Below, piece by piece: positions 1 to 64,000 of a stretch of DNA of 64,000 bases. Where the stretch lies: the NCBI GenBank assembly GCA_022835595.1, contig BQUP01000003.1:564629-628628 (forward strand), written 5' to 3'. This DNA is from Cystobasidium ongulense (lineage: Eukaryota > Basidiomycota > Cystobasidiomycetes > Cystobasidiales > Cystobasidiaceae). The position numbers and the translations under genes are program-made. The number at the start of each line of letters is the position of its first letter. Position 1 is the stretch's first letter. Below the pieces are notes generated by a model that was given only the letters and a program-made list of their open reading frames with translations, was not told where the DNA came from and searched no databases.

Positions 1-346
1 GCATGAGGGTTCGCTGCGACGAGAGCACCCCTTCGGATGAGGTCTGACATGTCGTGCAGATCATTCTCGGCGACTGTAGAAGAGGTCGAATAACCATTCA
101 GCATTTTGCATTCAGATCATTCATGTCACAGTGCGACTCACTGAACTCATCGGCCTTCACAAGGAGCTTTTCTCTGCCCAGTCCAGCTAGGGGATTTGCC
201 AATTTGGCGTTCTCTTCCATGATTTTACCCAACTTGGGATCATGTGTGGGGTCGTGACCATCGGCAAGTGTCGATGCTTGGTCAAATCTATCATGGTCTT
301 GCGCGACAGAGTTCTTGGCCTCGGCCATGGTAGTGTCCTTGCCCAT
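1..346 (-). CDS. MFS sugar transporter, N-terminal part (cut by window edge)
   Basis: Only the cytosolic N-terminus is present; the membrane segments lie beyond the left edge. Exon 1 is 142-346 (ATG at 344-346) and exon 2 is 1-73, joined across a clean GT-AG intron at 74-141. Spliced, the protein reads NPLAGLGREKLLVKADEF, then IAENDLHDMSDLIRRGALVA. This block (NPLAGL, then an acidic amphipathic helix, then R-[KR]-G-A-L-V-A) is known just before the first membrane helix of many fungal sugar/H+ symporters of the major facilitator superfamily. Family assignment rests on this leader alone, so the substrate is unknown. It is divergent from GCS1 across about 940 bp. Confidence 0.6.
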
Positions 347-1288
347 GGCTGTGAGCGAGCTGTGTCTTGCAGTAGCAGCCTACCAGCACCAGTATATTTG
401 TGGAAGCAAGAACTGGTAAATAGACAGGGTGACAAGCCTGGGAGAGCTCGGGGAAGTTAAGCAAAGGCAAGGAGGGTGGATAAAAGTCACCAGTCTGGGG
501 CAAAGCAGCACCGAAAAAAGCTCTTTGAAAGCACACTGAGCGCTAGTTTTAGAAGCTTCTTGCCGGTTCTCTGGGCGTGGGGGATATCACAGCCGATAAT
601 TCGCAGCGGAGGTGGAGTGGCGTACCTGAGTAGCATGGGCTTGAGCCTTGGCGAACCTTCCGAGAAAGCACTCAGCAGAGTCGGAACGCCGGAACGCCGG
701 AACTGACGTCAATCTCAGATACTAAAAGCTTGTCGTCGTTCTTCGCATCGTGATGATTGGATTGTTAGCATTCACTTATCCCCACTAAATCAAGTTCGGC
801 TTGTCGAGCTTGCATTGTTTGATGACTTTCGGGCCGTCCGTGACTCCGTTAGAGGAGCGATTGGATACGGATAGCAAAGGTCAGTATTGACGTGCGCATT
901 ACCTACACGCCGGCAGCGGTGAGTGAAGCTATATGTCTCTGCTGTATGGACACGCGGCCAAGCACTGCAGACATGGTTCGAGAGGGGCCAGACGCGATGC
1001 TTGACGGAGCTGGTGGTTGCATCTATTCTTGCTTGGACCTGCAACGCGGGCTGGCCACATCGGCGACGCTTCGATGGTCACTCAGATGGGCGAGAGTGGT
1101 ATAGGGCTGAAGGTCGTCCTCCTCTCCTATTGCCCAGTTGCAGCACAAGGAAGAGCACTGCTGCTGCTGCTGTGTATAAGGGCGACCGTCATAGACCGTG
1201 ATCGACAATCTGCAGCAGCACTTCGCTGCATTGAGCTGCACGGCTTGCTTGCTTACATCTGCTTGTCCTTGCCATCTTGCAGAGTAGC
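347..1288. promoter_or_regulatory. Divergent intergenic region between MFS transporter and GCS1
   Basis: No coding frame here looks real. It holds a perfect palindromic ATF/CREB-type site, TGACGTCA, at 704-711, directly preceded by tandem copies of a cggaacgc unit at about 681-701, and a CTG trinucleotide run near 1158-1172. It must contain the promoters of both flanking genes. Function of the sites is inferred from their consensus only. Confidence 0.5.
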
Positions 1289-4200
1289 ATGTCGATAAAG
1301 CGACATGGCAGTCGCAGGCGTGGACACGCGTCTTGGCTTTTCAGCATTGCAGCGGTCCTGCTCGTAGCCGTCCTACAGGTTGTCCTAGTGCAGGCGCACC
1401 CAGACGCAACAACAGAGGCTGCAGACCTCCTAGAAGAGTACACTGCCATCTCGAACTCGTCGTTGAAATGGGTACAGAGACCGAATCTATACTTTGGCAT
1501 GCGCGCTCGCGTGCAAGGAGATTCGCCTCTGTTCGGCATCGCATGGTACGGCACCGCAGACTATAATGGGTACCAAAGTCGGTCAAGCTTCAGCAAAACA
1601 TCCCTGTTTTCTAATACTTGCATACTGACTTGCTCTGTCTCGCGTACAGAAATAAGACATTCCTGTGAGCAGGATGACAAGCTGTCAAGCTACAACTGGA
1701 TCATGCATGATGGGCGAAGTGCAGGAGTGCAGCACATCAACGATGCAGAGAACAATGTCAAATTATCTGTGGAGCTCCTCAAGACTCCAGGAGGTGAAGA
1801 AGGAGGGAATTGGGCTGTTAGGATTTCGGGAGAACCGCTTGATACTTGTTAGTCTCTATGCAAAGACACGTGGTGTCGCTCCGTACTAAAGGCAGTTCGT
1901 TTCCCATGCAGCTCGGCCTTCCCGGATAGCGTTGGTAACCTACTATGGGTTGGAAGGCCTCGGTAGTTTACAGCTAGACAGCGAAGACGATTTCGAAGAG
2001 GTGCACATCGAGACTGCTGGCATTCTCGATGATCAAGTGCTAATAAACGCACTGCCTTTCATATACAGGGCATAGACGGACCTATCGACCTTTCTGGATC
2101 TGTGCCATCTCTTGGGGAATTCAGCATTCGTCAGCTGGAAAGTCAGTCACCGAAAACTATTCGTATTGTCGCAAATCAGCTCTGAGTGAAGCTTTTGACT
2201 CTTCTCTAGCCCATGAAAGTCAGCCGAATCGCCGAGGACGTCACGCAGAGGACTACGGCGATCTTATCGACCACACTAGCCTTGCTGGCATGATCGTTCC
2301 GCCAGGCAATGCGTGGAGAGCAAAGGACCTTATTCTGCAAGACATGGTCAAGGCAGCACAAGAAAAGATCAAGGTCCACGGACAAGACAATCCACCAGAT
2401 CCAGCCATCCTATTCAGTCTTTCGAACGAAGTCAAGACAGGTGCTAACTTTTACGCGTTCCAAAAGACATATGAACAGACCTTTTCTCTCGATATTTTCT
2501 ATGACACAAAAGCCACGCCTGCTGCAAGAGGTATGGATAGCACTGCTTTGACAAGGGGCATTTCTGCATCCGCAGAGGCATATAACGCACGCTTCGAGGA
2601 AACCTTCCACCTGTCAGCGAAAGGGTATTCGGAATCCGAAATTGATTTCGCGAAGGCTCTCACAGCAAGTATGATGGGTGGCATTGGATATTTCTACGGT
2701 CCTTCTATAATAGATCGCAACTTTCGCCATCCATACGATGAGGAGGGTGACGACGACGACGACGAAGGTGCTGGTAGTAGACGGGATCCTAAGCCAGAAT
2801 TGACCGAGCCGTATGAGCTTTATACATCCACGCCTAGTCGCTCTTTCTTCCCAAGGGGTTTTTATTGGTCAGTCCATCCGTCACCTGTTTCTGATCTCGT
2901 GTACTGATGAGTAAATCTCTCCAGGGATGAAGGCTTCCATCTAATGTTGGTTGGTGCATGGGACAATGATCTGAGGTAAGGCAGTCTTAAGTCAAATGTA
3001 AAGACGCGTCGTGCTGAAATCAGTCGTCGTCAGTCTTGAAATATTGAAAAGCTGGACCAATTTAATCGATGAAGACGGTTGGGTCGGCCGAGAGCAGATA
3101 TTAGGGGAAGAAGCCCGGAGCAAGGTACGTCGCGTAAAAAGACTGCTTCACTTGCCGCATTCTTACGTTAGCATCAGGTACCGGAGCAATTCAGAACACA
3201 ATATCCTGCCTATGGCAATCCACCAACGCTCCCCATGGGAGTGACGAGCTTCATTCGACGGTTGAAGTCACGCCCACAGTCCCAAATGACGCCCGAAAAT
3301 CCCTTCGGTTCAGACGACACTCTAGGCAGTCCATCGGAATTGATGGCGTCCTTGTCAAGTACCTCATCACCAAAAGCCCTTTCCGAAGTTTTGCTATCTT
3401 CACCTGTCTTGGCTCGATCTTATTTGAATGAGCTGTATCCCAAATTGAGGAGACATTATTACTGGTTCCGAGAAACTCAGCGCGGTCAGCTCCGAGAATG
3501 GGATCGTAGACCAAGTGGAAGCAGGACGGAGGCATATAGATGGCGTGGTAGATCTGAAGATCATGTGCTGACCAGTGGCTTAGATGACTACCCACGTCCC
3601 AAGCCGCATGAAGGAGAGCTTCACGTGGACTTGATGAGCTGGATGGCATTCTTCACAAGAACAATGAAGGAAATAGCGGAGTATATTGGAGAAACAGAGG
3701 ATGTCAAAGAGTTTGAAAAGATTGATAAAGCTATCTTGACAAATCTGGATGGTGAGCTTCTTCTAGTCCGCAGAGCATAAGGTATCGCCCGGCTGACTCG
3801 TACTGCCAGAATTGCATTGGAGTGAAGATCAGCAGATGTACTGTGACCTTGGCGTGGATGAAGTCGGTATGTGTGAGATCTACGCGGTCACAAGGAGTAT
3901 GCCTATTTACACAAATTTTGCAGAGGAGTCCATACATGTTTGCAACCAGGTAAGATCACTTGATGAATACCATTACCCGCGTACGTTCTCTGACGTACCT
4001 CGTTGCGTCTGCTAGGGTTACATCTCCATATTCCCATTCTTGCTGGGCCTGTTGGAACCAGACTCGCCTAACTTGGGTGCAATACTCAAGGCCGTTCGGG
4101 ATCCAGCACAGCTGTGGACAGATTTCGGATTGCGTAGTCTCAGTAATGATCACCCATTATACGGCTCGGGCGAGGACTACTGGCGAAGTCCTATCTGGAT

Positions 4201-4633
4201 CCCGCTGAACTACCTAGCTCTGCAAAGCCTTTACACAGTGAGTGTCTCTTCTGCAGCTTCCGCCTGTTGTACTGGTTCTGATGGATGCCAACAACAGCGG
4301 TACGCAAGAGAGCCTGGTCCGTACCAGCAACAAGCGGCCGGAATATACGATGAACTTCGGAATAACATCGTAAAGAATGTCTACAAGGAGTTTGTGCGCA
4401 CTGGGTATTCGTGGGAGCAGTACGATGCTGCCACCGGTGAAGGCAAGAGAAGGTAAGTTTAGACCTGATAGCTCAGTTCAGTACAAAGGCTGATTTGCTC
4501 CATTGTCGCTTTCATCAGCCATCCCTTCACTGGAGTGGGTCGTATTCTGACTACCTTGTACTGCATATTAGCTGACGCATCCATATCGCAGTGGACAAGT
4601 CTGGTCACTCTGATAATGGCAGAACAATACTGA
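1289..4633 (+). CDS. GCS1: Mannosyl-oligosaccharide glucosidase (glucosidase I, GH63)
   Basis: Removes the outermost alpha-1,2-linked glucose from Glc3Man9GlcNAc2 on new glycoproteins in the ER lumen. The ATG at 1289 starts a basic tail followed by one signal-anchor helix (WLFSIAAVLLVAVLQVVLV), the type II topology known for this enzyme. The GH63 N-domain hallmark RPNLYFGMRAR follows, then YQKIRHSCEQDDKL across the first intron (1578-1649, donor GTCGGT). The catalytic domain shows DEDGWVGREQILG near 3080 and HYPRTFSDVPR near 3970. The last exons give HPFTGWTSLVTLIMAEQY and a stop at 4631-4633. At least ten short introns. An acidic DDDDDE insert lies near 2745. A 28-bp duplication overlaps the stop. 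It is convergent with the downstream reductase. Confidence 0.93.
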
Positions 4634-4675
4634 AGCTGGCAAGTGCAAAGAACAATACTGAAGCTGGCAAGTGCA
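4621..4675. repeat. 28-bp tandem direct duplication across the GCS1 stop codon
   Basis: The segment at 4621-4647 (beginning agaacaatactgaag) is repeated exactly at 4649-4675, a period of 28 bp. The first copy carries the last GCS1 codons and the stop; the second copy lies in the 3' untranslated region. A shorter gttcaaggt direct repeat follows near 4733-4750. Confidence 0.9.
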
Positions 4676-4841
4676 AATGCAAAAGAATAGACGACAAGGC
4701 ATGAGTAACTTAGCCACCACCTCCGGCTGTTGTTCAAGGTGTTCAAGGTGATGTCTGTGATTGTAGGTTGTCGGTTGCAACAAATGTAGCAGATACCCTC
4801 AAAATTGCATACTACTAAAAAATCGCACATAAACATTTTAT

Positions 4842-6310
4842 CTAAATACCGCGTCCACCGGTGACCTATTGATGGAAGCGAGTCAGTGGATATGATGCTT
4901 TCAATGCGATTCCAAGCTTACCTCAAGGGTGTGTCCGGAGATATATGCTGCCAGAGGTGATGCAAGGAACAGCATGGCTCGTGCGGCCTCATCAGCAGTT
5001 CCAGGTCGACGCAGTGGGATATCAGGGACTGTGATCGGTAACCTTAGCTGACTGTTGACCTAAGTACAAGGCTGAAGACCTACCACTCTTGACGCCAGCT
5101 CCGCCCTGTGAACCTGGGGCTTGAGGAATCCCCAAGGGTACCTCTTTGCCGTTGATGACGATCTTCTCGCCAGATTCCTGGGAAGACGTACTTGTAAGTA
5201 AAGCCTCTTGCAAAGGTTAGACCGAAAGAAATACCTTGGCGGCTGTCAACCTCGTTAGAATGAAGCCGTCTAAGATGGAAATTATATCGAGTCAGATTCA
5301 GCGAAATAAAGTGAGGCACACCGCTACTTACAAGCAACGGTGTTGGCTCGAACGCCGAATGGACCCTAGTATAGACGTTAAGTGCATATTTGCTGGGTGT
5401 CATGCGGGACCAGAGCAGCTTACCCATTCCTTGCAGATTGTCTTTGTGAGGCCTACAACACCAGCTTTTGCCACAGCGTAGTTGACTTGTCCAACATTGC
5501 CATGTAGACCGGTTGTGGAAGAAACATTGATGATGCTTCTATTTTCTCGCTTGGATTCCTCCTTGATTCGCATATACGGTGAAGCTTCGCGCACGATACG
5601 GAAGGGTGCAACGTTGTGGCACTCGAGGATGGCACGGAAGGTCTCATCGTCCGTGGTGTGGATCATCTACGGAATACTATGTCAATATGGATAAAGGAAC
5701 TGTACTCCTGATTTGAGGTCGCACCTTGTCATTGGTGAAGCCAGCATTGTTCACAATGTGATTAATCTTGCCGTATTTCCTAAAAACTCATTGGTCAACT
5801 CGAGGCTAACTTGTTCCGTGCACCACACCCACTTGACTGTGCCGTCAATAAGCTTCTTTGCAAAAGCGTCGTCCATCACTGTATATAAAGAGTGAGTACG
5901 TCAAACTGACACCTTGCGGACATTCATAGTCAAGCTTACCATTGCCCTGAATGGCGAAAGCTTCACCTCCGGCAGCCTTGATCTCTTCAACAACAGCTTG
6001 TGCCTTCTCTGAAAAATGCATGAACTAACATTACTTTGCGGTATACGTTTAGTGCGCGGTGCAAGACCTACTCTCGTCCAAGTCGCTCACAATCACCTTC
6101 GCACCCTCTCGTGCGAACTGAAGGGCAGCTTCTTTACCAATACCCTGCGCAGCACCTAGTGAGTCCGGATATGCGGTCAGCTCTGCCTGCTTTGGATGTC
6201 AATCCGACTGCCTGCTACTCACCGGTTATGATGGCGACCTCACCCGCAAGCAGGCCCTTGGGGTAGTTGCCGGAGACATGCGCGCCGATTTGCTTCAAGC
6301 GGTCTGCCAT
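4842..6310 (-). CDS. FabG-like 3-oxoacyl reductase (SDR) with PTS2-like N-terminus
   Basis: A classical short-chain dehydrogenase that reduces or oxidises a 3-keto/3-hydroxyacyl group with NAD(P)(H). The ATG at 6308-6310 gives [20 protein letters not shown], then VAIITG (Rossmann start), [18 protein letters not shown], the catalytic YAVAK and the C-terminal SGHTLEVTGGRGI with a stop at 4842-4844. The gene is split by about seven short introns. Residues 4-12 (RLKQIGAHV) match the peroxisomal PTS2 pattern R-L-x5-H-[LAV], so peroxisomal import is plausible; the last position is V rather than the usual L or A. It is divergent, with 283 bp between start codons, from an enoyl-CoA hydratase ending in SKL, which supports a role in peroxisomal beta-oxidation. 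A mitochondrial or cytosolic role cannot be excluded. Confidence 0.85.
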
Positions 6311-6593
6311 TGTTACAAGCTGTGAATAGGTGGAGTACGAAACTGCTTTGTTTTAATGGCGTCAGAAGAGGAGAGCTGTCAGATCTATAGAGATTTTGAG
6401 GAAGAAGGAACAGTTACTGGTAAAACACCGGCGAGGCCAGCGCCGGGCTTGCCGAAGCGTGATCGATACATGCGCGTCCCACTCCCTGCCGTGTTCCATA
6501 AACTGAGGAAGCTTGATGTTAGGTGCACTGTGATAGCATCTGTAGCTGTACTTTGAGCCCATACGACTTGAGCTGCGGAACAATTCGACCAAC
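6311..6593. promoter_or_regulatory. Bidirectional promoter, FabG-like reductase / enoyl-CoA hydratase
   Basis: The 283 bp between two divergent start codons must hold both promoters and both 5' untranslated regions. Both products are fatty-acyl enzymes with peroxisomal targeting features, so co-regulation is a reasonable inference. No specific factor site was identified with confidence. Confidence 0.5.
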
Positions 6594-7787
6594 ATGGCCC
6601 CGCCCCAGTTCTCCACACCTATCCCTCATATCCCGGATGAGATCGTCAAAGTCACTTTCCCCATGGAGCACGTCGTGCACGTTGCCATGAACAGACCAAA
6701 GCAATACAATGCCATGAACCAGGTCCTTGAAAAGACTATGAATGAAGTTTTCGACTGGTTCGAAGCCGAGCCTACGCTCTTTGTCGCTATTCTCGGCAGC
6801 ACAATAACCAGGGCTTGGTGTGCAGGACAGGATCTTAAAGAGATGGTACGTCTAGCTTGCAACTTGGATGCACGCTGAAACGTTCCTAACATTGTTGTTG
6901 AACAGGCGGAGCGCAGGGTAACCCATCCAAGTGCCCGTATACAAAAAGGCAAGAACAGCTTTGGGGGCATCAGTACCCGCGTCACTCGGTAAGGGTTCAC
7001 TTGCACTTGCAAAACATATACCATCTAAGAGCATGTACTAATAAGAACTTACGTTCAGGAAACCAATCATTGGTGCCGTCAATGGCTTCGCTATGGGTGG
7101 AGGCGCGGAGATGTTAGTCAATCTGGATCTGGCAGTTGCTGGCCAGAGCGCCACATTGGGATTTCCAGAAGCCAAGAGAGGTGTCACAGTCGGAGCAGGG
7201 GGTATTCCTCGGCTAGTTAGGCTTGTCGGTCACATTAGAGGTAAGCCCGGGACGCGCTGTTCAGATAGTCGCGTGGTTGACCAATATCGAATGCAATAAC
7301 CCTTTGCATCGACTAGCTACCGAGCTTCTGCTGACAGGACGAAATATTCCTGCTCAAGAAGCTCTACAACTTGGACTCGTCAATGCGGTAGTACCTGATG
7401 ATCAAGTCGAAGCAAAGGCGCTCAGCTTAGCCAAAGCCATCGCTGCCAACAGTCCAGATTCCATCATTGTCTTGATGCATGGTAAGTAGCAGTCAGCAGG
7501 ATCGAATAGATCCTTGGCATAAGCTATTTACTAAAGTTGTATTGATGTTCTTGTTTGCCTCTTCTAGGTATACGACTTACGCACGAAATGGGTTCTGTAC
7601 AGCGAGCCTTTGCGCTGAACGAATCCTCCGCCGAGTTTAGGAAACTATGGGAGGGCGAAAACTTGCAGATTGGGTAAGTATCAAGAGCCGCATTCAGTAT
7701 TAAGCTAATTAATGTGTCTACTCGTTAAACAGGCTGAAAGCTTTCCAGGCTCGACAGACACCGCAATGGAAGCCGAGCAAGCTGTAA
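6594..7787 (+). CDS. Peroxisomal enoyl-CoA hydratase/isomerase (PTS1 SKL)
   Basis: Crotonase-fold enzyme that hydrates (or isomerises) trans-enoyl-CoA. The ATG at 6594 sits in a good context (aacATGg). Landmarks: MNRPKQYNAMN (crotonase N-terminal motif), WCAGQDLKEM (first oxyanion-hole loop), IGAVNGFAMGGGAEM (second oxyanion-hole loop with the GGG stretch), TLGFPEAKRGVTVGAGG, and ELLLTGRNIPAQEALQLGLV. About five short introns; the last exon, joined at about 7733, ends TPQWKPSKL and TAA at 7785-7787. The terminal SKL is the canonical peroxisomal PTS1, seen only when the final intron (GTAAGT...ACAG) is spliced. Substrate range is not determinable from sequence. Its divergent neighbour is a 3-oxoacyl reductase. 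Confidence 0.9.
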
Positions 7788-7956
7788 AGGGCCGTTTATT
7801 GGGAGGAGAGGGTAGTCTCTTAGTCTGCAACAACATGTACCTGTTTTATGGAGCTTTGAGTCAGAATGGCCTGACGGTTTACTTTGAGAGACAGTAGAGA
7901 CGTCCAATTCATCTCGATGCTCTTCCTTGCCCCGATCACCCTCGCAAATAGCCACC

Positions 7957-9001
7957 ATGCAGGCATCGACTTCAAAAGCTGTACACCTTCTAGCACGTAC
8001 AGTCGCTGCTCCGAAGATCCTACCGCCATGCGCCTGCAGTGCACTCAAGCTCTTACGCCAGTCAGAGGTTGCTGCAGGCATTCGCAGCCTGTCTACGCAA
8101 AGTTCAGCGCCGACATCCGAGAGTAGGGCAAGACCACCGTACAGAGGCCGCTCGCAGGCGGAAAAGCTGGCAAGTCGAGAACAATGGACCACTGTAATCC
8201 TCGAAGGCCTCTGTCCCTGGGTCACCCCCAACGATGTCCGGCGATTGATTGCGCAAAGACTCGGCCATGCGCGTGATGTTAAAGAAGGTGCGACTCTCGC
8301 CCATCATTAAACACACTGATTGTACCGGAGGCTCACGCTCTCTTTTTCCTTCAGTTGTACTCCTACCTACTTCGGTTCTAAGACCTTCCGGTACAGCAAT
8401 CGTCGAGTTTCTTTGGGCTGTAAATGCGAAGACGGCCGTGGACAAGCTTCGAGGCAAGACGAGCCCTGGCATCGTTGATAACTTACTAGATTGCCGCCTA
8501 GTAGACATCTCTAAGAAGCCTTATCCTTCACTTCTTGAACATCGACTACCTTTAGCTTCTCGCGCTGCCGTGAATCATGTTTACGACCAGGGACCTCCCA
8601 ATCTCAAACGCGGCTTAAACTTTAGCGGTCGAGCTGTTCGCTTGTCTGGATTCCCTGCTACTGTCCATCCATTCACTGTGATGGACAGACTCAGTAGGGA
8701 AGGATTCTATCCTGTCAAAGGACCTGCTACGAGCGAAGGCTGGTCAGCCATGGACGACATTGTGCAGCTTAAAACGTAAGTCTAACAGGATGTGAGTATA
8801 TTATGTGAGCAGGCTGCTGACCTGTGACAAATCCACCTCAGCTGGCGCGCTGAAAAAGATCACAAACAATTTGTGAATTACCTGGTACGGTTGCCTAGCA
8901 TAGCAGAAGCACACCGGCTTGCTGCTTCGTGGAACGCCACATGGCCAAAGTATTCCATGATGAACGGAGAGGTGCGGATTAATGCGGAAGTCGTGTGGTA
9001 G
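7957..9001 (+). CDS. Probable mitochondrial RRM-like RNA-binding protein
   Basis: Three exons (7957-8287, 8355-8775, 8842-9001) encode 303 residues. The start is chosen by its strong context (gccaccATGc). The N-terminus (MQASTSKAVHLLARTVAAPK and on to RSLSTQ) is basic, Ser/Ala-rich and free of acids, as in a mitochondrial presequence. Two weak RRM-like units follow: WTTVILEGLCPWVTPNDVRR with a later TAIVEFLWAVNAKTAV, and RAVRLSGFPATVHPFTVMDR. I do not recognise a characterised orthologue. A part in mitochondrial RNA handling or translation is inference from these two features. It lies tail to tail with no gene, 186 bp before UFD2 on the same strand. Confidence 0.7.
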
Positions 9002-9186
9002 CTTCTAGTCGCAATTTGAGATAGAGCCGAGTAAGCCTAGCAAGGGTGCGCCTGCCACTGCGTCTGTAATGCATGTAACTCGTTCGGTCGCTTCGATCGA
9101 CCCATCCGCCCTACTTGCATCAGCTTTCAAAGGCTCTCTTCTCAGCGACACCGACACAGCAGTGGCATTGCGCGGGCTCACTAACA

Positions 9187-12100
9187 ATGTCCGATAACGC
9201 GAATGATGCTGACCAAGTGAGTCAAGCCCGGATAGTTGAGATTCCTACTGACTTGACACTCGAACCTGCATCCATCAGATCCGATTGAAGCGACTGGAAC
9301 GCTTACAAGCAGCACAGGCGGCGGAATCCGAGAGCGCCAATCATTCCACCTCAAACTCGCCGGTTGCTAGTACTAGTACTGCGTCCGCCGCTCCTGTGCG
9401 AGCTTCTTCGCGCCCATCAGTGCCAAGCGCTGCGTCGCCAGTCCATGGCGCTGCTGCGTCGCCTGCGTTAGGCAAAAAGGCCCCCTCCATTATAGCCGCC
9501 AGCAGGTCTAGCACCCCACTGGCCAAGTCCTCTGCTCCATCGACTCCTCAATCAAGAGCCTCGCCTATTCCTACCAATAAACCGCAGCCATCCTCTGCAT
9601 CGTCATCAGCTGCCGCGCATTTAAGCATACCGTATCCACAATGGCTATCTGGTACCATTTCCCGTATTCTGCAAGTCACACTTTCGCAATCCCGAGCCGA
9701 GTCCAGCAACTGGTCGACTACATATCTGTATACACTACATGATGAGTTAATGGAAGAAGCTGGTGGTGGCGCCGAAGCAGAAGGCACCTTGCGTTTTGAT
9801 GAAGATAACCTTGAAAGAGCAATCGTAGCGCGATTGTCACTAGATCCGGCAGAAATGGTAGACGACGAAGAAGCTGAGAAAAATCCTGTCGCCTTAACCG
9901 TGTTGGCAGGACTTCCAGCGGACATGACAAATCTGGAATATCTAGTAGGGTGCTGGCGGAGATGGCATACCGAGCGTACGCGCTTTGGCAACCCCAGACA
10001 AGCGGATCCAGAGGTTCTCAAACGCAGTCAATCGTTAGATTACATAAAGCAAAAGCTGCTGGAAGGGATAGGTCTTCAGCTACAAGAGCCAGAGCTATTC
10101 CCTCAGCCAAGCGGGTGAGTCTGACTTGAGCGTCCAGCTTGCACCAAACAGAGGTCTGAGTCCACCGTTTTTTAGGAAAACCCTTGGAGGCGAAGAGCTA
10201 GTGCCGCCGCTACTCCAGCTACCTCGATTCCCTTGTACACCGGCACTTTCGCTGGACGAACAGCAGGTTATCACTTTGCTTACTGAACTAGCAACCGCAT
10301 ACTCGACTACTGGATCGCCTGAGGATGTGGTGGACATTATAGGGGCGCCGGTCGTGCAGAAGGTCATTGACAAGCTCGGAGCTAAATCAAGTAGCATACA
10401 AGCGATGCTGGCAGCCATCAATGGTGCAAATGCTGGAGCAGCTTCGGCTGTGATGGATCTTACGGGTTCTGACTGGAGAGCGGTTGTCAGGGTGATCAGT
10501 GATGTAACTGAAGTCAAGTCTTTGGGCGCTATGGTATGCATGCTTGGCTTTTGCTATTGTCACTAGGCTTATTTGTGACATGCATTACAGTTCACGGATA
10601 TGCCGAACTGGTCCCCTAAAGAGGCTACACCTAGTACCATCGAGATTGAATCGTTACTCGGGCCTGCAATGCGCCTGAGCTGCTTCTTCGATGCTTTTGT
10701 AAGCAAGCCTATGGTTGAGACATAGAGAATGCCTGATCTGACTGCCTCCTATTCAAGCCGTCTGTGGCGAAAGAATACTTCGGTCAGCCCTCAACATTAT
10801 CGAAAGAAGTCGCCGAAGCATCTTCAAACTCTTTGAGGAGCTCACTCGGATCGCTTCAAGGTTTGTTGTTCAGCATTTTCAACAATATCGTTCGGTCAGG
10901 AGCGAAGCATCGCGAAGCTGTCTTGGCATTGTTCGCTCACGTTATCAAGCTGAATATGAAGCGCGACGGTATGCAAGTTGACCCTCGAACAGTCTCAAGC
11001 GACGGTTTTATGATCAACACATTTAGCGTGCTCATGGACTTCAGTGCCCCATTCATGGACGCTAGCTATTCCAAGATAGACAAGATCGACCCGGAGTACT
11101 TTAGGAAGTCGGCACGACTGAACATTGAGGATGTGACGAAAATCAACGCAACAGGCGAGGAAGCCAAAGAATACTATCATGGGTATCAGGTCCCTTCAAA
11201 TGGTGAGCTGTCATCCTGACACTGCAATAGCACATATGTTTAGCCTCGACTGACTGCCCGGTCTTTCAGTCTCGCCGCCCAACTTCATCTCCGAGGTTTT
11301 TTTCTTGGCGACATCATTCATGCACTACGGCCTTTATCCAGTGTTTAGCAAGCATGAACAGCTCTATAGACACTTGAGATACATGCGAGAGGATCTTCAG
11401 GAAGCGGAAAACAATCGCCAATTTGACGGCACGCCACAAGAGGCGGCATTCCAACAGCAAGTAGAGCGTTTGAAAGCCAGCACGGACGGCTATCACTCTC
11501 GTGTGTATGCTGCGGAAGTGCAGCTCCTCGATCCGGGCTTCATTGCGAAAACTTCAACTTTTTGCAGCTTCGTCATGTCGTGGCTCGTGAGACTTGTCGA
11601 CCCGAAGGGCAAGCACCCTGTACAAGAAATCTCGCTGTCTGATCTCCCTGAAAGCACTCCGGTCGCCTTTAAAATGCTCCCAGAGTACTTCATTGAGGAT
11701 GTAACAGAATTCTACTTCTTCGTTTCTAGGTAAGTGCCAAACCAAAGGATAGGTTGATGTACTTAGCTAATTCTAGCTCGTTCCCAGATACGCACCGCAA
11801 ACTATGATAGACATGCAAAAGGATCAGCTTCTGGTATTCATTGTCGTTTTCCTGTTCACACCATATGTCAAGAACCCTTACCTCAAAGGCAAATTTGTCG
11901 AAATTCTCTACCGCAATACTCGCTCGTGGGGACCACGCTTTCCCCGTGGTACACTTGGTGACACCCTCAATTATCATCCCCTCGCTCTCAAAGGTCTCTT
12001 ACCTGCGTTAATGCGTATATATTGCGAGATAGAGTTCACTGGTCAACATAACCAATTCTATGAAAAGTTCGAAGTGCGCCATCAAATCGCGAAGATTCTG

Positions 12101-13102
12101 AGACTCATTTGGGAAACGAAGGAACACCGGGAAGCGTTCAAAGCGGAGACTGGAAAGGAAGACTTTGTCCGCTTTGTTAATTACCTTCTAAATGATACTA
12201 CCTTTTTGCTGGACGAATCGTTGTCCAAACTCAAGACAATACATGATCTTCAGCTCGAGATGGCGGACAAGGCGGCCTGGGACGCGCAAACAGCCGAAGA
12301 GAAGAAGGACAAAGAGAAGCTATTCAAGTCTGCAGAAGGCCAGGCTACTTCTTTCTTGATATATACGTACGAAGTGCTGCACCTGTTAAAGACACTGACA
12401 GTCGAAGCGCCCGACCCATTCCTCAGAAGCGAGATTGTAGACCGATTGGCTGCCAGTTTGGACTTCAACCTGAATGTGCTCGCTGGACCAAGATGTCAAG
12501 AGCTGCGCGTACAAGATAAAGAAAAGTACAAGTTTAAGCCACGCGAGCTGCTCGGCGATATTATGCAGATCATCATCAACTTGGCAAACAAGGATCGATA
12601 CGTTATTGCTACAGCAAAGGATGGCAGAAGTTACTCCAAAGCACTTTTCGACAATGCGATGCGGATTGCAGGTAGAGCAGGTTTGAAAACAGAGCCACAG
12701 CTCCAGCTACTTCGACGCATGGTAACGGAAATCGAAGTACTAAAAGCACAAGAAGAGGAAGAGGAGGAAATGGAGGAAACACCGGACGAATTCCTTGATC
12801 CTCTCACAGCTGAAATCATGGAAGATCCTGTACTGCTTCCCTCGTCTAAGACTATCATTGATTATAGCACCATCAAGCAGCATCTACTTACTGTTCAACA
12901 AGACCCCTTTAATCGCAGTCCATTGACGATTGACCAGGTCGTGCGGGATGACAAACTCCGAGGGGAGATAGAAGCATTCAGAGAGCAGCGTCGTCAGGAC
13001 CGGTTAGATAGGCTACAAGCGGCTCGACACGCAGAACAAGCGCAATCAGAAGAAGCTGATGTAGACGGAGTCGACTCTGAGGATACGAAAATGGAAGAAT
13101 AG
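9187..13102 (+). CDS. UFD2: Ubiquitin conjugation factor E4 (U-box)
   Basis: Extends ubiquitin chains on pre-ubiquitinated substrates, feeding the Cdc48/proteasome route. A 30-nt first exon (MSDNANDADQ) joins the second exon starting IRLKRLERLQAAQ, the conserved N-terminal helix of Ufd2 proteins. A long Ser/Ala/Pro-rich linker follows (about residues 20-120), then the large helical Ufd2 core: LPRFPCTPALSLDEQQ, FFLATSFMHYGLYP, and MIDMQKDQLLVFIVVFLF with YVKNPYLKGKFVEIL. The C-terminal U-box is complete: PDEFLDPLTAEIMEDPVLLP, then DPFNRSPLTIDQVV, with an acidic tail and TAG at 13100-13102. About seven exons and roughly 1,150-1,200 residues, longer than the 961-residue yeast protein because of the N-terminal linker. 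Confidence 0.95.
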
Positions 13103-13413
13103 TTAAGTCCGTTAGATGAAATCTTGGTCTGCAGCTCCCCGCTCAGTATGTCGTAGTAGGCCACTTAATGTAGTTTTTTCTTCATTCAGCGTGTTGTGAA
13201 GCTCTCGCAATGCATACACAACACGTACTATTTGCACAGTCATCGCCGCCGATACCTCCGTGTCAACGAACCGCCACCTGATTACGCGACCAGATTGTAC
13301 TTAATCATCATCATCCAGAGTTCGCTTGAGCAAACAATGAAGTCTTACCCTCTCGTCCAGCGACAAACTCATGAAGACATAGCACGACCCACCTCACCAC
13401 ACAGAAGCCTGCA
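13103..13413. other. Intergenic region UFD2 / sterol glucosyltransferase
   Basis: About 310 bp between two genes on the same strand. It should hold the UFD2 terminator and the next promoter. Short ORFs read through it without recognisable protein features; nothing else seen. Confidence 0.4.
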
Positions 13414-16400
13414 ATGGTGCAGCCTGCGTCCTCTGTCATACCTGCGGAGCCGAAGAAAGCTGGCTCGTGGACCTCGCATGTTCACCTACGAGGCATCAAG
13501 CAGCTCTCGGCATGGACCCCACAAAGCCTCATCAGGCGAAGTACCTCGCGCTCGCGGTCAGGCTCTCCTCGCTCGTCGCCGTCGCCGTCTCCTGCGCCTG
13601 AGGCTGTCGCTGCCAAAGATGAATCCGATCAAGCTGGTGACAGCAGCGAAATCAAAGAGTCCTTGATTCACCTTCTTAGCGGATGCTATCACGAAGCAGC
13701 AGATCTCAAGCGCAGCCACAGGCGGAAGAAACGCGAGCCTCTAGTGGGCAGATGTGACTCTCCAGGTTCCTCAAATATTGCGACGCAATCGTTGGCGGGG
13801 TCTTCTTTACCAGCCGTGGACTCCGAAAGTAGCGAAGACGAGGAAGAAGACAATGCAAGCGAAAGCGAGCTGTCACTTCTTTCCTCCGACCACACCCGCC
13901 ATGAATATGAGAATAGCGTAGGAAGCTCGGATGAAGCCACTGTCGTTAGCGACTCCGATGGACCTCCTAGCCCTACAGCTACAACCCATCTTAGTAAAGC
14001 TGGGGACAATTTGCTTGGACCAGAAGACGGTCCGAATACTGTCCATTGGGACGGCTCTCCAGTTCTACCAGATACTCTGAATGCATTGTCAGAAGAACCT
14101 ACGTCAGAAGATGATCAGCCGGCGGATGTAACGCCTGATGGAATACACACGCTGGCTTTTGTAAAGGAAAAGGCAGGAGCTTGGCCCGTTCGCGAAGGCG
14201 AGGATGAAGAAGTCTTGATAATATCTGTTCCTGCAGTTCAGTGCCGTTCGGTCATGATAAAGGGCACTCTGTATCTTACGAACAAGCGACTGGTATTTTA
14301 TGCATGGCTCGCTCTGGATAAAGAAGGAGACGAGACAACTGTTCTCCAGGAAGGCGTTCTCACTTTCGTATATCCGCAGAAATGGAAAGCAAAACGTCGA
14401 GTTTACTGTGTACTCAGTCCTTATGGTGTCGCATCGTACACATCAGCTACAGACAGGCTGCATCCCCGAAGCGCGAGATCACTGTCCGCTTTCAAGGAAG
14501 TCACAATGGATCCAGATAATCCCTTACGATTTAAAGTGGAGGAACTCAATGGGTCTTACAGATGGGTGTACACCGACACGAAAGAGCATACACGACAGTG
14601 GTTCAGCGCGATGCAAGCAGCGCTCTTCAGATATAGGTGTCGGTCCGACTACATAGTCACATCGGTACCCTTATCCAGAGTCGAGTCATTCAAATTTGAT
14701 GACATTATGGATGTAAGCGCTTGCTGCCACCTCTGAACAAGTCAGTCAATTGCCGCTACTGACTAGAGCCTCGTACTCTTAGTTCTGCAAAATCATGCAA
14801 TTCGATGTTAATTGCGCCACTACGGAAACCGTACATCCCGAAGACGAGCTGCGGCAAGTTATTTGGGGAGTTTCTAGGCAGAACTGGCATATCCTACCCA
14901 AGATCGACGAGTTTTTAGAAAGAAATAAACTACCAGAGGGTTCTCGCGGCACGTTACTTCCGCAGCAATCCGAAGTCGTCATTAGCTTCGATACCGGCGA
15001 ACAGCGCCACGAGATTGACCGACTGCAGTCTAGCTCCAACAATTTAGCTGCTGATTTCGTGCGAGCATTTGGCCTAGAGGACAGACCGGAAGATCTGTAT
15101 AGTAAGCCAGAAGTACCCCCGATAGCAGCCTTAGCGAACCAACTGATTTTGTTTCGTTTGGCCAGTCACGTCTGTAGACGTACTGCTTCCCTATCCTGAG
15201 TTAGTGCACTGTCATGCGTCGCTTACTTGAACCCTGACTCGAGCTTACGGGACCCACTTCACAGCTATGGTCACATTGCCGTATCGAAGGACTATCTCTG
15301 TTTCTGGCGCAAATCGATTATAGGGGAAGACACGAAAGCTCGTGTATCTATGAGCCACATTGACGATGTTTTCGCATCTAAGAACTATCGTCTTCGAGTG
15401 TATAGCATGACAGTTCAGATACACGCACAGAAAGATCTTAGTTTCGAATTTCATTCTATGAAGAGCCGGGATAAGTGTATCGAGGAGATCCAACGGCGCT
15501 TGGAGGAGTACCAAGGCCGGCATCGCACATCGGACGATAGTTCCTCAGGCTCACGGAGCACCCCTCTCCTGCGTTCTTCGGATACAGGACGGCTCCTCTC
15601 GCCTACGAGGGCATTTGACCGGTCGTCCCCAGTCAGCAGTATTGGCGCTTCCACTCAATCCTCAATTGACACGCGCTCGATACCAGAACGACAAGCAAGC
15701 ACACCAGACCCAAACATCCGTATACCGGCACATGTCTTACCTTGCTTAGGCACGATCGTCAATCTACCTTCAGGAGGCCAGCCGAGGATCCCACCTCGGC
15801 ATTTTGTGCTTATGACAATCGGCTCGAGAGGAGATGTCCAGCCATACAGTACGTACCTGCACTCCCTGACCCCGAGGCATGAGTGAATGCTTAAAGTAAC
15901 TTCCCTAGTTGCACTGGGAAAGCGGCTGATACAGGAAGGCCACCGTGTGACTATCGCTTCACATGAGGAGGTAGGCTTGCTTTGAATTTGAAGGCTATCC
16001 CCTCAACTAAATTTCGCGTTCCTCGGCAGTATAAAGGATGGGTTATGAGCCACGGGATGGAATACAAGTGCATTGGTGGTAAGAATGGATCGGTCATATC
16101 TTCACAATGAAAGTATTGCATTGACCATCGTGCGTGTATAGGCTCTCCCACTGCGTTGATGCAACTTTCCATAGAACACAAGATGTTCTCCCCTGGCTTC
16201 TTTAGGGAGAGTCTGGGCAAGGTAAGCAACGCCGATTGGTCCCGCGTCCCCGCTGTTGCTGAAGCTGCTTATACAATTGCCCTAGTTTCGAAGTTGGTTT
16301 GATGACCTGCTCAATGAATGTTGGGCAGCATGTCAAGAAGGTCAGCCCCGGTGGTCGCTTTCGACGTGCAACACTGTGTGCTGACGGGTTCTCCACTGTC

Positions 16401-17803
16401 AGCGGACGTTCTCATCGAGTCGCCAACTGCTTTTGCGGGAATTCACGTTGCCGAAGCTTTAGGTGCGCATGACAAACTTCTGACGGCTTATCTATGATCC
16501 CTCGTGGAGACTGATACATCCTTTCTTGCAGCCATACCATACTTCCGTGCTTTCACTATGCCATGGAGTAAGTCTTCATGAGGCCCGCCATGGGTATTTG
16601 CGATCGAAACTGACTGTTTCCGATAGCCTCGACCACGACTTACCCGCAAGCCTTCGCCCCCGTTCTTGATGGTGGTGGCGCCTACAACAGTCTTTCGTAT
16701 TCTATATTTGACAAGGTTCTTTGGCAAGCTTCCGCAGGTCAAATAAACAGGTGGAGAAAAAACGTGCTACACATCAAGCCCACTACTTTCGAAAGGATGG
16801 AACAACGCCAAGTGCCTTTCATCTACAACTTCAGTCAAGCAGTAGTACCCCCGCCTTTGGACTGGTCTTCTCTCATTCGCATCACAGGATATTGGTTCTT
16901 AGATCAACCCGATGCAAAATGGGTCCCAGAAGCGTCGCTTCTAGACTTTATGCACCTCGCAAGGAGCAACAATGTGCCCATAGTTTACGTTGGATTCGGT
17001 AGCATCACCATAAAAGATGTCGAAACGGTCACCGAACACATCTACGAAGCGGCTTTGTCTGCGGATGTGAGAGTTATTCTCAGCAGAGGCTGGTCCGCTC
17101 GGGACAAAGATGGAAAGGAGAGGAAAATTCAGCTCAAAAACCCACCTCCCAACGTCTATTTGGTAGATTCCATACCACACGTGAGCTCTAGAGGTCCCAT
17201 AATATAGGTCAGATACTGATATCATTGATGGTGCAGGATTGGCTCTTCCCGAAAATTGATGCAGCAATGCATCATGGCGGCGCTGGAACAACCGGAGCCA
17301 GCTTGCGAGCGGGGCTCCCGACCATCATCAAGCCTTTCTTTGGAGACCAGTTCTTCTGGTCCTCAAGGGTGCAAAAACTTGGTGTCGGTATACGCTTACA
17401 GTCACTCGCAGCCAGCGATATTGCGAAGGCCTTCACAACGGCTACTAGGAACCGGATAATGCAAGAAAGGGCTGAAGATGTCGGCAAGCGTATTCGTACC
17501 GAAGATGGGTGTGGAGAAGCTATCAAGTTTGTTTAGTGAGCCGCCCATATTATGCATAAAGTTTGTACGGGGCTGACGAGGTGTCCATCTAGCGGGCTAC
17601 TTGCGACTGCCGAAAGTCAAGCTAAAGAGAGACATAATAAAAGCATACTACATGAGGACGCGAGGGTGACTGACGAGAAGGAGGATAAGGCGATGCTCAA
17701 GGCAGCGACTGATAAACTCAACGAAGTCGCAATAGGATACGCGCCCGCTAACAGAGCTAGTCGAGATGGCGGCACAATGCCCCCCCTGCGAGCGTATGTG
17801 TGA
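13414..17803 (+). CDS. ATG26: Sterol 3-beta-glucosyltransferase (GRAM-PH-GRAM-GT28, Atg26/UGT51 type)
   Basis: Transfers glucose from UDP-glucose to the 3-beta-hydroxyl of ergosterol; in some fungi it is also needed for selective autophagy of peroxisomes. The ATG at 13414 opens a Ser/Arg-rich disordered head. Then come a GRAM domain (VPAVQCRSVMIKGTLYLTNK, about residue 275), a PH domain (LTFVYPQKWKAKRRVYCVLS to HTRQWFSAMQAALF), a second GRAM (HSYGHIAVSKDYLCFWRKSI), a Ser-rich linker and the glycosyltransferase half. That half starts LMTIGSRGDVQPYIALGKRL with introns removed, and contains YVGFGSITIKD and the UDP-sugar motif AAMHHGGAGTTGASLRAGLP followed by FFGDQFFW. About ten short introns; the tail ends PPLRAYV at 17803. 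The domain order equals that of yeast Ugt51/Atg26. Confidence 0.94.
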
Positions 17804-18210
17804 ATCTTAAGCAACAAGATGACGTGTAGCAGTAAGTAGCAAGCAAGTTAATTGTAGTAGAGTAAACCAAATAGGAAGTGAAGAGCGCTATGTAACCCAA
17901 AGTTTATATATATTTGTATACTTCACACAATGTAGAAAGTAAGGCAACGTCAACGCCACCACTCTGCCATATTCACCTTTTTAGACCTAGCACCGAGACT
18001 CAGGTTTGTTCTTGTCGGTCTTCTTGCCAGTCTTACAACTCTTCCTTTGCATTGAGTAACTTAACGGCTTCGCTGCATCTTTCTCCGGCTCGGGGACTTT
18101 GAGATGCCGACGACCTTGATCATTCTCTCCGGCCCAAGTGGAGCACCACTGTAACCGGGCTTGCTTCTGCTCAGCAACTTGTCGACACTGCGCATTCAAT
18201 CAGTATCACC
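17804..18210. other. Intergenic region with an unexplained minus-strand ORF
   Basis: Between the sterol glucosyltransferase stop and the nitronate monooxygenase start. It holds a Lys/Pro/Glu-rich minus-strand frame at 17987-18199 with no ATG and a possible splice acceptor upstream (see findings). Otherwise AT-rich 3' flank near 17880-17920. Confidence 0.4.
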
Positions 18211-19614
18211 ATGTCTCTACGAACACCATGCAGTGAGCTCTGAGAAACCTACTATTTTGCGATATTCGTGCTAATTAAGAGTGTTCAACCCTAGCCGAGC
18301 TTTTCAACATTCAGGTGCGCAGGATATAACGAAATCGAGACCAGAGTGAACGATTAGGCTAACTTTGGTGAAACTGCAATAGCACCCCATTATGCTGGCG
18401 GGTATGAATGGTGAGCCTATTTCACAGGAAAGTTGGTGCAAGTCAGGTCGCTAAATCCTGTATTCACTTGAATAGTGGCTGCTGGACCTGAACTAGCCGC
18501 AGCTGTCACGAATGCAGGCGGCCTTGGGGTTATTGGAGGTGTAGGCTATGTATGTGATTATATTCTTTCGATAGTACTGGGAAAACAATGCTGACGTTTG
18601 CTACAGACACCTAAGATGCTGAAATCAATCATCGGCGAGCTCAAGGAAGATCTCAAAGACAAGAATGCTCCTTTCGGTGTTGATCTTCTCCTTCCTCAAG
18701 TCGGAGGTAGTGCTCGAAAGACGAACAAGGATTATACAAACGGTCAATTGGACGCTCTCATCGATATCATAATTGAAGAGAAAGCCGCACTTTTTGTCTG
18801 TGCTGTCGGTGTACCTCCCAAACATGTCATTGACAAGCTACACAAGGCCGGTATCCCCGTCATGAACATGGTTGGAGCACCTAAGCACGCCGTCAAAGCT
18901 TGTGAATTAGGCGTCGATCTGATCTGCGCACAAGCTGGTGAAGGTGGTGGTCACACTGGCTCCATTCCATTCTCTCTTCTGATCCCAGAAGTTGTAGACA
19001 TTTGCCGAAAGTACACATCTCCCCTTACCAAGAAGCCCGTTCAAGTTATAGCTGCTGGTGAGTAACACTCGTTTTGCGCGTTTACTACAGGTCCGGGAGC
19101 TTACCAATCGATTCTACAGGCGGTGTATACCGGGGCTCAAGCCTAGCGGCCGCTTTGAGTTATGGAGCTACAGGCGTCTGGGTTGGCACACGTTTCATCT
19201 GCGCAGAAGAAGCTGGCGCTTCAAAGAAGCACCAGGAAGCGGTCATGAATGCTGGGTTCGATGGTAGGTCATCTCTCGCGAGATTACAAGGATTATTGCT
19301 AATGAACCAAGTGTGCAGATACAATCAGAACGATTATTTATACCGGTAGAACTCTGAGGGTAATCAAGACACCCTTCATCATGGACTGGGAAAACAATAA
19401 GCAAAAGGAGATTTCAGAGCTGACCTCCAAGGGAATTGTGCCTGTCGGAATGGAGCCAGAGGACCCTGCGAATAGACCATTCCTGTCAGGTCAGACAGCC
19501 GCGGTTATTCACGATGTCAAGCCTGCCAAGGCCATCGTAGACGAGATAGTCGCAGAGGCAGTCGAAGCACTCAATCGAGCCTCCAAGTACACCCAGACGC
19601 AAGCTAAGTTGTAG
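18211..19614 (+). CDS. Nitronate monooxygenase (2-nitropropane dioxygenase family), PTS1-like AKL end
   Basis: FMN enzyme that oxidises nitronates such as propionate 3-nitronate to aldehydes. The first exons are tiny: MSLRTPC at 18211-18232, then TELFNIQ, then HPIMLAGMN, joined by GT-AG introns into the conserved family N-terminus, followed by VAAGPELAAAVTNAGGLGV. Further landmarks: FGVDLLLPQVGGSARKTNKD, LFVCAVGVPPKHVIDKLHKA, and the FMN/catalytic GEGGGHTG with its histidine. The C-terminus (PAKAIVDEIVAEAVEALNRA and on) ends TQAKL with TAG at 19612-19614. The final tripeptide AKL is a known functional variant of the peroxisomal PTS1. About seven exons. Confidence 0.92.
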
Positions 19615-19835
19615 AGCAGACGTCGTTCGTGCGATGCACCCATTCATCATTGTTTCTAGTCATTTATCCTACCTGGTGGTAATGTAGCTCTTATCCTCGT
19701 GCCCTCTTCCTCCACTCATAACAGAACCTCGGAGCGAGTCTACTCAGCTTACAATCATGAGTGCAATGACGATGTCATTCCCCTTTTCTTCGCTGTATTG
19801 CTTTGTTATTATTGCAGTCTTAACATACAACCCAT

Positions 19836-21655
19836 CTAACTAAACATCTTGGCATAAATCTTTTGCTGTTTCTGTTTCTGCTCATTCTTCTTAGCTTGTA
19901 CTTTCTTCAGCTCTGCCTGTACGGCCTGGTCAGATGGAACCAATTCCGCGGCCTGACTTAAGTCCTTTGAGGCTTCATCGTATTCCTTGAGTAGAGCTCT
20001 CGCAGCTCCGCGTCTATATAAAGCTTTCGCTCTCTCTTCATTCGTGAGCTTCTTTGTCATAGGTTCAACCTTTCCAGCTTCGACTGGATCGGAGTGGACA
20101 TCTAGAGCTTTTGTAGCTTGATCGATGCATAATCGCAACGATTTTGGCGTGTTCTGCTTTAGTGCTACCAAGGCTGAGTTAAGCAGTATGGAAAAGCGGA
20201 GTGTAACGTAAACGCTTTCGAAATCTAGATCTCCAGGTGGAGTGTATGGGTGAACATTCAGGTACTTTAATGCTTTCAGGTCTAGAAGAACATGAACTTT
20301 AATCAGTCGGGCTCCGTTTTGCATGTTTCTCGAGCGAATTCCTTACACTTCTGCTGCGCTTTGTCGAAGTTACCCTTCTTGAACAGTGAGGTACCGATCG
20401 TTTTCAGCTCTTCAGCGATTTTCTTGGCAACAGCTGGGTCATGTACATCTGCATCATCGTCTATACTCCCTTTCGGTATCAGTCCCAGCTCCAAACGTCA
20501 TACTGTGGACTGGCTGCATACCTGAAGGGTGACTTTCATAGCCGTCCCCAAACTCGTCTGTTTGTCTCTTCTCCTCAATTACCTCTTGGTCACCCATCAT
20601 ACCGCAATCCGCAATGACGATCTTTTCTTCAGGCTTGTCGTTTTTGATTGGTGAATCTTCCATGAGCCGGACTGTCGATTTACCGGTCAAGACTCGTCCG
20701 AAAACGACGTGTTTACCATCGAGATGTGGGGTTGGGACGGTAGTTATGAAGAATTGAGATCCGTTGGTACCCTGAAGCATTTCTTTTAGTAAAGTGCGAA
20801 GTGCACTAAAGAAAAGGTGACCATTGCAAGAACCTACTGGGCCGGCGTTTGCCATTGACAGCAAGAATGGACGGTCATGTCTATTATCCGAGTTAGACAT
20901 GATATCTCTCGGCTAGTTGCTGTTTGTACTGTACCTACTTGAGCTGGAAGTTCTCGTCTTCAAACTTTTCACCATAGACTGTTAGGAATTATCAGCTTTG
21001 CGGAAGACCATCGCTGGGAGAAGAGTGTACTCACTTGACTCTCCGCCAGTTCCATCACCGTTAGTGACTATAATCAGACGTTTGTGTCAGCTGAAAAGAC
21101 AATACCCATTGCAATTAAAAGTCGGAACGTACAGTCTCCACCTGATAGAGAGTGCGGAAGCTGTCAGAATTCATTTAATGTGAAAGTATGAAGCAAATAC
21201 AATACGCACCCTGGCACATGAATCGCTTAATGATCCTATGGAAGGTCGACTATACATCGCCGAGCATGGTCGGTCAGCCAAAGCATACTGAGGTGGCGCA
21301 GAGCTTCGAAGTATGAGCGAAAGCTTACGCCTTTGTAGGATAACGGTTGGCCTGGCTTGGTCTTGCACTCTCCCTTCTCTCCGGTGCATAGAGCCCTGAA
21401 GTTCTCAGCGGTCTTGGGTACGACATCCTGCGTCATGTCAAGCACAATGGGATAGATAGTTCAGCACGCGAGTATGCAAAGTGGAAGTGTTGCTCAACAC
21501 ACGGAGAAGAGTTCAAAGACGACCCTGCCGATGTTATTGTCGTCTATAGCGATGTCAAAGAAGACTCGAGGGCGATGGACGCCCGGGGCTGCTTGCAGTT
21601 GGTCCTGCTGTTCCTCTGCTGGAGGAGCAGTTGATAGTGATGCCGCGTCTGCCAT
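19836..21655 (-). CDS. CPR6: Cyclophilin 40-type peptidyl-prolyl isomerase with TPR domain (Hsp90 co-chaperone)
   Basis: Proline isomerase that docks on Hsp90 through TPRs. The ATG at 21653-21655 opens a Gln/Ala-rich head, then the cyclophilin domain: [55 protein letters not shown], and [20 protein letters not shown]. Position PHLDGKH has His where CypA has the cyclosporin-contacting Trp; His there is characteristic of Cyp40 and weakens cyclosporin binding. The TPR half has repeated helices ([40 protein letters not shown]) and ends [10 protein letters not shown], the usual Cyp40 tail. About ten introns. It lies head to head with a second cyclophilin gene. Confidence 0.95.
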
Positions 21656-22063
21656 TGTCGGTGCGTGGTGGTCAGGAACGGGTTGGGCAGGACACCGAGT
21701 AGATGCTCGAGGCAGCAGTTGGAGTTGGTTGAAGCAAAGGCGAGTGCAGCTTCCAAACGAGTGGGTAGAAGAAGCAAGTGTGATGGATGTGTACATGCTC
21801 GTGGTTCTAGAAGGTCCGCAGAGGGTGATCGGGTCAAGCATGTACCGCAGCACACGCGACACCACGAGCACTGGGAGCAAGGTAGACTGAGCAGCTTCGT
21901 GTGGTGGGCACGGTCGCCCTAAATGGCCTGTATACACACAGCTGGCGAAATCCTCGCGAAAGCTAGACTTGGTTGTGGCAAGGCCAACTCGATCACCCTC
22001 TATGGCTGGAAGAAGACCACCTCTTCGCTTGTCTACTCCAGCACCACTCCAACAACAGCAAGC
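21656..22063. promoter_or_regulatory. Shared promoter region between two cyclophilin genes
   Basis: 408 bp separate the start codons of the Cyp40-type gene (-) and the PPIL4-type gene (+). ORFs crossing it have no recognisable features. It must hold both promoters. Confidence 0.45.
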
Positions 22064-23610
22064 ATGTCCGTGCTGTTCGAGACGAGCATTGGAGACATCA
22101 TATTCGACCTTGATGGTGAGTTGCGTCCGGCGGAAAGCGACGCCGCAGAACGCTGAGGGTTTGGCTGCAGTTGAACGGTGTCCACTACTCTGCGAGAACT
22201 TCCTGAAGCTGTGCAAGATATACTACTACAACTACTGCGCCTTCTTCAATGTACAAAAGGACTTCATCGTCCAGTCTGGCGACCCAACCGACACTGGCGA
22301 GGGAGGGTCAAGCATATGGTATCACATTGACCAGCAAAAGCAACATCCTGAAGGAGTGTCACGGCTGTTCAAGCCTGAACGCCATCCAAGCATGAAGCAT
22401 GTTGACCTTGGTACGCTTTCAATGGCCTGCGCAGGCGAAGAAGGCGGAGCCGGAAGTATATTCTTCATCACGCTGAAGGAAAATGCAAGCTATCTAGATG
22501 GCAAACATGCACCCTTCGGCAAGGTAGTTGAGGAAGAGAGCTTCGAAACCCTAAGGAAATTCAACACAGAAGTATTGCTTGATGACGATGGACGCCCACT
22601 TCGAGATGTCCGGATACGACACGTCGTGGTCCTAGATGATCCATTCCCTGATCCAGAAGGACTCAATGTCCCTCCCAACTCGCCACTTCCTACAGCAGCT
22701 CAAGTCAAGAGTCTGCGTGTAGCAGAAGATGAAGAATTACCCGACGAAGAATCAGATCAAGCTGCTCTTGATGCTATCCGGCGGCAGCGGGAAGCGAGAG
22801 CTCAAGCTTTAACGTTAGAAATGGTCGGAGATTTGCCATTCGCAGATGTTGCGCCTCCGGAAAATGTATTGTTCGTGTGCAAGCTCAACGCAGTTACCAG
22901 ATCGGAGGACTTGGAACTCATATTCAGTCGCTTTGGAGAGATCATGAGCTGCGAAGTGATACGAGACAAAAAGACGGGAGATTCGCTCAACTATGCTTTT
23001 ATCGAGTTCGACAAGAAGGAAGATGCTGAGAGGGCATACATGAAGATGGACAATGTCCTTATCGATGACCGACGTATACACGTCGACTTCTCACAAAGTA
23101 AGCCAGCATCACATCTCATTATCATCACTTAACACAGGATGCTGACATGTCTTCCTTCTTTCCGCAGGTGTCTCCAAATTGCACAATGACTGGGTATTTC
23201 AGAAAACTGGGGGCAAACCTCCCCCGAACAAGGGCAACGGACGACATCATAGCGGTTCACCAGGCGCAGCTTCACCACCTAGTCGATCACGGAACGCAGC
23301 GCCAGGCGGAAGTAACGGTCTGCTATTCGACTTGGACGAAGTCGATAGGCAAAGAAGCAAGCAAAGTGGAAATCGTGGCGGTGGGTACAAAGGCGATAAC
23401 CGAAGAGAAAGTGATAGACCGTCGCATCGTAGTGACAAAGCGAATACAGACAGTCGGCGGCATGGTGGTAGAGATTCGAGACCTCGCTCAAGGTCTCGTG
23501 AACGCTCCCCAAAGCGACACCGCGAGGATTACCGGGATCGTGATAGACAGCGAGACGCCCCTCGTGATAGAGACAGAGAACGCGATCGTGACCGCGATAG
23601 ACGGAGGTGA
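22064..23610 (+). CDS. PPIL4-type nuclear cyclophilin with RRM
   Basis: Orthologue of human PPIL4 and fission yeast Cyp6, spliceosome-associated proteins coupling a cyclophilin fold to an RRM. Exon 1 ([17 protein letters not shown], 22064-22120) joins [20 protein letters not shown]. Then come [40 protein letters not shown], the linker [20 protein letters not shown], and the [23 protein letters not shown] to [19 protein letters not shown], nearly residue for residue as in PPIL4. The substrate pocket has FNVQKDF where active cyclophilins have FHRV-x2-F, so isomerase activity may be weak. A last intron (about 23099-23167) precedes an Arg/Asp/Ser-rich tail ending RDRDRDRRR. Confidence 0.94.
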
Positions 23611-23798
23611 TGGCTTGTGCAATGCGCAAATATGTTGTATCAGTTCCGGTGGTCGGGCTTCTGTCAGATGGGTGCAAAGCAACCGGTTGAAATGCGGGCG
23701 TAGTCATTCGTAAATGTCAGCATATAATTTGGACTGTTCGTGATGGAATACTGCATTTGCTACCGATTCTGCTGAACATGGAGTCATTAAGGTGAACT

Positions 23799-25573
23799 TT
23801 ACCACAAAGAAGTCCGCCGCGATGGATCTTTCCCTGTTGAGGTACTTTGTCCAGCTGAACTCCTGCCTACTGAACTTTTCAAGGCTGGATTACCCGCTGC
23901 TGGACTTGATGGTCTACTTGGGGGTTTAGAGTTGGAATTGGAGCGACGTAGGGATGGTTTACGAGTTATACCTCCTGATGAGGCTGATGATCTTATTTTT
24001 TGTGCTTGTGCAACCAGGTCCTGCAAGCAAAGACGAACGATAGATAGTCAACATGGCAAGTCAAGCTGGGGATCGTACAAGAAGGGACATGCCGACTTAC
24101 CGATATCATCGCATTGTAAGTCTGATTTTGACCCATTAGCGTTTCCTTCTGTTCCAATAACGCTGTCAAATGCTGGCTCGCTTCAATAGCGCTTGCCTGT
24201 AAATCATTGCGAAGTATCTCCAAGTCACCGATAGCTTTCATTGCCATATCCTCTTCTGACACGTGCGCCAATTGCTCGCATTTCTCTTTGTCCAACGGTG
24301 GAACAATGATTTGAGAATTCTGCCGGCTTGGAGAGCGCGATGGTGATGACGGAGAAGCGGGTGTGGAAGTGCTTCCGCCACGACCGAGACGGATAGGGGA
24401 TGTTGAACGGGAATTGGATCCACTTCGACGACCGTTTGACGTCGAAGCTATGGGATGCTTATCTTTCGTCGGGGAAGCAGCTGTCGTTCGTATCGACGGA
24501 AGACGCAAAGGCTGCATCTTCGTTGGTGGGGCGAACTAGCCAAAGAATCAAAAAAAGAATATCAGTTTATCATGCAGCGAGTGATTGCGAGAAGGTGTTG
24601 GTGTACATACATCGTCAAGATTGACTGGAATACCCTGCTCTCGCATAGCTTGAATCCGGATATGGCTTCTCTTCCATTCCCAAGGCTTGTAAGGAAAGGT
24701 ATTTGGGTTGGTATAATCCTCCAGTATTCGTTTCGCGCCTGGGTTGTTGCGAAGTATGATCTCTTCAGGATCCAGTGTTGTATCTATCTTGTCCCAAGCT
24801 TCTCGTCTCGCTGGCGAAGTATCAAGGCCATCGTATAGATTAGGATACACCTTTTGAAAGTGTCCGAGGATTGCAGAAGTGAGAGCCTCCTTATCTTGCC
24901 ATATACTTTCAAAATCTATGTTTGATGGCGGACCGAAATCATCTGCATCGGCTTCTGAAGGTGGAGGCGGGTTCGCCGGCAATGACGACGAGGACGGGCC
25001 AGCTTGAGCGTCGTTATTCTCATCACCTTGTAAAGCGAAAGATGCATCCTCTAATTCCGCGCCAGCCTCGTCAAACGCGCCAAAGTCATCATCGTCATCA
25101 TTTGGAGTCCCTCCCTCAGCTGGCTCTCCGAAATCACCAAAGCCATCATCGTCGTCGTCATCAAAGTCATCCAGTGGAGGTGCTGAGGATGTTCCTGATA
25201 TATCAAATGCGCTTGAAAATGTCGAAGGGCCCGCTATCGCGTGAGGACTGCCGAAGCCGCTGATGCTTTCTTGGAGATCCTGCTCTTCTGCCACAAAGCT
25301 GCCGTTCAAGCTCATCCTGCTTGTAGCTTCCACGAAGGCGTCTTCATTGCCTGCTTCTGCATCCGAGTCTGCGTTCCATGCTTCGCTATCGTCGGCCTGC
25401 TGGTCGTTTTTGTCGTTGTATTCGTCGCTGTCCACGTCCTTGCGTACTATGCTCCCAGTCGAGCTGGATGCTGGAAGTGGAGCTGCATCAGACTCTGGCG
25501 ACTCTGCCAGGACATTCTCCTTCTCCTCTAGCGGCGTCTGCGATGCCCATGGGTCATCTTCAGCGTACTCCAT
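23799..25573 (-). CDS. Aftiphilin/Laa2-like clathrin-adaptor accessory protein (tentative)
   Basis: Three exons. Exon 1 (ATG at 25571-25573, MEYAEDDPWAS) is acidic and disordered with repeated DDFDDDD, GFGDFGE and DDFGAFD motifs, the [DE]-x-F-G-x-F-x-[DE] type used to bind clathrin adaptor ear domains. It is followed by a folded segment (SIWQDKEALTSAILGHFQKV; PWEWKRSHIRIQAMREQGIP). Exon 2 is a Ser/Pro/Arg-rich stretch plus a helix (AMKAIGDLEILRNDLQASAI); exon 3 is a basic Ser-rich tail ending RRTSLW. Known fungal proteins of this layout bind AP-1 together with Laa1 in Golgi-endosome traffic. I infer that role from the motifs and layout; the precise family name is uncertain. It is divergent from NSP1, 120 bp apart. 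Confidence 0.7.
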
Positions 25574-25693
25574 CACCTTGCTGCGGTCGTTGTGTTAGTC
25601 TCCATGAAAGAGGTCAATCTTGCAATCCGAATTGTTGCTCTTCTTCTCTTGACGCGCATTCGGACTTGACTGAAAGTCGATAGAGTCAACAAT
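25574..25693. promoter_or_regulatory. 120-bp bidirectional promoter, Laa2-like / NSP1
   Basis: Only 120 bp separate the two divergent start codons, so one nucleosome-depleted region must serve both genes. No factor site was identified. Confidence 0.5.
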
Positions 25694-28077
25694 ATGGGTA
25701 TGTCGTGACAGCCTTTCAAGTAACTGTTCCCTGTATTGACCCATCTCTGTCATGCAGCCTTCAATTTTGGGAATAACAGTGGCCAGCCAGCGCAGAACAA
25801 GCCTGGCGGATTCAGCTTTGGAAACACGAGCACGACTCCTGCCGCGACTGGAGGAGCAGCAGGTGAGCGTGTAGCCCACCTATGGCGCTTTCATGATCCT
25901 GACGCGACACTCTGCAGCGCCAGCCAGCTCTGGCTTCTCGTTTGGCGGCTTTGGAGGCCATCAGCAGACGTCCAGCACGCCTGCAGCTGCATCTTCGACG
26001 CCATCGTTCAGCTTTGGAGGAGCGAGCAGCAACACAAACGCGAGTGCAGCTCCTGGCAATCCTTTTGGTCAGGCCTCTGCTGCTGCTGCACCCAACTCAG
26101 CAACACAGACTCCCGCTCCAAAGCCTGCTTTTAATCTGTTCGGTGGTGGTAGTAATAATGCTGCTGGATCAACTACGCCTGCAGGCACTCCTGCACCTTC
26201 AATGCCTTCTTTCGGCGGATTTGGACAAGCGAATGCAAGCAACAATACCGCATCAGCAACAGCTACCCCATCCTCGAACAATGCAATGCCTTCCTTCTCG
26301 TTTGGAGGCATGAGCAAACCAGCTGCTGGTACAGAGGGCTCCGCACCAGCTGCTAATGCTGGAAGTGCAGCTGGTGGCTTATTCTCCGGGCTAGGTGGAA
26401 ACAGTGCTGGATCCACAACGCCAGCCTCTAAACCACCTGCTTCTGGCTTCTCTTTCAGCAAACCAGCGGAGACTGTATCAGCGGCCACAACCGCCCCGCC
26501 TGCAGCTGCACCTGCGCCGGCTGCATCTGGGTTCTCATTCGGTGCGAAACCAGCCGAAAACAAGGATACTCCAACTGCCCCCGCTTCTTCTGGATTCTCA
26601 TTTGGTGCAAAGCCTGCGGAGAAAAAAGATACACCAGCCGCCGCAGCTCCAACAGCGGGCGGCTTCTCATTTGGTGCTAAACCAGCAGAACAGCCCAAGG
26701 ACGATGCAAGCAAGCCTTCTACACCTGCTGCTGCACCAGCATCTTTTTCAGGCTTCAAGCTAGGTGGTGGCGCTGCGCCTGCTTCTGGCACGAGCACTCC
26801 AGGTACGTCCTTGTGTCAAGTATACCCGTATTCGACTAATATAGTCTTGTCGCGTCATCATAGCTGCTACAGCTCCTGCTCCTGCAGCTGGTGGCTTTAG
26901 TTTTGGCGCACCGAAGCGGGCTGCTGAAAATACGGCCGAGAAGCCAGCGACAACAGGCGGATTTTCCTTTGGAAAACCAGCTACACCTCCTCCTCCTGCC
27001 ACTACAACAGCAACCCCTGCTCCTGCTGCTACAAGTACCTCGAACGCAACTCAGCCTGCACCCGCTGCCGAAGCAGCACCAGCACCAGCAAAGTCTGGTT
27101 TCTCATTCGGTGCACCAGCTGCCGCGTCTGCCACCCAACCTCAAACTCAAGCTTCTACATCTACCACTGCGGCACCAGCGCCGGCTGGTAGCTCACTTAC
27201 TACTTCTACTCAGAAGATCGCTGTGCCCATCCCATCCCTTCTAAAAGGAATGACCCTCGAAGACATTGTCAATCGTTGGTCAGGCGAACTCGATGAGCGG
27301 GTTCGAGAATTCACTCATCTAGCTGGCGAAGTCAAAGCATGGGATAGCGTTCTGCTCTCAAATGGCGAGGAGATTAGCAAGCTGTACAATGGTTTGCAAG
27401 CGCTCGATCCCATTTCTAATACAGTCAACGAATCGCTTGACTATGTCGAAAATCAACAGAAAGAGATGGAGGCCATATTAGATGCTTATGAGAGCCAACT
27501 GGACGAATTGCTACAAGGGCGTCAAGGATCGTCCTCCGCTTTGACACTCTCTGGTGCAGGATCGGGTAGCTCACCGAACGCAAATGCAGATCGTGAAAAG
27601 GCATATCAGCTTGCGGAATCATTGAATAATCAGCTCGATGACCTTTCAAGATCCCTCACCTCCCTTATCAACGAAGTAAATTCTTTATCCGGCTCTTCTT
27701 CGTCTGAATCGCAACAGCAACTTGGTGCCGATCCAGTTTCCGCCATTACTGCCATTTTGAACGCACACTTGGGCAGTCTTTCGTGGATCGAGAAGAACGT
27801 AGATACGCTCAACGATCAAGTTGGAGATTTGGAAGGAAGAGTGAAGACAGCTAGTAACGGGCGGTGGCCGGGTCTGACCTCGTCGCAATCTGGAAGAGCA
27901 GGTACCCCAAGCCGCCAATTTGGTTCGAGTGGTATTGGCCGCAATGGCTTCGGTACACCGCAACGTGCACTCATGAGCTCGCAAGGTACACCGAACGGTA
28001 GATCTGGTACACCAAGCAGGTTAGGACAAGGTTCGATAAGCCGCGGTAGTGTTTACGGCCGCAGCAATCTGCGATGA
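25694..28077 (+). CDS. NSP1: FG nucleoporin NSP1
   Basis: Central-channel nucleoporin; forms the Nsp1-Nup57-Nup49 and Nup82 complexes. Exon 1 is only ATGG (25694-25697); spliced to about 25762 it gives MAFNFGNNSGQPAQNKPGGF. About fourteen FG units follow, first spaced by Ser/Thr/Ala/Asn-rich linkers, then as FSFGAKPAE repeats with charged linkers (three copies at about 26525-26700), the type known for the Nsp1 FSFG region. The C-terminal Nsp1_C coiled coil begins IPSLLKGMTLEDIVNRWSGE and continues through LDPISNTVNESLDYVENQQK and LNAHLGSLSWIEKNVDTLND. The tail is Gly/Ser/Arg-rich and ends YGRSNLR. About 735 residues, four exons. Confidence 0.96.
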
Positions 28078-28375
28078 TTGTATTCTGTATGGTTAGTTTT
28101 AGCAGTAGCAATAATATAAAACAAACCATTTGATCGGACCTTGAGCTCTCCAAATGTCTACGTTTATGATTGCTCAGAAGGGCTTAGGTCTCTGACAGCG
28201 GCAATGCGAGCAACGTGAGGTCTGCTGTGAAAACCATCTAGTATTGCATTATAAAAGTTCGGCATACGGTTCACATCCACTGACAAAAGACCCAGACAAG
28301 AAGAAAGTGCAGAAAAGGTACAACAATACGGCAAGACTACAGCGCAGACCGGGACTACCGCAAAGATCCAGCAAC

Positions 28376-30774
28376 TTATCGGTGACTTGTCTTGCCCATA
28401 CCACGCTTGCCTGAGAAAAGATGCTTCGGCATTTTGGTACCAATATGCCTGTCGGACTCTCCTGCTTTGGCATGATGATTTGGTCCACGTGACGAAAGTC
28501 TGTGCAATTCGGTTGCCTTCTTTTGTTGTTCTGTGTCTCGCATACCGAGTGTCTTTCTGTTCTTGATAGGATGACGCTTGCCGTGAGCGGTAGTTTTTCC
28601 TCCTGCAGCAGCGATGGCTCTTCCTGTGATGGACTTCCTCTTCTTTGCACTCATGGCGCCATCTGTCTCCATATCATCATCATCAGATGAGACATCGGCC
28701 CATTTGGAACCAGAAGCGCCTGTGATGTCAGCAGTCTCGTCACCTTCTCCATCGTCGAGTTCCATTTCTTCAGCTTCGACATTGCGCTTTCTCTTTTCGC
28801 CAGCAGCCTGTGTCTTGAGGGAAACGCCTCTTGCAAGAGCAAGTGCCTTTGCTCTTTCTTCAAGCTTGGTAGGGTCAATACCAGCCATTCGTAGTTCCTT
28901 AGTCATATCATCAAAGTTTCTATTTCCAAGCTTAGGTCTAGGAATAGACGCTCTATTCTGTTTCTTGTCCTTGAGACGATTTCTATCCTTGATTTCTGTC
29001 CTCTTGGAACGAATGACTTTGGCAATATCGCGAATAGCTTCTTCGTCACTTTCGTTGATCTCCTCGTCATCAAACTCGTCGGAATCATAGAAGCCTTCTT
29101 GCTCGAGTTTCTCTTCTTCAGCCTCAAGTGCATCGAGTCGGTCGAGAATATCAGGATCGATAAAGTCGGCAACGTTCTTGCCGTTCTGAATGTGTGGCAT
29201 TTTGTCATACTTCCACTCGTCGTCGGCAAGTAGATATATTTCTGAGCAAGAAGAGAGCGATGTTAGCAAAGTCGCATGCGAAGAGAAAAAAGAGTGATAA
29301 CATACTTTGCATGTCATGAGAGTAGACACCTGCACCACCGTTCTCCAATTCTAAGTCTCGCTCCAATCTGCGCTTAGGAAGATCATCCTCATCTCCACTG
29401 AAGGCATCATCGTCATTGGCAGCGTCAGCGGCAAGCTGAGCGACTCTTCTGGCCTTTTCTTCCTCTTGTCTCTTCAAGACAGCTTCAGGAATGAAAGCCT
29501 CTCTCTGTGAACGATCACGAGGAGCTGGCATAGCGACTCTAATACGGTTGGCGACGTTGTCCACTCGCTTCGTTTGTGATTTTTGTTCAACACGAGCATT
29601 GAGTAGGGCATCGCAAGCTTGGTTGCGGACATCCATGACTCCCTCTTCGGATAAGCATGAAAGCTGTACGATCTGAACGCCATCACTCTTGTTCTCGGTC
29701 TCAAACTCTTCAAGCATGGCTTTGCGAGCATAATCGAGCTCATCAGGTCGAGTGACATCAATCTTGTTGATGACAACAAAGACGGGCTTGTTGGCGAAAA
29801 GAGGTTTAATGGATGTGAAAAGTTTGATTTGAGCTTCGAGTGTGTATCCGCACTGTTCCGAGAGATCCATAAAGTACATGATGCAACTTCGAAGATGCGC
29901 AAGAGCTGTAATACTTTGCATTTCAATGGTGTTCATCTCTTCTAGAGGGTGGTCTAGAATTCCTGGTGTATCGACGACTTGCCACCGGAGGTACTTGTAG
30001 TCCATATGACCGACGAAGAGCGACTTGGTGGTGAAAGCATATGGCTGGACATCTACATCTGCACGAGTGACCTTGTTGATGAAGGAGGACTTGCCGACGT
30101 TGGGGTAGCCACAGATGAGGAGTGTACGTGTGGTAGGGTCGATAGCAGGGAGACGAGACATGTGCTGTCGGACCTGCTCGAGGTAGGCTAGAGGTTCCTT
30201 CTGTCTTCGCATGATGGTAGCCATACGACCGAGGGCTGCTCTCTTGAGCTGCTTGCATCGGTACAAACTGTCACCGAACTTGAGGAGACGGACATAATCT
30301 TTGCCTACACTGTCGATGAGATGCTTGCAGGTGTTGATCTGGCCGAGAGCGAGCTTGTAGTGATTCTTGTCGTAGAGGACGTTCAACAGACTTGACAAGA
30401 ATGGATGCAAGTTGTCGAGAATTGGAAACTCTTCCAAGATTTGCTGCAATTTCTCGCCGAATGCTTCCTGTGTGAATTTTACCTTGCGCATGTAGCTGGA
30501 GGATGGAGAGAGAGGGAGAGTTCAGTGAAAAGTACGGCGGGCACATGAGTACCACAGCAATACGCACAAGCTACGGATTCTGCTGATCTTGAAACCCTTG
30601 TGAATCTGAGTTGGGGTCTTTCGCTGCGTCTTGGAGAGTACAATGTCCAAAACTGCAGATTGGGCCACAGAGGTCAGCTCAACTCGCTTGAAAGCAGCAC
30701 AAACGCATCCACCCACAGTCAGCAGCCGTTGGAATCGGCGCAATGGACTTGAGAGCCCCTCTTGATGCAGACAT
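28376..30774 (-). CDS. NOG1: Nucleolar GTP-binding protein 1 (60S assembly GTPase)
   Basis: GTPase needed for maturation and export of pre-60S ribosomal subunits. ATG at 30772-30774: exon 1 gives [19 protein letters not shown], spliced to [20 protein letters not shown], then a third exon [20 protein letters not shown] motifs: G1 [10 protein letters not shown], switch I region [10 protein letters not shown]3 [10 protein letters not shown]4 [12 protein letters not shown] small exon junction near 29240/29305 restores [16 protein letters not shown], then [12 protein letters not shown]. The basic nuclear/nucleolar C-terminus ends [13 protein letters not shown]. All features match yeast Nog1. Divergent from a Cox14-like gene, 159 bp apart. 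Confidence 0.96.
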
Positions 30775-30933
30775 GGCTGTATGAAAATTCTGGTGCAGAG
30801 CAAAAGCAGCCGCTCAGGATTTTGCCACGATCAGGTTGTAGTGGAGGGAGGGCAATCGAGGAAGACATCGACAGCTCTTCTCTACCTGCATACGCATAGA
30901 AGTGTATACAACCAGCACATCAAACACACAACC

Positions 30934-31553
30934 ATGTCCGCTAAAACACGCATCGCAGATACCCTGCACAAGTCGCTCGTCACCGGTGGGTCGGATAGGT
31001 CACTGGAAGCAAGTGCCACTGCAGCAAGGCATCGCGGCAGTCTCGGTTCTCGGACAGTCAGAACACGGTGACCAGCATACCGTAGCGTAGAGCTATGCGT
31101 CTGGTACTATAGTCTACTTGCAAGAACTACCGGAAGCCGGAGACTGCTGTGTGCTGCGTGGCATTGCCGTGTACCTCTATCGATGGCAGAGCTTGGGAAT
31201 CTTATGCACTCTGCTTTCTTCATCAGTGCTACTCGGAATTACCGTCGCTGGACTGGTCGACGTCGCCTTCTTACATCGTTCAATCAGTGAGTGACACTAG
31301 TAAAGGAGGCCTAGCGTATACTCTCGACACTGATAAAATGCATTCTTACAGTGGCATCTGGAAAGGAAGCTCTGGCTGCTAAAGAGCTGGTGCGATTCGT
31401 CTTTACCTTTCCATGTACGCCTTATTTAGCTGACTTAAGTACGTAATTGTCTCACAGGAGGATCTACGCTTGCTCCGAGAGTCAGATGGTACAAGCCAAA
31501 CTATGCCTTTCCCGCAAGGAACCGACCTCCGCCCAACCCAGGCTCAGCGATGA
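30934..31553 (+). CDS. Small single-pass mitochondrial protein, Cox14-like (81 aa, four exons)
   Basis: Exons 30934-30985, 31227-31286, 31352-31389 and 31458-31553 join in frame (52+60+38+96 nt) into 81 residues. The start context is good (accATGt) and every junction is GT-AG. The product begins MSAKTRIADTLHKSLVT, runs into a hydrophobic helix (VLLGITVAGLVDVAFL), then a short charged tail ending RPTQAQR. The sequence R-[IV]-[AT]-D-x-x-H-[KR] just before a single membrane helix is the pattern known from fungal Cox14, which holds new Cox1 in its assembly intermediate. Assignment is by this pattern alone. The first intron (241 nt) is long for this window. No single exon would reveal the gene. 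Confidence 0.65.
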
Positions 31554-31919
31554 ACAAGGCCCAATCAACAGGATCTTACTCTTTATCGACTTCATTGTAG
31601 CATATGCGCCACCTCTCGTTCTTCGTCAATATAGCAACCATTCTTCGAGTAGTAAAATTACGACTGACACTGCAATGCTACATCATAACGCTCGAAAAGA
31701 CAATGCTTACATACCAAGCAGACATGCTTAAGAGGATGATAAGCAAGTGGACAAATGTCTAGCGGTGTCTGGTGTTAACGCAGGGGTAGGCTATACTGTA
31801 GTCCACTAAGCCTATTAAGCTGTGAGAGCGTAAACCCGCACGGATCGTCGTTCGCGCACGCTCGGGAAGCTCCGTGTAGACTGTCGTATTGTTTATCTGC
31901 CGCACAGCTTGGAGCGGCG
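31554..31919. other. Convergent 3' intergenic region
   Basis: 366 bp between the stop of the Cox14-like gene (+) and the stop of the flavin-binding protein gene (-). It should carry two terminators. Nothing else seen. Confidence 0.4.
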
Positions 31920-32909
31920 CTACGAGGATTTCGGTTCACTTTTCCAGTAGTCTTTTGGCTCCAAGACAGTGTTGTACTCCGTCGGCTGCGGCTTGCCGTG
32001 GCTGTAGTTAATAGGTATAACTCCAGCCCAAACTTTGCTGCGCAACTCTTCATTGCCGATATCCTGTTATATGCAAACGAAGCCCGTAGTGTGAGTAATT
32101 GGCCAACGATAGAGCTACTGTCTCGTTACTTACCGAAGGATAATCGCCTGGTCCGGCATCGCGTCGTTTGGCACTTGCAGCATCGATGCGCATCTTAATG
32201 AAACCGACCTCGTACGTTTCGGTATCGTTAGGTTGACGCACTTCTTCCCATCGACCAGGTACTACACAACAGGATCAGCAATGATAGTACTGCTCATCCT
32301 TATGTGGTTTGTGAAGTACCGATATGGTTGACAATCTTCTCCGAGAGTATCCGCTTGGTGACTAGATCACGCTTGTCGACTGGTTCATCAGCGTAGCCGT
32401 GCACCACTGCGGACAGGTAGTTGTATGAGTGCGCTTTCGCAGATAGACCTAGGACACGAGCGTGAACTTGGGTGGCGGAAACGACTAATCGTGTATTAGG
32501 TTTGGAACAATGCTTGATGAAACGTCCGTTCTGATATCCTGTTCACGCCGTAAATAGGTGAGCAAAGTTAGACTAAAGAGATATAGGAGAAAAGGGTAAA
32601 GCGCACCGTGTAGTAGCACATATGGACCTTCTTCATCTTCCTCAACTTGTCCATTCATTGGAATTATCGACGGCAGCCCTTCTTCATCGATGAACGCTAC
32701 ATTGACCACTAGAGCAGAGTTGATGACACCATGAATGGTTTCCTTGTCATATATAGCTCTAGATTTGAGTCGACCTGTGGTGTTTATTTTTTGCAGTAAT
32801 GCAGTTCAATTAGTACCAACACAGTATTCATATACGAAACGGGGAATTGTAAAGTACCTCCCACTGTACTATACGAAGTCTTCTCGTATTCTGTATCTGT
32901 AGATGCCAT
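31920..32909 (-). CDS. FMN-binding split-barrel protein (pyridoxamine 5'-phosphate oxidase-related)
   Basis: ATG at 32907-32909. Spliced N-terminus: MASTDTEYEKTSYSTVGGRL, then KSRAIYDKETIHGVINSALV, the opening of the NimA/COG3467 flavin-nucleotide-binding family. Further: VNVAFIDEEGLPSIIPMNGQ, VLLHGYQNGRFIK, VSATQVHARVLGLSAKAHSY, NYLSAVVHGYADEP, and the C-terminal substrate-proximal WAGVIPINYSHGKPQPTEY with the stop at 31920-31922. About five short introns. The family binds FMN in a split barrel; enzymatic activity of eukaryotic members is largely unassigned, and this may not be a true pyridoxamine phosphate oxidase. The downstream neighbour on the same strand (transcribed before it) is UPF0658. 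Confidence 0.85.
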
Positions 32910-33567
32910 GGCGAAAGTAACGAGTGGTTAGAGCAGAACCAAAGCTTGTCGAGGCCTGTCGAGTCAGTGAGTTGCAGTGGCGACTGGGCTGGCCCTCGGG
33001 CCGATTCTTTGATCGCAGCTGTCCGCTGTCAGAACGGCGTGCCAGCGGCACTCGTCTGGACTCGCGATACTTCTGTCACACCACACGAAGCACTTCTCTA
33101 GCACCGTATCTAGGTATGCACTTTTTCCCCTGTCGTTATAAGACAGCATGGTTATCAGGTCAACGGTACCTAAAAGTCGTTCAACGACTGTACATTTCCT
33201 GCGGTATGGGTGACTGTGCAATATTATACATAGGGCCATGCCTTTCTCGACAGGTTCTCTTTGTACCGATACAGGGGTTTGGGTCGTGCTTCCGAGGCCA
33301 GACTCGTCCTTTCGTCGAATATCCGTTGCTGGAGATCAATCTATAGACATTCTATGCAGTGCCTTGGGATTCTGAGCGTACGTCTGCGGTATACATTGTG
33401 TATTAGTCGCATGTACCGAATCGCCATAGCGAGCAAGAATAAAATAAAACCCACGAGTTCATACTGTTGCTCTAATTTGAATTGCTTCAGCGATTCCAGA
33501 CTATTCGCTGATTCCTTCGGAGTATTATGACGGTTTACTGAATTGACGAATTAGAATGAAGGCATTT

Positions 33568-34955
33568 TTAGACTGTTATAGAATAGAACGTGTAGATTGC
33601 CCGCTTACGGTGCTGCTTCAGGCCTAGGCCGAAATTGCGAAGGGAACGGAGTGCAAAAACGAATGTGGCCACTAATAGCGCGAAAGAAAGTATGGCTGGA
33701 AACGAATAGAAGGACAGGTCAATCTCATCACGTTGAAATACCACCCAAGCCTTGTAGGGCAACTCACAGAACACAGTCAATGTCTTGTATACTAAGCGGT
33801 ACGCATCGCCCTTTTCTTGATAGATACGGAAGACTTTGAAGAGGAAATAGGCAGCTGCGCCGACGCATGTGCCTAGAACAGCATACATGAGCAGCTTATT
33901 TTCTTTCCTGACTGCCAAATAAGCAAGTGATAGGAGTAGTATCGATATTGGAGCGGCTGCTAGTGTGAGGTATCGCTTAAAGTATACATAGTTTATACGT
34001 AAGCGATGTCTGCTGGGAGCGCGCTCACGTCGACTCACCTCTATGTCCGATTGATCCAGGACAAGCAAAACAAATTGGAGGGAAAAAGAAATGAAGAAGA
34101 ATGCATCGAATTTGAGCAGACAGATGAAGACTTGGTAGTTGAGATATACTCTCTACGGTAGTTTGAGCGAAGATCAGCTTACATCTCCTATAACATACAG
34201 GGATTATGCTCCTACCTTCATAATTCTGTCAGCACCCAATCTCTTAAAGACCTCCCAACCCATGAGACGGTATATATGCCAACTAAGATAACAATACGCC
34301 AGTCCAGCAACAGATATGATTCCAGGAATAATAGCGACCAGAACAAGTGAGATCTCGTCCAGCGTATGATCGTCTAATTCGTTGAAAGCTGATTTTATTT
34401 CACTGATTTGAATGATAGCGTAGATGAGAAAGGCAAAGTTGAAGATTGTAAGGCCGAAAATCTGTAGAACAGAAGGCGGCACGACAATTGTGTGCTTAGT
34501 ATCAAACGCCATTGTAGACGACCTGAAGGTCACGTGACGTTCATTCAAACGCGACTTACCTGAATGACATTTCGGTTATAGATGGCTTCCCAAGCGAGGC
34601 CAAGCTGGAACAAGCTGCAGAGACGGAGAAGAGCATCAGGAAATAACGACGGCATAGGTGTTGCGACTTTCTACTTACTGAGCGAGAACAAAGATACCCA
34701 GATACACAGGTAGTGCAGCCCTTTCGTCTGGACTATCTTTTTTCAGCAGCTCAGAGAAGAACTCGAACTTGGCGAGAAGGTATGATTCTATAGAGAAGCA
34801 TCAACTCAGTGAGGGAACTAGCCACTTTTTCTGATGAGGGCAATTACCTATGGCGATGTCACCTGCTGCCTCGGCAAGCACGACCAGCAAGTAGGCGCGG
34901 AGGTGCCAGCTGGACGGCCAGAGGTCTGCAAGGCGCAGACGGTCCTTGTCTATCA
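33568..34955 (-). CDS. UPF0658 Golgi membrane protein
   Basis: Multi-pass protein of the fungal UPF0658 family (fission yeast member in the Golgi). Start ATG at 34953-34955 (MIDKDRLRLADLW). Membrane segments in order: HLRAYLLVVLAEAAGDIAIG; LPVYLGIFVLAQLFQLGLAW; VLQIFGLTIFNFAFLIYAII; ISLVLVAIIPGIISVAGLAY; FFFISFSLQFVLLVL; LAAAPISILLLSLAYLAV; LLMYAVLGTCVGAAAYFLF; FPAILSFALLVATFVFAL. Family landmarks include EIKSAFNELDD, AYCYLSWHIYRLMGWEVFKR and NFGLGLKQH near the C-terminus. About seven introns. The 3' end is unsure: either the frame reads through to a stop at 33568, or a GT-AG intron after LKQH adds an exon ending near 33342. Biochemical role unknown. Confidence 0.85.
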
Positions 34956-36043
34956 TAAGCAGTATATGGTAGTTCTTTTGAATATTCAAATCTTGCGGTG
35001 AGGTTGAGCTAATGTCGCTTGACCGAGGTCGCTTGCTGTGCCGGCTGTGCTACGAGCCTTGTGAATCTTCGCGAGTCTCATGCGACGGCGTAAAGCTACT
35101 GCGATGACTACGAGTGTGAGCCTCTCCGCTGCAGTGCTGCAGTATATATGCACAAGTATAGGAGACTGTCCCTGCACGATGTGTTGGATGCGTGCTTGTG
35201 TGCTTCTTGACTGGGTGGTTACACGGGCATAGCTATTTTGTGTTGGCCGACTACTACGAAGTCCTGGTGTTGCTGATTACGCAGGCGTTGGTGAAGCCTG
35301 GCGAAGGGTGCCAATGCACTCCAGATTGTGATGAGTGTGGTATATCTGGCTAGAGGGGATTCATGCCTACATGGGAAGACATCAAAGAGTGAGGTGGAAC
35401 ACCGACTGCATGCTGCTTTGCCTGCGACTCTTAGGCGAATGACAACTGCACCGCTTGCCGTAATAATTATCGCAACTAGGATTTTCCGTCACAGATTAGT
35501 GCGAGATATCGCATTGCACGGCGAAAGCAAACCTGCTAGCTTGACCTTTCGTATGATTGCTGGATGTTGCTTGTTGAAGATGCCCAGGTTGAATAACAGC
35601 TACAAGACTATGAGCGCTCTTTTGAAACAGGAGAATGCCGGAGAGTCAGACTTGTTCCCTCATACTCTAACTCTGGATTGAGATGCATCATGCATGCTTG
35701 CTTTCAATAACGACAGAGGCTGTCATTTCGCATACCGTCTTTGCCTGACGCTATCAACGCCACCGACTACACAAGGATGTTCATCGCTTCACCTTCGTGT
35801 TCAGAGCTGCTGTGGTTTGTATGTTGCTCTCCCATGTACACAAGCGTTCTCTGTACTACCAACCGCAACTTGCTGTGTCTAGCTCACTCTTGCCCTTCCT
35901 GCTCACGCCTCGTCTGGTCGGTTCTGACGAGCCCGTCACCATCATCTGCCTTCCTCGACCCGTCCAATACGCAGAAGCAAATACGACTCTCTTCCACCCA
36001 CGTCTGGCGTGTTCACGTTCAGCTATCGTCTCTAAACTTCACG
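34956..36043. promoter_or_regulatory. Long divergent intergenic region UPF0658 / VPS4
   Basis: About 1.1 kb between divergent start codons. A plus-strand frame of about 115 codons (35331-35681) has no recognisable motif, is not conserved-looking and has no splice partners, so I do not call it. The region 35880-36040 is pyrimidine-rich, typical of the 5' leader next to VPS4. Confidence 0.4.
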
Positions 36044-38603
<2,560 letters not shown>

Positions 38604-39363
38604 GCGTGTCATTCGACAACTGCTGTCGTCAGATGCACTCTTTGGAGAGAGGTCTACTTGACTCTACGTATCAATATCGCTCTTTCTATACCTGGCCCAC
38701 CGCCTGCTTAGTCATGGTTATCAGTCATTGACAATGTGTCGTATTTGATGTCATTTCAAGGACAAGACGCGTTGTTTTGTATTACTTTTGATCGCTGCAG
38801 TGTATACTCTGATAATGGATGTCTAGTGTTCCTTGTAGCTATCTCATTACAGAGCAGCATCTCGCCACCATAAAGTCCGCGTCTCGCCTGCATGTCGGTG
38901 CCTAGTGTTTTGTTGAGGGACAGATAGTCGGGGCATGCATGACAGGATGTCCGCCAGATCTGTCCAATGCTGCACCTTGTGGACTGACTGCACTGCACTG
39001 TCCAGTCGTTGTAGTTATTCGACACGACGATTCTGTCGTCTCTGCTGACTCTCACTGCTCTCCGACTTGGAGCAGCTTGGAATGGTACGAGGCCTGATCG
39101 CCGAGCAGCGAGATGCCGAAGTCGTGCAGAAGAAGAAGAAGCATTTAGAATTGTTACATTATTGCTATCGAGGCGTGCCTTTGCTCTGGACCGTCTTGAC
39201 TTGTGTCTGCACACCATAGCATTGCTATTCGACACACGTCCTTCAACCACTTGGATACCCGTCACTCAGTAAAGACAGCGATACCCAAGGCAGCAGGCGG
39301 ACTTTTCGCACCACCGCGGCCACACCTCTCTCCTCGAGACTCGACACGACACAGCCAGCAGCC
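38604..39363. other. Intergenic region VPS4 / ERG5
   Basis: 760 bp between two genes on the same strand. It has a GAA trinucleotide run near 39131-39144 and a C/A-rich stretch just before the ERG5 start. No gene seen; it should hold the VPS4 terminator and ERG5 promoter. Confidence 0.4.
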
Positions 39364-41769
39364 ATGGACACCGCTGCCTCGCACTCGCAGCACGCCATGC
39401 ACGCCCACTCGACCACCGCCCACGCTGGCGCATCCATCGCGCCCTCGAACATCGCAGCCACCTTTTCCGACCTCTCTTGGACGACCACCCTACTCGCCCT
39501 CGTAGCCACCCTGTTGGTGCTCGAGCAGTCGGTCTACAGATACAAGAAGGCGCACTTGCCAGGCGCCAAATGGACTATTCCTGTCATTGGCAAGTTTGCA
39601 GGTGAGTCGTTGTTGCTTTCCTCGTCGTCTCGTGTTTCTTCGCTGGCTCACGCTTTTGCTGCAACCTTTTTCCCTTGGACACTTGGGAACAATCAAGACT
39701 CGCTCGCACCAACGATGGAAAAGTACAAGAAGACATGGTCGACTCCTTTAGCTGCTGTCAGCGTATTCAACATGTAGGTTTGCTTGTCTCGCCTTCCCTC
39801 TGTCGTTCCTGCCCACCTCCCGCCCTGCCCGCGAGTCCCGCTCCCAAGTATTCTCTGCAGGCTGGGCTGCTTGGGTGTTGGCACGTGCATATCGATAGCA
39901 GTGAGCAACACCACCTGCCCTCCTTGAAACACGCGGCATCGTCGAGCGTCAGTTCAGAGTCATCAACAAGCTGGAACGCCGCCGCTAAGTGCTTCAGCTT
40001 CTCGACGGGCGAGACGGGCAAGAGACGCCAGGCGTTGATACTAGCGGCACGCATCCCACAACTACACCATTCACACACCCACGGCCTCTATGAGTAGAAC
40101 TGTCAAGCTGATCGATCCCCGCACCTTGCCTTCACCCCCAGCTTCATCGTAATGGCATCTGACAACACCTTGACGCGCAAGATTTTAAATTCGCCCAACC
40201 ATACCGAGCCATGCTTAGTCGCAAGTGCAAAAGAGATTTTAATTCCATCAAATTGGGTTTTCCTATCAGGGAAGATTCACGCCGATTATCGTAAATCGTT
40301 AAATGTTTTATTCACACGTAAAGCATTAGGTATCTATTTAAGAGTACAAGAAACTATATATAACAAAGCGTTCAAAAAATGGGTTCAAGACACAAAAGAT
40401 GAGGCAAAGCCACATATGATGGCAGTTAGAGAATTAAACATGGATACAAGTTTAAGAGTTTTCTGTGGGAATTATTTACCTAAAGAAGCTGCTGATGAAA
40501 TTTCAGATAAATATTGGTTAATTACTAGAGCTATGGAATTAGTTAATTTCCCTCTTGCTATTCCTGGTACTAAAGTTTACAAAGCTATTCAAGCGAGAAA
40601 GAGAGTCATGCATTGGTGGGTTGCCCTTTCCCTTTAACACATCCATGCGATAGCTGTCTACTCATGCTGAAATGCTTTCGTTTTCGTCAAATCCAGGTTC
40701 ATGCACTGCTCAGCTGAAAGCAAAAAGAGAATGGCATCAGGTGAAGAACCAGATTGTTTAGTCGACGCTTGGATAAAAGCTATGATTGATGCTAAAGCAG
40801 CCAATGAAAATGCAGATGGAGAAAAGGCATTACTCAATAGAGAATATTCAGATCATGAGATTGCTATGGTATTATTGTCTTTCTTGTTCGCTTCTCAGGG
40901 TGAGTCTAGCCTATCCTCTACCTGTTCTCCCTCTCTGTAGCGCCATCAGAGGGCGGAAGCAAGTATCCTAGGAATCGTTCGCTGATTCCTTTACTTCATT
41001 CTTTGAAAAACGATTTAGATGCTATGACCTCTGGACTCATTTACGCTTTCCAATATATGGCAGATTACCCTGAAGTATTCGCAAAAGTTAGACAGGAACA
41101 ACTCGAATTGAGAGGTGGACCCGACGTACCTATCACTCTTGATGTATTGGATGAATCTCCTTATCTACGTGCTTTCGTGAAGGAAGTTCTGAGAATTCGA
41201 CGTAAGTCTCAGCAAATCTCGCGTAAATTCAATCACAATCATGCTGATATCAGGTCACTCCTTATGCCTTAATCTCCTCCTTCAACAGCACCTGTTATTA
41301 TGGTTCCATACTCGGCAAAGAAAGCATTCCCGATCTCAGAAGATTACACTTGTCCCAAAGGATCAATCGTCATTCCAAGCTTTTGGAATTCGTTACATGA
41401 TGCAGATGTATATGCCGATCCTGATGCTTTCATCCCCGAGAGATGGTTGCCTGGTGGACAAGCTGAGAACTCTAATCCTGCAAATTACCTAGTCGTAAGT
41501 CTCAATACATTCTAGTACCTAATTGCGCGTAGTTGCAAGCGAGATTACTAATTCAATGCAAATTTTCGCAGTTCGGAAGTGGACCACACAAGTGCATTGC
41601 ATACGATTACGCAGTCATGCACATCGCTGCTGTCATCGGTTCCGCTGCTCTATCTTTAGACTGGAGACATGAAATTACGGATCAAAGCGAGGAGATCAAG
41701 ATCATCGCTACTATTTTCCCTCAGGATGAGTGTTTACTACAATTCACTCCTGTTGATGTCACTGCTTAA
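39364..41769 (+). CDS. ERG5: Sterol C-22 desaturase, cytochrome P450 family CYP61
   Basis: Introduces the C22-23 double bond in ergosterol synthesis in the ER. The His/Ala-rich head is followed by one membrane anchor (LLALVATLLVLEQSVY), then the CYP61 signature LPGAKWTIPVIGKFADSLAP and ILNSPNHTEPCLVASAKEIL. Further: FLSGKIHADYRKSLNVLFTR, ISDKYWLITRAMELVNFPLA, MHWFMHCSAESKKRMASGEE, helix I LLSFLFASQDAMTSGL, the K-helix E-x-x-R (KEVLRIR), ISEDYTCPKGSIVIPSFWNS, and the heme loop FGSGPHKCIAYDYAVMHIAA. The usual Gly after Cys-x is Ala here. About eight exons; intron 2 (39774-40141) is 368 nt, long for this window. Exon 1 is GC-rich whereas 40150-40620 and 40700-40900 use AT-ending codons. Confidence 0.95.
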
Positions 41770-42625
41770 GAAGTTGTTAGTTCAACCTTTTAATTTGGTA
41801 GACTACCAGGCTTATGGCCCGTTGAATAATTAGACGTATTGACATCGGTCAAAAAGGTAGTCACGTCCTTACTCGGCAGTATATAATTTATTAGTCACAT
41901 AGAAAGAATTTCTCGGCATACTTTGGTTGTTGGACTCGAGGTTCCTCACTCTCCCGCCACCCTCTTCCCCCATCTGCTCATCAGATCTATTTTATCACAT
42001 TTCATCCAAATCATTTTACTGTTGTCCTGTTTTCACTTGATCTTTTTGCTATACCCTTCTTTTTTCTGCTGACACTAGGTCAAAGGAACCAAGTTGGTTA
42101 GCCCCGTTTAATCTTGTATACTTTTTTCGTGTAAGAAGTTAGTTTTGCGGTTCATTTCTTTTTTTTTCTTTCCTACTTCTTAGTAAACGATGTTGAAGAG
42201 TTAAAAGCTAAGGCTTGTCACTGGTGCTGTGGATCGGTCTTACTTGCAAGGCAGAATCCAGACGTCGAGAGTTGCCGGTAATTACCGTACCTAGATACAG
42301 GAGGTACTATCGCACACTGCTTTGCTAACTACTACTAAAATCTAACTGCAGCTACATTGTCCGGCTAAAGCTCGGTTTTACGTAAATTTCCTTGTTTATT
42401 GTTTGATGGCTTGTTATGTAAAGCTGTTTTGAGGTATTAGATACAAATGGCATAGGGACATGGGACGATGGGGCACTAAATATGCAAAGAATAATGTGCA
42501 GCTAACAATTGATAGAAATTGATGTACTGAAAGACGAATATACCCTCAGGAGTGGAGGGATTCCCACAAATTGGAAGCTCGAAGACCGTACATATCCTGT
42601 ACCGAAATTCTTGATAAATTTATTC
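41770..42625. other. Convergent intergenic region after ERG5
   Basis: About 855 bp between the ERG5 stop and the stop of the membrane-protein gene on the other strand. It is AT-rich with long T tracts (near 42010-42070 and 42158-42175), fitting 3' processing signals. No gene seen. Confidence 0.4.
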
Positions 42626-45138
42626 CTAAGTATGCATGCTGCATCTACGATGTAGACTGATGGGAGCTAAAGCCAAGGCTTCGGTGAGGTCCATAGAAGG
42701 AGCTCTGTAGCTTGACCTTCGCCTTTCGAAAGATTGATGTAATGTTTGTCCCGTGACACTAGGTCTTTGTTGACCTATTGGTCTTTCCAAGTCTGTAATT
42801 ATTTCAATTTGCAAACCTTCAAATTCTGTTTTATTGCTGTTTCCAGTTGGCGGAGCTAAGAGAGAAGTAGGCTCTGGTGAAGAAAGTCTTCTTTCAGGTT
42901 CGTATTGACTTCCGTTTCTGATCATATCTGAGAAATGGACTAGACTCTTGCTTGGTCGTTTTTGAGGTAATGTGTAATCTTGAAATAAACCTCCTGATGA
43001 ACTGCGCTTTCCTTGACTGTTCGAAGAGCCAGATACTGAAGAATCGCTTCTAGAACGTGCATAACTCTTCGAATCGCGGTATAAGCGATACTGCAGAACA
43101 AACATGCAAATAGTCAGTATGTCTTTCGACAAGGTTTAGCAGTTCCGGGAGAGAGAGACCACTCACCAAGTTGTGACCTAGCCAAATATTCACTAGACAA
43201 CAATATGCGAACGACACAACCATAGTACTGAGAACCTTTCTTGGGCAACTATTGCAGTTTCGAGAGAACGTCGTATGCATTAGCATCGTTTTGCGCTTTG
43301 CAAAGGATTGAAAATGGTCTATCAACTCACTCGAAAAGCATTTTCGACTGGCTAGCTAGCTCAAACATCGCAAAGGCACAGAGAAGGACCATGACAAGTA
43401 ACACTGTAGTATATTCTGCCGCGATATGCCCTAGTACACGGGTACATGATATCATTGTCAGCTTCCTCCGACTGGGAAATACCATGGCTCTGTGTGCTTG
43501 ACTTACAGTATCGCTTATCGAGGCCCTCTAGGTGAGCTCGCCCGTTGGCATCTGCTCCTCCTGCTCTGCTTGGGAATACTGCAGAGTGTGACAACCTACG
43601 TAGGACATGTATGCTGTGTCTACCATACGAGCTACCGCGTTTTCCCCCATCCTTATGCAAATGTGGCAGAGGGCTCGTCGAAAAGGTCGGACTTTGATCT
43701 AGTACAGATGGGGATTTCGAGGAGAAACTCCCTGGAGAATGAAAGCTAAAGAAAGGTTGATTCACATGCTCGTAGGTATTGGGTGTTTGCACTACGCTGG
43801 GCGGGAAGGATGACGTTGGTGACGAATAAACAGGCAAATTGAATGTGGATGGGGTTGAGGGTTCACAGCTAATGCTTTTCGTTGGCCAAGGACTGAGGCC
43901 CTCTTTTGTAGAATTGGCGGGAGAAACTTGAGCTTTGTGTTCGGTAGGTGGGCTGTGTTTCTGGAATTGTCCCGTTGTCCATTGACCGAGACCAGATTGT
44001 GAGATTGCCATTCTTCTAATTCTCCTATGGGTTGACAAGACTAGACTCAGACAGAAGGGAATGGCAATCTGTTGCATAATACTCAGTGGAAGATATGGGT
44101 AAGCATGAGAATCGAAGACCTACTGCCAAAGCCAGGAGTGACCAGAAAGACCACAAAGCGAGCTCGGCTGTATAGAAATCCTCCCATGTATTCTTGGCAT
44201 GCAATGCCTTTGCCGTAGCCTCGGTAAGAACATCGAGCGACATTGTATTTTCGGGATCGGGAGAAGCGTTCCAAGTAAGCGAAAAAGGTCCTAGAATGTT
44301 ATACAAGGCCTTGGCGCCCTTCATTGTTGCGCGCAATTCCCAAGACTGCTTCACTTGCAGTGGTAAGATGGTCACCGTGCAGAGTATCGGGACCCCAAAA
44401 CAAAGAGTATTGACCAGAAGAGGTGAGGCGTATTTTCTAGCTCCGGTTAAGCTTGCCCGGCGCGTGAACTGGGTAGGTACCAGATAGGTCAAGTAGAGGG
44501 ACCCAAAACCGGAGAACCAGACAGCAGCGTAGTAAATAAACCAGACGCTTGGGAACCAACTGGAGACATGCATGAGCTTTCCCGGTTTCCCAAGGGCCCA
44601 TGCATTGTATGTAAATCCCAAATAGATGGCGAGAACTGCGAGAATCCTTCGTTAGTTATATTTCGCAGATGCCTTGAATATACCTGTTACATACAGATGC
44701 TAGTAACGAGGGACGCCAGTACTACGACATTTACTGGATGTGGCACAATGTAGGGGATTTTGGATTGCGAATGGTATTGCTTTCTGAAAAACCATCTGAC
44801 GCTAGCTTGTGAAGGCGCGCGATATTGATAAATCAAGGTGGTGATCGATTGAAGTAAGATCCTATATTGCAGCATCGTCAGGAAAGGCACGCGCCTGATA
44901 GCAATTTCGACTGAAGTTTCACTCACAGTCCTGTAAGTACAAAGAGAACTCTGAGCTTCAATTCCAAATCATCGTCCATATGTCTGAATTTGTAGAAGCT
45001 GTGCGCCCAAACGAAGGGGTCACTCCTAACATCGTCCAGTCGAAAGTGATCGATGACCAGCGGAGGCGCTTCAAAAACTTGAAGAATTGACCGGATGGTA
45101 TCGCTCAAGAGGACATCGGTGGTGTTGGAATTGTTCAT
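42626..45138 (-). CDS. Unrecognised multi-pass membrane protein with Ser/Pro-rich cytosolic regions
   Basis: ATG at 45136-45138 (MNNSNTTDVLLSDTIRSILQ). About eight exons. Hydrophobic segments in order: LELKLRVLFVLTGL; VNVVVLASLVTSICM; WFIYYAAVWFSGFGSLYLTY; PLLVNTLCFGVPILCTVTIL; TAELALWSFWSLLALA; IAIPFCLSLVLST; LLVMVLLCAFAMFELASQ; VLSTMVVSFAYCCLVNIWLG. Between the sixth and seventh lies a long Ser/Pro/Thr-rich loop (about 43530-44000), and the C-terminus after the last helix is Ser/Arg-rich with a tail ending CSMHT. The N-terminal tail carries Asn-Asn-Ser-Asn-Thr-Thr, possible N-glycosylation sites, which would put it outside. Seven or eight helices with a large internal loop recall fungal receptor-like proteins, but I recognise no family. 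Function unknown. Confidence 0.75.
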
Positions 45139-45313
45139 GACGGGTACGAGTAGCCTTTTGTGTGTGGACACGACTGCGTCCTACTGTTCGGCTGGCTTCC
45201 GGGTCCGATAGCTGGTCAAGAAGGTGTGAGACTTTGTCGATTGCCTGCCTTCAGCTATCGCATGGACGAAAGAGTGGTGATGTTGGCCTGCATAGCGAGT
45301 TGAAGCGCAATGT

Positions 45314-45790
45314 TAGAACTGAGAGGAAAGCCAACGGTTGAAGAGCAACCTTCTGCGCGTCAAGGACGACCACTCACTTTACTAATTAATTTCTGCGGTC
45401 TCACCGGCGAATTGATCGCCTGCAGTACCGAGGGAGCACCTGCCAACGACGGAAGCAGATTGGACTTGTCTTCCTCACCGGAAGGCAGGCCTGGCGTCGC
45501 GTTTGGTAGGTTGCGGGTACCAGGGTTCCTAAAGCGTGTCTGAAAGACAACCAGATTTAATATCAACTGTACAGTTCTATTTCAATGAGGCACCTATCAG
45601 ACGTCGTGCCTTACCTTCTTGCGGCAATGATTCTTGCTTGATAAAGCTGCCGGAGGAGTACTGGTGCCTGATGTGTGATACGCACTGTGGACCTGCCGTC
45701 TTCGCAGGAACCTCAAGTCCCGAGGAACACTTGCAGGGCTTTCAGCTTTGATAGGGCCTTGAATCCTGCAGATAGTGGAGCAGCGTTGCA
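45314..45790 (-). CDS. Possible small spliced gene, unrecognised (5' end unresolved)
   Basis: Two open stretches join across a good GT-AG intron (about 45542-45616, donor GTAAGG, acceptor TTTCAG): one ends TSGTSTPPAALSSKNHCRKK, the next runs TRFRNPGTRNLPNATPGLPS and EEDKSNLLPSLAGAPSVLQA to QKLISK. A second intron at a GTGAGT donor would then give a one-codon last exon and a stop near 45314. No in-frame ATG is visible in the first stretch, so at least one upstream exon would be needed. Polar, Pro/Ser-rich, no known domain. It could be noncoding. Confidence 0.3.
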
Positions 45791-46110
45791 CCTACGCAAG
45801 GGTCGTGTAGATCTAGTTGATACTAGCTAGCCGATGGGCGATTGGGTGTATCGCATGCAGGAGAAAAGGAGAGCTGGAAGGAAGGACAGGTCCTTTGACA
45901 GACTTCTTGAGTATACGACCTCCCTGTAATTACTCTTTTAGACCCAGGTTATGAAACACAGGAAGCGTCACTCGCACACATGCACGTCGGCTGATTACAC
46001 TGGCAGACGAGACAGCTCTTCTTGGGGAAGTACCGTACTCAAGCATGGGCTAAGTGACATTTCAATCAGAGCATACATCATATGCGCTGTTTGTAGCTGT
46101 GTCGAACGCG

Positions 46111-46552
46111 CTACACTGGCTTCGAGGTCTTTGCAATATCCCTAATAGCTTGGGTAAAGTCCTCTTGCCAACTTTCCCATTGCCGGTACTTTTCGAGCAG
46201 GTACAGACAAATTGCTTGCCAGCGCGTCTACCAAGCACGTCAAAATAAAACGTGTCATGTAATATACCCTTATCTAGCAGTCTATGCGAAGAATGTGGTA
46301 GCTTTTCACATGGATCTTCGTGGCGGCCAGGTCCTTCCATATCCGGCGAAAAATGTCGGGATGCAGAGTTTCCCGCAATGTGGGAGCGAAACCCACAAGA
46401 ACTTTACTCTTACCATTCCACATGTCGGGGAGGGTATGCAGATTACGCAGATTGCGTCTGCATAGAGCTACAGGCGTACGAGTGTGCACATTCAAAGCAA
46501 TACTACTCGAAAGTATCACGTCGAGCAGAAATTTCCTCCGTGCGGTGATCAT
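46111..46552 (-). CDS. Possible two-exon small gene, unrecognised
   Basis: Exon 46397-46552 starts with ATG (MITARRKFLLDVILSSSIAL) and can be joined in phase across a 169-nt intron (donor GTGGGT, acceptor GGTAG) to 46111-46227, which reads TRWQAICLYLLEKYRQWESW then QEDFTQAIRDIAKTSKPV and a stop, 90 residues in all. The second exon is rich in Trp, Tyr, Glu and Gln, as in a real amphipathic helix. A different donor at 46413 would read the second exon in another open frame, so the model is not secure. No domain recognised. Confidence 0.25.
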
Positions 46553-47227
46553 TTGGGGAAGAGGCAAAACAGGCACACCCGCATTATTGTTATGAAATAG
46601 CTTGATGCTGCTTCGATGCCGAATGATTAATCCATGTTCACCGGTGTCATGGTCTGACGGATTACCGTAAATACCAGAAAGCGCTCTAAAGAATCGGGCC
46701 GTATCACCGCTAGCATCTAGAAGGCTTAAGGCTCGGGTGCCAATGGTGCAACTCGGTCGCCCTAAGCACTACTTGGAAGGACACTTCAATTAATATTGGC
46801 CAATTATTGGTGCCTTGTAGTGCCTTGAACATAAAGGCTTGTCCCTTAGCGCTACGCGGACCGTATTATATGGCCTCAAGTGGCCTTGAGCACATTTCGA
46901 GATCTTCATGCAAATCACACCTCCATACGTTCCAAGATGAAGAAAATGGAGCAATCCTGCACTTTGCCACTCTTTTGGTTCTCAATGCCATTTTTGCATA
47001 CACTGCTGGAAGCCGACATCTGAGCGCTGTACGGCGTAGCTGCCAGTAGTCGTGTTCTATGTGTTAGGCGGGAGAGGGGGAAAGTAAAGTCTGATGTATG
47101 ACGTATAATCCTCAGGCTAGATGTACCATAGTATGGAAATCAATGAAATTCAGACAGACTGGTGTGTATTGTACAAATGCAAGATGCTGTTCTAGGGACT
47201 AATATTATAAATGCAGCACGACGACTA

Positions 47228-48723
47228 TTACACTAGAATGATGCATGTTACAGCTATACTGATAGCAAACATGAGTAAATGCAATCCCAATGTCCGTGAT
47301 GATGAAGCAGCTCCATCATAGCCACCCTGGTAAGCGCTGACATTACCAACGATCTGTCTAAACTGATTCTCGGTTTCTCCATGACCTCCCACATTTCTGA
47401 AATCGGCCAAAGTAGCAGGGTTTCCACCGTGCTCATTCCCATATTTGAAGTAATTGAAGAAGCATGCCGCTGTAAGATTCGGGTATCGGCCTGCTGATTG
47501 ATCGCTGACTATTTGGTTCAGCCAGCCAATCTTCATGGCTGCTTCGTCCGCTGCATCCGTCGGCATCGGAGTAAGTGTGTCTACCGCTGGTAAAGCTCCT
47601 TGGACACCGCAGTCGCTGCAGTATGTCGATTCGAGAGAAGCTGGTATTTGATATGTGTATGGTGCGGCAGTCTCAGATAGAATGATAGGATGCTGCTGTC
47701 CATACAACCGATAGAAGGAGGATAGACCTTGAGAAAAAGCTCCTGATGATGGAACTTTTCCTTCGGGGCCGGGTGAGTAGTAGGACAAGCCAGCGATATC
47801 GACGTCTGCAGGTATATTGGTCAGCATCGATCAGGCGTACTATTCTTGCGTGACCTGGGGAGCTGCACTCACACTGCTCTCCTGGATAGTAAGGCTGATA
47901 GCCAGCCTGGCTCTCTGTTTCACCATACCGCACATTCGGCGACCACAACATGTAGGTCTCGTTTGTAGTGGCACGGACTTTGTTTGTGAGATTTATCCAA
48001 GCGTTCTTGAAATTGGTAGGATCGTTGCCGTATTCGTACCAGCCACCATTCATCTCCCAAGCGAATCGAAGCCAGACTGGCATGCCTCTCCTGTTGAAAC
48101 CAGCAGCCATATTCGCTACCGCTTCTGACATTTCGTCGGTCCACTTGTCGAGAGTGAAACGTGGTCGTATAGCGGGGGCGTATACAGAAAATCCTTGCAG
48201 GCGCAATACTGCGGAGGAGTGATATTGAGCTTGCGACAAAGAGAGATCGTCCTCGTATATATCGATATAGTCGCCAATGATGGCCATTGCTTTGCCTAAC
48301 TCTCTGTTGATGTCGATTGGATTCTCTCTGATGGAAAGCGAAGTCAGCAAGTACACAACTACTGATCGCTGACCCTACTCACCGACTCCAATCAGGAAGA
48401 AAGCCAATGTATATACTGTTTACTTGCATCCAGTCCTCGCCCAAGCCATGATGGGCTCTTGTTCCCAAAGGCACAACAGTCGTATTCGTGCTATTGCCGC
48501 CGCCTTGCGCAGAGGTCGTTGCATTCTGACCGCTCTGTGAGGAGGAAGTGGAAGCTTGAGGAGCAGCTTGCACCAGTGCACACAGCCATAGTATCGCTAG
48601 AAGCATGGCATAAGGAAAGAAAGCTGCTGTGGCGAGCGGTTTTCTTGCTCGTTGTGGCGTGATTTTGCATGCAGACAGGAAAGAAGGTGGTGGAGGCCGG
48701 CCTTGCCGTGGTGCAGCCTTCAT
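47228..48723 (-). CDS. GPI-anchored GH26-like glycoside hydrolase
   Basis: Secreted wall- or surface-bound hydrolase related to GH26 beta-mannanases. ATG at 48721-48723; the basic head is followed by a signal helix (YAMLLAILWLCALVQAAPQA), then a Ser/Thr/Asn-rich segment. The TIM-barrel starts VNSIYIGFLPDWSR. Landmarks: GFNRRGMPVWLRFAWEMNGG with WYEYGNDPTNFKNAW (the Glu of WEMNG is the expected acid/base), ETYMLWSPN, and HPIILSETAAPYTY (the Glu of SETA is the expected nucleophile). The C-terminus has a small-residue patch (GYDGAASSS) followed by a hydrophobic end (LLMFAISIAVTCIILV), the layout of a GPI-anchor signal. Four exons. Substrate is not certain. Confidence 0.85.
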
Positions 48724-49014
48724 TCGGGAGGGTGCCCCGATGCAGTGTGTAGTATAGAGGTCGGTGCTGCAAAAGTCAGAAGTCGGAAGGAAAGAGGAAA
48801 GCTGTGCTGACTTTGTGTCAAAGAAGAGCCATATTCCTTGGCGAGGAAGGTGATCGTGCGCATTATCGCCGTTACCATAAGAGCCAGTTGACAAGCTGAG
48901 GTTGTAATATTGACACGATAGGATACCGTAGTAGCAGTACTGTAAGCCACAGCAACGAGTAGTCGGGCAGAGGGCACGTGTGCAACCTGCAACAGCACCC
49001 TCTCGCCCTGGCCC

Positions 49015-49693
49015 ATGCTCAAACTTGCCAGAACTGCCACATCCGTCACCAGAGCTTATCGGCATACAACCAACGCATACAAGCTGAGACGATATCTTGA
49101 CCTACGCGAGTTACTACCACCTGGCAAACATCTGAGGATGGCTTCAAGTCAAGCTCCCACTTCTCCTGAAGCCGGCACCGCAACCTCGGTGTTCCTGGTA
49201 ACCTCACCTGACACGAGTACATCGCGGAAGATAGCAGAATCCATTTTGACCAAGAAACTTGCTGCATGTGTGAATATCGTTCCAAAGATCACTTCATTAT
49301 ACGTGCGTATCCTCATTGTCCGATAGGTAAACCAGCTCCTTGTCAGCTTTCTAATATTGTCGACGTCTGACAGTGGTGGGATGGCAAAATGCAAGAAGAT
49401 ACTGAAGAGCTAATGGTGAAGAGCATTCCATCTTGAGCCAGTTGTGTACCCCTATAGACTAATCGTTACCTCTTACAGATCATAAAGTCAAGCGATGAAC
49501 ACACGGCTGCGCTCGAGACGGAAATTAAGGCTCTGCATCCTTACGATACTCCGGAACTTATACGCCTACCAGTGAGCATGTGTGATTACCGTAGCGGAGG
49601 GCAGGTATAGCCTAATGACTGCCGCTACAATAGATCACTGCTGGTTCAACAGAGTACCTGGATTGGATACGAAAGTCTACGAGCATAAGCTGA
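49015..49693 (+). CDS. CutA divalent-ion tolerance protein, with mitochondrial-type leader
   Basis: Small trimeric CutA1-family protein. Four exons: the first ends ACVNIVPKITSLY, the second adds WWDGKMQEDTEELM, the third IIKSSDEHTAALETEIKALH and PYDTPELIRLP, the fourth ITAGSTEYLDWIRKSTSIS with TGA at 49691-49693. These are the standard CutA strands and the signature YWWDGK. Upstream of the conserved domain, ATG 49015 opens a basic, acid-poor leader (MLKLARTATSVTRAYRHTTN) resembling a mitochondrial presequence; a second in-frame ATG at 49138 (MASSQAPTS) would give a cytosolic form. Biochemical role in eukaryotes is unsettled. Convergent with SGF29. Confidence 0.92.
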
Positions 49694-49885
49694 AAGCGCT
49701 ACACTACTTCGGGTACGAAGATCAGCAGATTTCAGCGATAGCACCAAGTCTATACCTGATGTATCACCACCTCTCCTCGATCTAAGGTTCGCAAGTCTTA
49801 CGATACCATATAGTTGCTCAAGAAGCATATTCACAACAACATCCAAAACTATACTGATTGAACAAATAGTGCAAGAAATAGATAT

Positions 49886-51341
49886 TTACTTGTCTGGCGC
49901 CTCCACAACATAATCAATGGAAGCCGTCTTGACTTCCTCATTGTCATCCTCGAAAATCAGCTTGTACTGCTGGGCTTGTCGCTGTAGGAGAAGCTATCAG
50001 TGAAACGAACGAGACGAGACATTCTCATTTTTAGCTGTGTCAAAACGTACCTTATTTTGGGTAGGTGTGCCGACGACACGAGCCTTGTAAAACGATGTCG
50101 TATCAGGATAAAGCGCGTACACCTCACTTCCTATGGGATATGGTACCGAAGGATACGTGGATCGATCCCTTGGGTCAGGCAGCGCTAGGACGGCCTTGAG
50201 CGTTGTGTTGTAAGACCTGCCAATGCCAACCGCAGCGCTCTTCAGCCTTGATGCTGCCTCATACTGGTTAGAAGGACCACTCACGCCCCCGGTTTTCCTT
50301 CTATGCCCTGTTCATCCTGAACGTCCTGAACTTCATACCTGTTTTTATCACCCGAAATACACCTAACAACTCGAGTCAAAATCCAGTCTGTAGAACCAGG
50401 ATCTGATTTTGCTCCTTTTCCACTTCCTTTAACGGGCGGTTTGAAAGCTACAGGTCGACCCTCTTTCAGAGGCAATTGAGCCAGGAACGCTTCTTTTCGT
50501 TCTTTTCGTGTTGGTGCAGCTGCAATTGGTTGTTGCTGTTGCTTGCCAGTGCTTCGGGCTGTCGATGGCGTCTGGGCTGTATTTGGCACTGGTTCTGGAC
50601 CTGGCGAAGCGGCTGTCTGAGCTGCGGTGTTGATAGATAGGGAGCGGGAGAGACTTCGTGAGACTTTGTCAACGCCGGGTGTGGACGGTCCGGCTTGAGG
50701 AGCAGGCGAAGCTCGCGCAGAGGACGGGTCTGAAGGAGCCGGTGAGGTATCCAAGCGTCTCTTCTTTCGTTTGTTCGCATCTGTAGGGACTGCATATTGA
50801 AGATCAGTGCTCTGGATTGAGTTAGATGGAGACAGCTCATAAAGAGACTGACTATGTAGCTGCTCCGGCTGCGCTCTCAGTGCCGTCAGAATTCCCACTG
50901 ACTCCAGTGCTTCAGAAGCGATGCTGAAGCGGTCATTCTGGTTAGCCATACCCAATGGTAGCTTTCGCATGCTGTTTCACTTACACTTTCTCCTGCTCAC
51001 TTTGCTCCTGCAAGCTATCCAAGGCCTCCAACAGTCTGTCTCTCATAGTACCTCTTTCATCTTCCTGGTCATCATCAATCTGATCATTGCCTGCTTGCTG
51101 AGCCAGCGACTCTTCAAAGTCGTCCCATTGCTTCTGTAGACGATTGACGAGATGGGTCGTCTCGGTTACCTTTGCTTGAGTTTCGGACAGCGAAGCGAGC
51201 TTTGTCTTCAAGGCTGACCACACCTGGGTATCTGAATCATCAGAAAGGAGATTAGCGATACATCAGAGTATTAGCTTTCTAGCAGCAGTGCAGCTTGCCT
51301 TGGTCCTCGACACTCCCTTGCTTCCTGCGTCTGTCGCTCAT
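49886..51341 (-). CDS. SGF29: SAGA complex subunit Sgf29 (tandem Tudor, H3K4me reader)
   Basis: Reads di/trimethylated H3K4 for the SAGA acetyltransferase module. ATG at 51339-51341; the 43-nt exon 1 (MSDRRRKQGSVEDQ) is joined to DTQVWSALKTKLASLSE by what must be a GC-AG intron (51232-51298, donor GCAAGC). A coiled coil follows (TTHLVNRLQKQWDDFEESLA; RLLEALDSLQEQSEQEK), then a long Ser/Pro/Ala linker with basic KRKKRR, then the Sgf29 double Tudor: YPIGSEVYALYPDTTSFYKA with RVVGTPTQNK, and the final exon QQYKLIFEDDNEEVKTASID ending VVEAPDK. The aromatic-cage region Y-ALYPDTTSFY and LIFEDD are family hallmarks. Five exons. Confidence 0.93.
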
Positions 51342-51784
51342 GCCGCCCTGCGCATCTGAAGCCCGCTGCCAGACTGACTCGCTGGCCTGGGAGTGTTCCC
51401 TGTGCGTTGTCGCACCGAACCTTGAGCTGCTTGTGCTTGCAATGCAGTCTGGTGGTGAAGGAAGCAAAGCCGCACTCGACCCAGCTTTGCGATCACGCTG
51501 GCGAAGCACAAGCGAAGGCAAGTTGGCGAACTGCATGATTCAATGATTGATACCGGGTCATCGATTAGAGAGGAGAGGAAGGTTCAAACCACTCCTCTAC
51601 TCTGTAAGCGTCGCTCCCTTTCACTCGAGTATCAGCGTTGTTTGCCTGCCAGTCGCTTTGTAGGCGCGCGGCGGCGGCAGACAGTGTCACTCCCATTACA
51701 ACCAAAAAGTCAGACATCGGCACGACAGCAGACAAAGTGAACGAGGAGTATACTAGCAGACTGCTCGAGGCACAGTTGTGAGGA
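51342..51784. other. Intergenic region SGF29 / unrecognised gene, with a possible upstream exon
   Basis: 443 bp between divergent starts. The plus-strand frame at about 51608-51778 (ending KVNEEYTSRLLEAQL) is open and can be spliced in phase to the next gene's second exon, so this stretch may include an alternative first exon; no in-frame ATG was found for it. Confidence 0.35.
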
Positions 51785-52614
51785 ATGAGTAGCACCCCAG
51801 GTGGCCTGGAGTGAGTGTGCCTGTGTACTGCGTTCGTGCTTCTTCAAACATGTGACTGAATAACGCAATGCTCCAACTATTGTTCGCAGGCTACAGTATC
51901 TCGACCACATCCCAATAAATCTGAGACCCAAGCCGCTATATGGCAACATAGTCGACGTGTCACGAACTACAGGCAAATGCACCATTGTGACATGGCCGTC
52001 ATCGGCGCGTCAAGTGAGTTCAGCTAAACAGAGGATTGAGGAACCTATGAATATGCTGAAAACCGTCACAGCGCCAACATCAAAAGATCAGGACGTATAC
52101 CTTCATGCCATCAGACCTACCCAAGACTCAGGCTAGTATAGTGCTCCAGCGTGCCCTTATGAGCTGGGTCGACGAGGTCCTCAATGCTGCTACACCTCAA
52201 AGTGGTGGTGGTGGTGTCACTGGAACTATAGGCAAGGGTGGCAAGCAGCCACAGACATCAAGTTCTAAGCACAAGCGTAACTTGAGCTTACCGCATTCGA
52301 CTGCACCCATTCATTACGACCGCGAAGTCACCAGGACCGTCTCACAGCTGAGTCTAAAACAGCAGCAAGAACTTTTCACAGGACCACGCGTAACGTTTCT
52401 AGATGAAGAAGATGTGTTGACTCCTCCGCCCCTGCCTCCGAAAGATGAGAAGTACACTCAGTTCAGTACTCTCATGCCCAGCAGTAGCCCGAGCAAGCGA
52501 AAGCATTATCATCATCATCAACGCAGAGCGTCGGCTGAACAGGGTCGAGTCGGAACTGCAGTAGATATCGGTCTTGTGTGGTGGGTGGCAGACCTGCACG
52601 GAAAGCGTGTTTAG
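51785..52614 (+). CDS. Unrecognised protein, possible beta-barrel start and His/Ser-rich tail
   Basis: Three exons. ATG 51785 gives MSSTPGGLE, spliced (donor GTGAGT, acceptor CGCAG) to LQYLDHIPINLRPKPLYGNI and VDVSRTTGKCTIVTWPSSAR, then spliced to QRQHQKIRTYTFMPSDLPKT. The middle part looks like a small beta-strand domain. The rest is low complexity: a Gly stretch (GGGGVTGTIGKGGK), a Pro-rich LTPPPLPPKDEK (SH3-ligand-like) and a His run (KHYHHHQRR). The end is VWWVADLHGKRV. An alternative first exon ending SRLLEAQL can replace the start. I do not recognise the family. Confidence 0.55.
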
Positions 52615-52876
52615 CTTGTGATCTTCAGTGATGTGCTTGATCTCCCGAATCCTATGGACGCTATAAGTGCCGTTACTCTGGGGATTAGTTGGAAGTATTA
52701 GTTGGCGAAGTGAGCGCGCATGTAGCCATAGATGTAACGATAGGCTTGTGAGTCCTAGTGGAGGTATATTTCCTGGTTTGCTACTTTGCTCTAGGTGTTG
52801 CTACGTGGGATGGTTGCCTTCAATATATGGGCATTTTGAGGGTAATTTCTAATACAAGCTTTCTTCCCCCATCAAT

Positions 52877-53607
52877 TTACGAGGAGACTGCTTTTCCAGG
52901 TCGAACCATGAAAGGGAATTCTGCGACATCCTTCAAGACTATAGTGTCGACCACTTGGAAGCCTTTCCTCTTGTAAATTGGTATGCCAACTACGCTTGAT
53001 TCTAAAACGACGGGCAATGGTGGGTTTGCTGCATCTGCCTGGTCCAAGCCCCATGCTAAGAGAGCGCTCCCGACGCCTTTACCTTGAGCTTTTGGGTCGA
53101 TGAAGAGGAAGCTCAAGTACCTGTTCGGGACAAGAGAGTATCAGCATCAATGTGCATGCTGTCAGCAGACAGCACTGAAACTTACCAATGTGGCTGATCT
53201 CCCATCTTTTCTCTCCTTTTCGAGCTCAGAGCCATCCCCATATTGAAGCCAGCTTGAGGATCAAATTCAGAATCTTTTTCATGTTCTTCTTCCTTTTCTT
53301 CCTCTTCTTCAGTGGGTAATTTTATTGGAGTACCAGGTTCGGCCCAGATTGCCACTCCCAAGATTTCACCGGTCTCTTTGTCGGCGGCTTTGAGCATGAC
53401 TTTCCCAGGCTTATGAAAATGCAGCTTTTCCATTCCTTTCGCTCGTAATCTATACCGCTCTTCTCTCGAGTATGGCTGTGCGAGATGTGGTGGGTACAAT
53501 GATCCAGTGACTGGCTCGCCGTCGAATGCTAGATGCATGATTTCGGAACATCTTTCTAGATCTGCACGTTCGACGGGTAAAACATTGACAGATGCACGCG
53601 ACGACAT
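52877..53607 (-). CDS. GNAT-family N-acetyltransferase
   Basis: Two exons. ATG at 53605-53607 (MSSRASVNVLPVERADLERC) opens the GNAT alpha/beta start with EIMHLAFDGEPVTGSLYPPH; exon 1 continues to GEILGVAIWAEPGTPIKLP, followed by an acidic Glu/Lys loop of about 20 residues, and ends KMGDQPHW. Exon 2 holds the acetyl-CoA loop of motif A, YLSFLFIDPKAQGKGVGSAL, with Q-x-x-G-x-G, then VVLESSVVGIPIYKRKGFQV (motif B) and a stop at 52877. The acidic insert before motif A is unusual. Similar fungal proteins act on small molecules or proteins; the substrate cannot be told. Confidence 0.88.
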
Positions 53608-54046
53608 TCTTGACGGTTGACGGTAGGGTTCAGGAAGAATGAGTGTGAGTGCTAAACTTGGTCAGTCTTGTATGTAAAGAAGGAAGCCGATCTAGCGACC
53701 GAGAGTACAGTTTTAAAGCCAAGATTTCCGATCATGCAGCTGTACAGGCGCGAAGTGGCGCTCGGACGCATAATTTATTGTAGGGATAGCATTGACTAGC
53801 TACATTGTGACTTGGTATCACGTTCGAAGAGTGCTGCAAAAATTCGGTGCAGCATCTGCCAAATCTTGTAATACATTTTTGGGATTTTAGAAACGGGATA
53901 CAACGATGGCCATAGTTGGCAATACGACGCTGCCCCCTGCGCATTGAGAGACGTCTCTTCGGACGTTACTTCTAGTACGTGTAACAGCTGCCTCATACCA
54001 GATGACGCAGTACGCATTGCATGTGGGACAACTTCAGCCGACATGC
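53608..54046. other. Intergenic region GNAT promoter / RING-gene terminator
   Basis: About 440 bp: 5' flank of the acetyltransferase gene and 3' flank of the RING gene, both on the minus strand. Short frames here have no features. Nothing else seen. Confidence 0.4.
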
Positions 54047-56314
54047 TCAATGGAGCTCGAGAGGTACGAGAGTTGCTTTGGAAACAGGAGTACGACATTT
54101 TGCTAGTAACGACTGAGAGGATCAGCTATGTGAGGTAGCCAAGATCTTTGCACGGGCCACTTACGACAATTTGGTCGCTCTTTACTGAAATAGTGGAGAA
54201 TACAGCTGGAACAGTAGACGTGCCTGGATGACGGACGCTTTTAGCGCGTGCGAGGAAAAGGTTGATGCTGCTGACTTACCCGCACGCAGTCACCAGCACT
54301 TCTTTCACTTTCATGAGGGGCACCATACATATTGGACATGCAGGCGATTCGAACGTTCGCTTGCTGTTGTGTGATAGGGTCCGCCTGGTGCCCAGTTCCT
54401 CCAACGCTTCGTCCCGGTCTCCAGTCATCTCAAGCGCTTCTTTAGCATCGGCAGCACTCTTTTTGCTCGCTGCTTCTCTCCGACCAGTTATTTGATATTC
54501 TGCTAGAATCTGAAGGAATGGTTTCGCAGGTCCAAATTCAAGCTCGGGTGGGCGACATTTTGTTTGTTCGGCGTAATGCTGCGTCAATATAACATGTTTA
54601 GCTTCGGATCGCATGGATTTCCGAGAGAGAGAGATACTAAGCTCACCATGTACAGCTCACGGAAACTGCTATAGTCTACAGTGCAGACCTGGCAATAGTA
54701 CGGATGTATCCGTGAATCTGCCAGGTGCTTCTGCATCCGCCAAGTATTTTGAAAATGACGTCTACACTTCTGACAATATTGCTGGCCTTCCAACGGAACA
54801 AGTCGTTTGCTCACGACGCTATCTTGCGCCCTCGAATTGTTTATGTCGGGAATCCGTGATACAGGAAGCATCTCGAATGAACCCCTGCTACTTGGATTAT
54901 CGAGATCGCTTGTGTAATGACGTTTTCTTTCTCGCGGATCACGATATTTGTCTTCCAGCTCCCACTGATGCTCCACGTTATGCTCGCTATAGCTCGGAAG
55001 CTCGCGACTTTGGGCGTCTTCTGACTGAAGACTAGGAAACATCTCTTGAATGACATCGCGCCGTTCGTGCCACTTCCATGGATCTCTAGCAAAGTCTGCA
55101 TAGAGTGTCGAGTACAGCCGAAGACGCTGAGACTGTTCTCGGCTATGATCAGCCGCAGGAATGGACGGTGTTGTTCTACCAACTCTACTCTCATTGCTTC
55201 CATCGACATCCTCCTCTTCGAATGCTGCTTCTGGCGACAGATGGTTTGCAGGCAGATGCGGTTCCTCTTCATGATCCGAATCCATTACAAAATTAGTCTG
55301 GATACCAGGGGAAAATCTGTCGGCATTCTGACTTCCAGTGTTGTCCGTTCCAGTGTTGACTTGTATATTGGATATGATCAGACCCTGTCCTGTAGTGTCA
55401 GTTGCGCTCTCCTGAAGCTCATCGCGCGTAGCCACCTCTAAATGTATGTCGTTCATATTTTGACGATGCGAAAATATTGAATCGTCCCTTTTCGACACAT
55501 ATTCTTCACTATTCGCTTGATGGTCGGGGAAGTGATCATGACTGATGATCGGCGAGGTGTGGTTCGGAAGTGATACTCGAGGACAAAAAGGGGGTTCAGA
55601 TAAGACGAGTTGGTCTTCTAGATTAACCGTAGTTGTGTTATGATTATCTTCTTCTACCAAAGACTTGTCGAACTCCTCGAGGAAGCTAATGTCATCCGCT
55701 TTAGGATCGGCTGCAAAATCTGCCGGAGCAGGAGAGATATACTGGATGGGTATCGAGCGTGTGCTTGTCTGAGGATCTATGGACACCTCCGAGTTGGAGG
55801 ATAGTGTATTGGTTTGTTCTTTAGGGTTTGTATGCTGGACTAGCGGCGGGGATATGTCCCAATTGTACCATCCATCTTCATCGGCTTGTATCGAAGCGAG
55901 GGGAGGCCGAGCTTGCACCGGATATTTGGTGATAATGAGAGCCTCATCTTCTTCATCTGAAGAAGATTGATAGGTAACGGTGCGATGCTGATTTTCGTTT
56001 CCAAGCCATGCAGGAGGATCATTTGGAGACTGAAATTCGCGAAACTGCCTGCTATTTGATGAAGTCGATGCTTGCTCGTTCGATATGGTAAAGCGGGTTG
56101 ACCCAGTCCATCCAGCCTTTGAACGCTGTCTCGTATCTTTCGCTGAATAAGAAAAATATTGATGAGTCGCGTTGCAGTATAGAATAGATCAGAATCATAG
56201 GTAGCGGTAGTGGCGAGTACGGCAGATTATAGATGTCAGCCTGACAAGCGGAGAGCAACGTTATTCGAACTGACCAGGAAGGTTCTTCGCCTCTACAGGC
56301 TTCCAGTGATGCAT
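54047..56314 (-). CDS. C2H2-type zinc finger and C3HC4 RING protein (probable E3 ubiquitin ligase)
   Basis: ATG at 56312-56314: exon 1 MHHWKPVEAKNLP (40 nt) is spliced over a 132-nt intron into one long exon (KDTRQRSKAGWTGSTRFTIS and on), a 430-residue acidic, Ser/Asp-rich disordered region. Near its end are two zinc-knuckle-like fingers: YCQKCRRHFQNTWRMQKHLA and YCQVCTVDYSSFRELYMHYA. The next exon, with a short coiled coil (SKKSAADAKEALEMTGDRDE), starts the RING: CPICMVPLMKVKEVLVTACG, joined to HVYCSSCILHYFSKERPNC, joined to PKCRTPVSKATLVPLELH with the stop at 54047. All eight RING ligands are present only after the last two introns are removed. The C-terminal RING argues for ligase activity; substrate unknown. 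Confidence 0.82.
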
Positions 56315-56752
56315 CGGAAGCGATTTCAATAGTCTTGACAGCAGAGCATCCAGCTAGCTGCACGCCAAAGGCGAGGCAGAGCAGGACCACGACGGACCAG
56401 CTCTGCCGGGAGGAGTGACACGATGAGCTCTGCCTAGTCTACAGCAGGCAGCGGGACGGGGAATCTGGGCAGGCTGTCGGGCAGAATGGAAGCAGATGGG
56501 GCAGAAGCAAGCCGGATCGGTTTAGCTGCATGATTCGTGTCGTGCAATTGAGTTTACTCTCGATCACTGTTTTACAGGAAGCACGCTTTGGCTGAGAAGG
56601 CCTTCGCTCTTCACAGAGTAGAACGGACATAACCTTGCTACACCCTTCCTGCCCCTGACGTTCCAAGGCATTGGTACTGGGATACGGCAGTCTACCTGTA
56701 AATTCGGTATCTCCGTCAGCGCGCGGCTTCTGTAATACCCTACACCGTCAAC
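56315..56752. promoter_or_regulatory. Divergent promoter region, RING gene / tail-anchored SDR
   Basis: 438 bp between divergent start codons. Minus-strand frames here (one up to 56390 with a hydrophobic run) have no ATG in a usable position and are explained as leader or intron sequence. No specific sites identified. Confidence 0.4.
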
Positions 56753-58495
56753 ATGGAGCAAGTCACGCAAGCAAGCCAGCAAGATCCCCCCTACATTGCT
56801 GATAGCAACAGAGCAGCTGCAAACTTCTCAAACTCTCTCACTGGTTCTTGTAGAGCCCTTCCCTCCAGCGAACTTCTCGCAGACACCGACAAGCTTAAGG
56901 GCAAGATTGTTCTGGTGACAGGTCAGCATATGGGCTGGTATGGCTAAGCCACATGACCGGCATAGACTGATGTTCGTGATTCTATCGGAATACCTATCAT
57001 GCTTCTTAGGTGCGGGCAGCGGTATTGGCTTTGCCTTCTGCCTCTTCGCGGCTACTCTCGGGTACGTTTTGCCACAAATATATCACTGTACCGCGCGGTC
57101 GCTGAGCAATTTACTTCCGGTTCACAGGAGTACCCTCATCCTGGTAGATTACAACACAGATGCCGTTGATAATCTTAAGAAGGAAATAGATGGGAACAAT
57201 GTGTCTGGACAGGCCTTTGTAGCTCCTAGAACGTCAGTAACAGTAAGTTCCCTTCTTGGATCACGTAACAATTCTCCGCAATGAGGGCTCACATTGTTTC
57301 TATGCCTGCAGGACTGGAATGCTCTTCGGTCAGTATTCGAGTGGGCAGATCACAAATTCGGTCGCATAGACTCCGTTATCGCGTGTGCTGGGGTTACCGA
57401 AAATCAGAACCCAAGCTTTGATACCGATGTGCTGGATAGTAAGGATTCTCGTCTGATTAGTGTATTACTGCCGCCAGCTAATATGCCGTCCCTCACACAG
57501 AAGAAGGCAAGCTGCAGGCTCCTAACCTTCAAACCCTGGATGTCAATTTGACAGGCGTGATCTACAGTAAGCCGGATGCTTCTGGATTACACGCACATCA
57601 GCACCTTTTGACCGAATAATTTCATTTGGCAGCGCTCAAGCTGTCCCGATACTATATGGCGAAGCGCAAAATTAGGGGTTCTATTGTCCTGCTCGGATCG
57701 TTATCCAGCTTTTTCGGCCTGCCTTTGGTATGTGAAGCTCTTGTCTGGAAAATACACGCGCTATACTGACGCTTCTACGCGATAATAGGGTCCTATGTGT
57801 AGGTATAGAGCTGTCGTATTAGGTGCTTTGTATCTAACATGCTCTGAACAGACTGCACTGCTAAGCATGGTGTTTACGGCCTGACGCGCTCCGTTGCGTA
57901 CTCCGCCGCCCCACAAGGTATCAACATCAACATGGTAGCACCCTGGTGGGTTAGAAAGGATCACCTCTTTCCTTACGGCAAACTGACTAGCCGTAACAAT
58001 TTTCCATCAGGTTCGTCAAGACGCCTATTCTTGATGTCCCGGTCCGGCTTCTACTGGCAGGACTCCCATATTGTAAAATGCCTGATGTCGTCAACGCCAT
58101 TACATATGCAAGTATCAGGTCGTAATGCGCAAATCGATAGTGATACTGATTTGCAATCTCATCTCGACAGGCGGCCACTTGTAGGGAATTAGCAGGCGCA
58201 GCCTTGCCAGTAGACCCCAAGGGTGTATTCCTGGTCCCACACGACACATCCAACTTTGGCAAAGCAGGCTTCGTCGATTTGTTTGGAAAGCGAACCGCGG
58301 CCGTCATCACGTGAGTCGCTTGTTATCTCCTTATGTATTCGGCTATGAGCTGAGCAAATCATTATAAATAGCTGGGGTGCAATCATAAAAGACTATGTAG
58401 AGCTGCTGGCCGGTCTCTTTATTGGACCCACAAGCGTACTAGCAGCTCTCGGAGCAATTGTAATCTACTTTATATACCAGAATTACAACGCTTAG
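56753..58495 (+). CDS. Short-chain dehydrogenase, 15-hydroxyprostaglandin dehydrogenase-like, with C-terminal membrane anchor
   Basis: NAD(P)-dependent oxidoreductase. ATG 56753 in strong context (caacATGg). Splicing gives KLKGKIVLVTGAGSGIGFAF (Rossmann Gly-rich loop), STLILVDYNTDAVDNLKKEI (acid after beta-2, suggesting NAD preference), IDSVIACAGVTENQNPSFDT, NLTGVIYTALKLSRYYMAKR, GSIVLLGSLSSFFGLPLGPM, and the catalytic YCTAK within MYCTAKHGVYGLTRSVAY. The C-terminus is a hydrophobic helix (SVLAALGAIVIYFIYQNY) right at the end, so the enzyme may be tail-anchored in a membrane. About nine exons. Substrate unknown. Confidence 0.85.
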
Positions 58496-58735
58496 AAGCT
58501 TGTAGAGGTCGGGTGCTGGGAGGAGAGGATTGCGCAATACATAGTTAGCGCATACACGAAAATGACTGCCGTACACTCAGAGTTTCTAAAATTTGCGATG
58601 TTCCATTTTCATCGGTCGCGTTAACTTACTCCCCGGATCGAAGTGGGCTCCTTGTTGATTGTCCACCAATCTACATTCGGCCATGTCTACCTAAAGCACG
58701 ACAATTTTGCTCTTCTAAGTTAAATAGCGGGAGGG

Positions 58736-61697
58736 ATGTATGCCTCGGGACTGCCCTCGAGCTCGTCGAGGCAGTCACTTAGTTCAAACAGCGGTCTGCG
58801 TGCTCGCGACCTCCACAGACTTCAAGCCGAACTTCATCGCGACGAGCTTCCAGCGCACCCGGAACAGCGCGAACATGAAGATGAGCAAAGACCAAAGAGC
58901 AAGAGACGAACAAGCGTGAACAGTGCTGGGCTCAGCCATTATAGCTATACAAGCCGGCCCTCGCTACAGCCCAACGACCGCCAGCTGTCCGGCGGATACT
59001 CGAGAGACCGGCAACAACAGCAATCACAGCATCAGCAACCACCATATGCGCAGCCTAGCAGGAGCAGAAAGACAGCTTCAAACGCATCTCGAACGAGTAC
59101 AGTCCTGTCCGCTGGTGTGAAAGGTCAAACGAACGCGCATGATACCGGCCGACCTGCGATCAGGTTGCGAGCACCCTCGCCCCTCAAGCTTGATGAGCTT
59201 CAAACGCACGACTCGCCCTTACGTCGCTGGTGCCGGACAGTAGAGAAGTCGAGTCGTGGCTCCTCGAAGCAACAAAAAATAAAAGAATGGGCAATCGCTG
59301 TGGCTACAATTGTTTGGATAAAATGGGCAGTGGGAATAGGTAGCTGGTCAGGTACATACACGTATGCCTAGAAACTCGGCTACCCTAACATTGCTTTGGT
59401 TCTTCTCTTCATATCACAGGGAGAGGCCATCCACCTTTGTACGGCGACATGGAAGCCCAGCGCCACTGGCTCTCCATAACGAATCATCTTCCGATTTCCC
59501 AGTGGTATCGGCACGACACGGCTTATTGGGGCCTCGATTACCCGCCGCTCACGGCCTATCACTCGTACCTGCTTGGCCGTATAGCAAAAGCCATAGGAAA
59601 CCCGCGCATCGTCGAGCTGGCTGGCCGCCTGGGTGGTAAAGAGGCCGTCTTCCGGGAAGAAAAGGCCATCCTCTTTATGCGAACGACCGTAATTTTGGGA
59701 GATGTCATATTCTGGATGGCCCCCGTCGCCATGTGGTGCGCTCTTCGCTTAGGTCGCTGGAAGGCCCAGCCACAGAATAAGAATTCAACTTCTAAAAGGA
59801 GCAGCCGAACACTTGTAAGTAGCTTTGCAACTCCGCCTGCGAATTATAACTGAGCCTTCCGATGATACAGATGGTAGCATTCTATTCTATCATGCTTCAA
59901 CCCTGTCTAGTCATGGTCGACTCTGGTCACTTTCAATACAACTCCGTTATGCTCGGTCTCGCCTTGGCCTCAACTATAGCGTTCTATGCTGGCCGTGATT
60001 ACATCGGAGCAGCACTTTTCGTCTGCTCTATGTGCTTTAAACAGATGGCACTATTCTACGCTCCTGGCGTGTAAGTCCATGCCCGGTTCTCTCTTTAAGC
60101 CTGCGTCTGACTTGCACATTCTGTAGGTTCGCGTACTTACTCGGGAAGTGCTTTTGGCTCGGAGGCAGCGAAGGGTGCGCAGATTTTATACTTTTGTATA
60201 CACTTGCACAAGGTTTACGAAATCTGATTTTTGTTGCCATAGACTCAATCTCTTCATCAATCTTGGTTTCTTCAGCACACTCACCCTCATAGTATGCTTT
60301 GCGCCCTTCCTATATCCACCATCACAGCTACAACAAACAATTCTTCGGATCTTTCCTTTCCATCGAGGACTCTTCGAAGACAAGGTTGCGAATGTATGGT
60401 GCAGTCTCAATGTTGCGGTCAAGTTACGTCAGATCTTCTCAACCACGGCGTTGGCTAGACTAGCAGCCGCAACAACATTACTCGCGACTTTACCGCTCAT
60501 CGCTGGTCTTGTTTGGACGAATATACAGCTTCGACCAGCAAGTGCGTCAGACGTTGCGCCTGAAGCACACCCAAACACAGTAAGAGCCAAAGATCCTTCA
60601 CCGACAGTCAAACTCCTTCCGCACGCTTTGTTCGCATCTGCGATGGCCTTCTTTCTGTTCTCATTTCAAGTGCACGAGAAGTCGATATTGTTGCCTCTCA
60701 TGCCTCTCACGCTCCTTATCGCCGGCAAGCAACCCGGGTTGCCGGGAGGTGATTATGAGTGGTCCGTCCTAATTAACAACGTGGGAGCGTTTAGGTAGGC
60801 TCGTTTCCCTCCCAAGCTGTCATTCGGAACTCACGTCCTATTTTGCATAGTATATACCCACTGCTCAAAAGAGACGGCCTGGCCTTACCGTCAATAGCGC
60901 TCACCCTCTTCTGGAACTATAGCTTAAGCTACAATCCTTTCAAGATAACAAGTAGTCCTGTGAAATACATCAGTATAGCTAGTATGGTCTTTGGGCTTAC
61001 TCTCGTCTTCCTCGACGCTTTAATTACGCCACCAGCGCATCTACCCGATCTCTTCACTGTTCTCAACCTAGTTTGGAGTTGCGGTATATTCGGACTAGGT
61101 TGGCTTTGGTCTTTGACTAGATTAGTGGAGGAAGCGTGGGGCCTAGTGGGTCTCGGTTCGGGTACTGGCATCTCGCCCTCGGCTCCGCTCTCGTCTGGTA
61201 GCTATAGACGCTCAACATTCTCGCCAGCTGCATCGGAGTACTCCTACCGTAGCAAGAGTCCTAATATGGAGGCATTGGCAGAGCTGGATGGAGACGGAGA
61301 CGGGCCGCACATAGTAAATGCGAAACCGAGATCCAGCTCCGTAGCCAGCTCATCTCGTACAGCCACCAGGCGGCCTAAACGTTCGCCGATGGTTTCGCCG
61401 GTCGAAGACTTGCAAGAAGATCAACTCTATGTACCTCGACAATCGGCTATGTCTTCAAGCCACAACCACAACAGACAGCATCAAAGGTCATCTTCCAGGA
61501 CGTCTGAGGCTATCAGCGAAAGCAGTAACCGACACTTGAAGCCATCGCGTATGGGCAACATGTCAACCCAAGTTTCACCCAGCAAGACGCACGTACCGAA
61601 TTCAGAGGAGGGATTTCAGTCTGTAGATATGGATGTATTCGGAGAGAAGGCAGATTTGGCAAAGTGGAAACAGGCAACAATGCAAGATTTTCGTTAG
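58736..61697 (+). CDS. ALG6: Dolichyl-P-Glc: Man9GlcNAc2-PP-dolichol alpha-1,3-glucosyltransferase
   Basis: ER-membrane GT57 enzyme that adds the first glucose to the lipid-linked N-glycan precursor. ATG 58736 opens a long Ser/Gln/Arg-rich cytosolic head (about 190 residues, absent from yeast ALG6) before the first helix. The catalytic luminal loop is diagnostic: GHPPLYGDMEAQRHWLSITN then WYRHDTAYWGLDYPPLTAYH. Further: MVDSGHFQYNSVMLGLALAS, FVCSMCFKQMALFYAPGV, RIFPFHRGLFEDKVANVWCS, FLFSFQVHEKSILLPLMPLT. The protein ends with a second Ser/Arg-rich cytosolic tail of about 150 residues to TMQDFR. Six exons. The extra head and tail are unusual and may be regulatory. Confidence 0.95.
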
Positions 61698-61850
61698 ATT
61701 AAGAAAGCAAAAGTACTACTGTGTGTGGTCTCTCAGTTGAACTTGTGTAATGATATAGCTTGAAATACTATCAAGTTAGATATTTCAACGCCAGGAACGG
61801 CTCACATATTCAGCCCGAGTGTCTGCGATCACGGGCGACACTCACCGCTT

Positions 61851-61866
61851 AGATCTAGCTAGATCT
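61851..61866. repeat. Perfect 16-bp palindrome upstream of an SDR gene
   Basis: AGATCTAGCTAGATCT is its own reverse complement; it lies 40 bp before the ATG at 61907. It could be a dimer-binding operator-like site or a small hairpin in the 5' leader; no known factor is claimed. Confidence 0.6.
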
Positions 61867-61906
61867 CAAGCTTCTGTCTAAACGAGCAGTTACCAATTTA
61901 TTAAAC

Positions 61907-63185
61907 ATGAGTACATGGGCTCGAAATTTGAATGCTGGACTGAATCTCAGCTCCAAGCTCGCTGTAGTCGCCGGTGGTTCGCAAGGCATCGGTCGAGGTA
62001 TCGCGATCAGGCTCGCACGGGTGAGTTGGGCTTCTCCGCAGTGTCAGCGCCAGGAAGATAATACTAAGGCATACAGAGCAACCATTATGAGATACTGATA
62101 TCTGACTTGTATGCTTCCACAGGCTGGCAGTAGTGTCATTGTCGTTGGCCGAAATGAAGAACGCCTGGCTGAGGTGGTTGATCGATGCAAGCAGAGCGTG
62201 CCTTCTGGATCCAGCAATGCTGTGAGCATTGGTATACTCATAAGCGTAGAGCTACTACTGACTCCCTGACGTGTTCATCACATCAAAGCACTTTGACTAC
62301 ATCAGCGCAGACCTCAGGTAAGGATGTTCATGGGGTTGGGGACTGCAGCTGACGCTGTGGCGGAAAATAGAGGACTCTAGCTAACATCGCTCCTCTCCTT
62401 CACCTGCTGTGACACAGTCTTATCTCAGGTATGAAGAGTGCCATCAAAGCAATAAAAGAAAAAACCGATGGTAGAGTAGATTATTTATTTGAAACACAAG
62501 GAGGACCACCAATGGGAAACTATAATTTAACCAGTGATGGAATAGAATCACATTTTGCAACTCAAGTTCTAAGTCGTTTTGCATTAAATGATAGTTTAGC
62601 TTCTGAAGGTATACTTAGAATTGCAAGTGTTAATATTGCTGCTCCTGGTGGTAGTGCTACTACTTTCGATTTGAGTGATATCGAAAGTAAATCTTCGAAA
62701 GATAGTAATGCTATTAGCTTGTTACTAGCTAAAGCTAAGAATGAAGGTACCGTAACCGATGCTGCTACATTGGTGAGTGACATGATCAACTATCGCGTTA
62801 TCTCAGAACAGACTCCTAACCTAATCTTGTAATTGCTTCACAGGCTATGCAAGCCAAGTATCCCAATATCCGTTTCTACCACGTCTTTCCAGGCATAGTA
62901 ACTACAAAAGCAGCCGCGAACCAAGGTTTCCCATTCCCATTACCACAATTATATTCACTCTTCGGTCCAGTAATTGAGCGTACAATTGGTAATTCTGCAG
63001 AATCGTACGCTGAGATTCCAGTTTTACTAGCTGCTAATGAAAACAAGGAGAAATTGGAAAAGGTAGATAAAGAACAAGGCAGATTTTTAAGTAATACTCT
63101 TAAAAAAGTAAATGTTAGCCCTTGGGGACTTAAGAAGGAAAATCAAGAAGCAGCTTACGAGAAATTGAAGAGCTACCTTGCATAA
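61907..63185 (+). CDS. Atypical SDR-family oxidoreductase lacking a visible Tyr-x3-Lys
   Basis: ATG 61907 gives MSTWARNLNAGLNLSSKLAV, then VAGGSQGIGRGIAIRLARAG (TGxxxGxG-like with A-G-G) across the first intron, VIVVGRNEERLAEVVDRC, and HFDYISADLSLISGMKSAIK. Then VDYLFETQGGPPMGNYNLTS, ESHFATQVLSRFALNDSLAS, and the C-half QAKYPNIRFYHVFPGIVTTK. This layout is that of fungal SDRs in which the NNAG is replaced by a looser motif. Between LRIASVNIAAPGG and the FPGIVTT block no Tyr-x-x-x-Lys is found, so it may be catalytically altered, or a short exon is missed. About six exons; those from 62430 on use strongly AT-ending codons, unlike exon 1. Confidence 0.78.
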
Positions 63186-63308
63186 ATTTAGGCAGTCTGC
63201 TATTCTAGTCTACCCGCTTTGTTCTCTTTTACAAGCTATTGCATTGGCATTCGCATGCCTTCACTATGTTCAACTATACAAAGCTTTACTATCGCTTGTA
63301 CCTTGAGT

Positions 63309-64000
63309 TTATTCGTTGACATTATAAGCAATGACTACGTCCCGACCAAAGCTCTTTGTAGCTAAAGGTTGCAGGCCATTTAAGTTGCCAGGGCTTCCAA
63401 GATTAACAGCCACGCCATCTTCTCCTACAAAAGTTGGAGCTATCGTAATGATCACTCTATCGATGTTATCGGTGCCATTTGCCGAACCGGAAGAGGACAA
63501 GACAGTTGAAATGACACGAGCGCCGCCTTCTATCATCAGACTATGTTTTCTATCGAGTTGAAATCCGTTGACTATTTCTTGCAGTGTCAAAACATGCCCG
63601 TCCTCTTTATATGGTAGGGCAGCAAGTCGTACATGAGTCAGATCAGGGAGCTACGACATGTGATAACGGAATCAATTTACCTGCATCACGTTCGGCTACG
63701 AAGATTCGACAGCCAACCTCTCTGAGATCTTTGCTGCGATGTTCGAAAGCGGCATCAACCTTTCCTGATTTTGCTAGAATAATAGGATAGTGCCCAATAC
63801 CAGCTTTTCCATTCTCAATGAGTTTGCAATTGATGGGTGTCCGGAGATTTGCATCTAAAATGCACGGTATTGGTTGTTGGTCCAATGGGAGTAGTTCAGG
63901 TAGTCGACCTACGAAGACAGAATTTCCGATGACCGATGATGGTGATGATGATATTCACGAATCATTTTAGTTATGTACTTTCAGAGAGGGCACGGAGGGA
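63309..64000 (-). CDS. RIB7: Riboflavin biosynthesis reductase RIB7, 3' part (cut by window edge)
   Basis: Reduces the ribosylamino-pyrimidine intermediate in riboflavin synthesis using NADPH (RibD C-domain family). The upstream exon ends at 63908 with an acceptor TTCGTAG; earlier exons lie beyond the right edge. Seen: PCILDANLRTPINCKLIENG (family D-x-x-L-R-T/P region), then DLREVGCRIFVAERDAG, then VLTLQEIVNGFQLDRKHSLM followed by IEGGARVISTVL, the conserved E-G-G-A substrate/NADPH-site motif, and a C-terminus ending VIAYNVNE with a stop at 63309-63311. Two exons are visible, split by a short intron at about 63592-63680. Confidence 0.85.

What the first reader, a model, noticed from the sequence alone, without database searches (positions are those of the whole stretch)
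4842..7787. Divergent pair of fatty-acyl enzymes, one PTS2-like and one PTS1
The minus-strand 3-oxoacyl reductase starts [12 protein letters not shown], fitting the PTS2 nonapeptide R-L-x5-H-[LAV]; the plus-strand enoyl-CoA hydratase ends SKL. They share a 283-bp promoter region. One gene pair feeding peroxisomal beta-oxidation through two different import routes is unusual. The signals are seen directly; the shared pathway is inference.
Basis: partly seen in the sequence, partly recalled or inferred. Interest (0 to 1): 0.7.

Follow-up and report, generated by a model that had tools for sequence, protein, structure and literature searches.

The report
Head-to-head pair of peroxisomal acyl-CoA enzymes
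Two neighbouring fungal genes encode fat-type metabolic enzymes that probably enter the peroxisome by its two different doors; this is plausible and fairly ordinary, because known fungal peroxisomal pathways already mix both doors.

Summary
An 11-exon minus-strand short-chain dehydrogenase (SDR, 292 aa, [12 protein letters not shown]...) and a 6-exon plus-strand crotonase (280 aa...PQWKPSKL) diverge from a 283-bp gap. SKL is a strong PTS1. The PTS2-like RLKQIGAHV breaks the published consensus at its last residue (V, not L/A/F). It is still credible: it lies in an N-terminal extension that 24 distinct bacterial homologues appear to lack, none with a PTS2-like motif. The genome has a Pex7-like gene, and 3 of 6 thiolase loci carry full PTS2 signals.

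The crotonase's nearest solved relative is SidH, a peroxisomal siderophore enzyme with nearly the same C-terminus. The genome appears to have its own MFE-2, so this pair is unlikely to be the core beta-oxidation pair. Two import routes feeding one pathway is documented in fungi (PMC3709128, PMC9133605). I read it as an auxiliary peroxisomal acyl-CoA pair.

Side lead: 3 of 4 PTS2-type genes examined sit head-to-head with another acyl-CoA enzyme gene, against 0 of 7 other thiolase/crotonase loci. This was post hoc, in small numbers. Fungal orthologues could not be searched.

The parts
4842..6310 (-). SDR (3-oxoacyl-reductase-like) gene, 11 exons: 6310-6223, 6155-6072, 6008-5940, 5878-5833, 5779-5725, 5666-5424, 5365-5332, 5269-5235, 5177-5084, 5028-4922, 4865-4842; 292 aa; TGxxxGxG 29-36, NNAG 106-109, YxxxK 177-181
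   Evidence: model; PF13561 1.7e-50, PF00106 3e-49; motifs
6275..6301 (-). PTS2-like nonapeptide RLKQIGAHV, residues 4-12, inside an N-terminal extension (about 16 residues) that bacterial homologues appear to lack
6311..6593 (.). 283-bp intergenic stretch between the two start codons (presumed shared promoter; no CCTCGG or CCGAGG; one TGATAG at 6531)
6594..7787 (+). SidH-like crotonase (enoyl-CoA hydratase family) gene, 6 exons: 6594-6845, 6906-6988, 7059-7240, 7317-7481, 7568-7673, 7733-7787; 280 aa; glutamates E129 and E149 where a hydratase is expected to have them
   Evidence: model; PF00378 3.8e-51; SidH 7oeq 9.2e-58
7776..7784 (+). C-terminal SKL (PTS1), in context PQWKPSKL
   Evidence: SidH ends PQWRPSKL

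Best explanation
The locus is a head-to-head pair of auxiliary peroxisomal acyl-CoA enzymes in a basidiomycete-like fungus. Shown: two intact enzyme genes with their active-site motifs, a C-terminal SKL, a PTS2-like stretch in an N-terminal extension, and a genome with a Pex7-like gene and PTS2-bearing thiolases. Inferred: the crotonase is imported by Pex5 and the SDR by Pex7, and the two are co-expressed from the shared gap. Also inferred: inside the matrix the crotonase hydrates or dehydrates a short or branched enoyl/3-hydroxyacyl-CoA, and the SDR interconverts a 3-hydroxy and a 3-keto acyl-CoA with NAD(P)H. They would work beside, not instead of, MFE-2-dependent beta-oxidation. Whether the two act on the same substrate is open. 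By textbook knowledge (recalled), crotonases make the (3S)-hydroxy form and FabG- or MFE-2-type SDRs use the (3R) form, with exceptions such as HSD17B10.
For: Gene models and motifs. PTS1: SKL in nearly the same C-terminal context as SidH, 104 of 262 aligned residues identical. Truncating SidH's PTS1 made it cytosolic (PMC3709128, passages). PTS2: 26 bacterial loci were read, 24 distinct. All have an ATG 7-10 codons before the aligned point where the fungal protein has 23, and 0 of 26 have a PTS2-like motif upstream. These are the 24 of 68 genomes of one phylum with a hit at E<=1e-60. PTS2 machinery: Pex7-like stretch at C5:1378919, 39% to the yeast Pex7 fragment, best solved relative yeast Pex7 3w15 at 103 bits. 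Three of six thiolase places above cut-off begin with RLSSITSHL, RVRQVAGHL or RLQSVVDHL. The SDR peptide has an amphipathic moment of 0.49, against 0.42-0.57 in those three.
Against: V at the last PTS2 position departs from the consensus. The motif alone is expected by chance in tens of proteins. No fungal orthologues, expression or localisation data could be consulted. Several bacterial loci have further in-frame start codons upstream, so the extension is likely but not proven, and the five more distant bacterial relatives (25-31%) were not read. The runner-up for the Pex7-like stretch is a generic WD-40 protein at 100.3 bits, so the margin is small. The gap holds neither fatty-acid motif I looked for. 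One neighbour is a GH63 glucosidase and others read by eye look like housekeeping genes, so there is no pathway cluster.
Confidence: 0.66

Rival explanations
1. The PTS2-like stretch is fortuitous; the SDR is a cytosolic (or mitochondrial) FabG-type reductase and only the crotonase is peroxisomal.
For: V12 departs from the consensus; the loose motif is expected in about 88 of 7000 proteins; the best NCBIfam match is a FabG model, though all 25 models shown score below their cut-offs.
Against: The motif lies in the extension that bacterial homologues appear to lack, starts at residue 4, and resembles the genome's own thiolase signals.
Confidence: 0.24
2. The crotonase is a true SidH orthologue (mevalonyl-CoA hydratase of a siderophore pathway) and the SDR is an accessory enzyme of it.
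For: SidH is the best solved relative by a wide margin, 199 against 132 bits for the next, with the same PQW[KR]PSKL end.
Against: Own-genome search: no SidF-type acetyltransferase (PF13523). The only PF13434 (SidA-type) match (27 bits) scores better as Pyr_redox_3, Pyr_redox_2 or FMO-like. Searches were exon by exon, so a miss is possible. U. maydis Fer4 and Fer5 and the basidiomycete SidF homologues named in PMC3709128 lack PTS motifs.
Confidence: 0.06
3. The pair supplies the core hydratase and dehydrogenase steps of peroxisomal beta-oxidation.
For: Enzyme classes fit steps 2 and 3; both carry import-type signals.
Against: An MFE-2-like gene exists at C1:1079-1082k and HAD-type genes exist; the usual stereochemistry of the two folds does not match (recalled).
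Confidence: 0.1
4. The two genes are unrelated neighbours; the short gap is just compact genome structure.
For: No flanking pathway genes were seen; short divergent gaps are common in compact fungal genomes (general knowledge).
Against: Two PTS2 thiolases of the same genome also face acyl-CoA enzyme genes across 378 and 269 bp.
Confidence: 0.25

Closest known systems
Aspergillus fumigatus SidI/SidH/SidF peroxisomal siderophore enzymes (PMC3709128)
   Same: SidH is the nearest solved relative of the crotonase and ends PQWRPSKL; one pathway uses both PTS2 (SidI) and PTS1 (SidH, SidF).
   Different: SidI is a CoA ligase, not an SDR; no SidF and no convincing SidA was found in this genome; here the two genes are head-to-head with no siderophore cluster seen.
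Ustilago maydis peroxisomal beta-oxidation (PMC9133605, passages)
   Same: Basidiomycete with a Pex7-dependent PTS2 thiolase signal and several PTS1 enoyl-CoA hydratases listed.
   Different: The passages I saw name no SDR as PTS2 cargo.
MFE-2 (3R)-hydroxyacyl-CoA dehydrogenase (PDB 2et6)
   Same: Highest total score of the SDR in the PDB, 227 bits over two domains.
   Different: Best single domain is 124 bits, below a FabG protein at 153; the SDR has one SDR domain and no MaoC domain.
Bacterial FabG-like SDRs of Hydrogenedentes MAGs and their phylum
   Same: 52-59% identity over the catalytic domain.
   Different: Appear to lack the N-terminal extension.

Membership tests
PTS1 cargo | C-terminal [SAC][KRH][LM] | tested here: met
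   SKL
PTS1 cargo | Pex5-dependent import | not testable with these tools
   needs localisation in a pex5 mutant
PTS2 cargo | [RK]-[LVI]-x5-[HQ]-[LAF] near the N-terminus | tested here: not met
   RLKQIGAHV has V at position 9; the other fixed positions fit. So I call it PTS2-like, not a canonical PTS2
PTS2 cargo | a Pex7 receptor and other PTS2 cargo exist in the genome | tested here: met
   (small margin over a generic WD-40 protein); thiolase N-termini
PTS2 cargo | motif conserved in fungal orthologues | not testable with these tools
   no fungal genome other than the window's own is held
PTS2 cargo | motif absent from homologues of organisms without peroxisomes | tested here: met
   0 of 26 bacterial loci (24 distinct)
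SDR, FabG-like | TGxxxGxG, NNAG and YxxxK motifs | tested here: met
FabG equivalog (NCBIfam) | score above curated cut-off | tested here: not met
   best 217.9 against 296 bits
Crotonase / enoyl-CoA hydratase | PF00378 match plus two catalytic glutamates | tested here: met
   which glutamates are catalytic rests on recalled ECHS1 positions
SidH (mevalonyl-CoA hydratase) | best match to SidH and PTS1 | tested here: met
SidH (mevalonyl-CoA hydratase) | accompanied by SidA and SidF genes | tested here: not met
   (exon-wise search, misses possible)
MFE-2/Fox2 | tandem SDR domains plus MaoC hydratase | tested here: not met
   single SDR domain only

The most novel reading that the evidence does not exclude
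In this fungus, genes for PTS2-imported acyl-CoA enzymes are systematically placed head-to-head with genes for partner acyl-CoA enzymes (SDR/crotonase here, thiolase/3-hydroxyacyl-CoA dehydrogenase on C7, thiolase/acetoacetyl-CoA synthetase on C12). Shared promoters would then balance the supply of enzymes entering through the Pex7 route and their partners, and this FabG-like SDR would be an undescribed class of PTS2 cargo.
Probability: 0.15. Interest if true: 0.55.

Novelty: new member of a known kind. Interest (0 to 1): 0.3.

Why it matters
PTS2 cargo in fungi is a short list, best known for thiolases. A FabG-like SDR on it would widen what the Pex7 route carries and point to an unassigned peroxisomal acyl-CoA reaction. 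The recurring head-to-head layout, if real, would give a simple way to find functionally linked peroxisomal enzymes from sequence alone.

Tried and rejected
Core beta-oxidation pair: set aside because MFE-2-like and HAD-type genes are present and the crotonase is SidH-like. Siderophore pair: set aside because no SidF and no convincing SidA were found. An ancestral, non-targeting N-terminus: tested against bacterial homologues and not supported. Regulatory motifs in the gap: no CCTCGG, CCGAGG or GATAA; one TGATAG and one CGG-N11-CCG, not meaningful alone. The PADLOC scan was needless and empty. A PDB search with the first 30 residues of the SDR found nothing. Nine paper searches listed no paper that I recognised, from title and start of abstract, as describing this SDR as PTS2 cargo or head-to-head peroxisomal gene pairs. 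Most searches found more papers than were listed, so this is no proof of absence. Species was not identified: dense short introns and a 19.8 Mb genome suggest a Tremellomycetes-like basidiomycete, a guess from memory.

Results against my reading: the PTS2 consensus is not fully met. About 40 to 88 of 7000 proteins would carry such a motif by chance. One of the three PTS2 thiolases (C1:177k) faces no recognisable partner. The HAD on C7 ends in ASL in the frame read, not a canonical PTS1. The C1:2716k thiolase N-terminus (RVKELGTSI) does not fit the motif. A seventh, sub-threshold thiolase stretch (C3:1981766, 22 bits) was not examined. Of one search's long output the middle part was cut and not seen; re-read parts of those loci.

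Full report
What is there. The window lies in a 19.8 Mb, 19-contig genome. GT-AG junctions chosen by eye and checked in a script give two intact genes. On the minus strand is an 11-exon SDR of 292 aa with introns of 53-67 bases. On the plus strand is a 6-exon crotonase of 280 aa. Their start codons are 283 bp apart. Pfam assigns PF13561/PF00106 and PF00378. Active-site motifs are present in both: TGAAQGIG, NNAG and YAVAK in the SDR; E129 and E149 in the crotonase.

The C-terminal signal. SKL at the very end of the crotonase is rare by chance (about 3 of an assumed 7000 proteins). The nearest solved protein is A. fumigatus SidH (7oeq, 199 bits, next best 132). It is identical at 104 of 262 aligned positions and ends PQWRPSKL against PQWKPSKL here. 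SidH is peroxisomal and became cytosolic when its PTS1 was truncated (PMC3709128, passages). PTS1-type ends also appear in the frames of the crotonase loci at C1:2479k, C4 and C5, so 4 of the 5 PF00378 places found in this genome carry one. The fifth, C1:2486k, shows none in the frames read. The number of places is a lower bound.

The N-terminal signal. RLKQIGAHV at residues 4-12 fits the PTS2 pattern except the last residue, V. One SidI orthologue is listed with RLQQTLSHV (PMC3709128 Table 1, section 6 read; the same paper's text gives the A. fumigatus motif as RLQTLSQHL, its table as RLQQTLSHL). I looked for independent support. Bacterial homologues at E<=1e-60 were found in 24 of 68 genomes of one phylum, 52-59% identical. 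I read 26 bacterial loci (24 distinct). All have an ATG 7-10 codons before the aligned Rossmann start, where the fungal protein has 23. None of the 26 has a PTS2-like motif upstream, even when read back to the previous stop. Several have further in-frame start codons upstream, so their true starts are not proven. The five more distant relatives (25-31% identity) were not read. The motif thus most likely sits in a fungus-side extension.

The import machinery. A Pex7-like stretch lies at C5:1378919 (39% to yeast Pex7). Its best solved relative is Pex7 3w15 at 103 bits, with a generic WD-40 protein close behind at 100.3. Of six thiolase places above cut-off, three start with PTS2 signals: RLSSITSHL (C7), RVRQVAGHL (C12) and RLQSVVDHL (C1:177k). 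The other three do not. So a PTS2 route with cargo is very likely present. In another basidiomycete, R. toruloides, a PEX7 deletion had fitness defects on two fatty acids (PMC5922974, passages).

Which pathway. The genome seems to hold an MFE-2: a MaoC domain at C1:1079145 beside SDR stretches at C1:1080626-1082121 on the same strand. It also holds HAD-type dehydrogenase stretches. The SDR's best single-domain PDB match is a FabG protein, but it falls below the cut-off of all 25 NCBIfam models shown. The crotonase is SidH-like, but no siderophore partner genes were found. PMC3709128 reports that U. maydis Fer4 and Fer5 and the basidiomycete SidF homologues it names lack PTS motifs. I therefore prefer an auxiliary peroxisomal acyl-CoA function whose substrate is unknown. 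Crotonases usually give the (3S) product and FabG- or MFE-2-type SDRs use (3R) (recalled), which makes direct coupling uncertain.

Is it unusual. No. SidI (PTS2) with SidH and SidF (PTS1) is a tested case of one pathway fed by both routes (PMC3709128). U. maydis has a Pex7-dependent PTS2 thiolase signal and a list of enoyl-CoA hydratases with PTS1 ends (PMC9133605, passages).

A side observation. The C7 PTS2 thiolase faces a HAD gene across 378 bp. The C12 PTS2 thiolase faces an acetoacetyl-CoA-synthetase-like gene across 269 bp. The fragments of the latter score far below the curated cut-offs, and its start codon was picked by eye. With the pair in this window that makes 3 of 4 PTS2-type genes. 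For the fourth (C1:177k) and the seven other thiolase and crotonase loci, one search printed 27 opposite-strand upstream ORFs of 70 aa or more. I scanned all 27 against Pfam. Four fell in one KTI12 gene, two gave only sub-threshold matches to other families, and none matched an acyl-CoA enzyme family. The pattern was found after the fact, gene starts were judged by eye, only about 0.9-2.3 kb upstream was read, and partners in short exons could be missed. It is a lead only.

Limits. Nothing here shows localisation or co-expression.

Noticed in passing
own genome C7:695743 (-) and C7:696122 (+); L047: PTS2-bearing thiolase (RLSSITSHL) head-to-head with a 3-hydroxyacyl-CoA dehydrogenase gene across 378 bp.
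   Followed up: partly
own genome C12:112433 (-) and C12:112703 (+); L046: PTS2-bearing thiolase (RVRQVAGHL) head-to-head with an acetoacetyl-CoA-synthetase-like gene across 269 bp; SDR stretches lie roughly 3-7 kb away at C12:105.5k and 108.9k, perhaps a small acyl-CoA gene group.
   Followed up: partly
L051 (C1:176500-180000): A third thiolase with a PTS2-type N-terminus, RLQSVVDHL.
   Followed up: partly
window 2290-2907 (+): Exon of a GH63 (processing alpha-glucosidase type) gene directly beyond the SDR.
   Followed up: no
window 11804-13102 and 13414-15886 (+): By eye: a U-box E4 ubiquitin ligase (Ufd2-like) and a PH/GRAM-type sterol glucosyltransferase-like gene (Atg26-like); names recalled, not tested.
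   Followed up: no
C1:2484500-2489000 (L042): The one crotonase without a visible PTS1 has an N-terminus that looks mitochondrial by eye and diverges from a KTI12 gene.
   Followed up: partly
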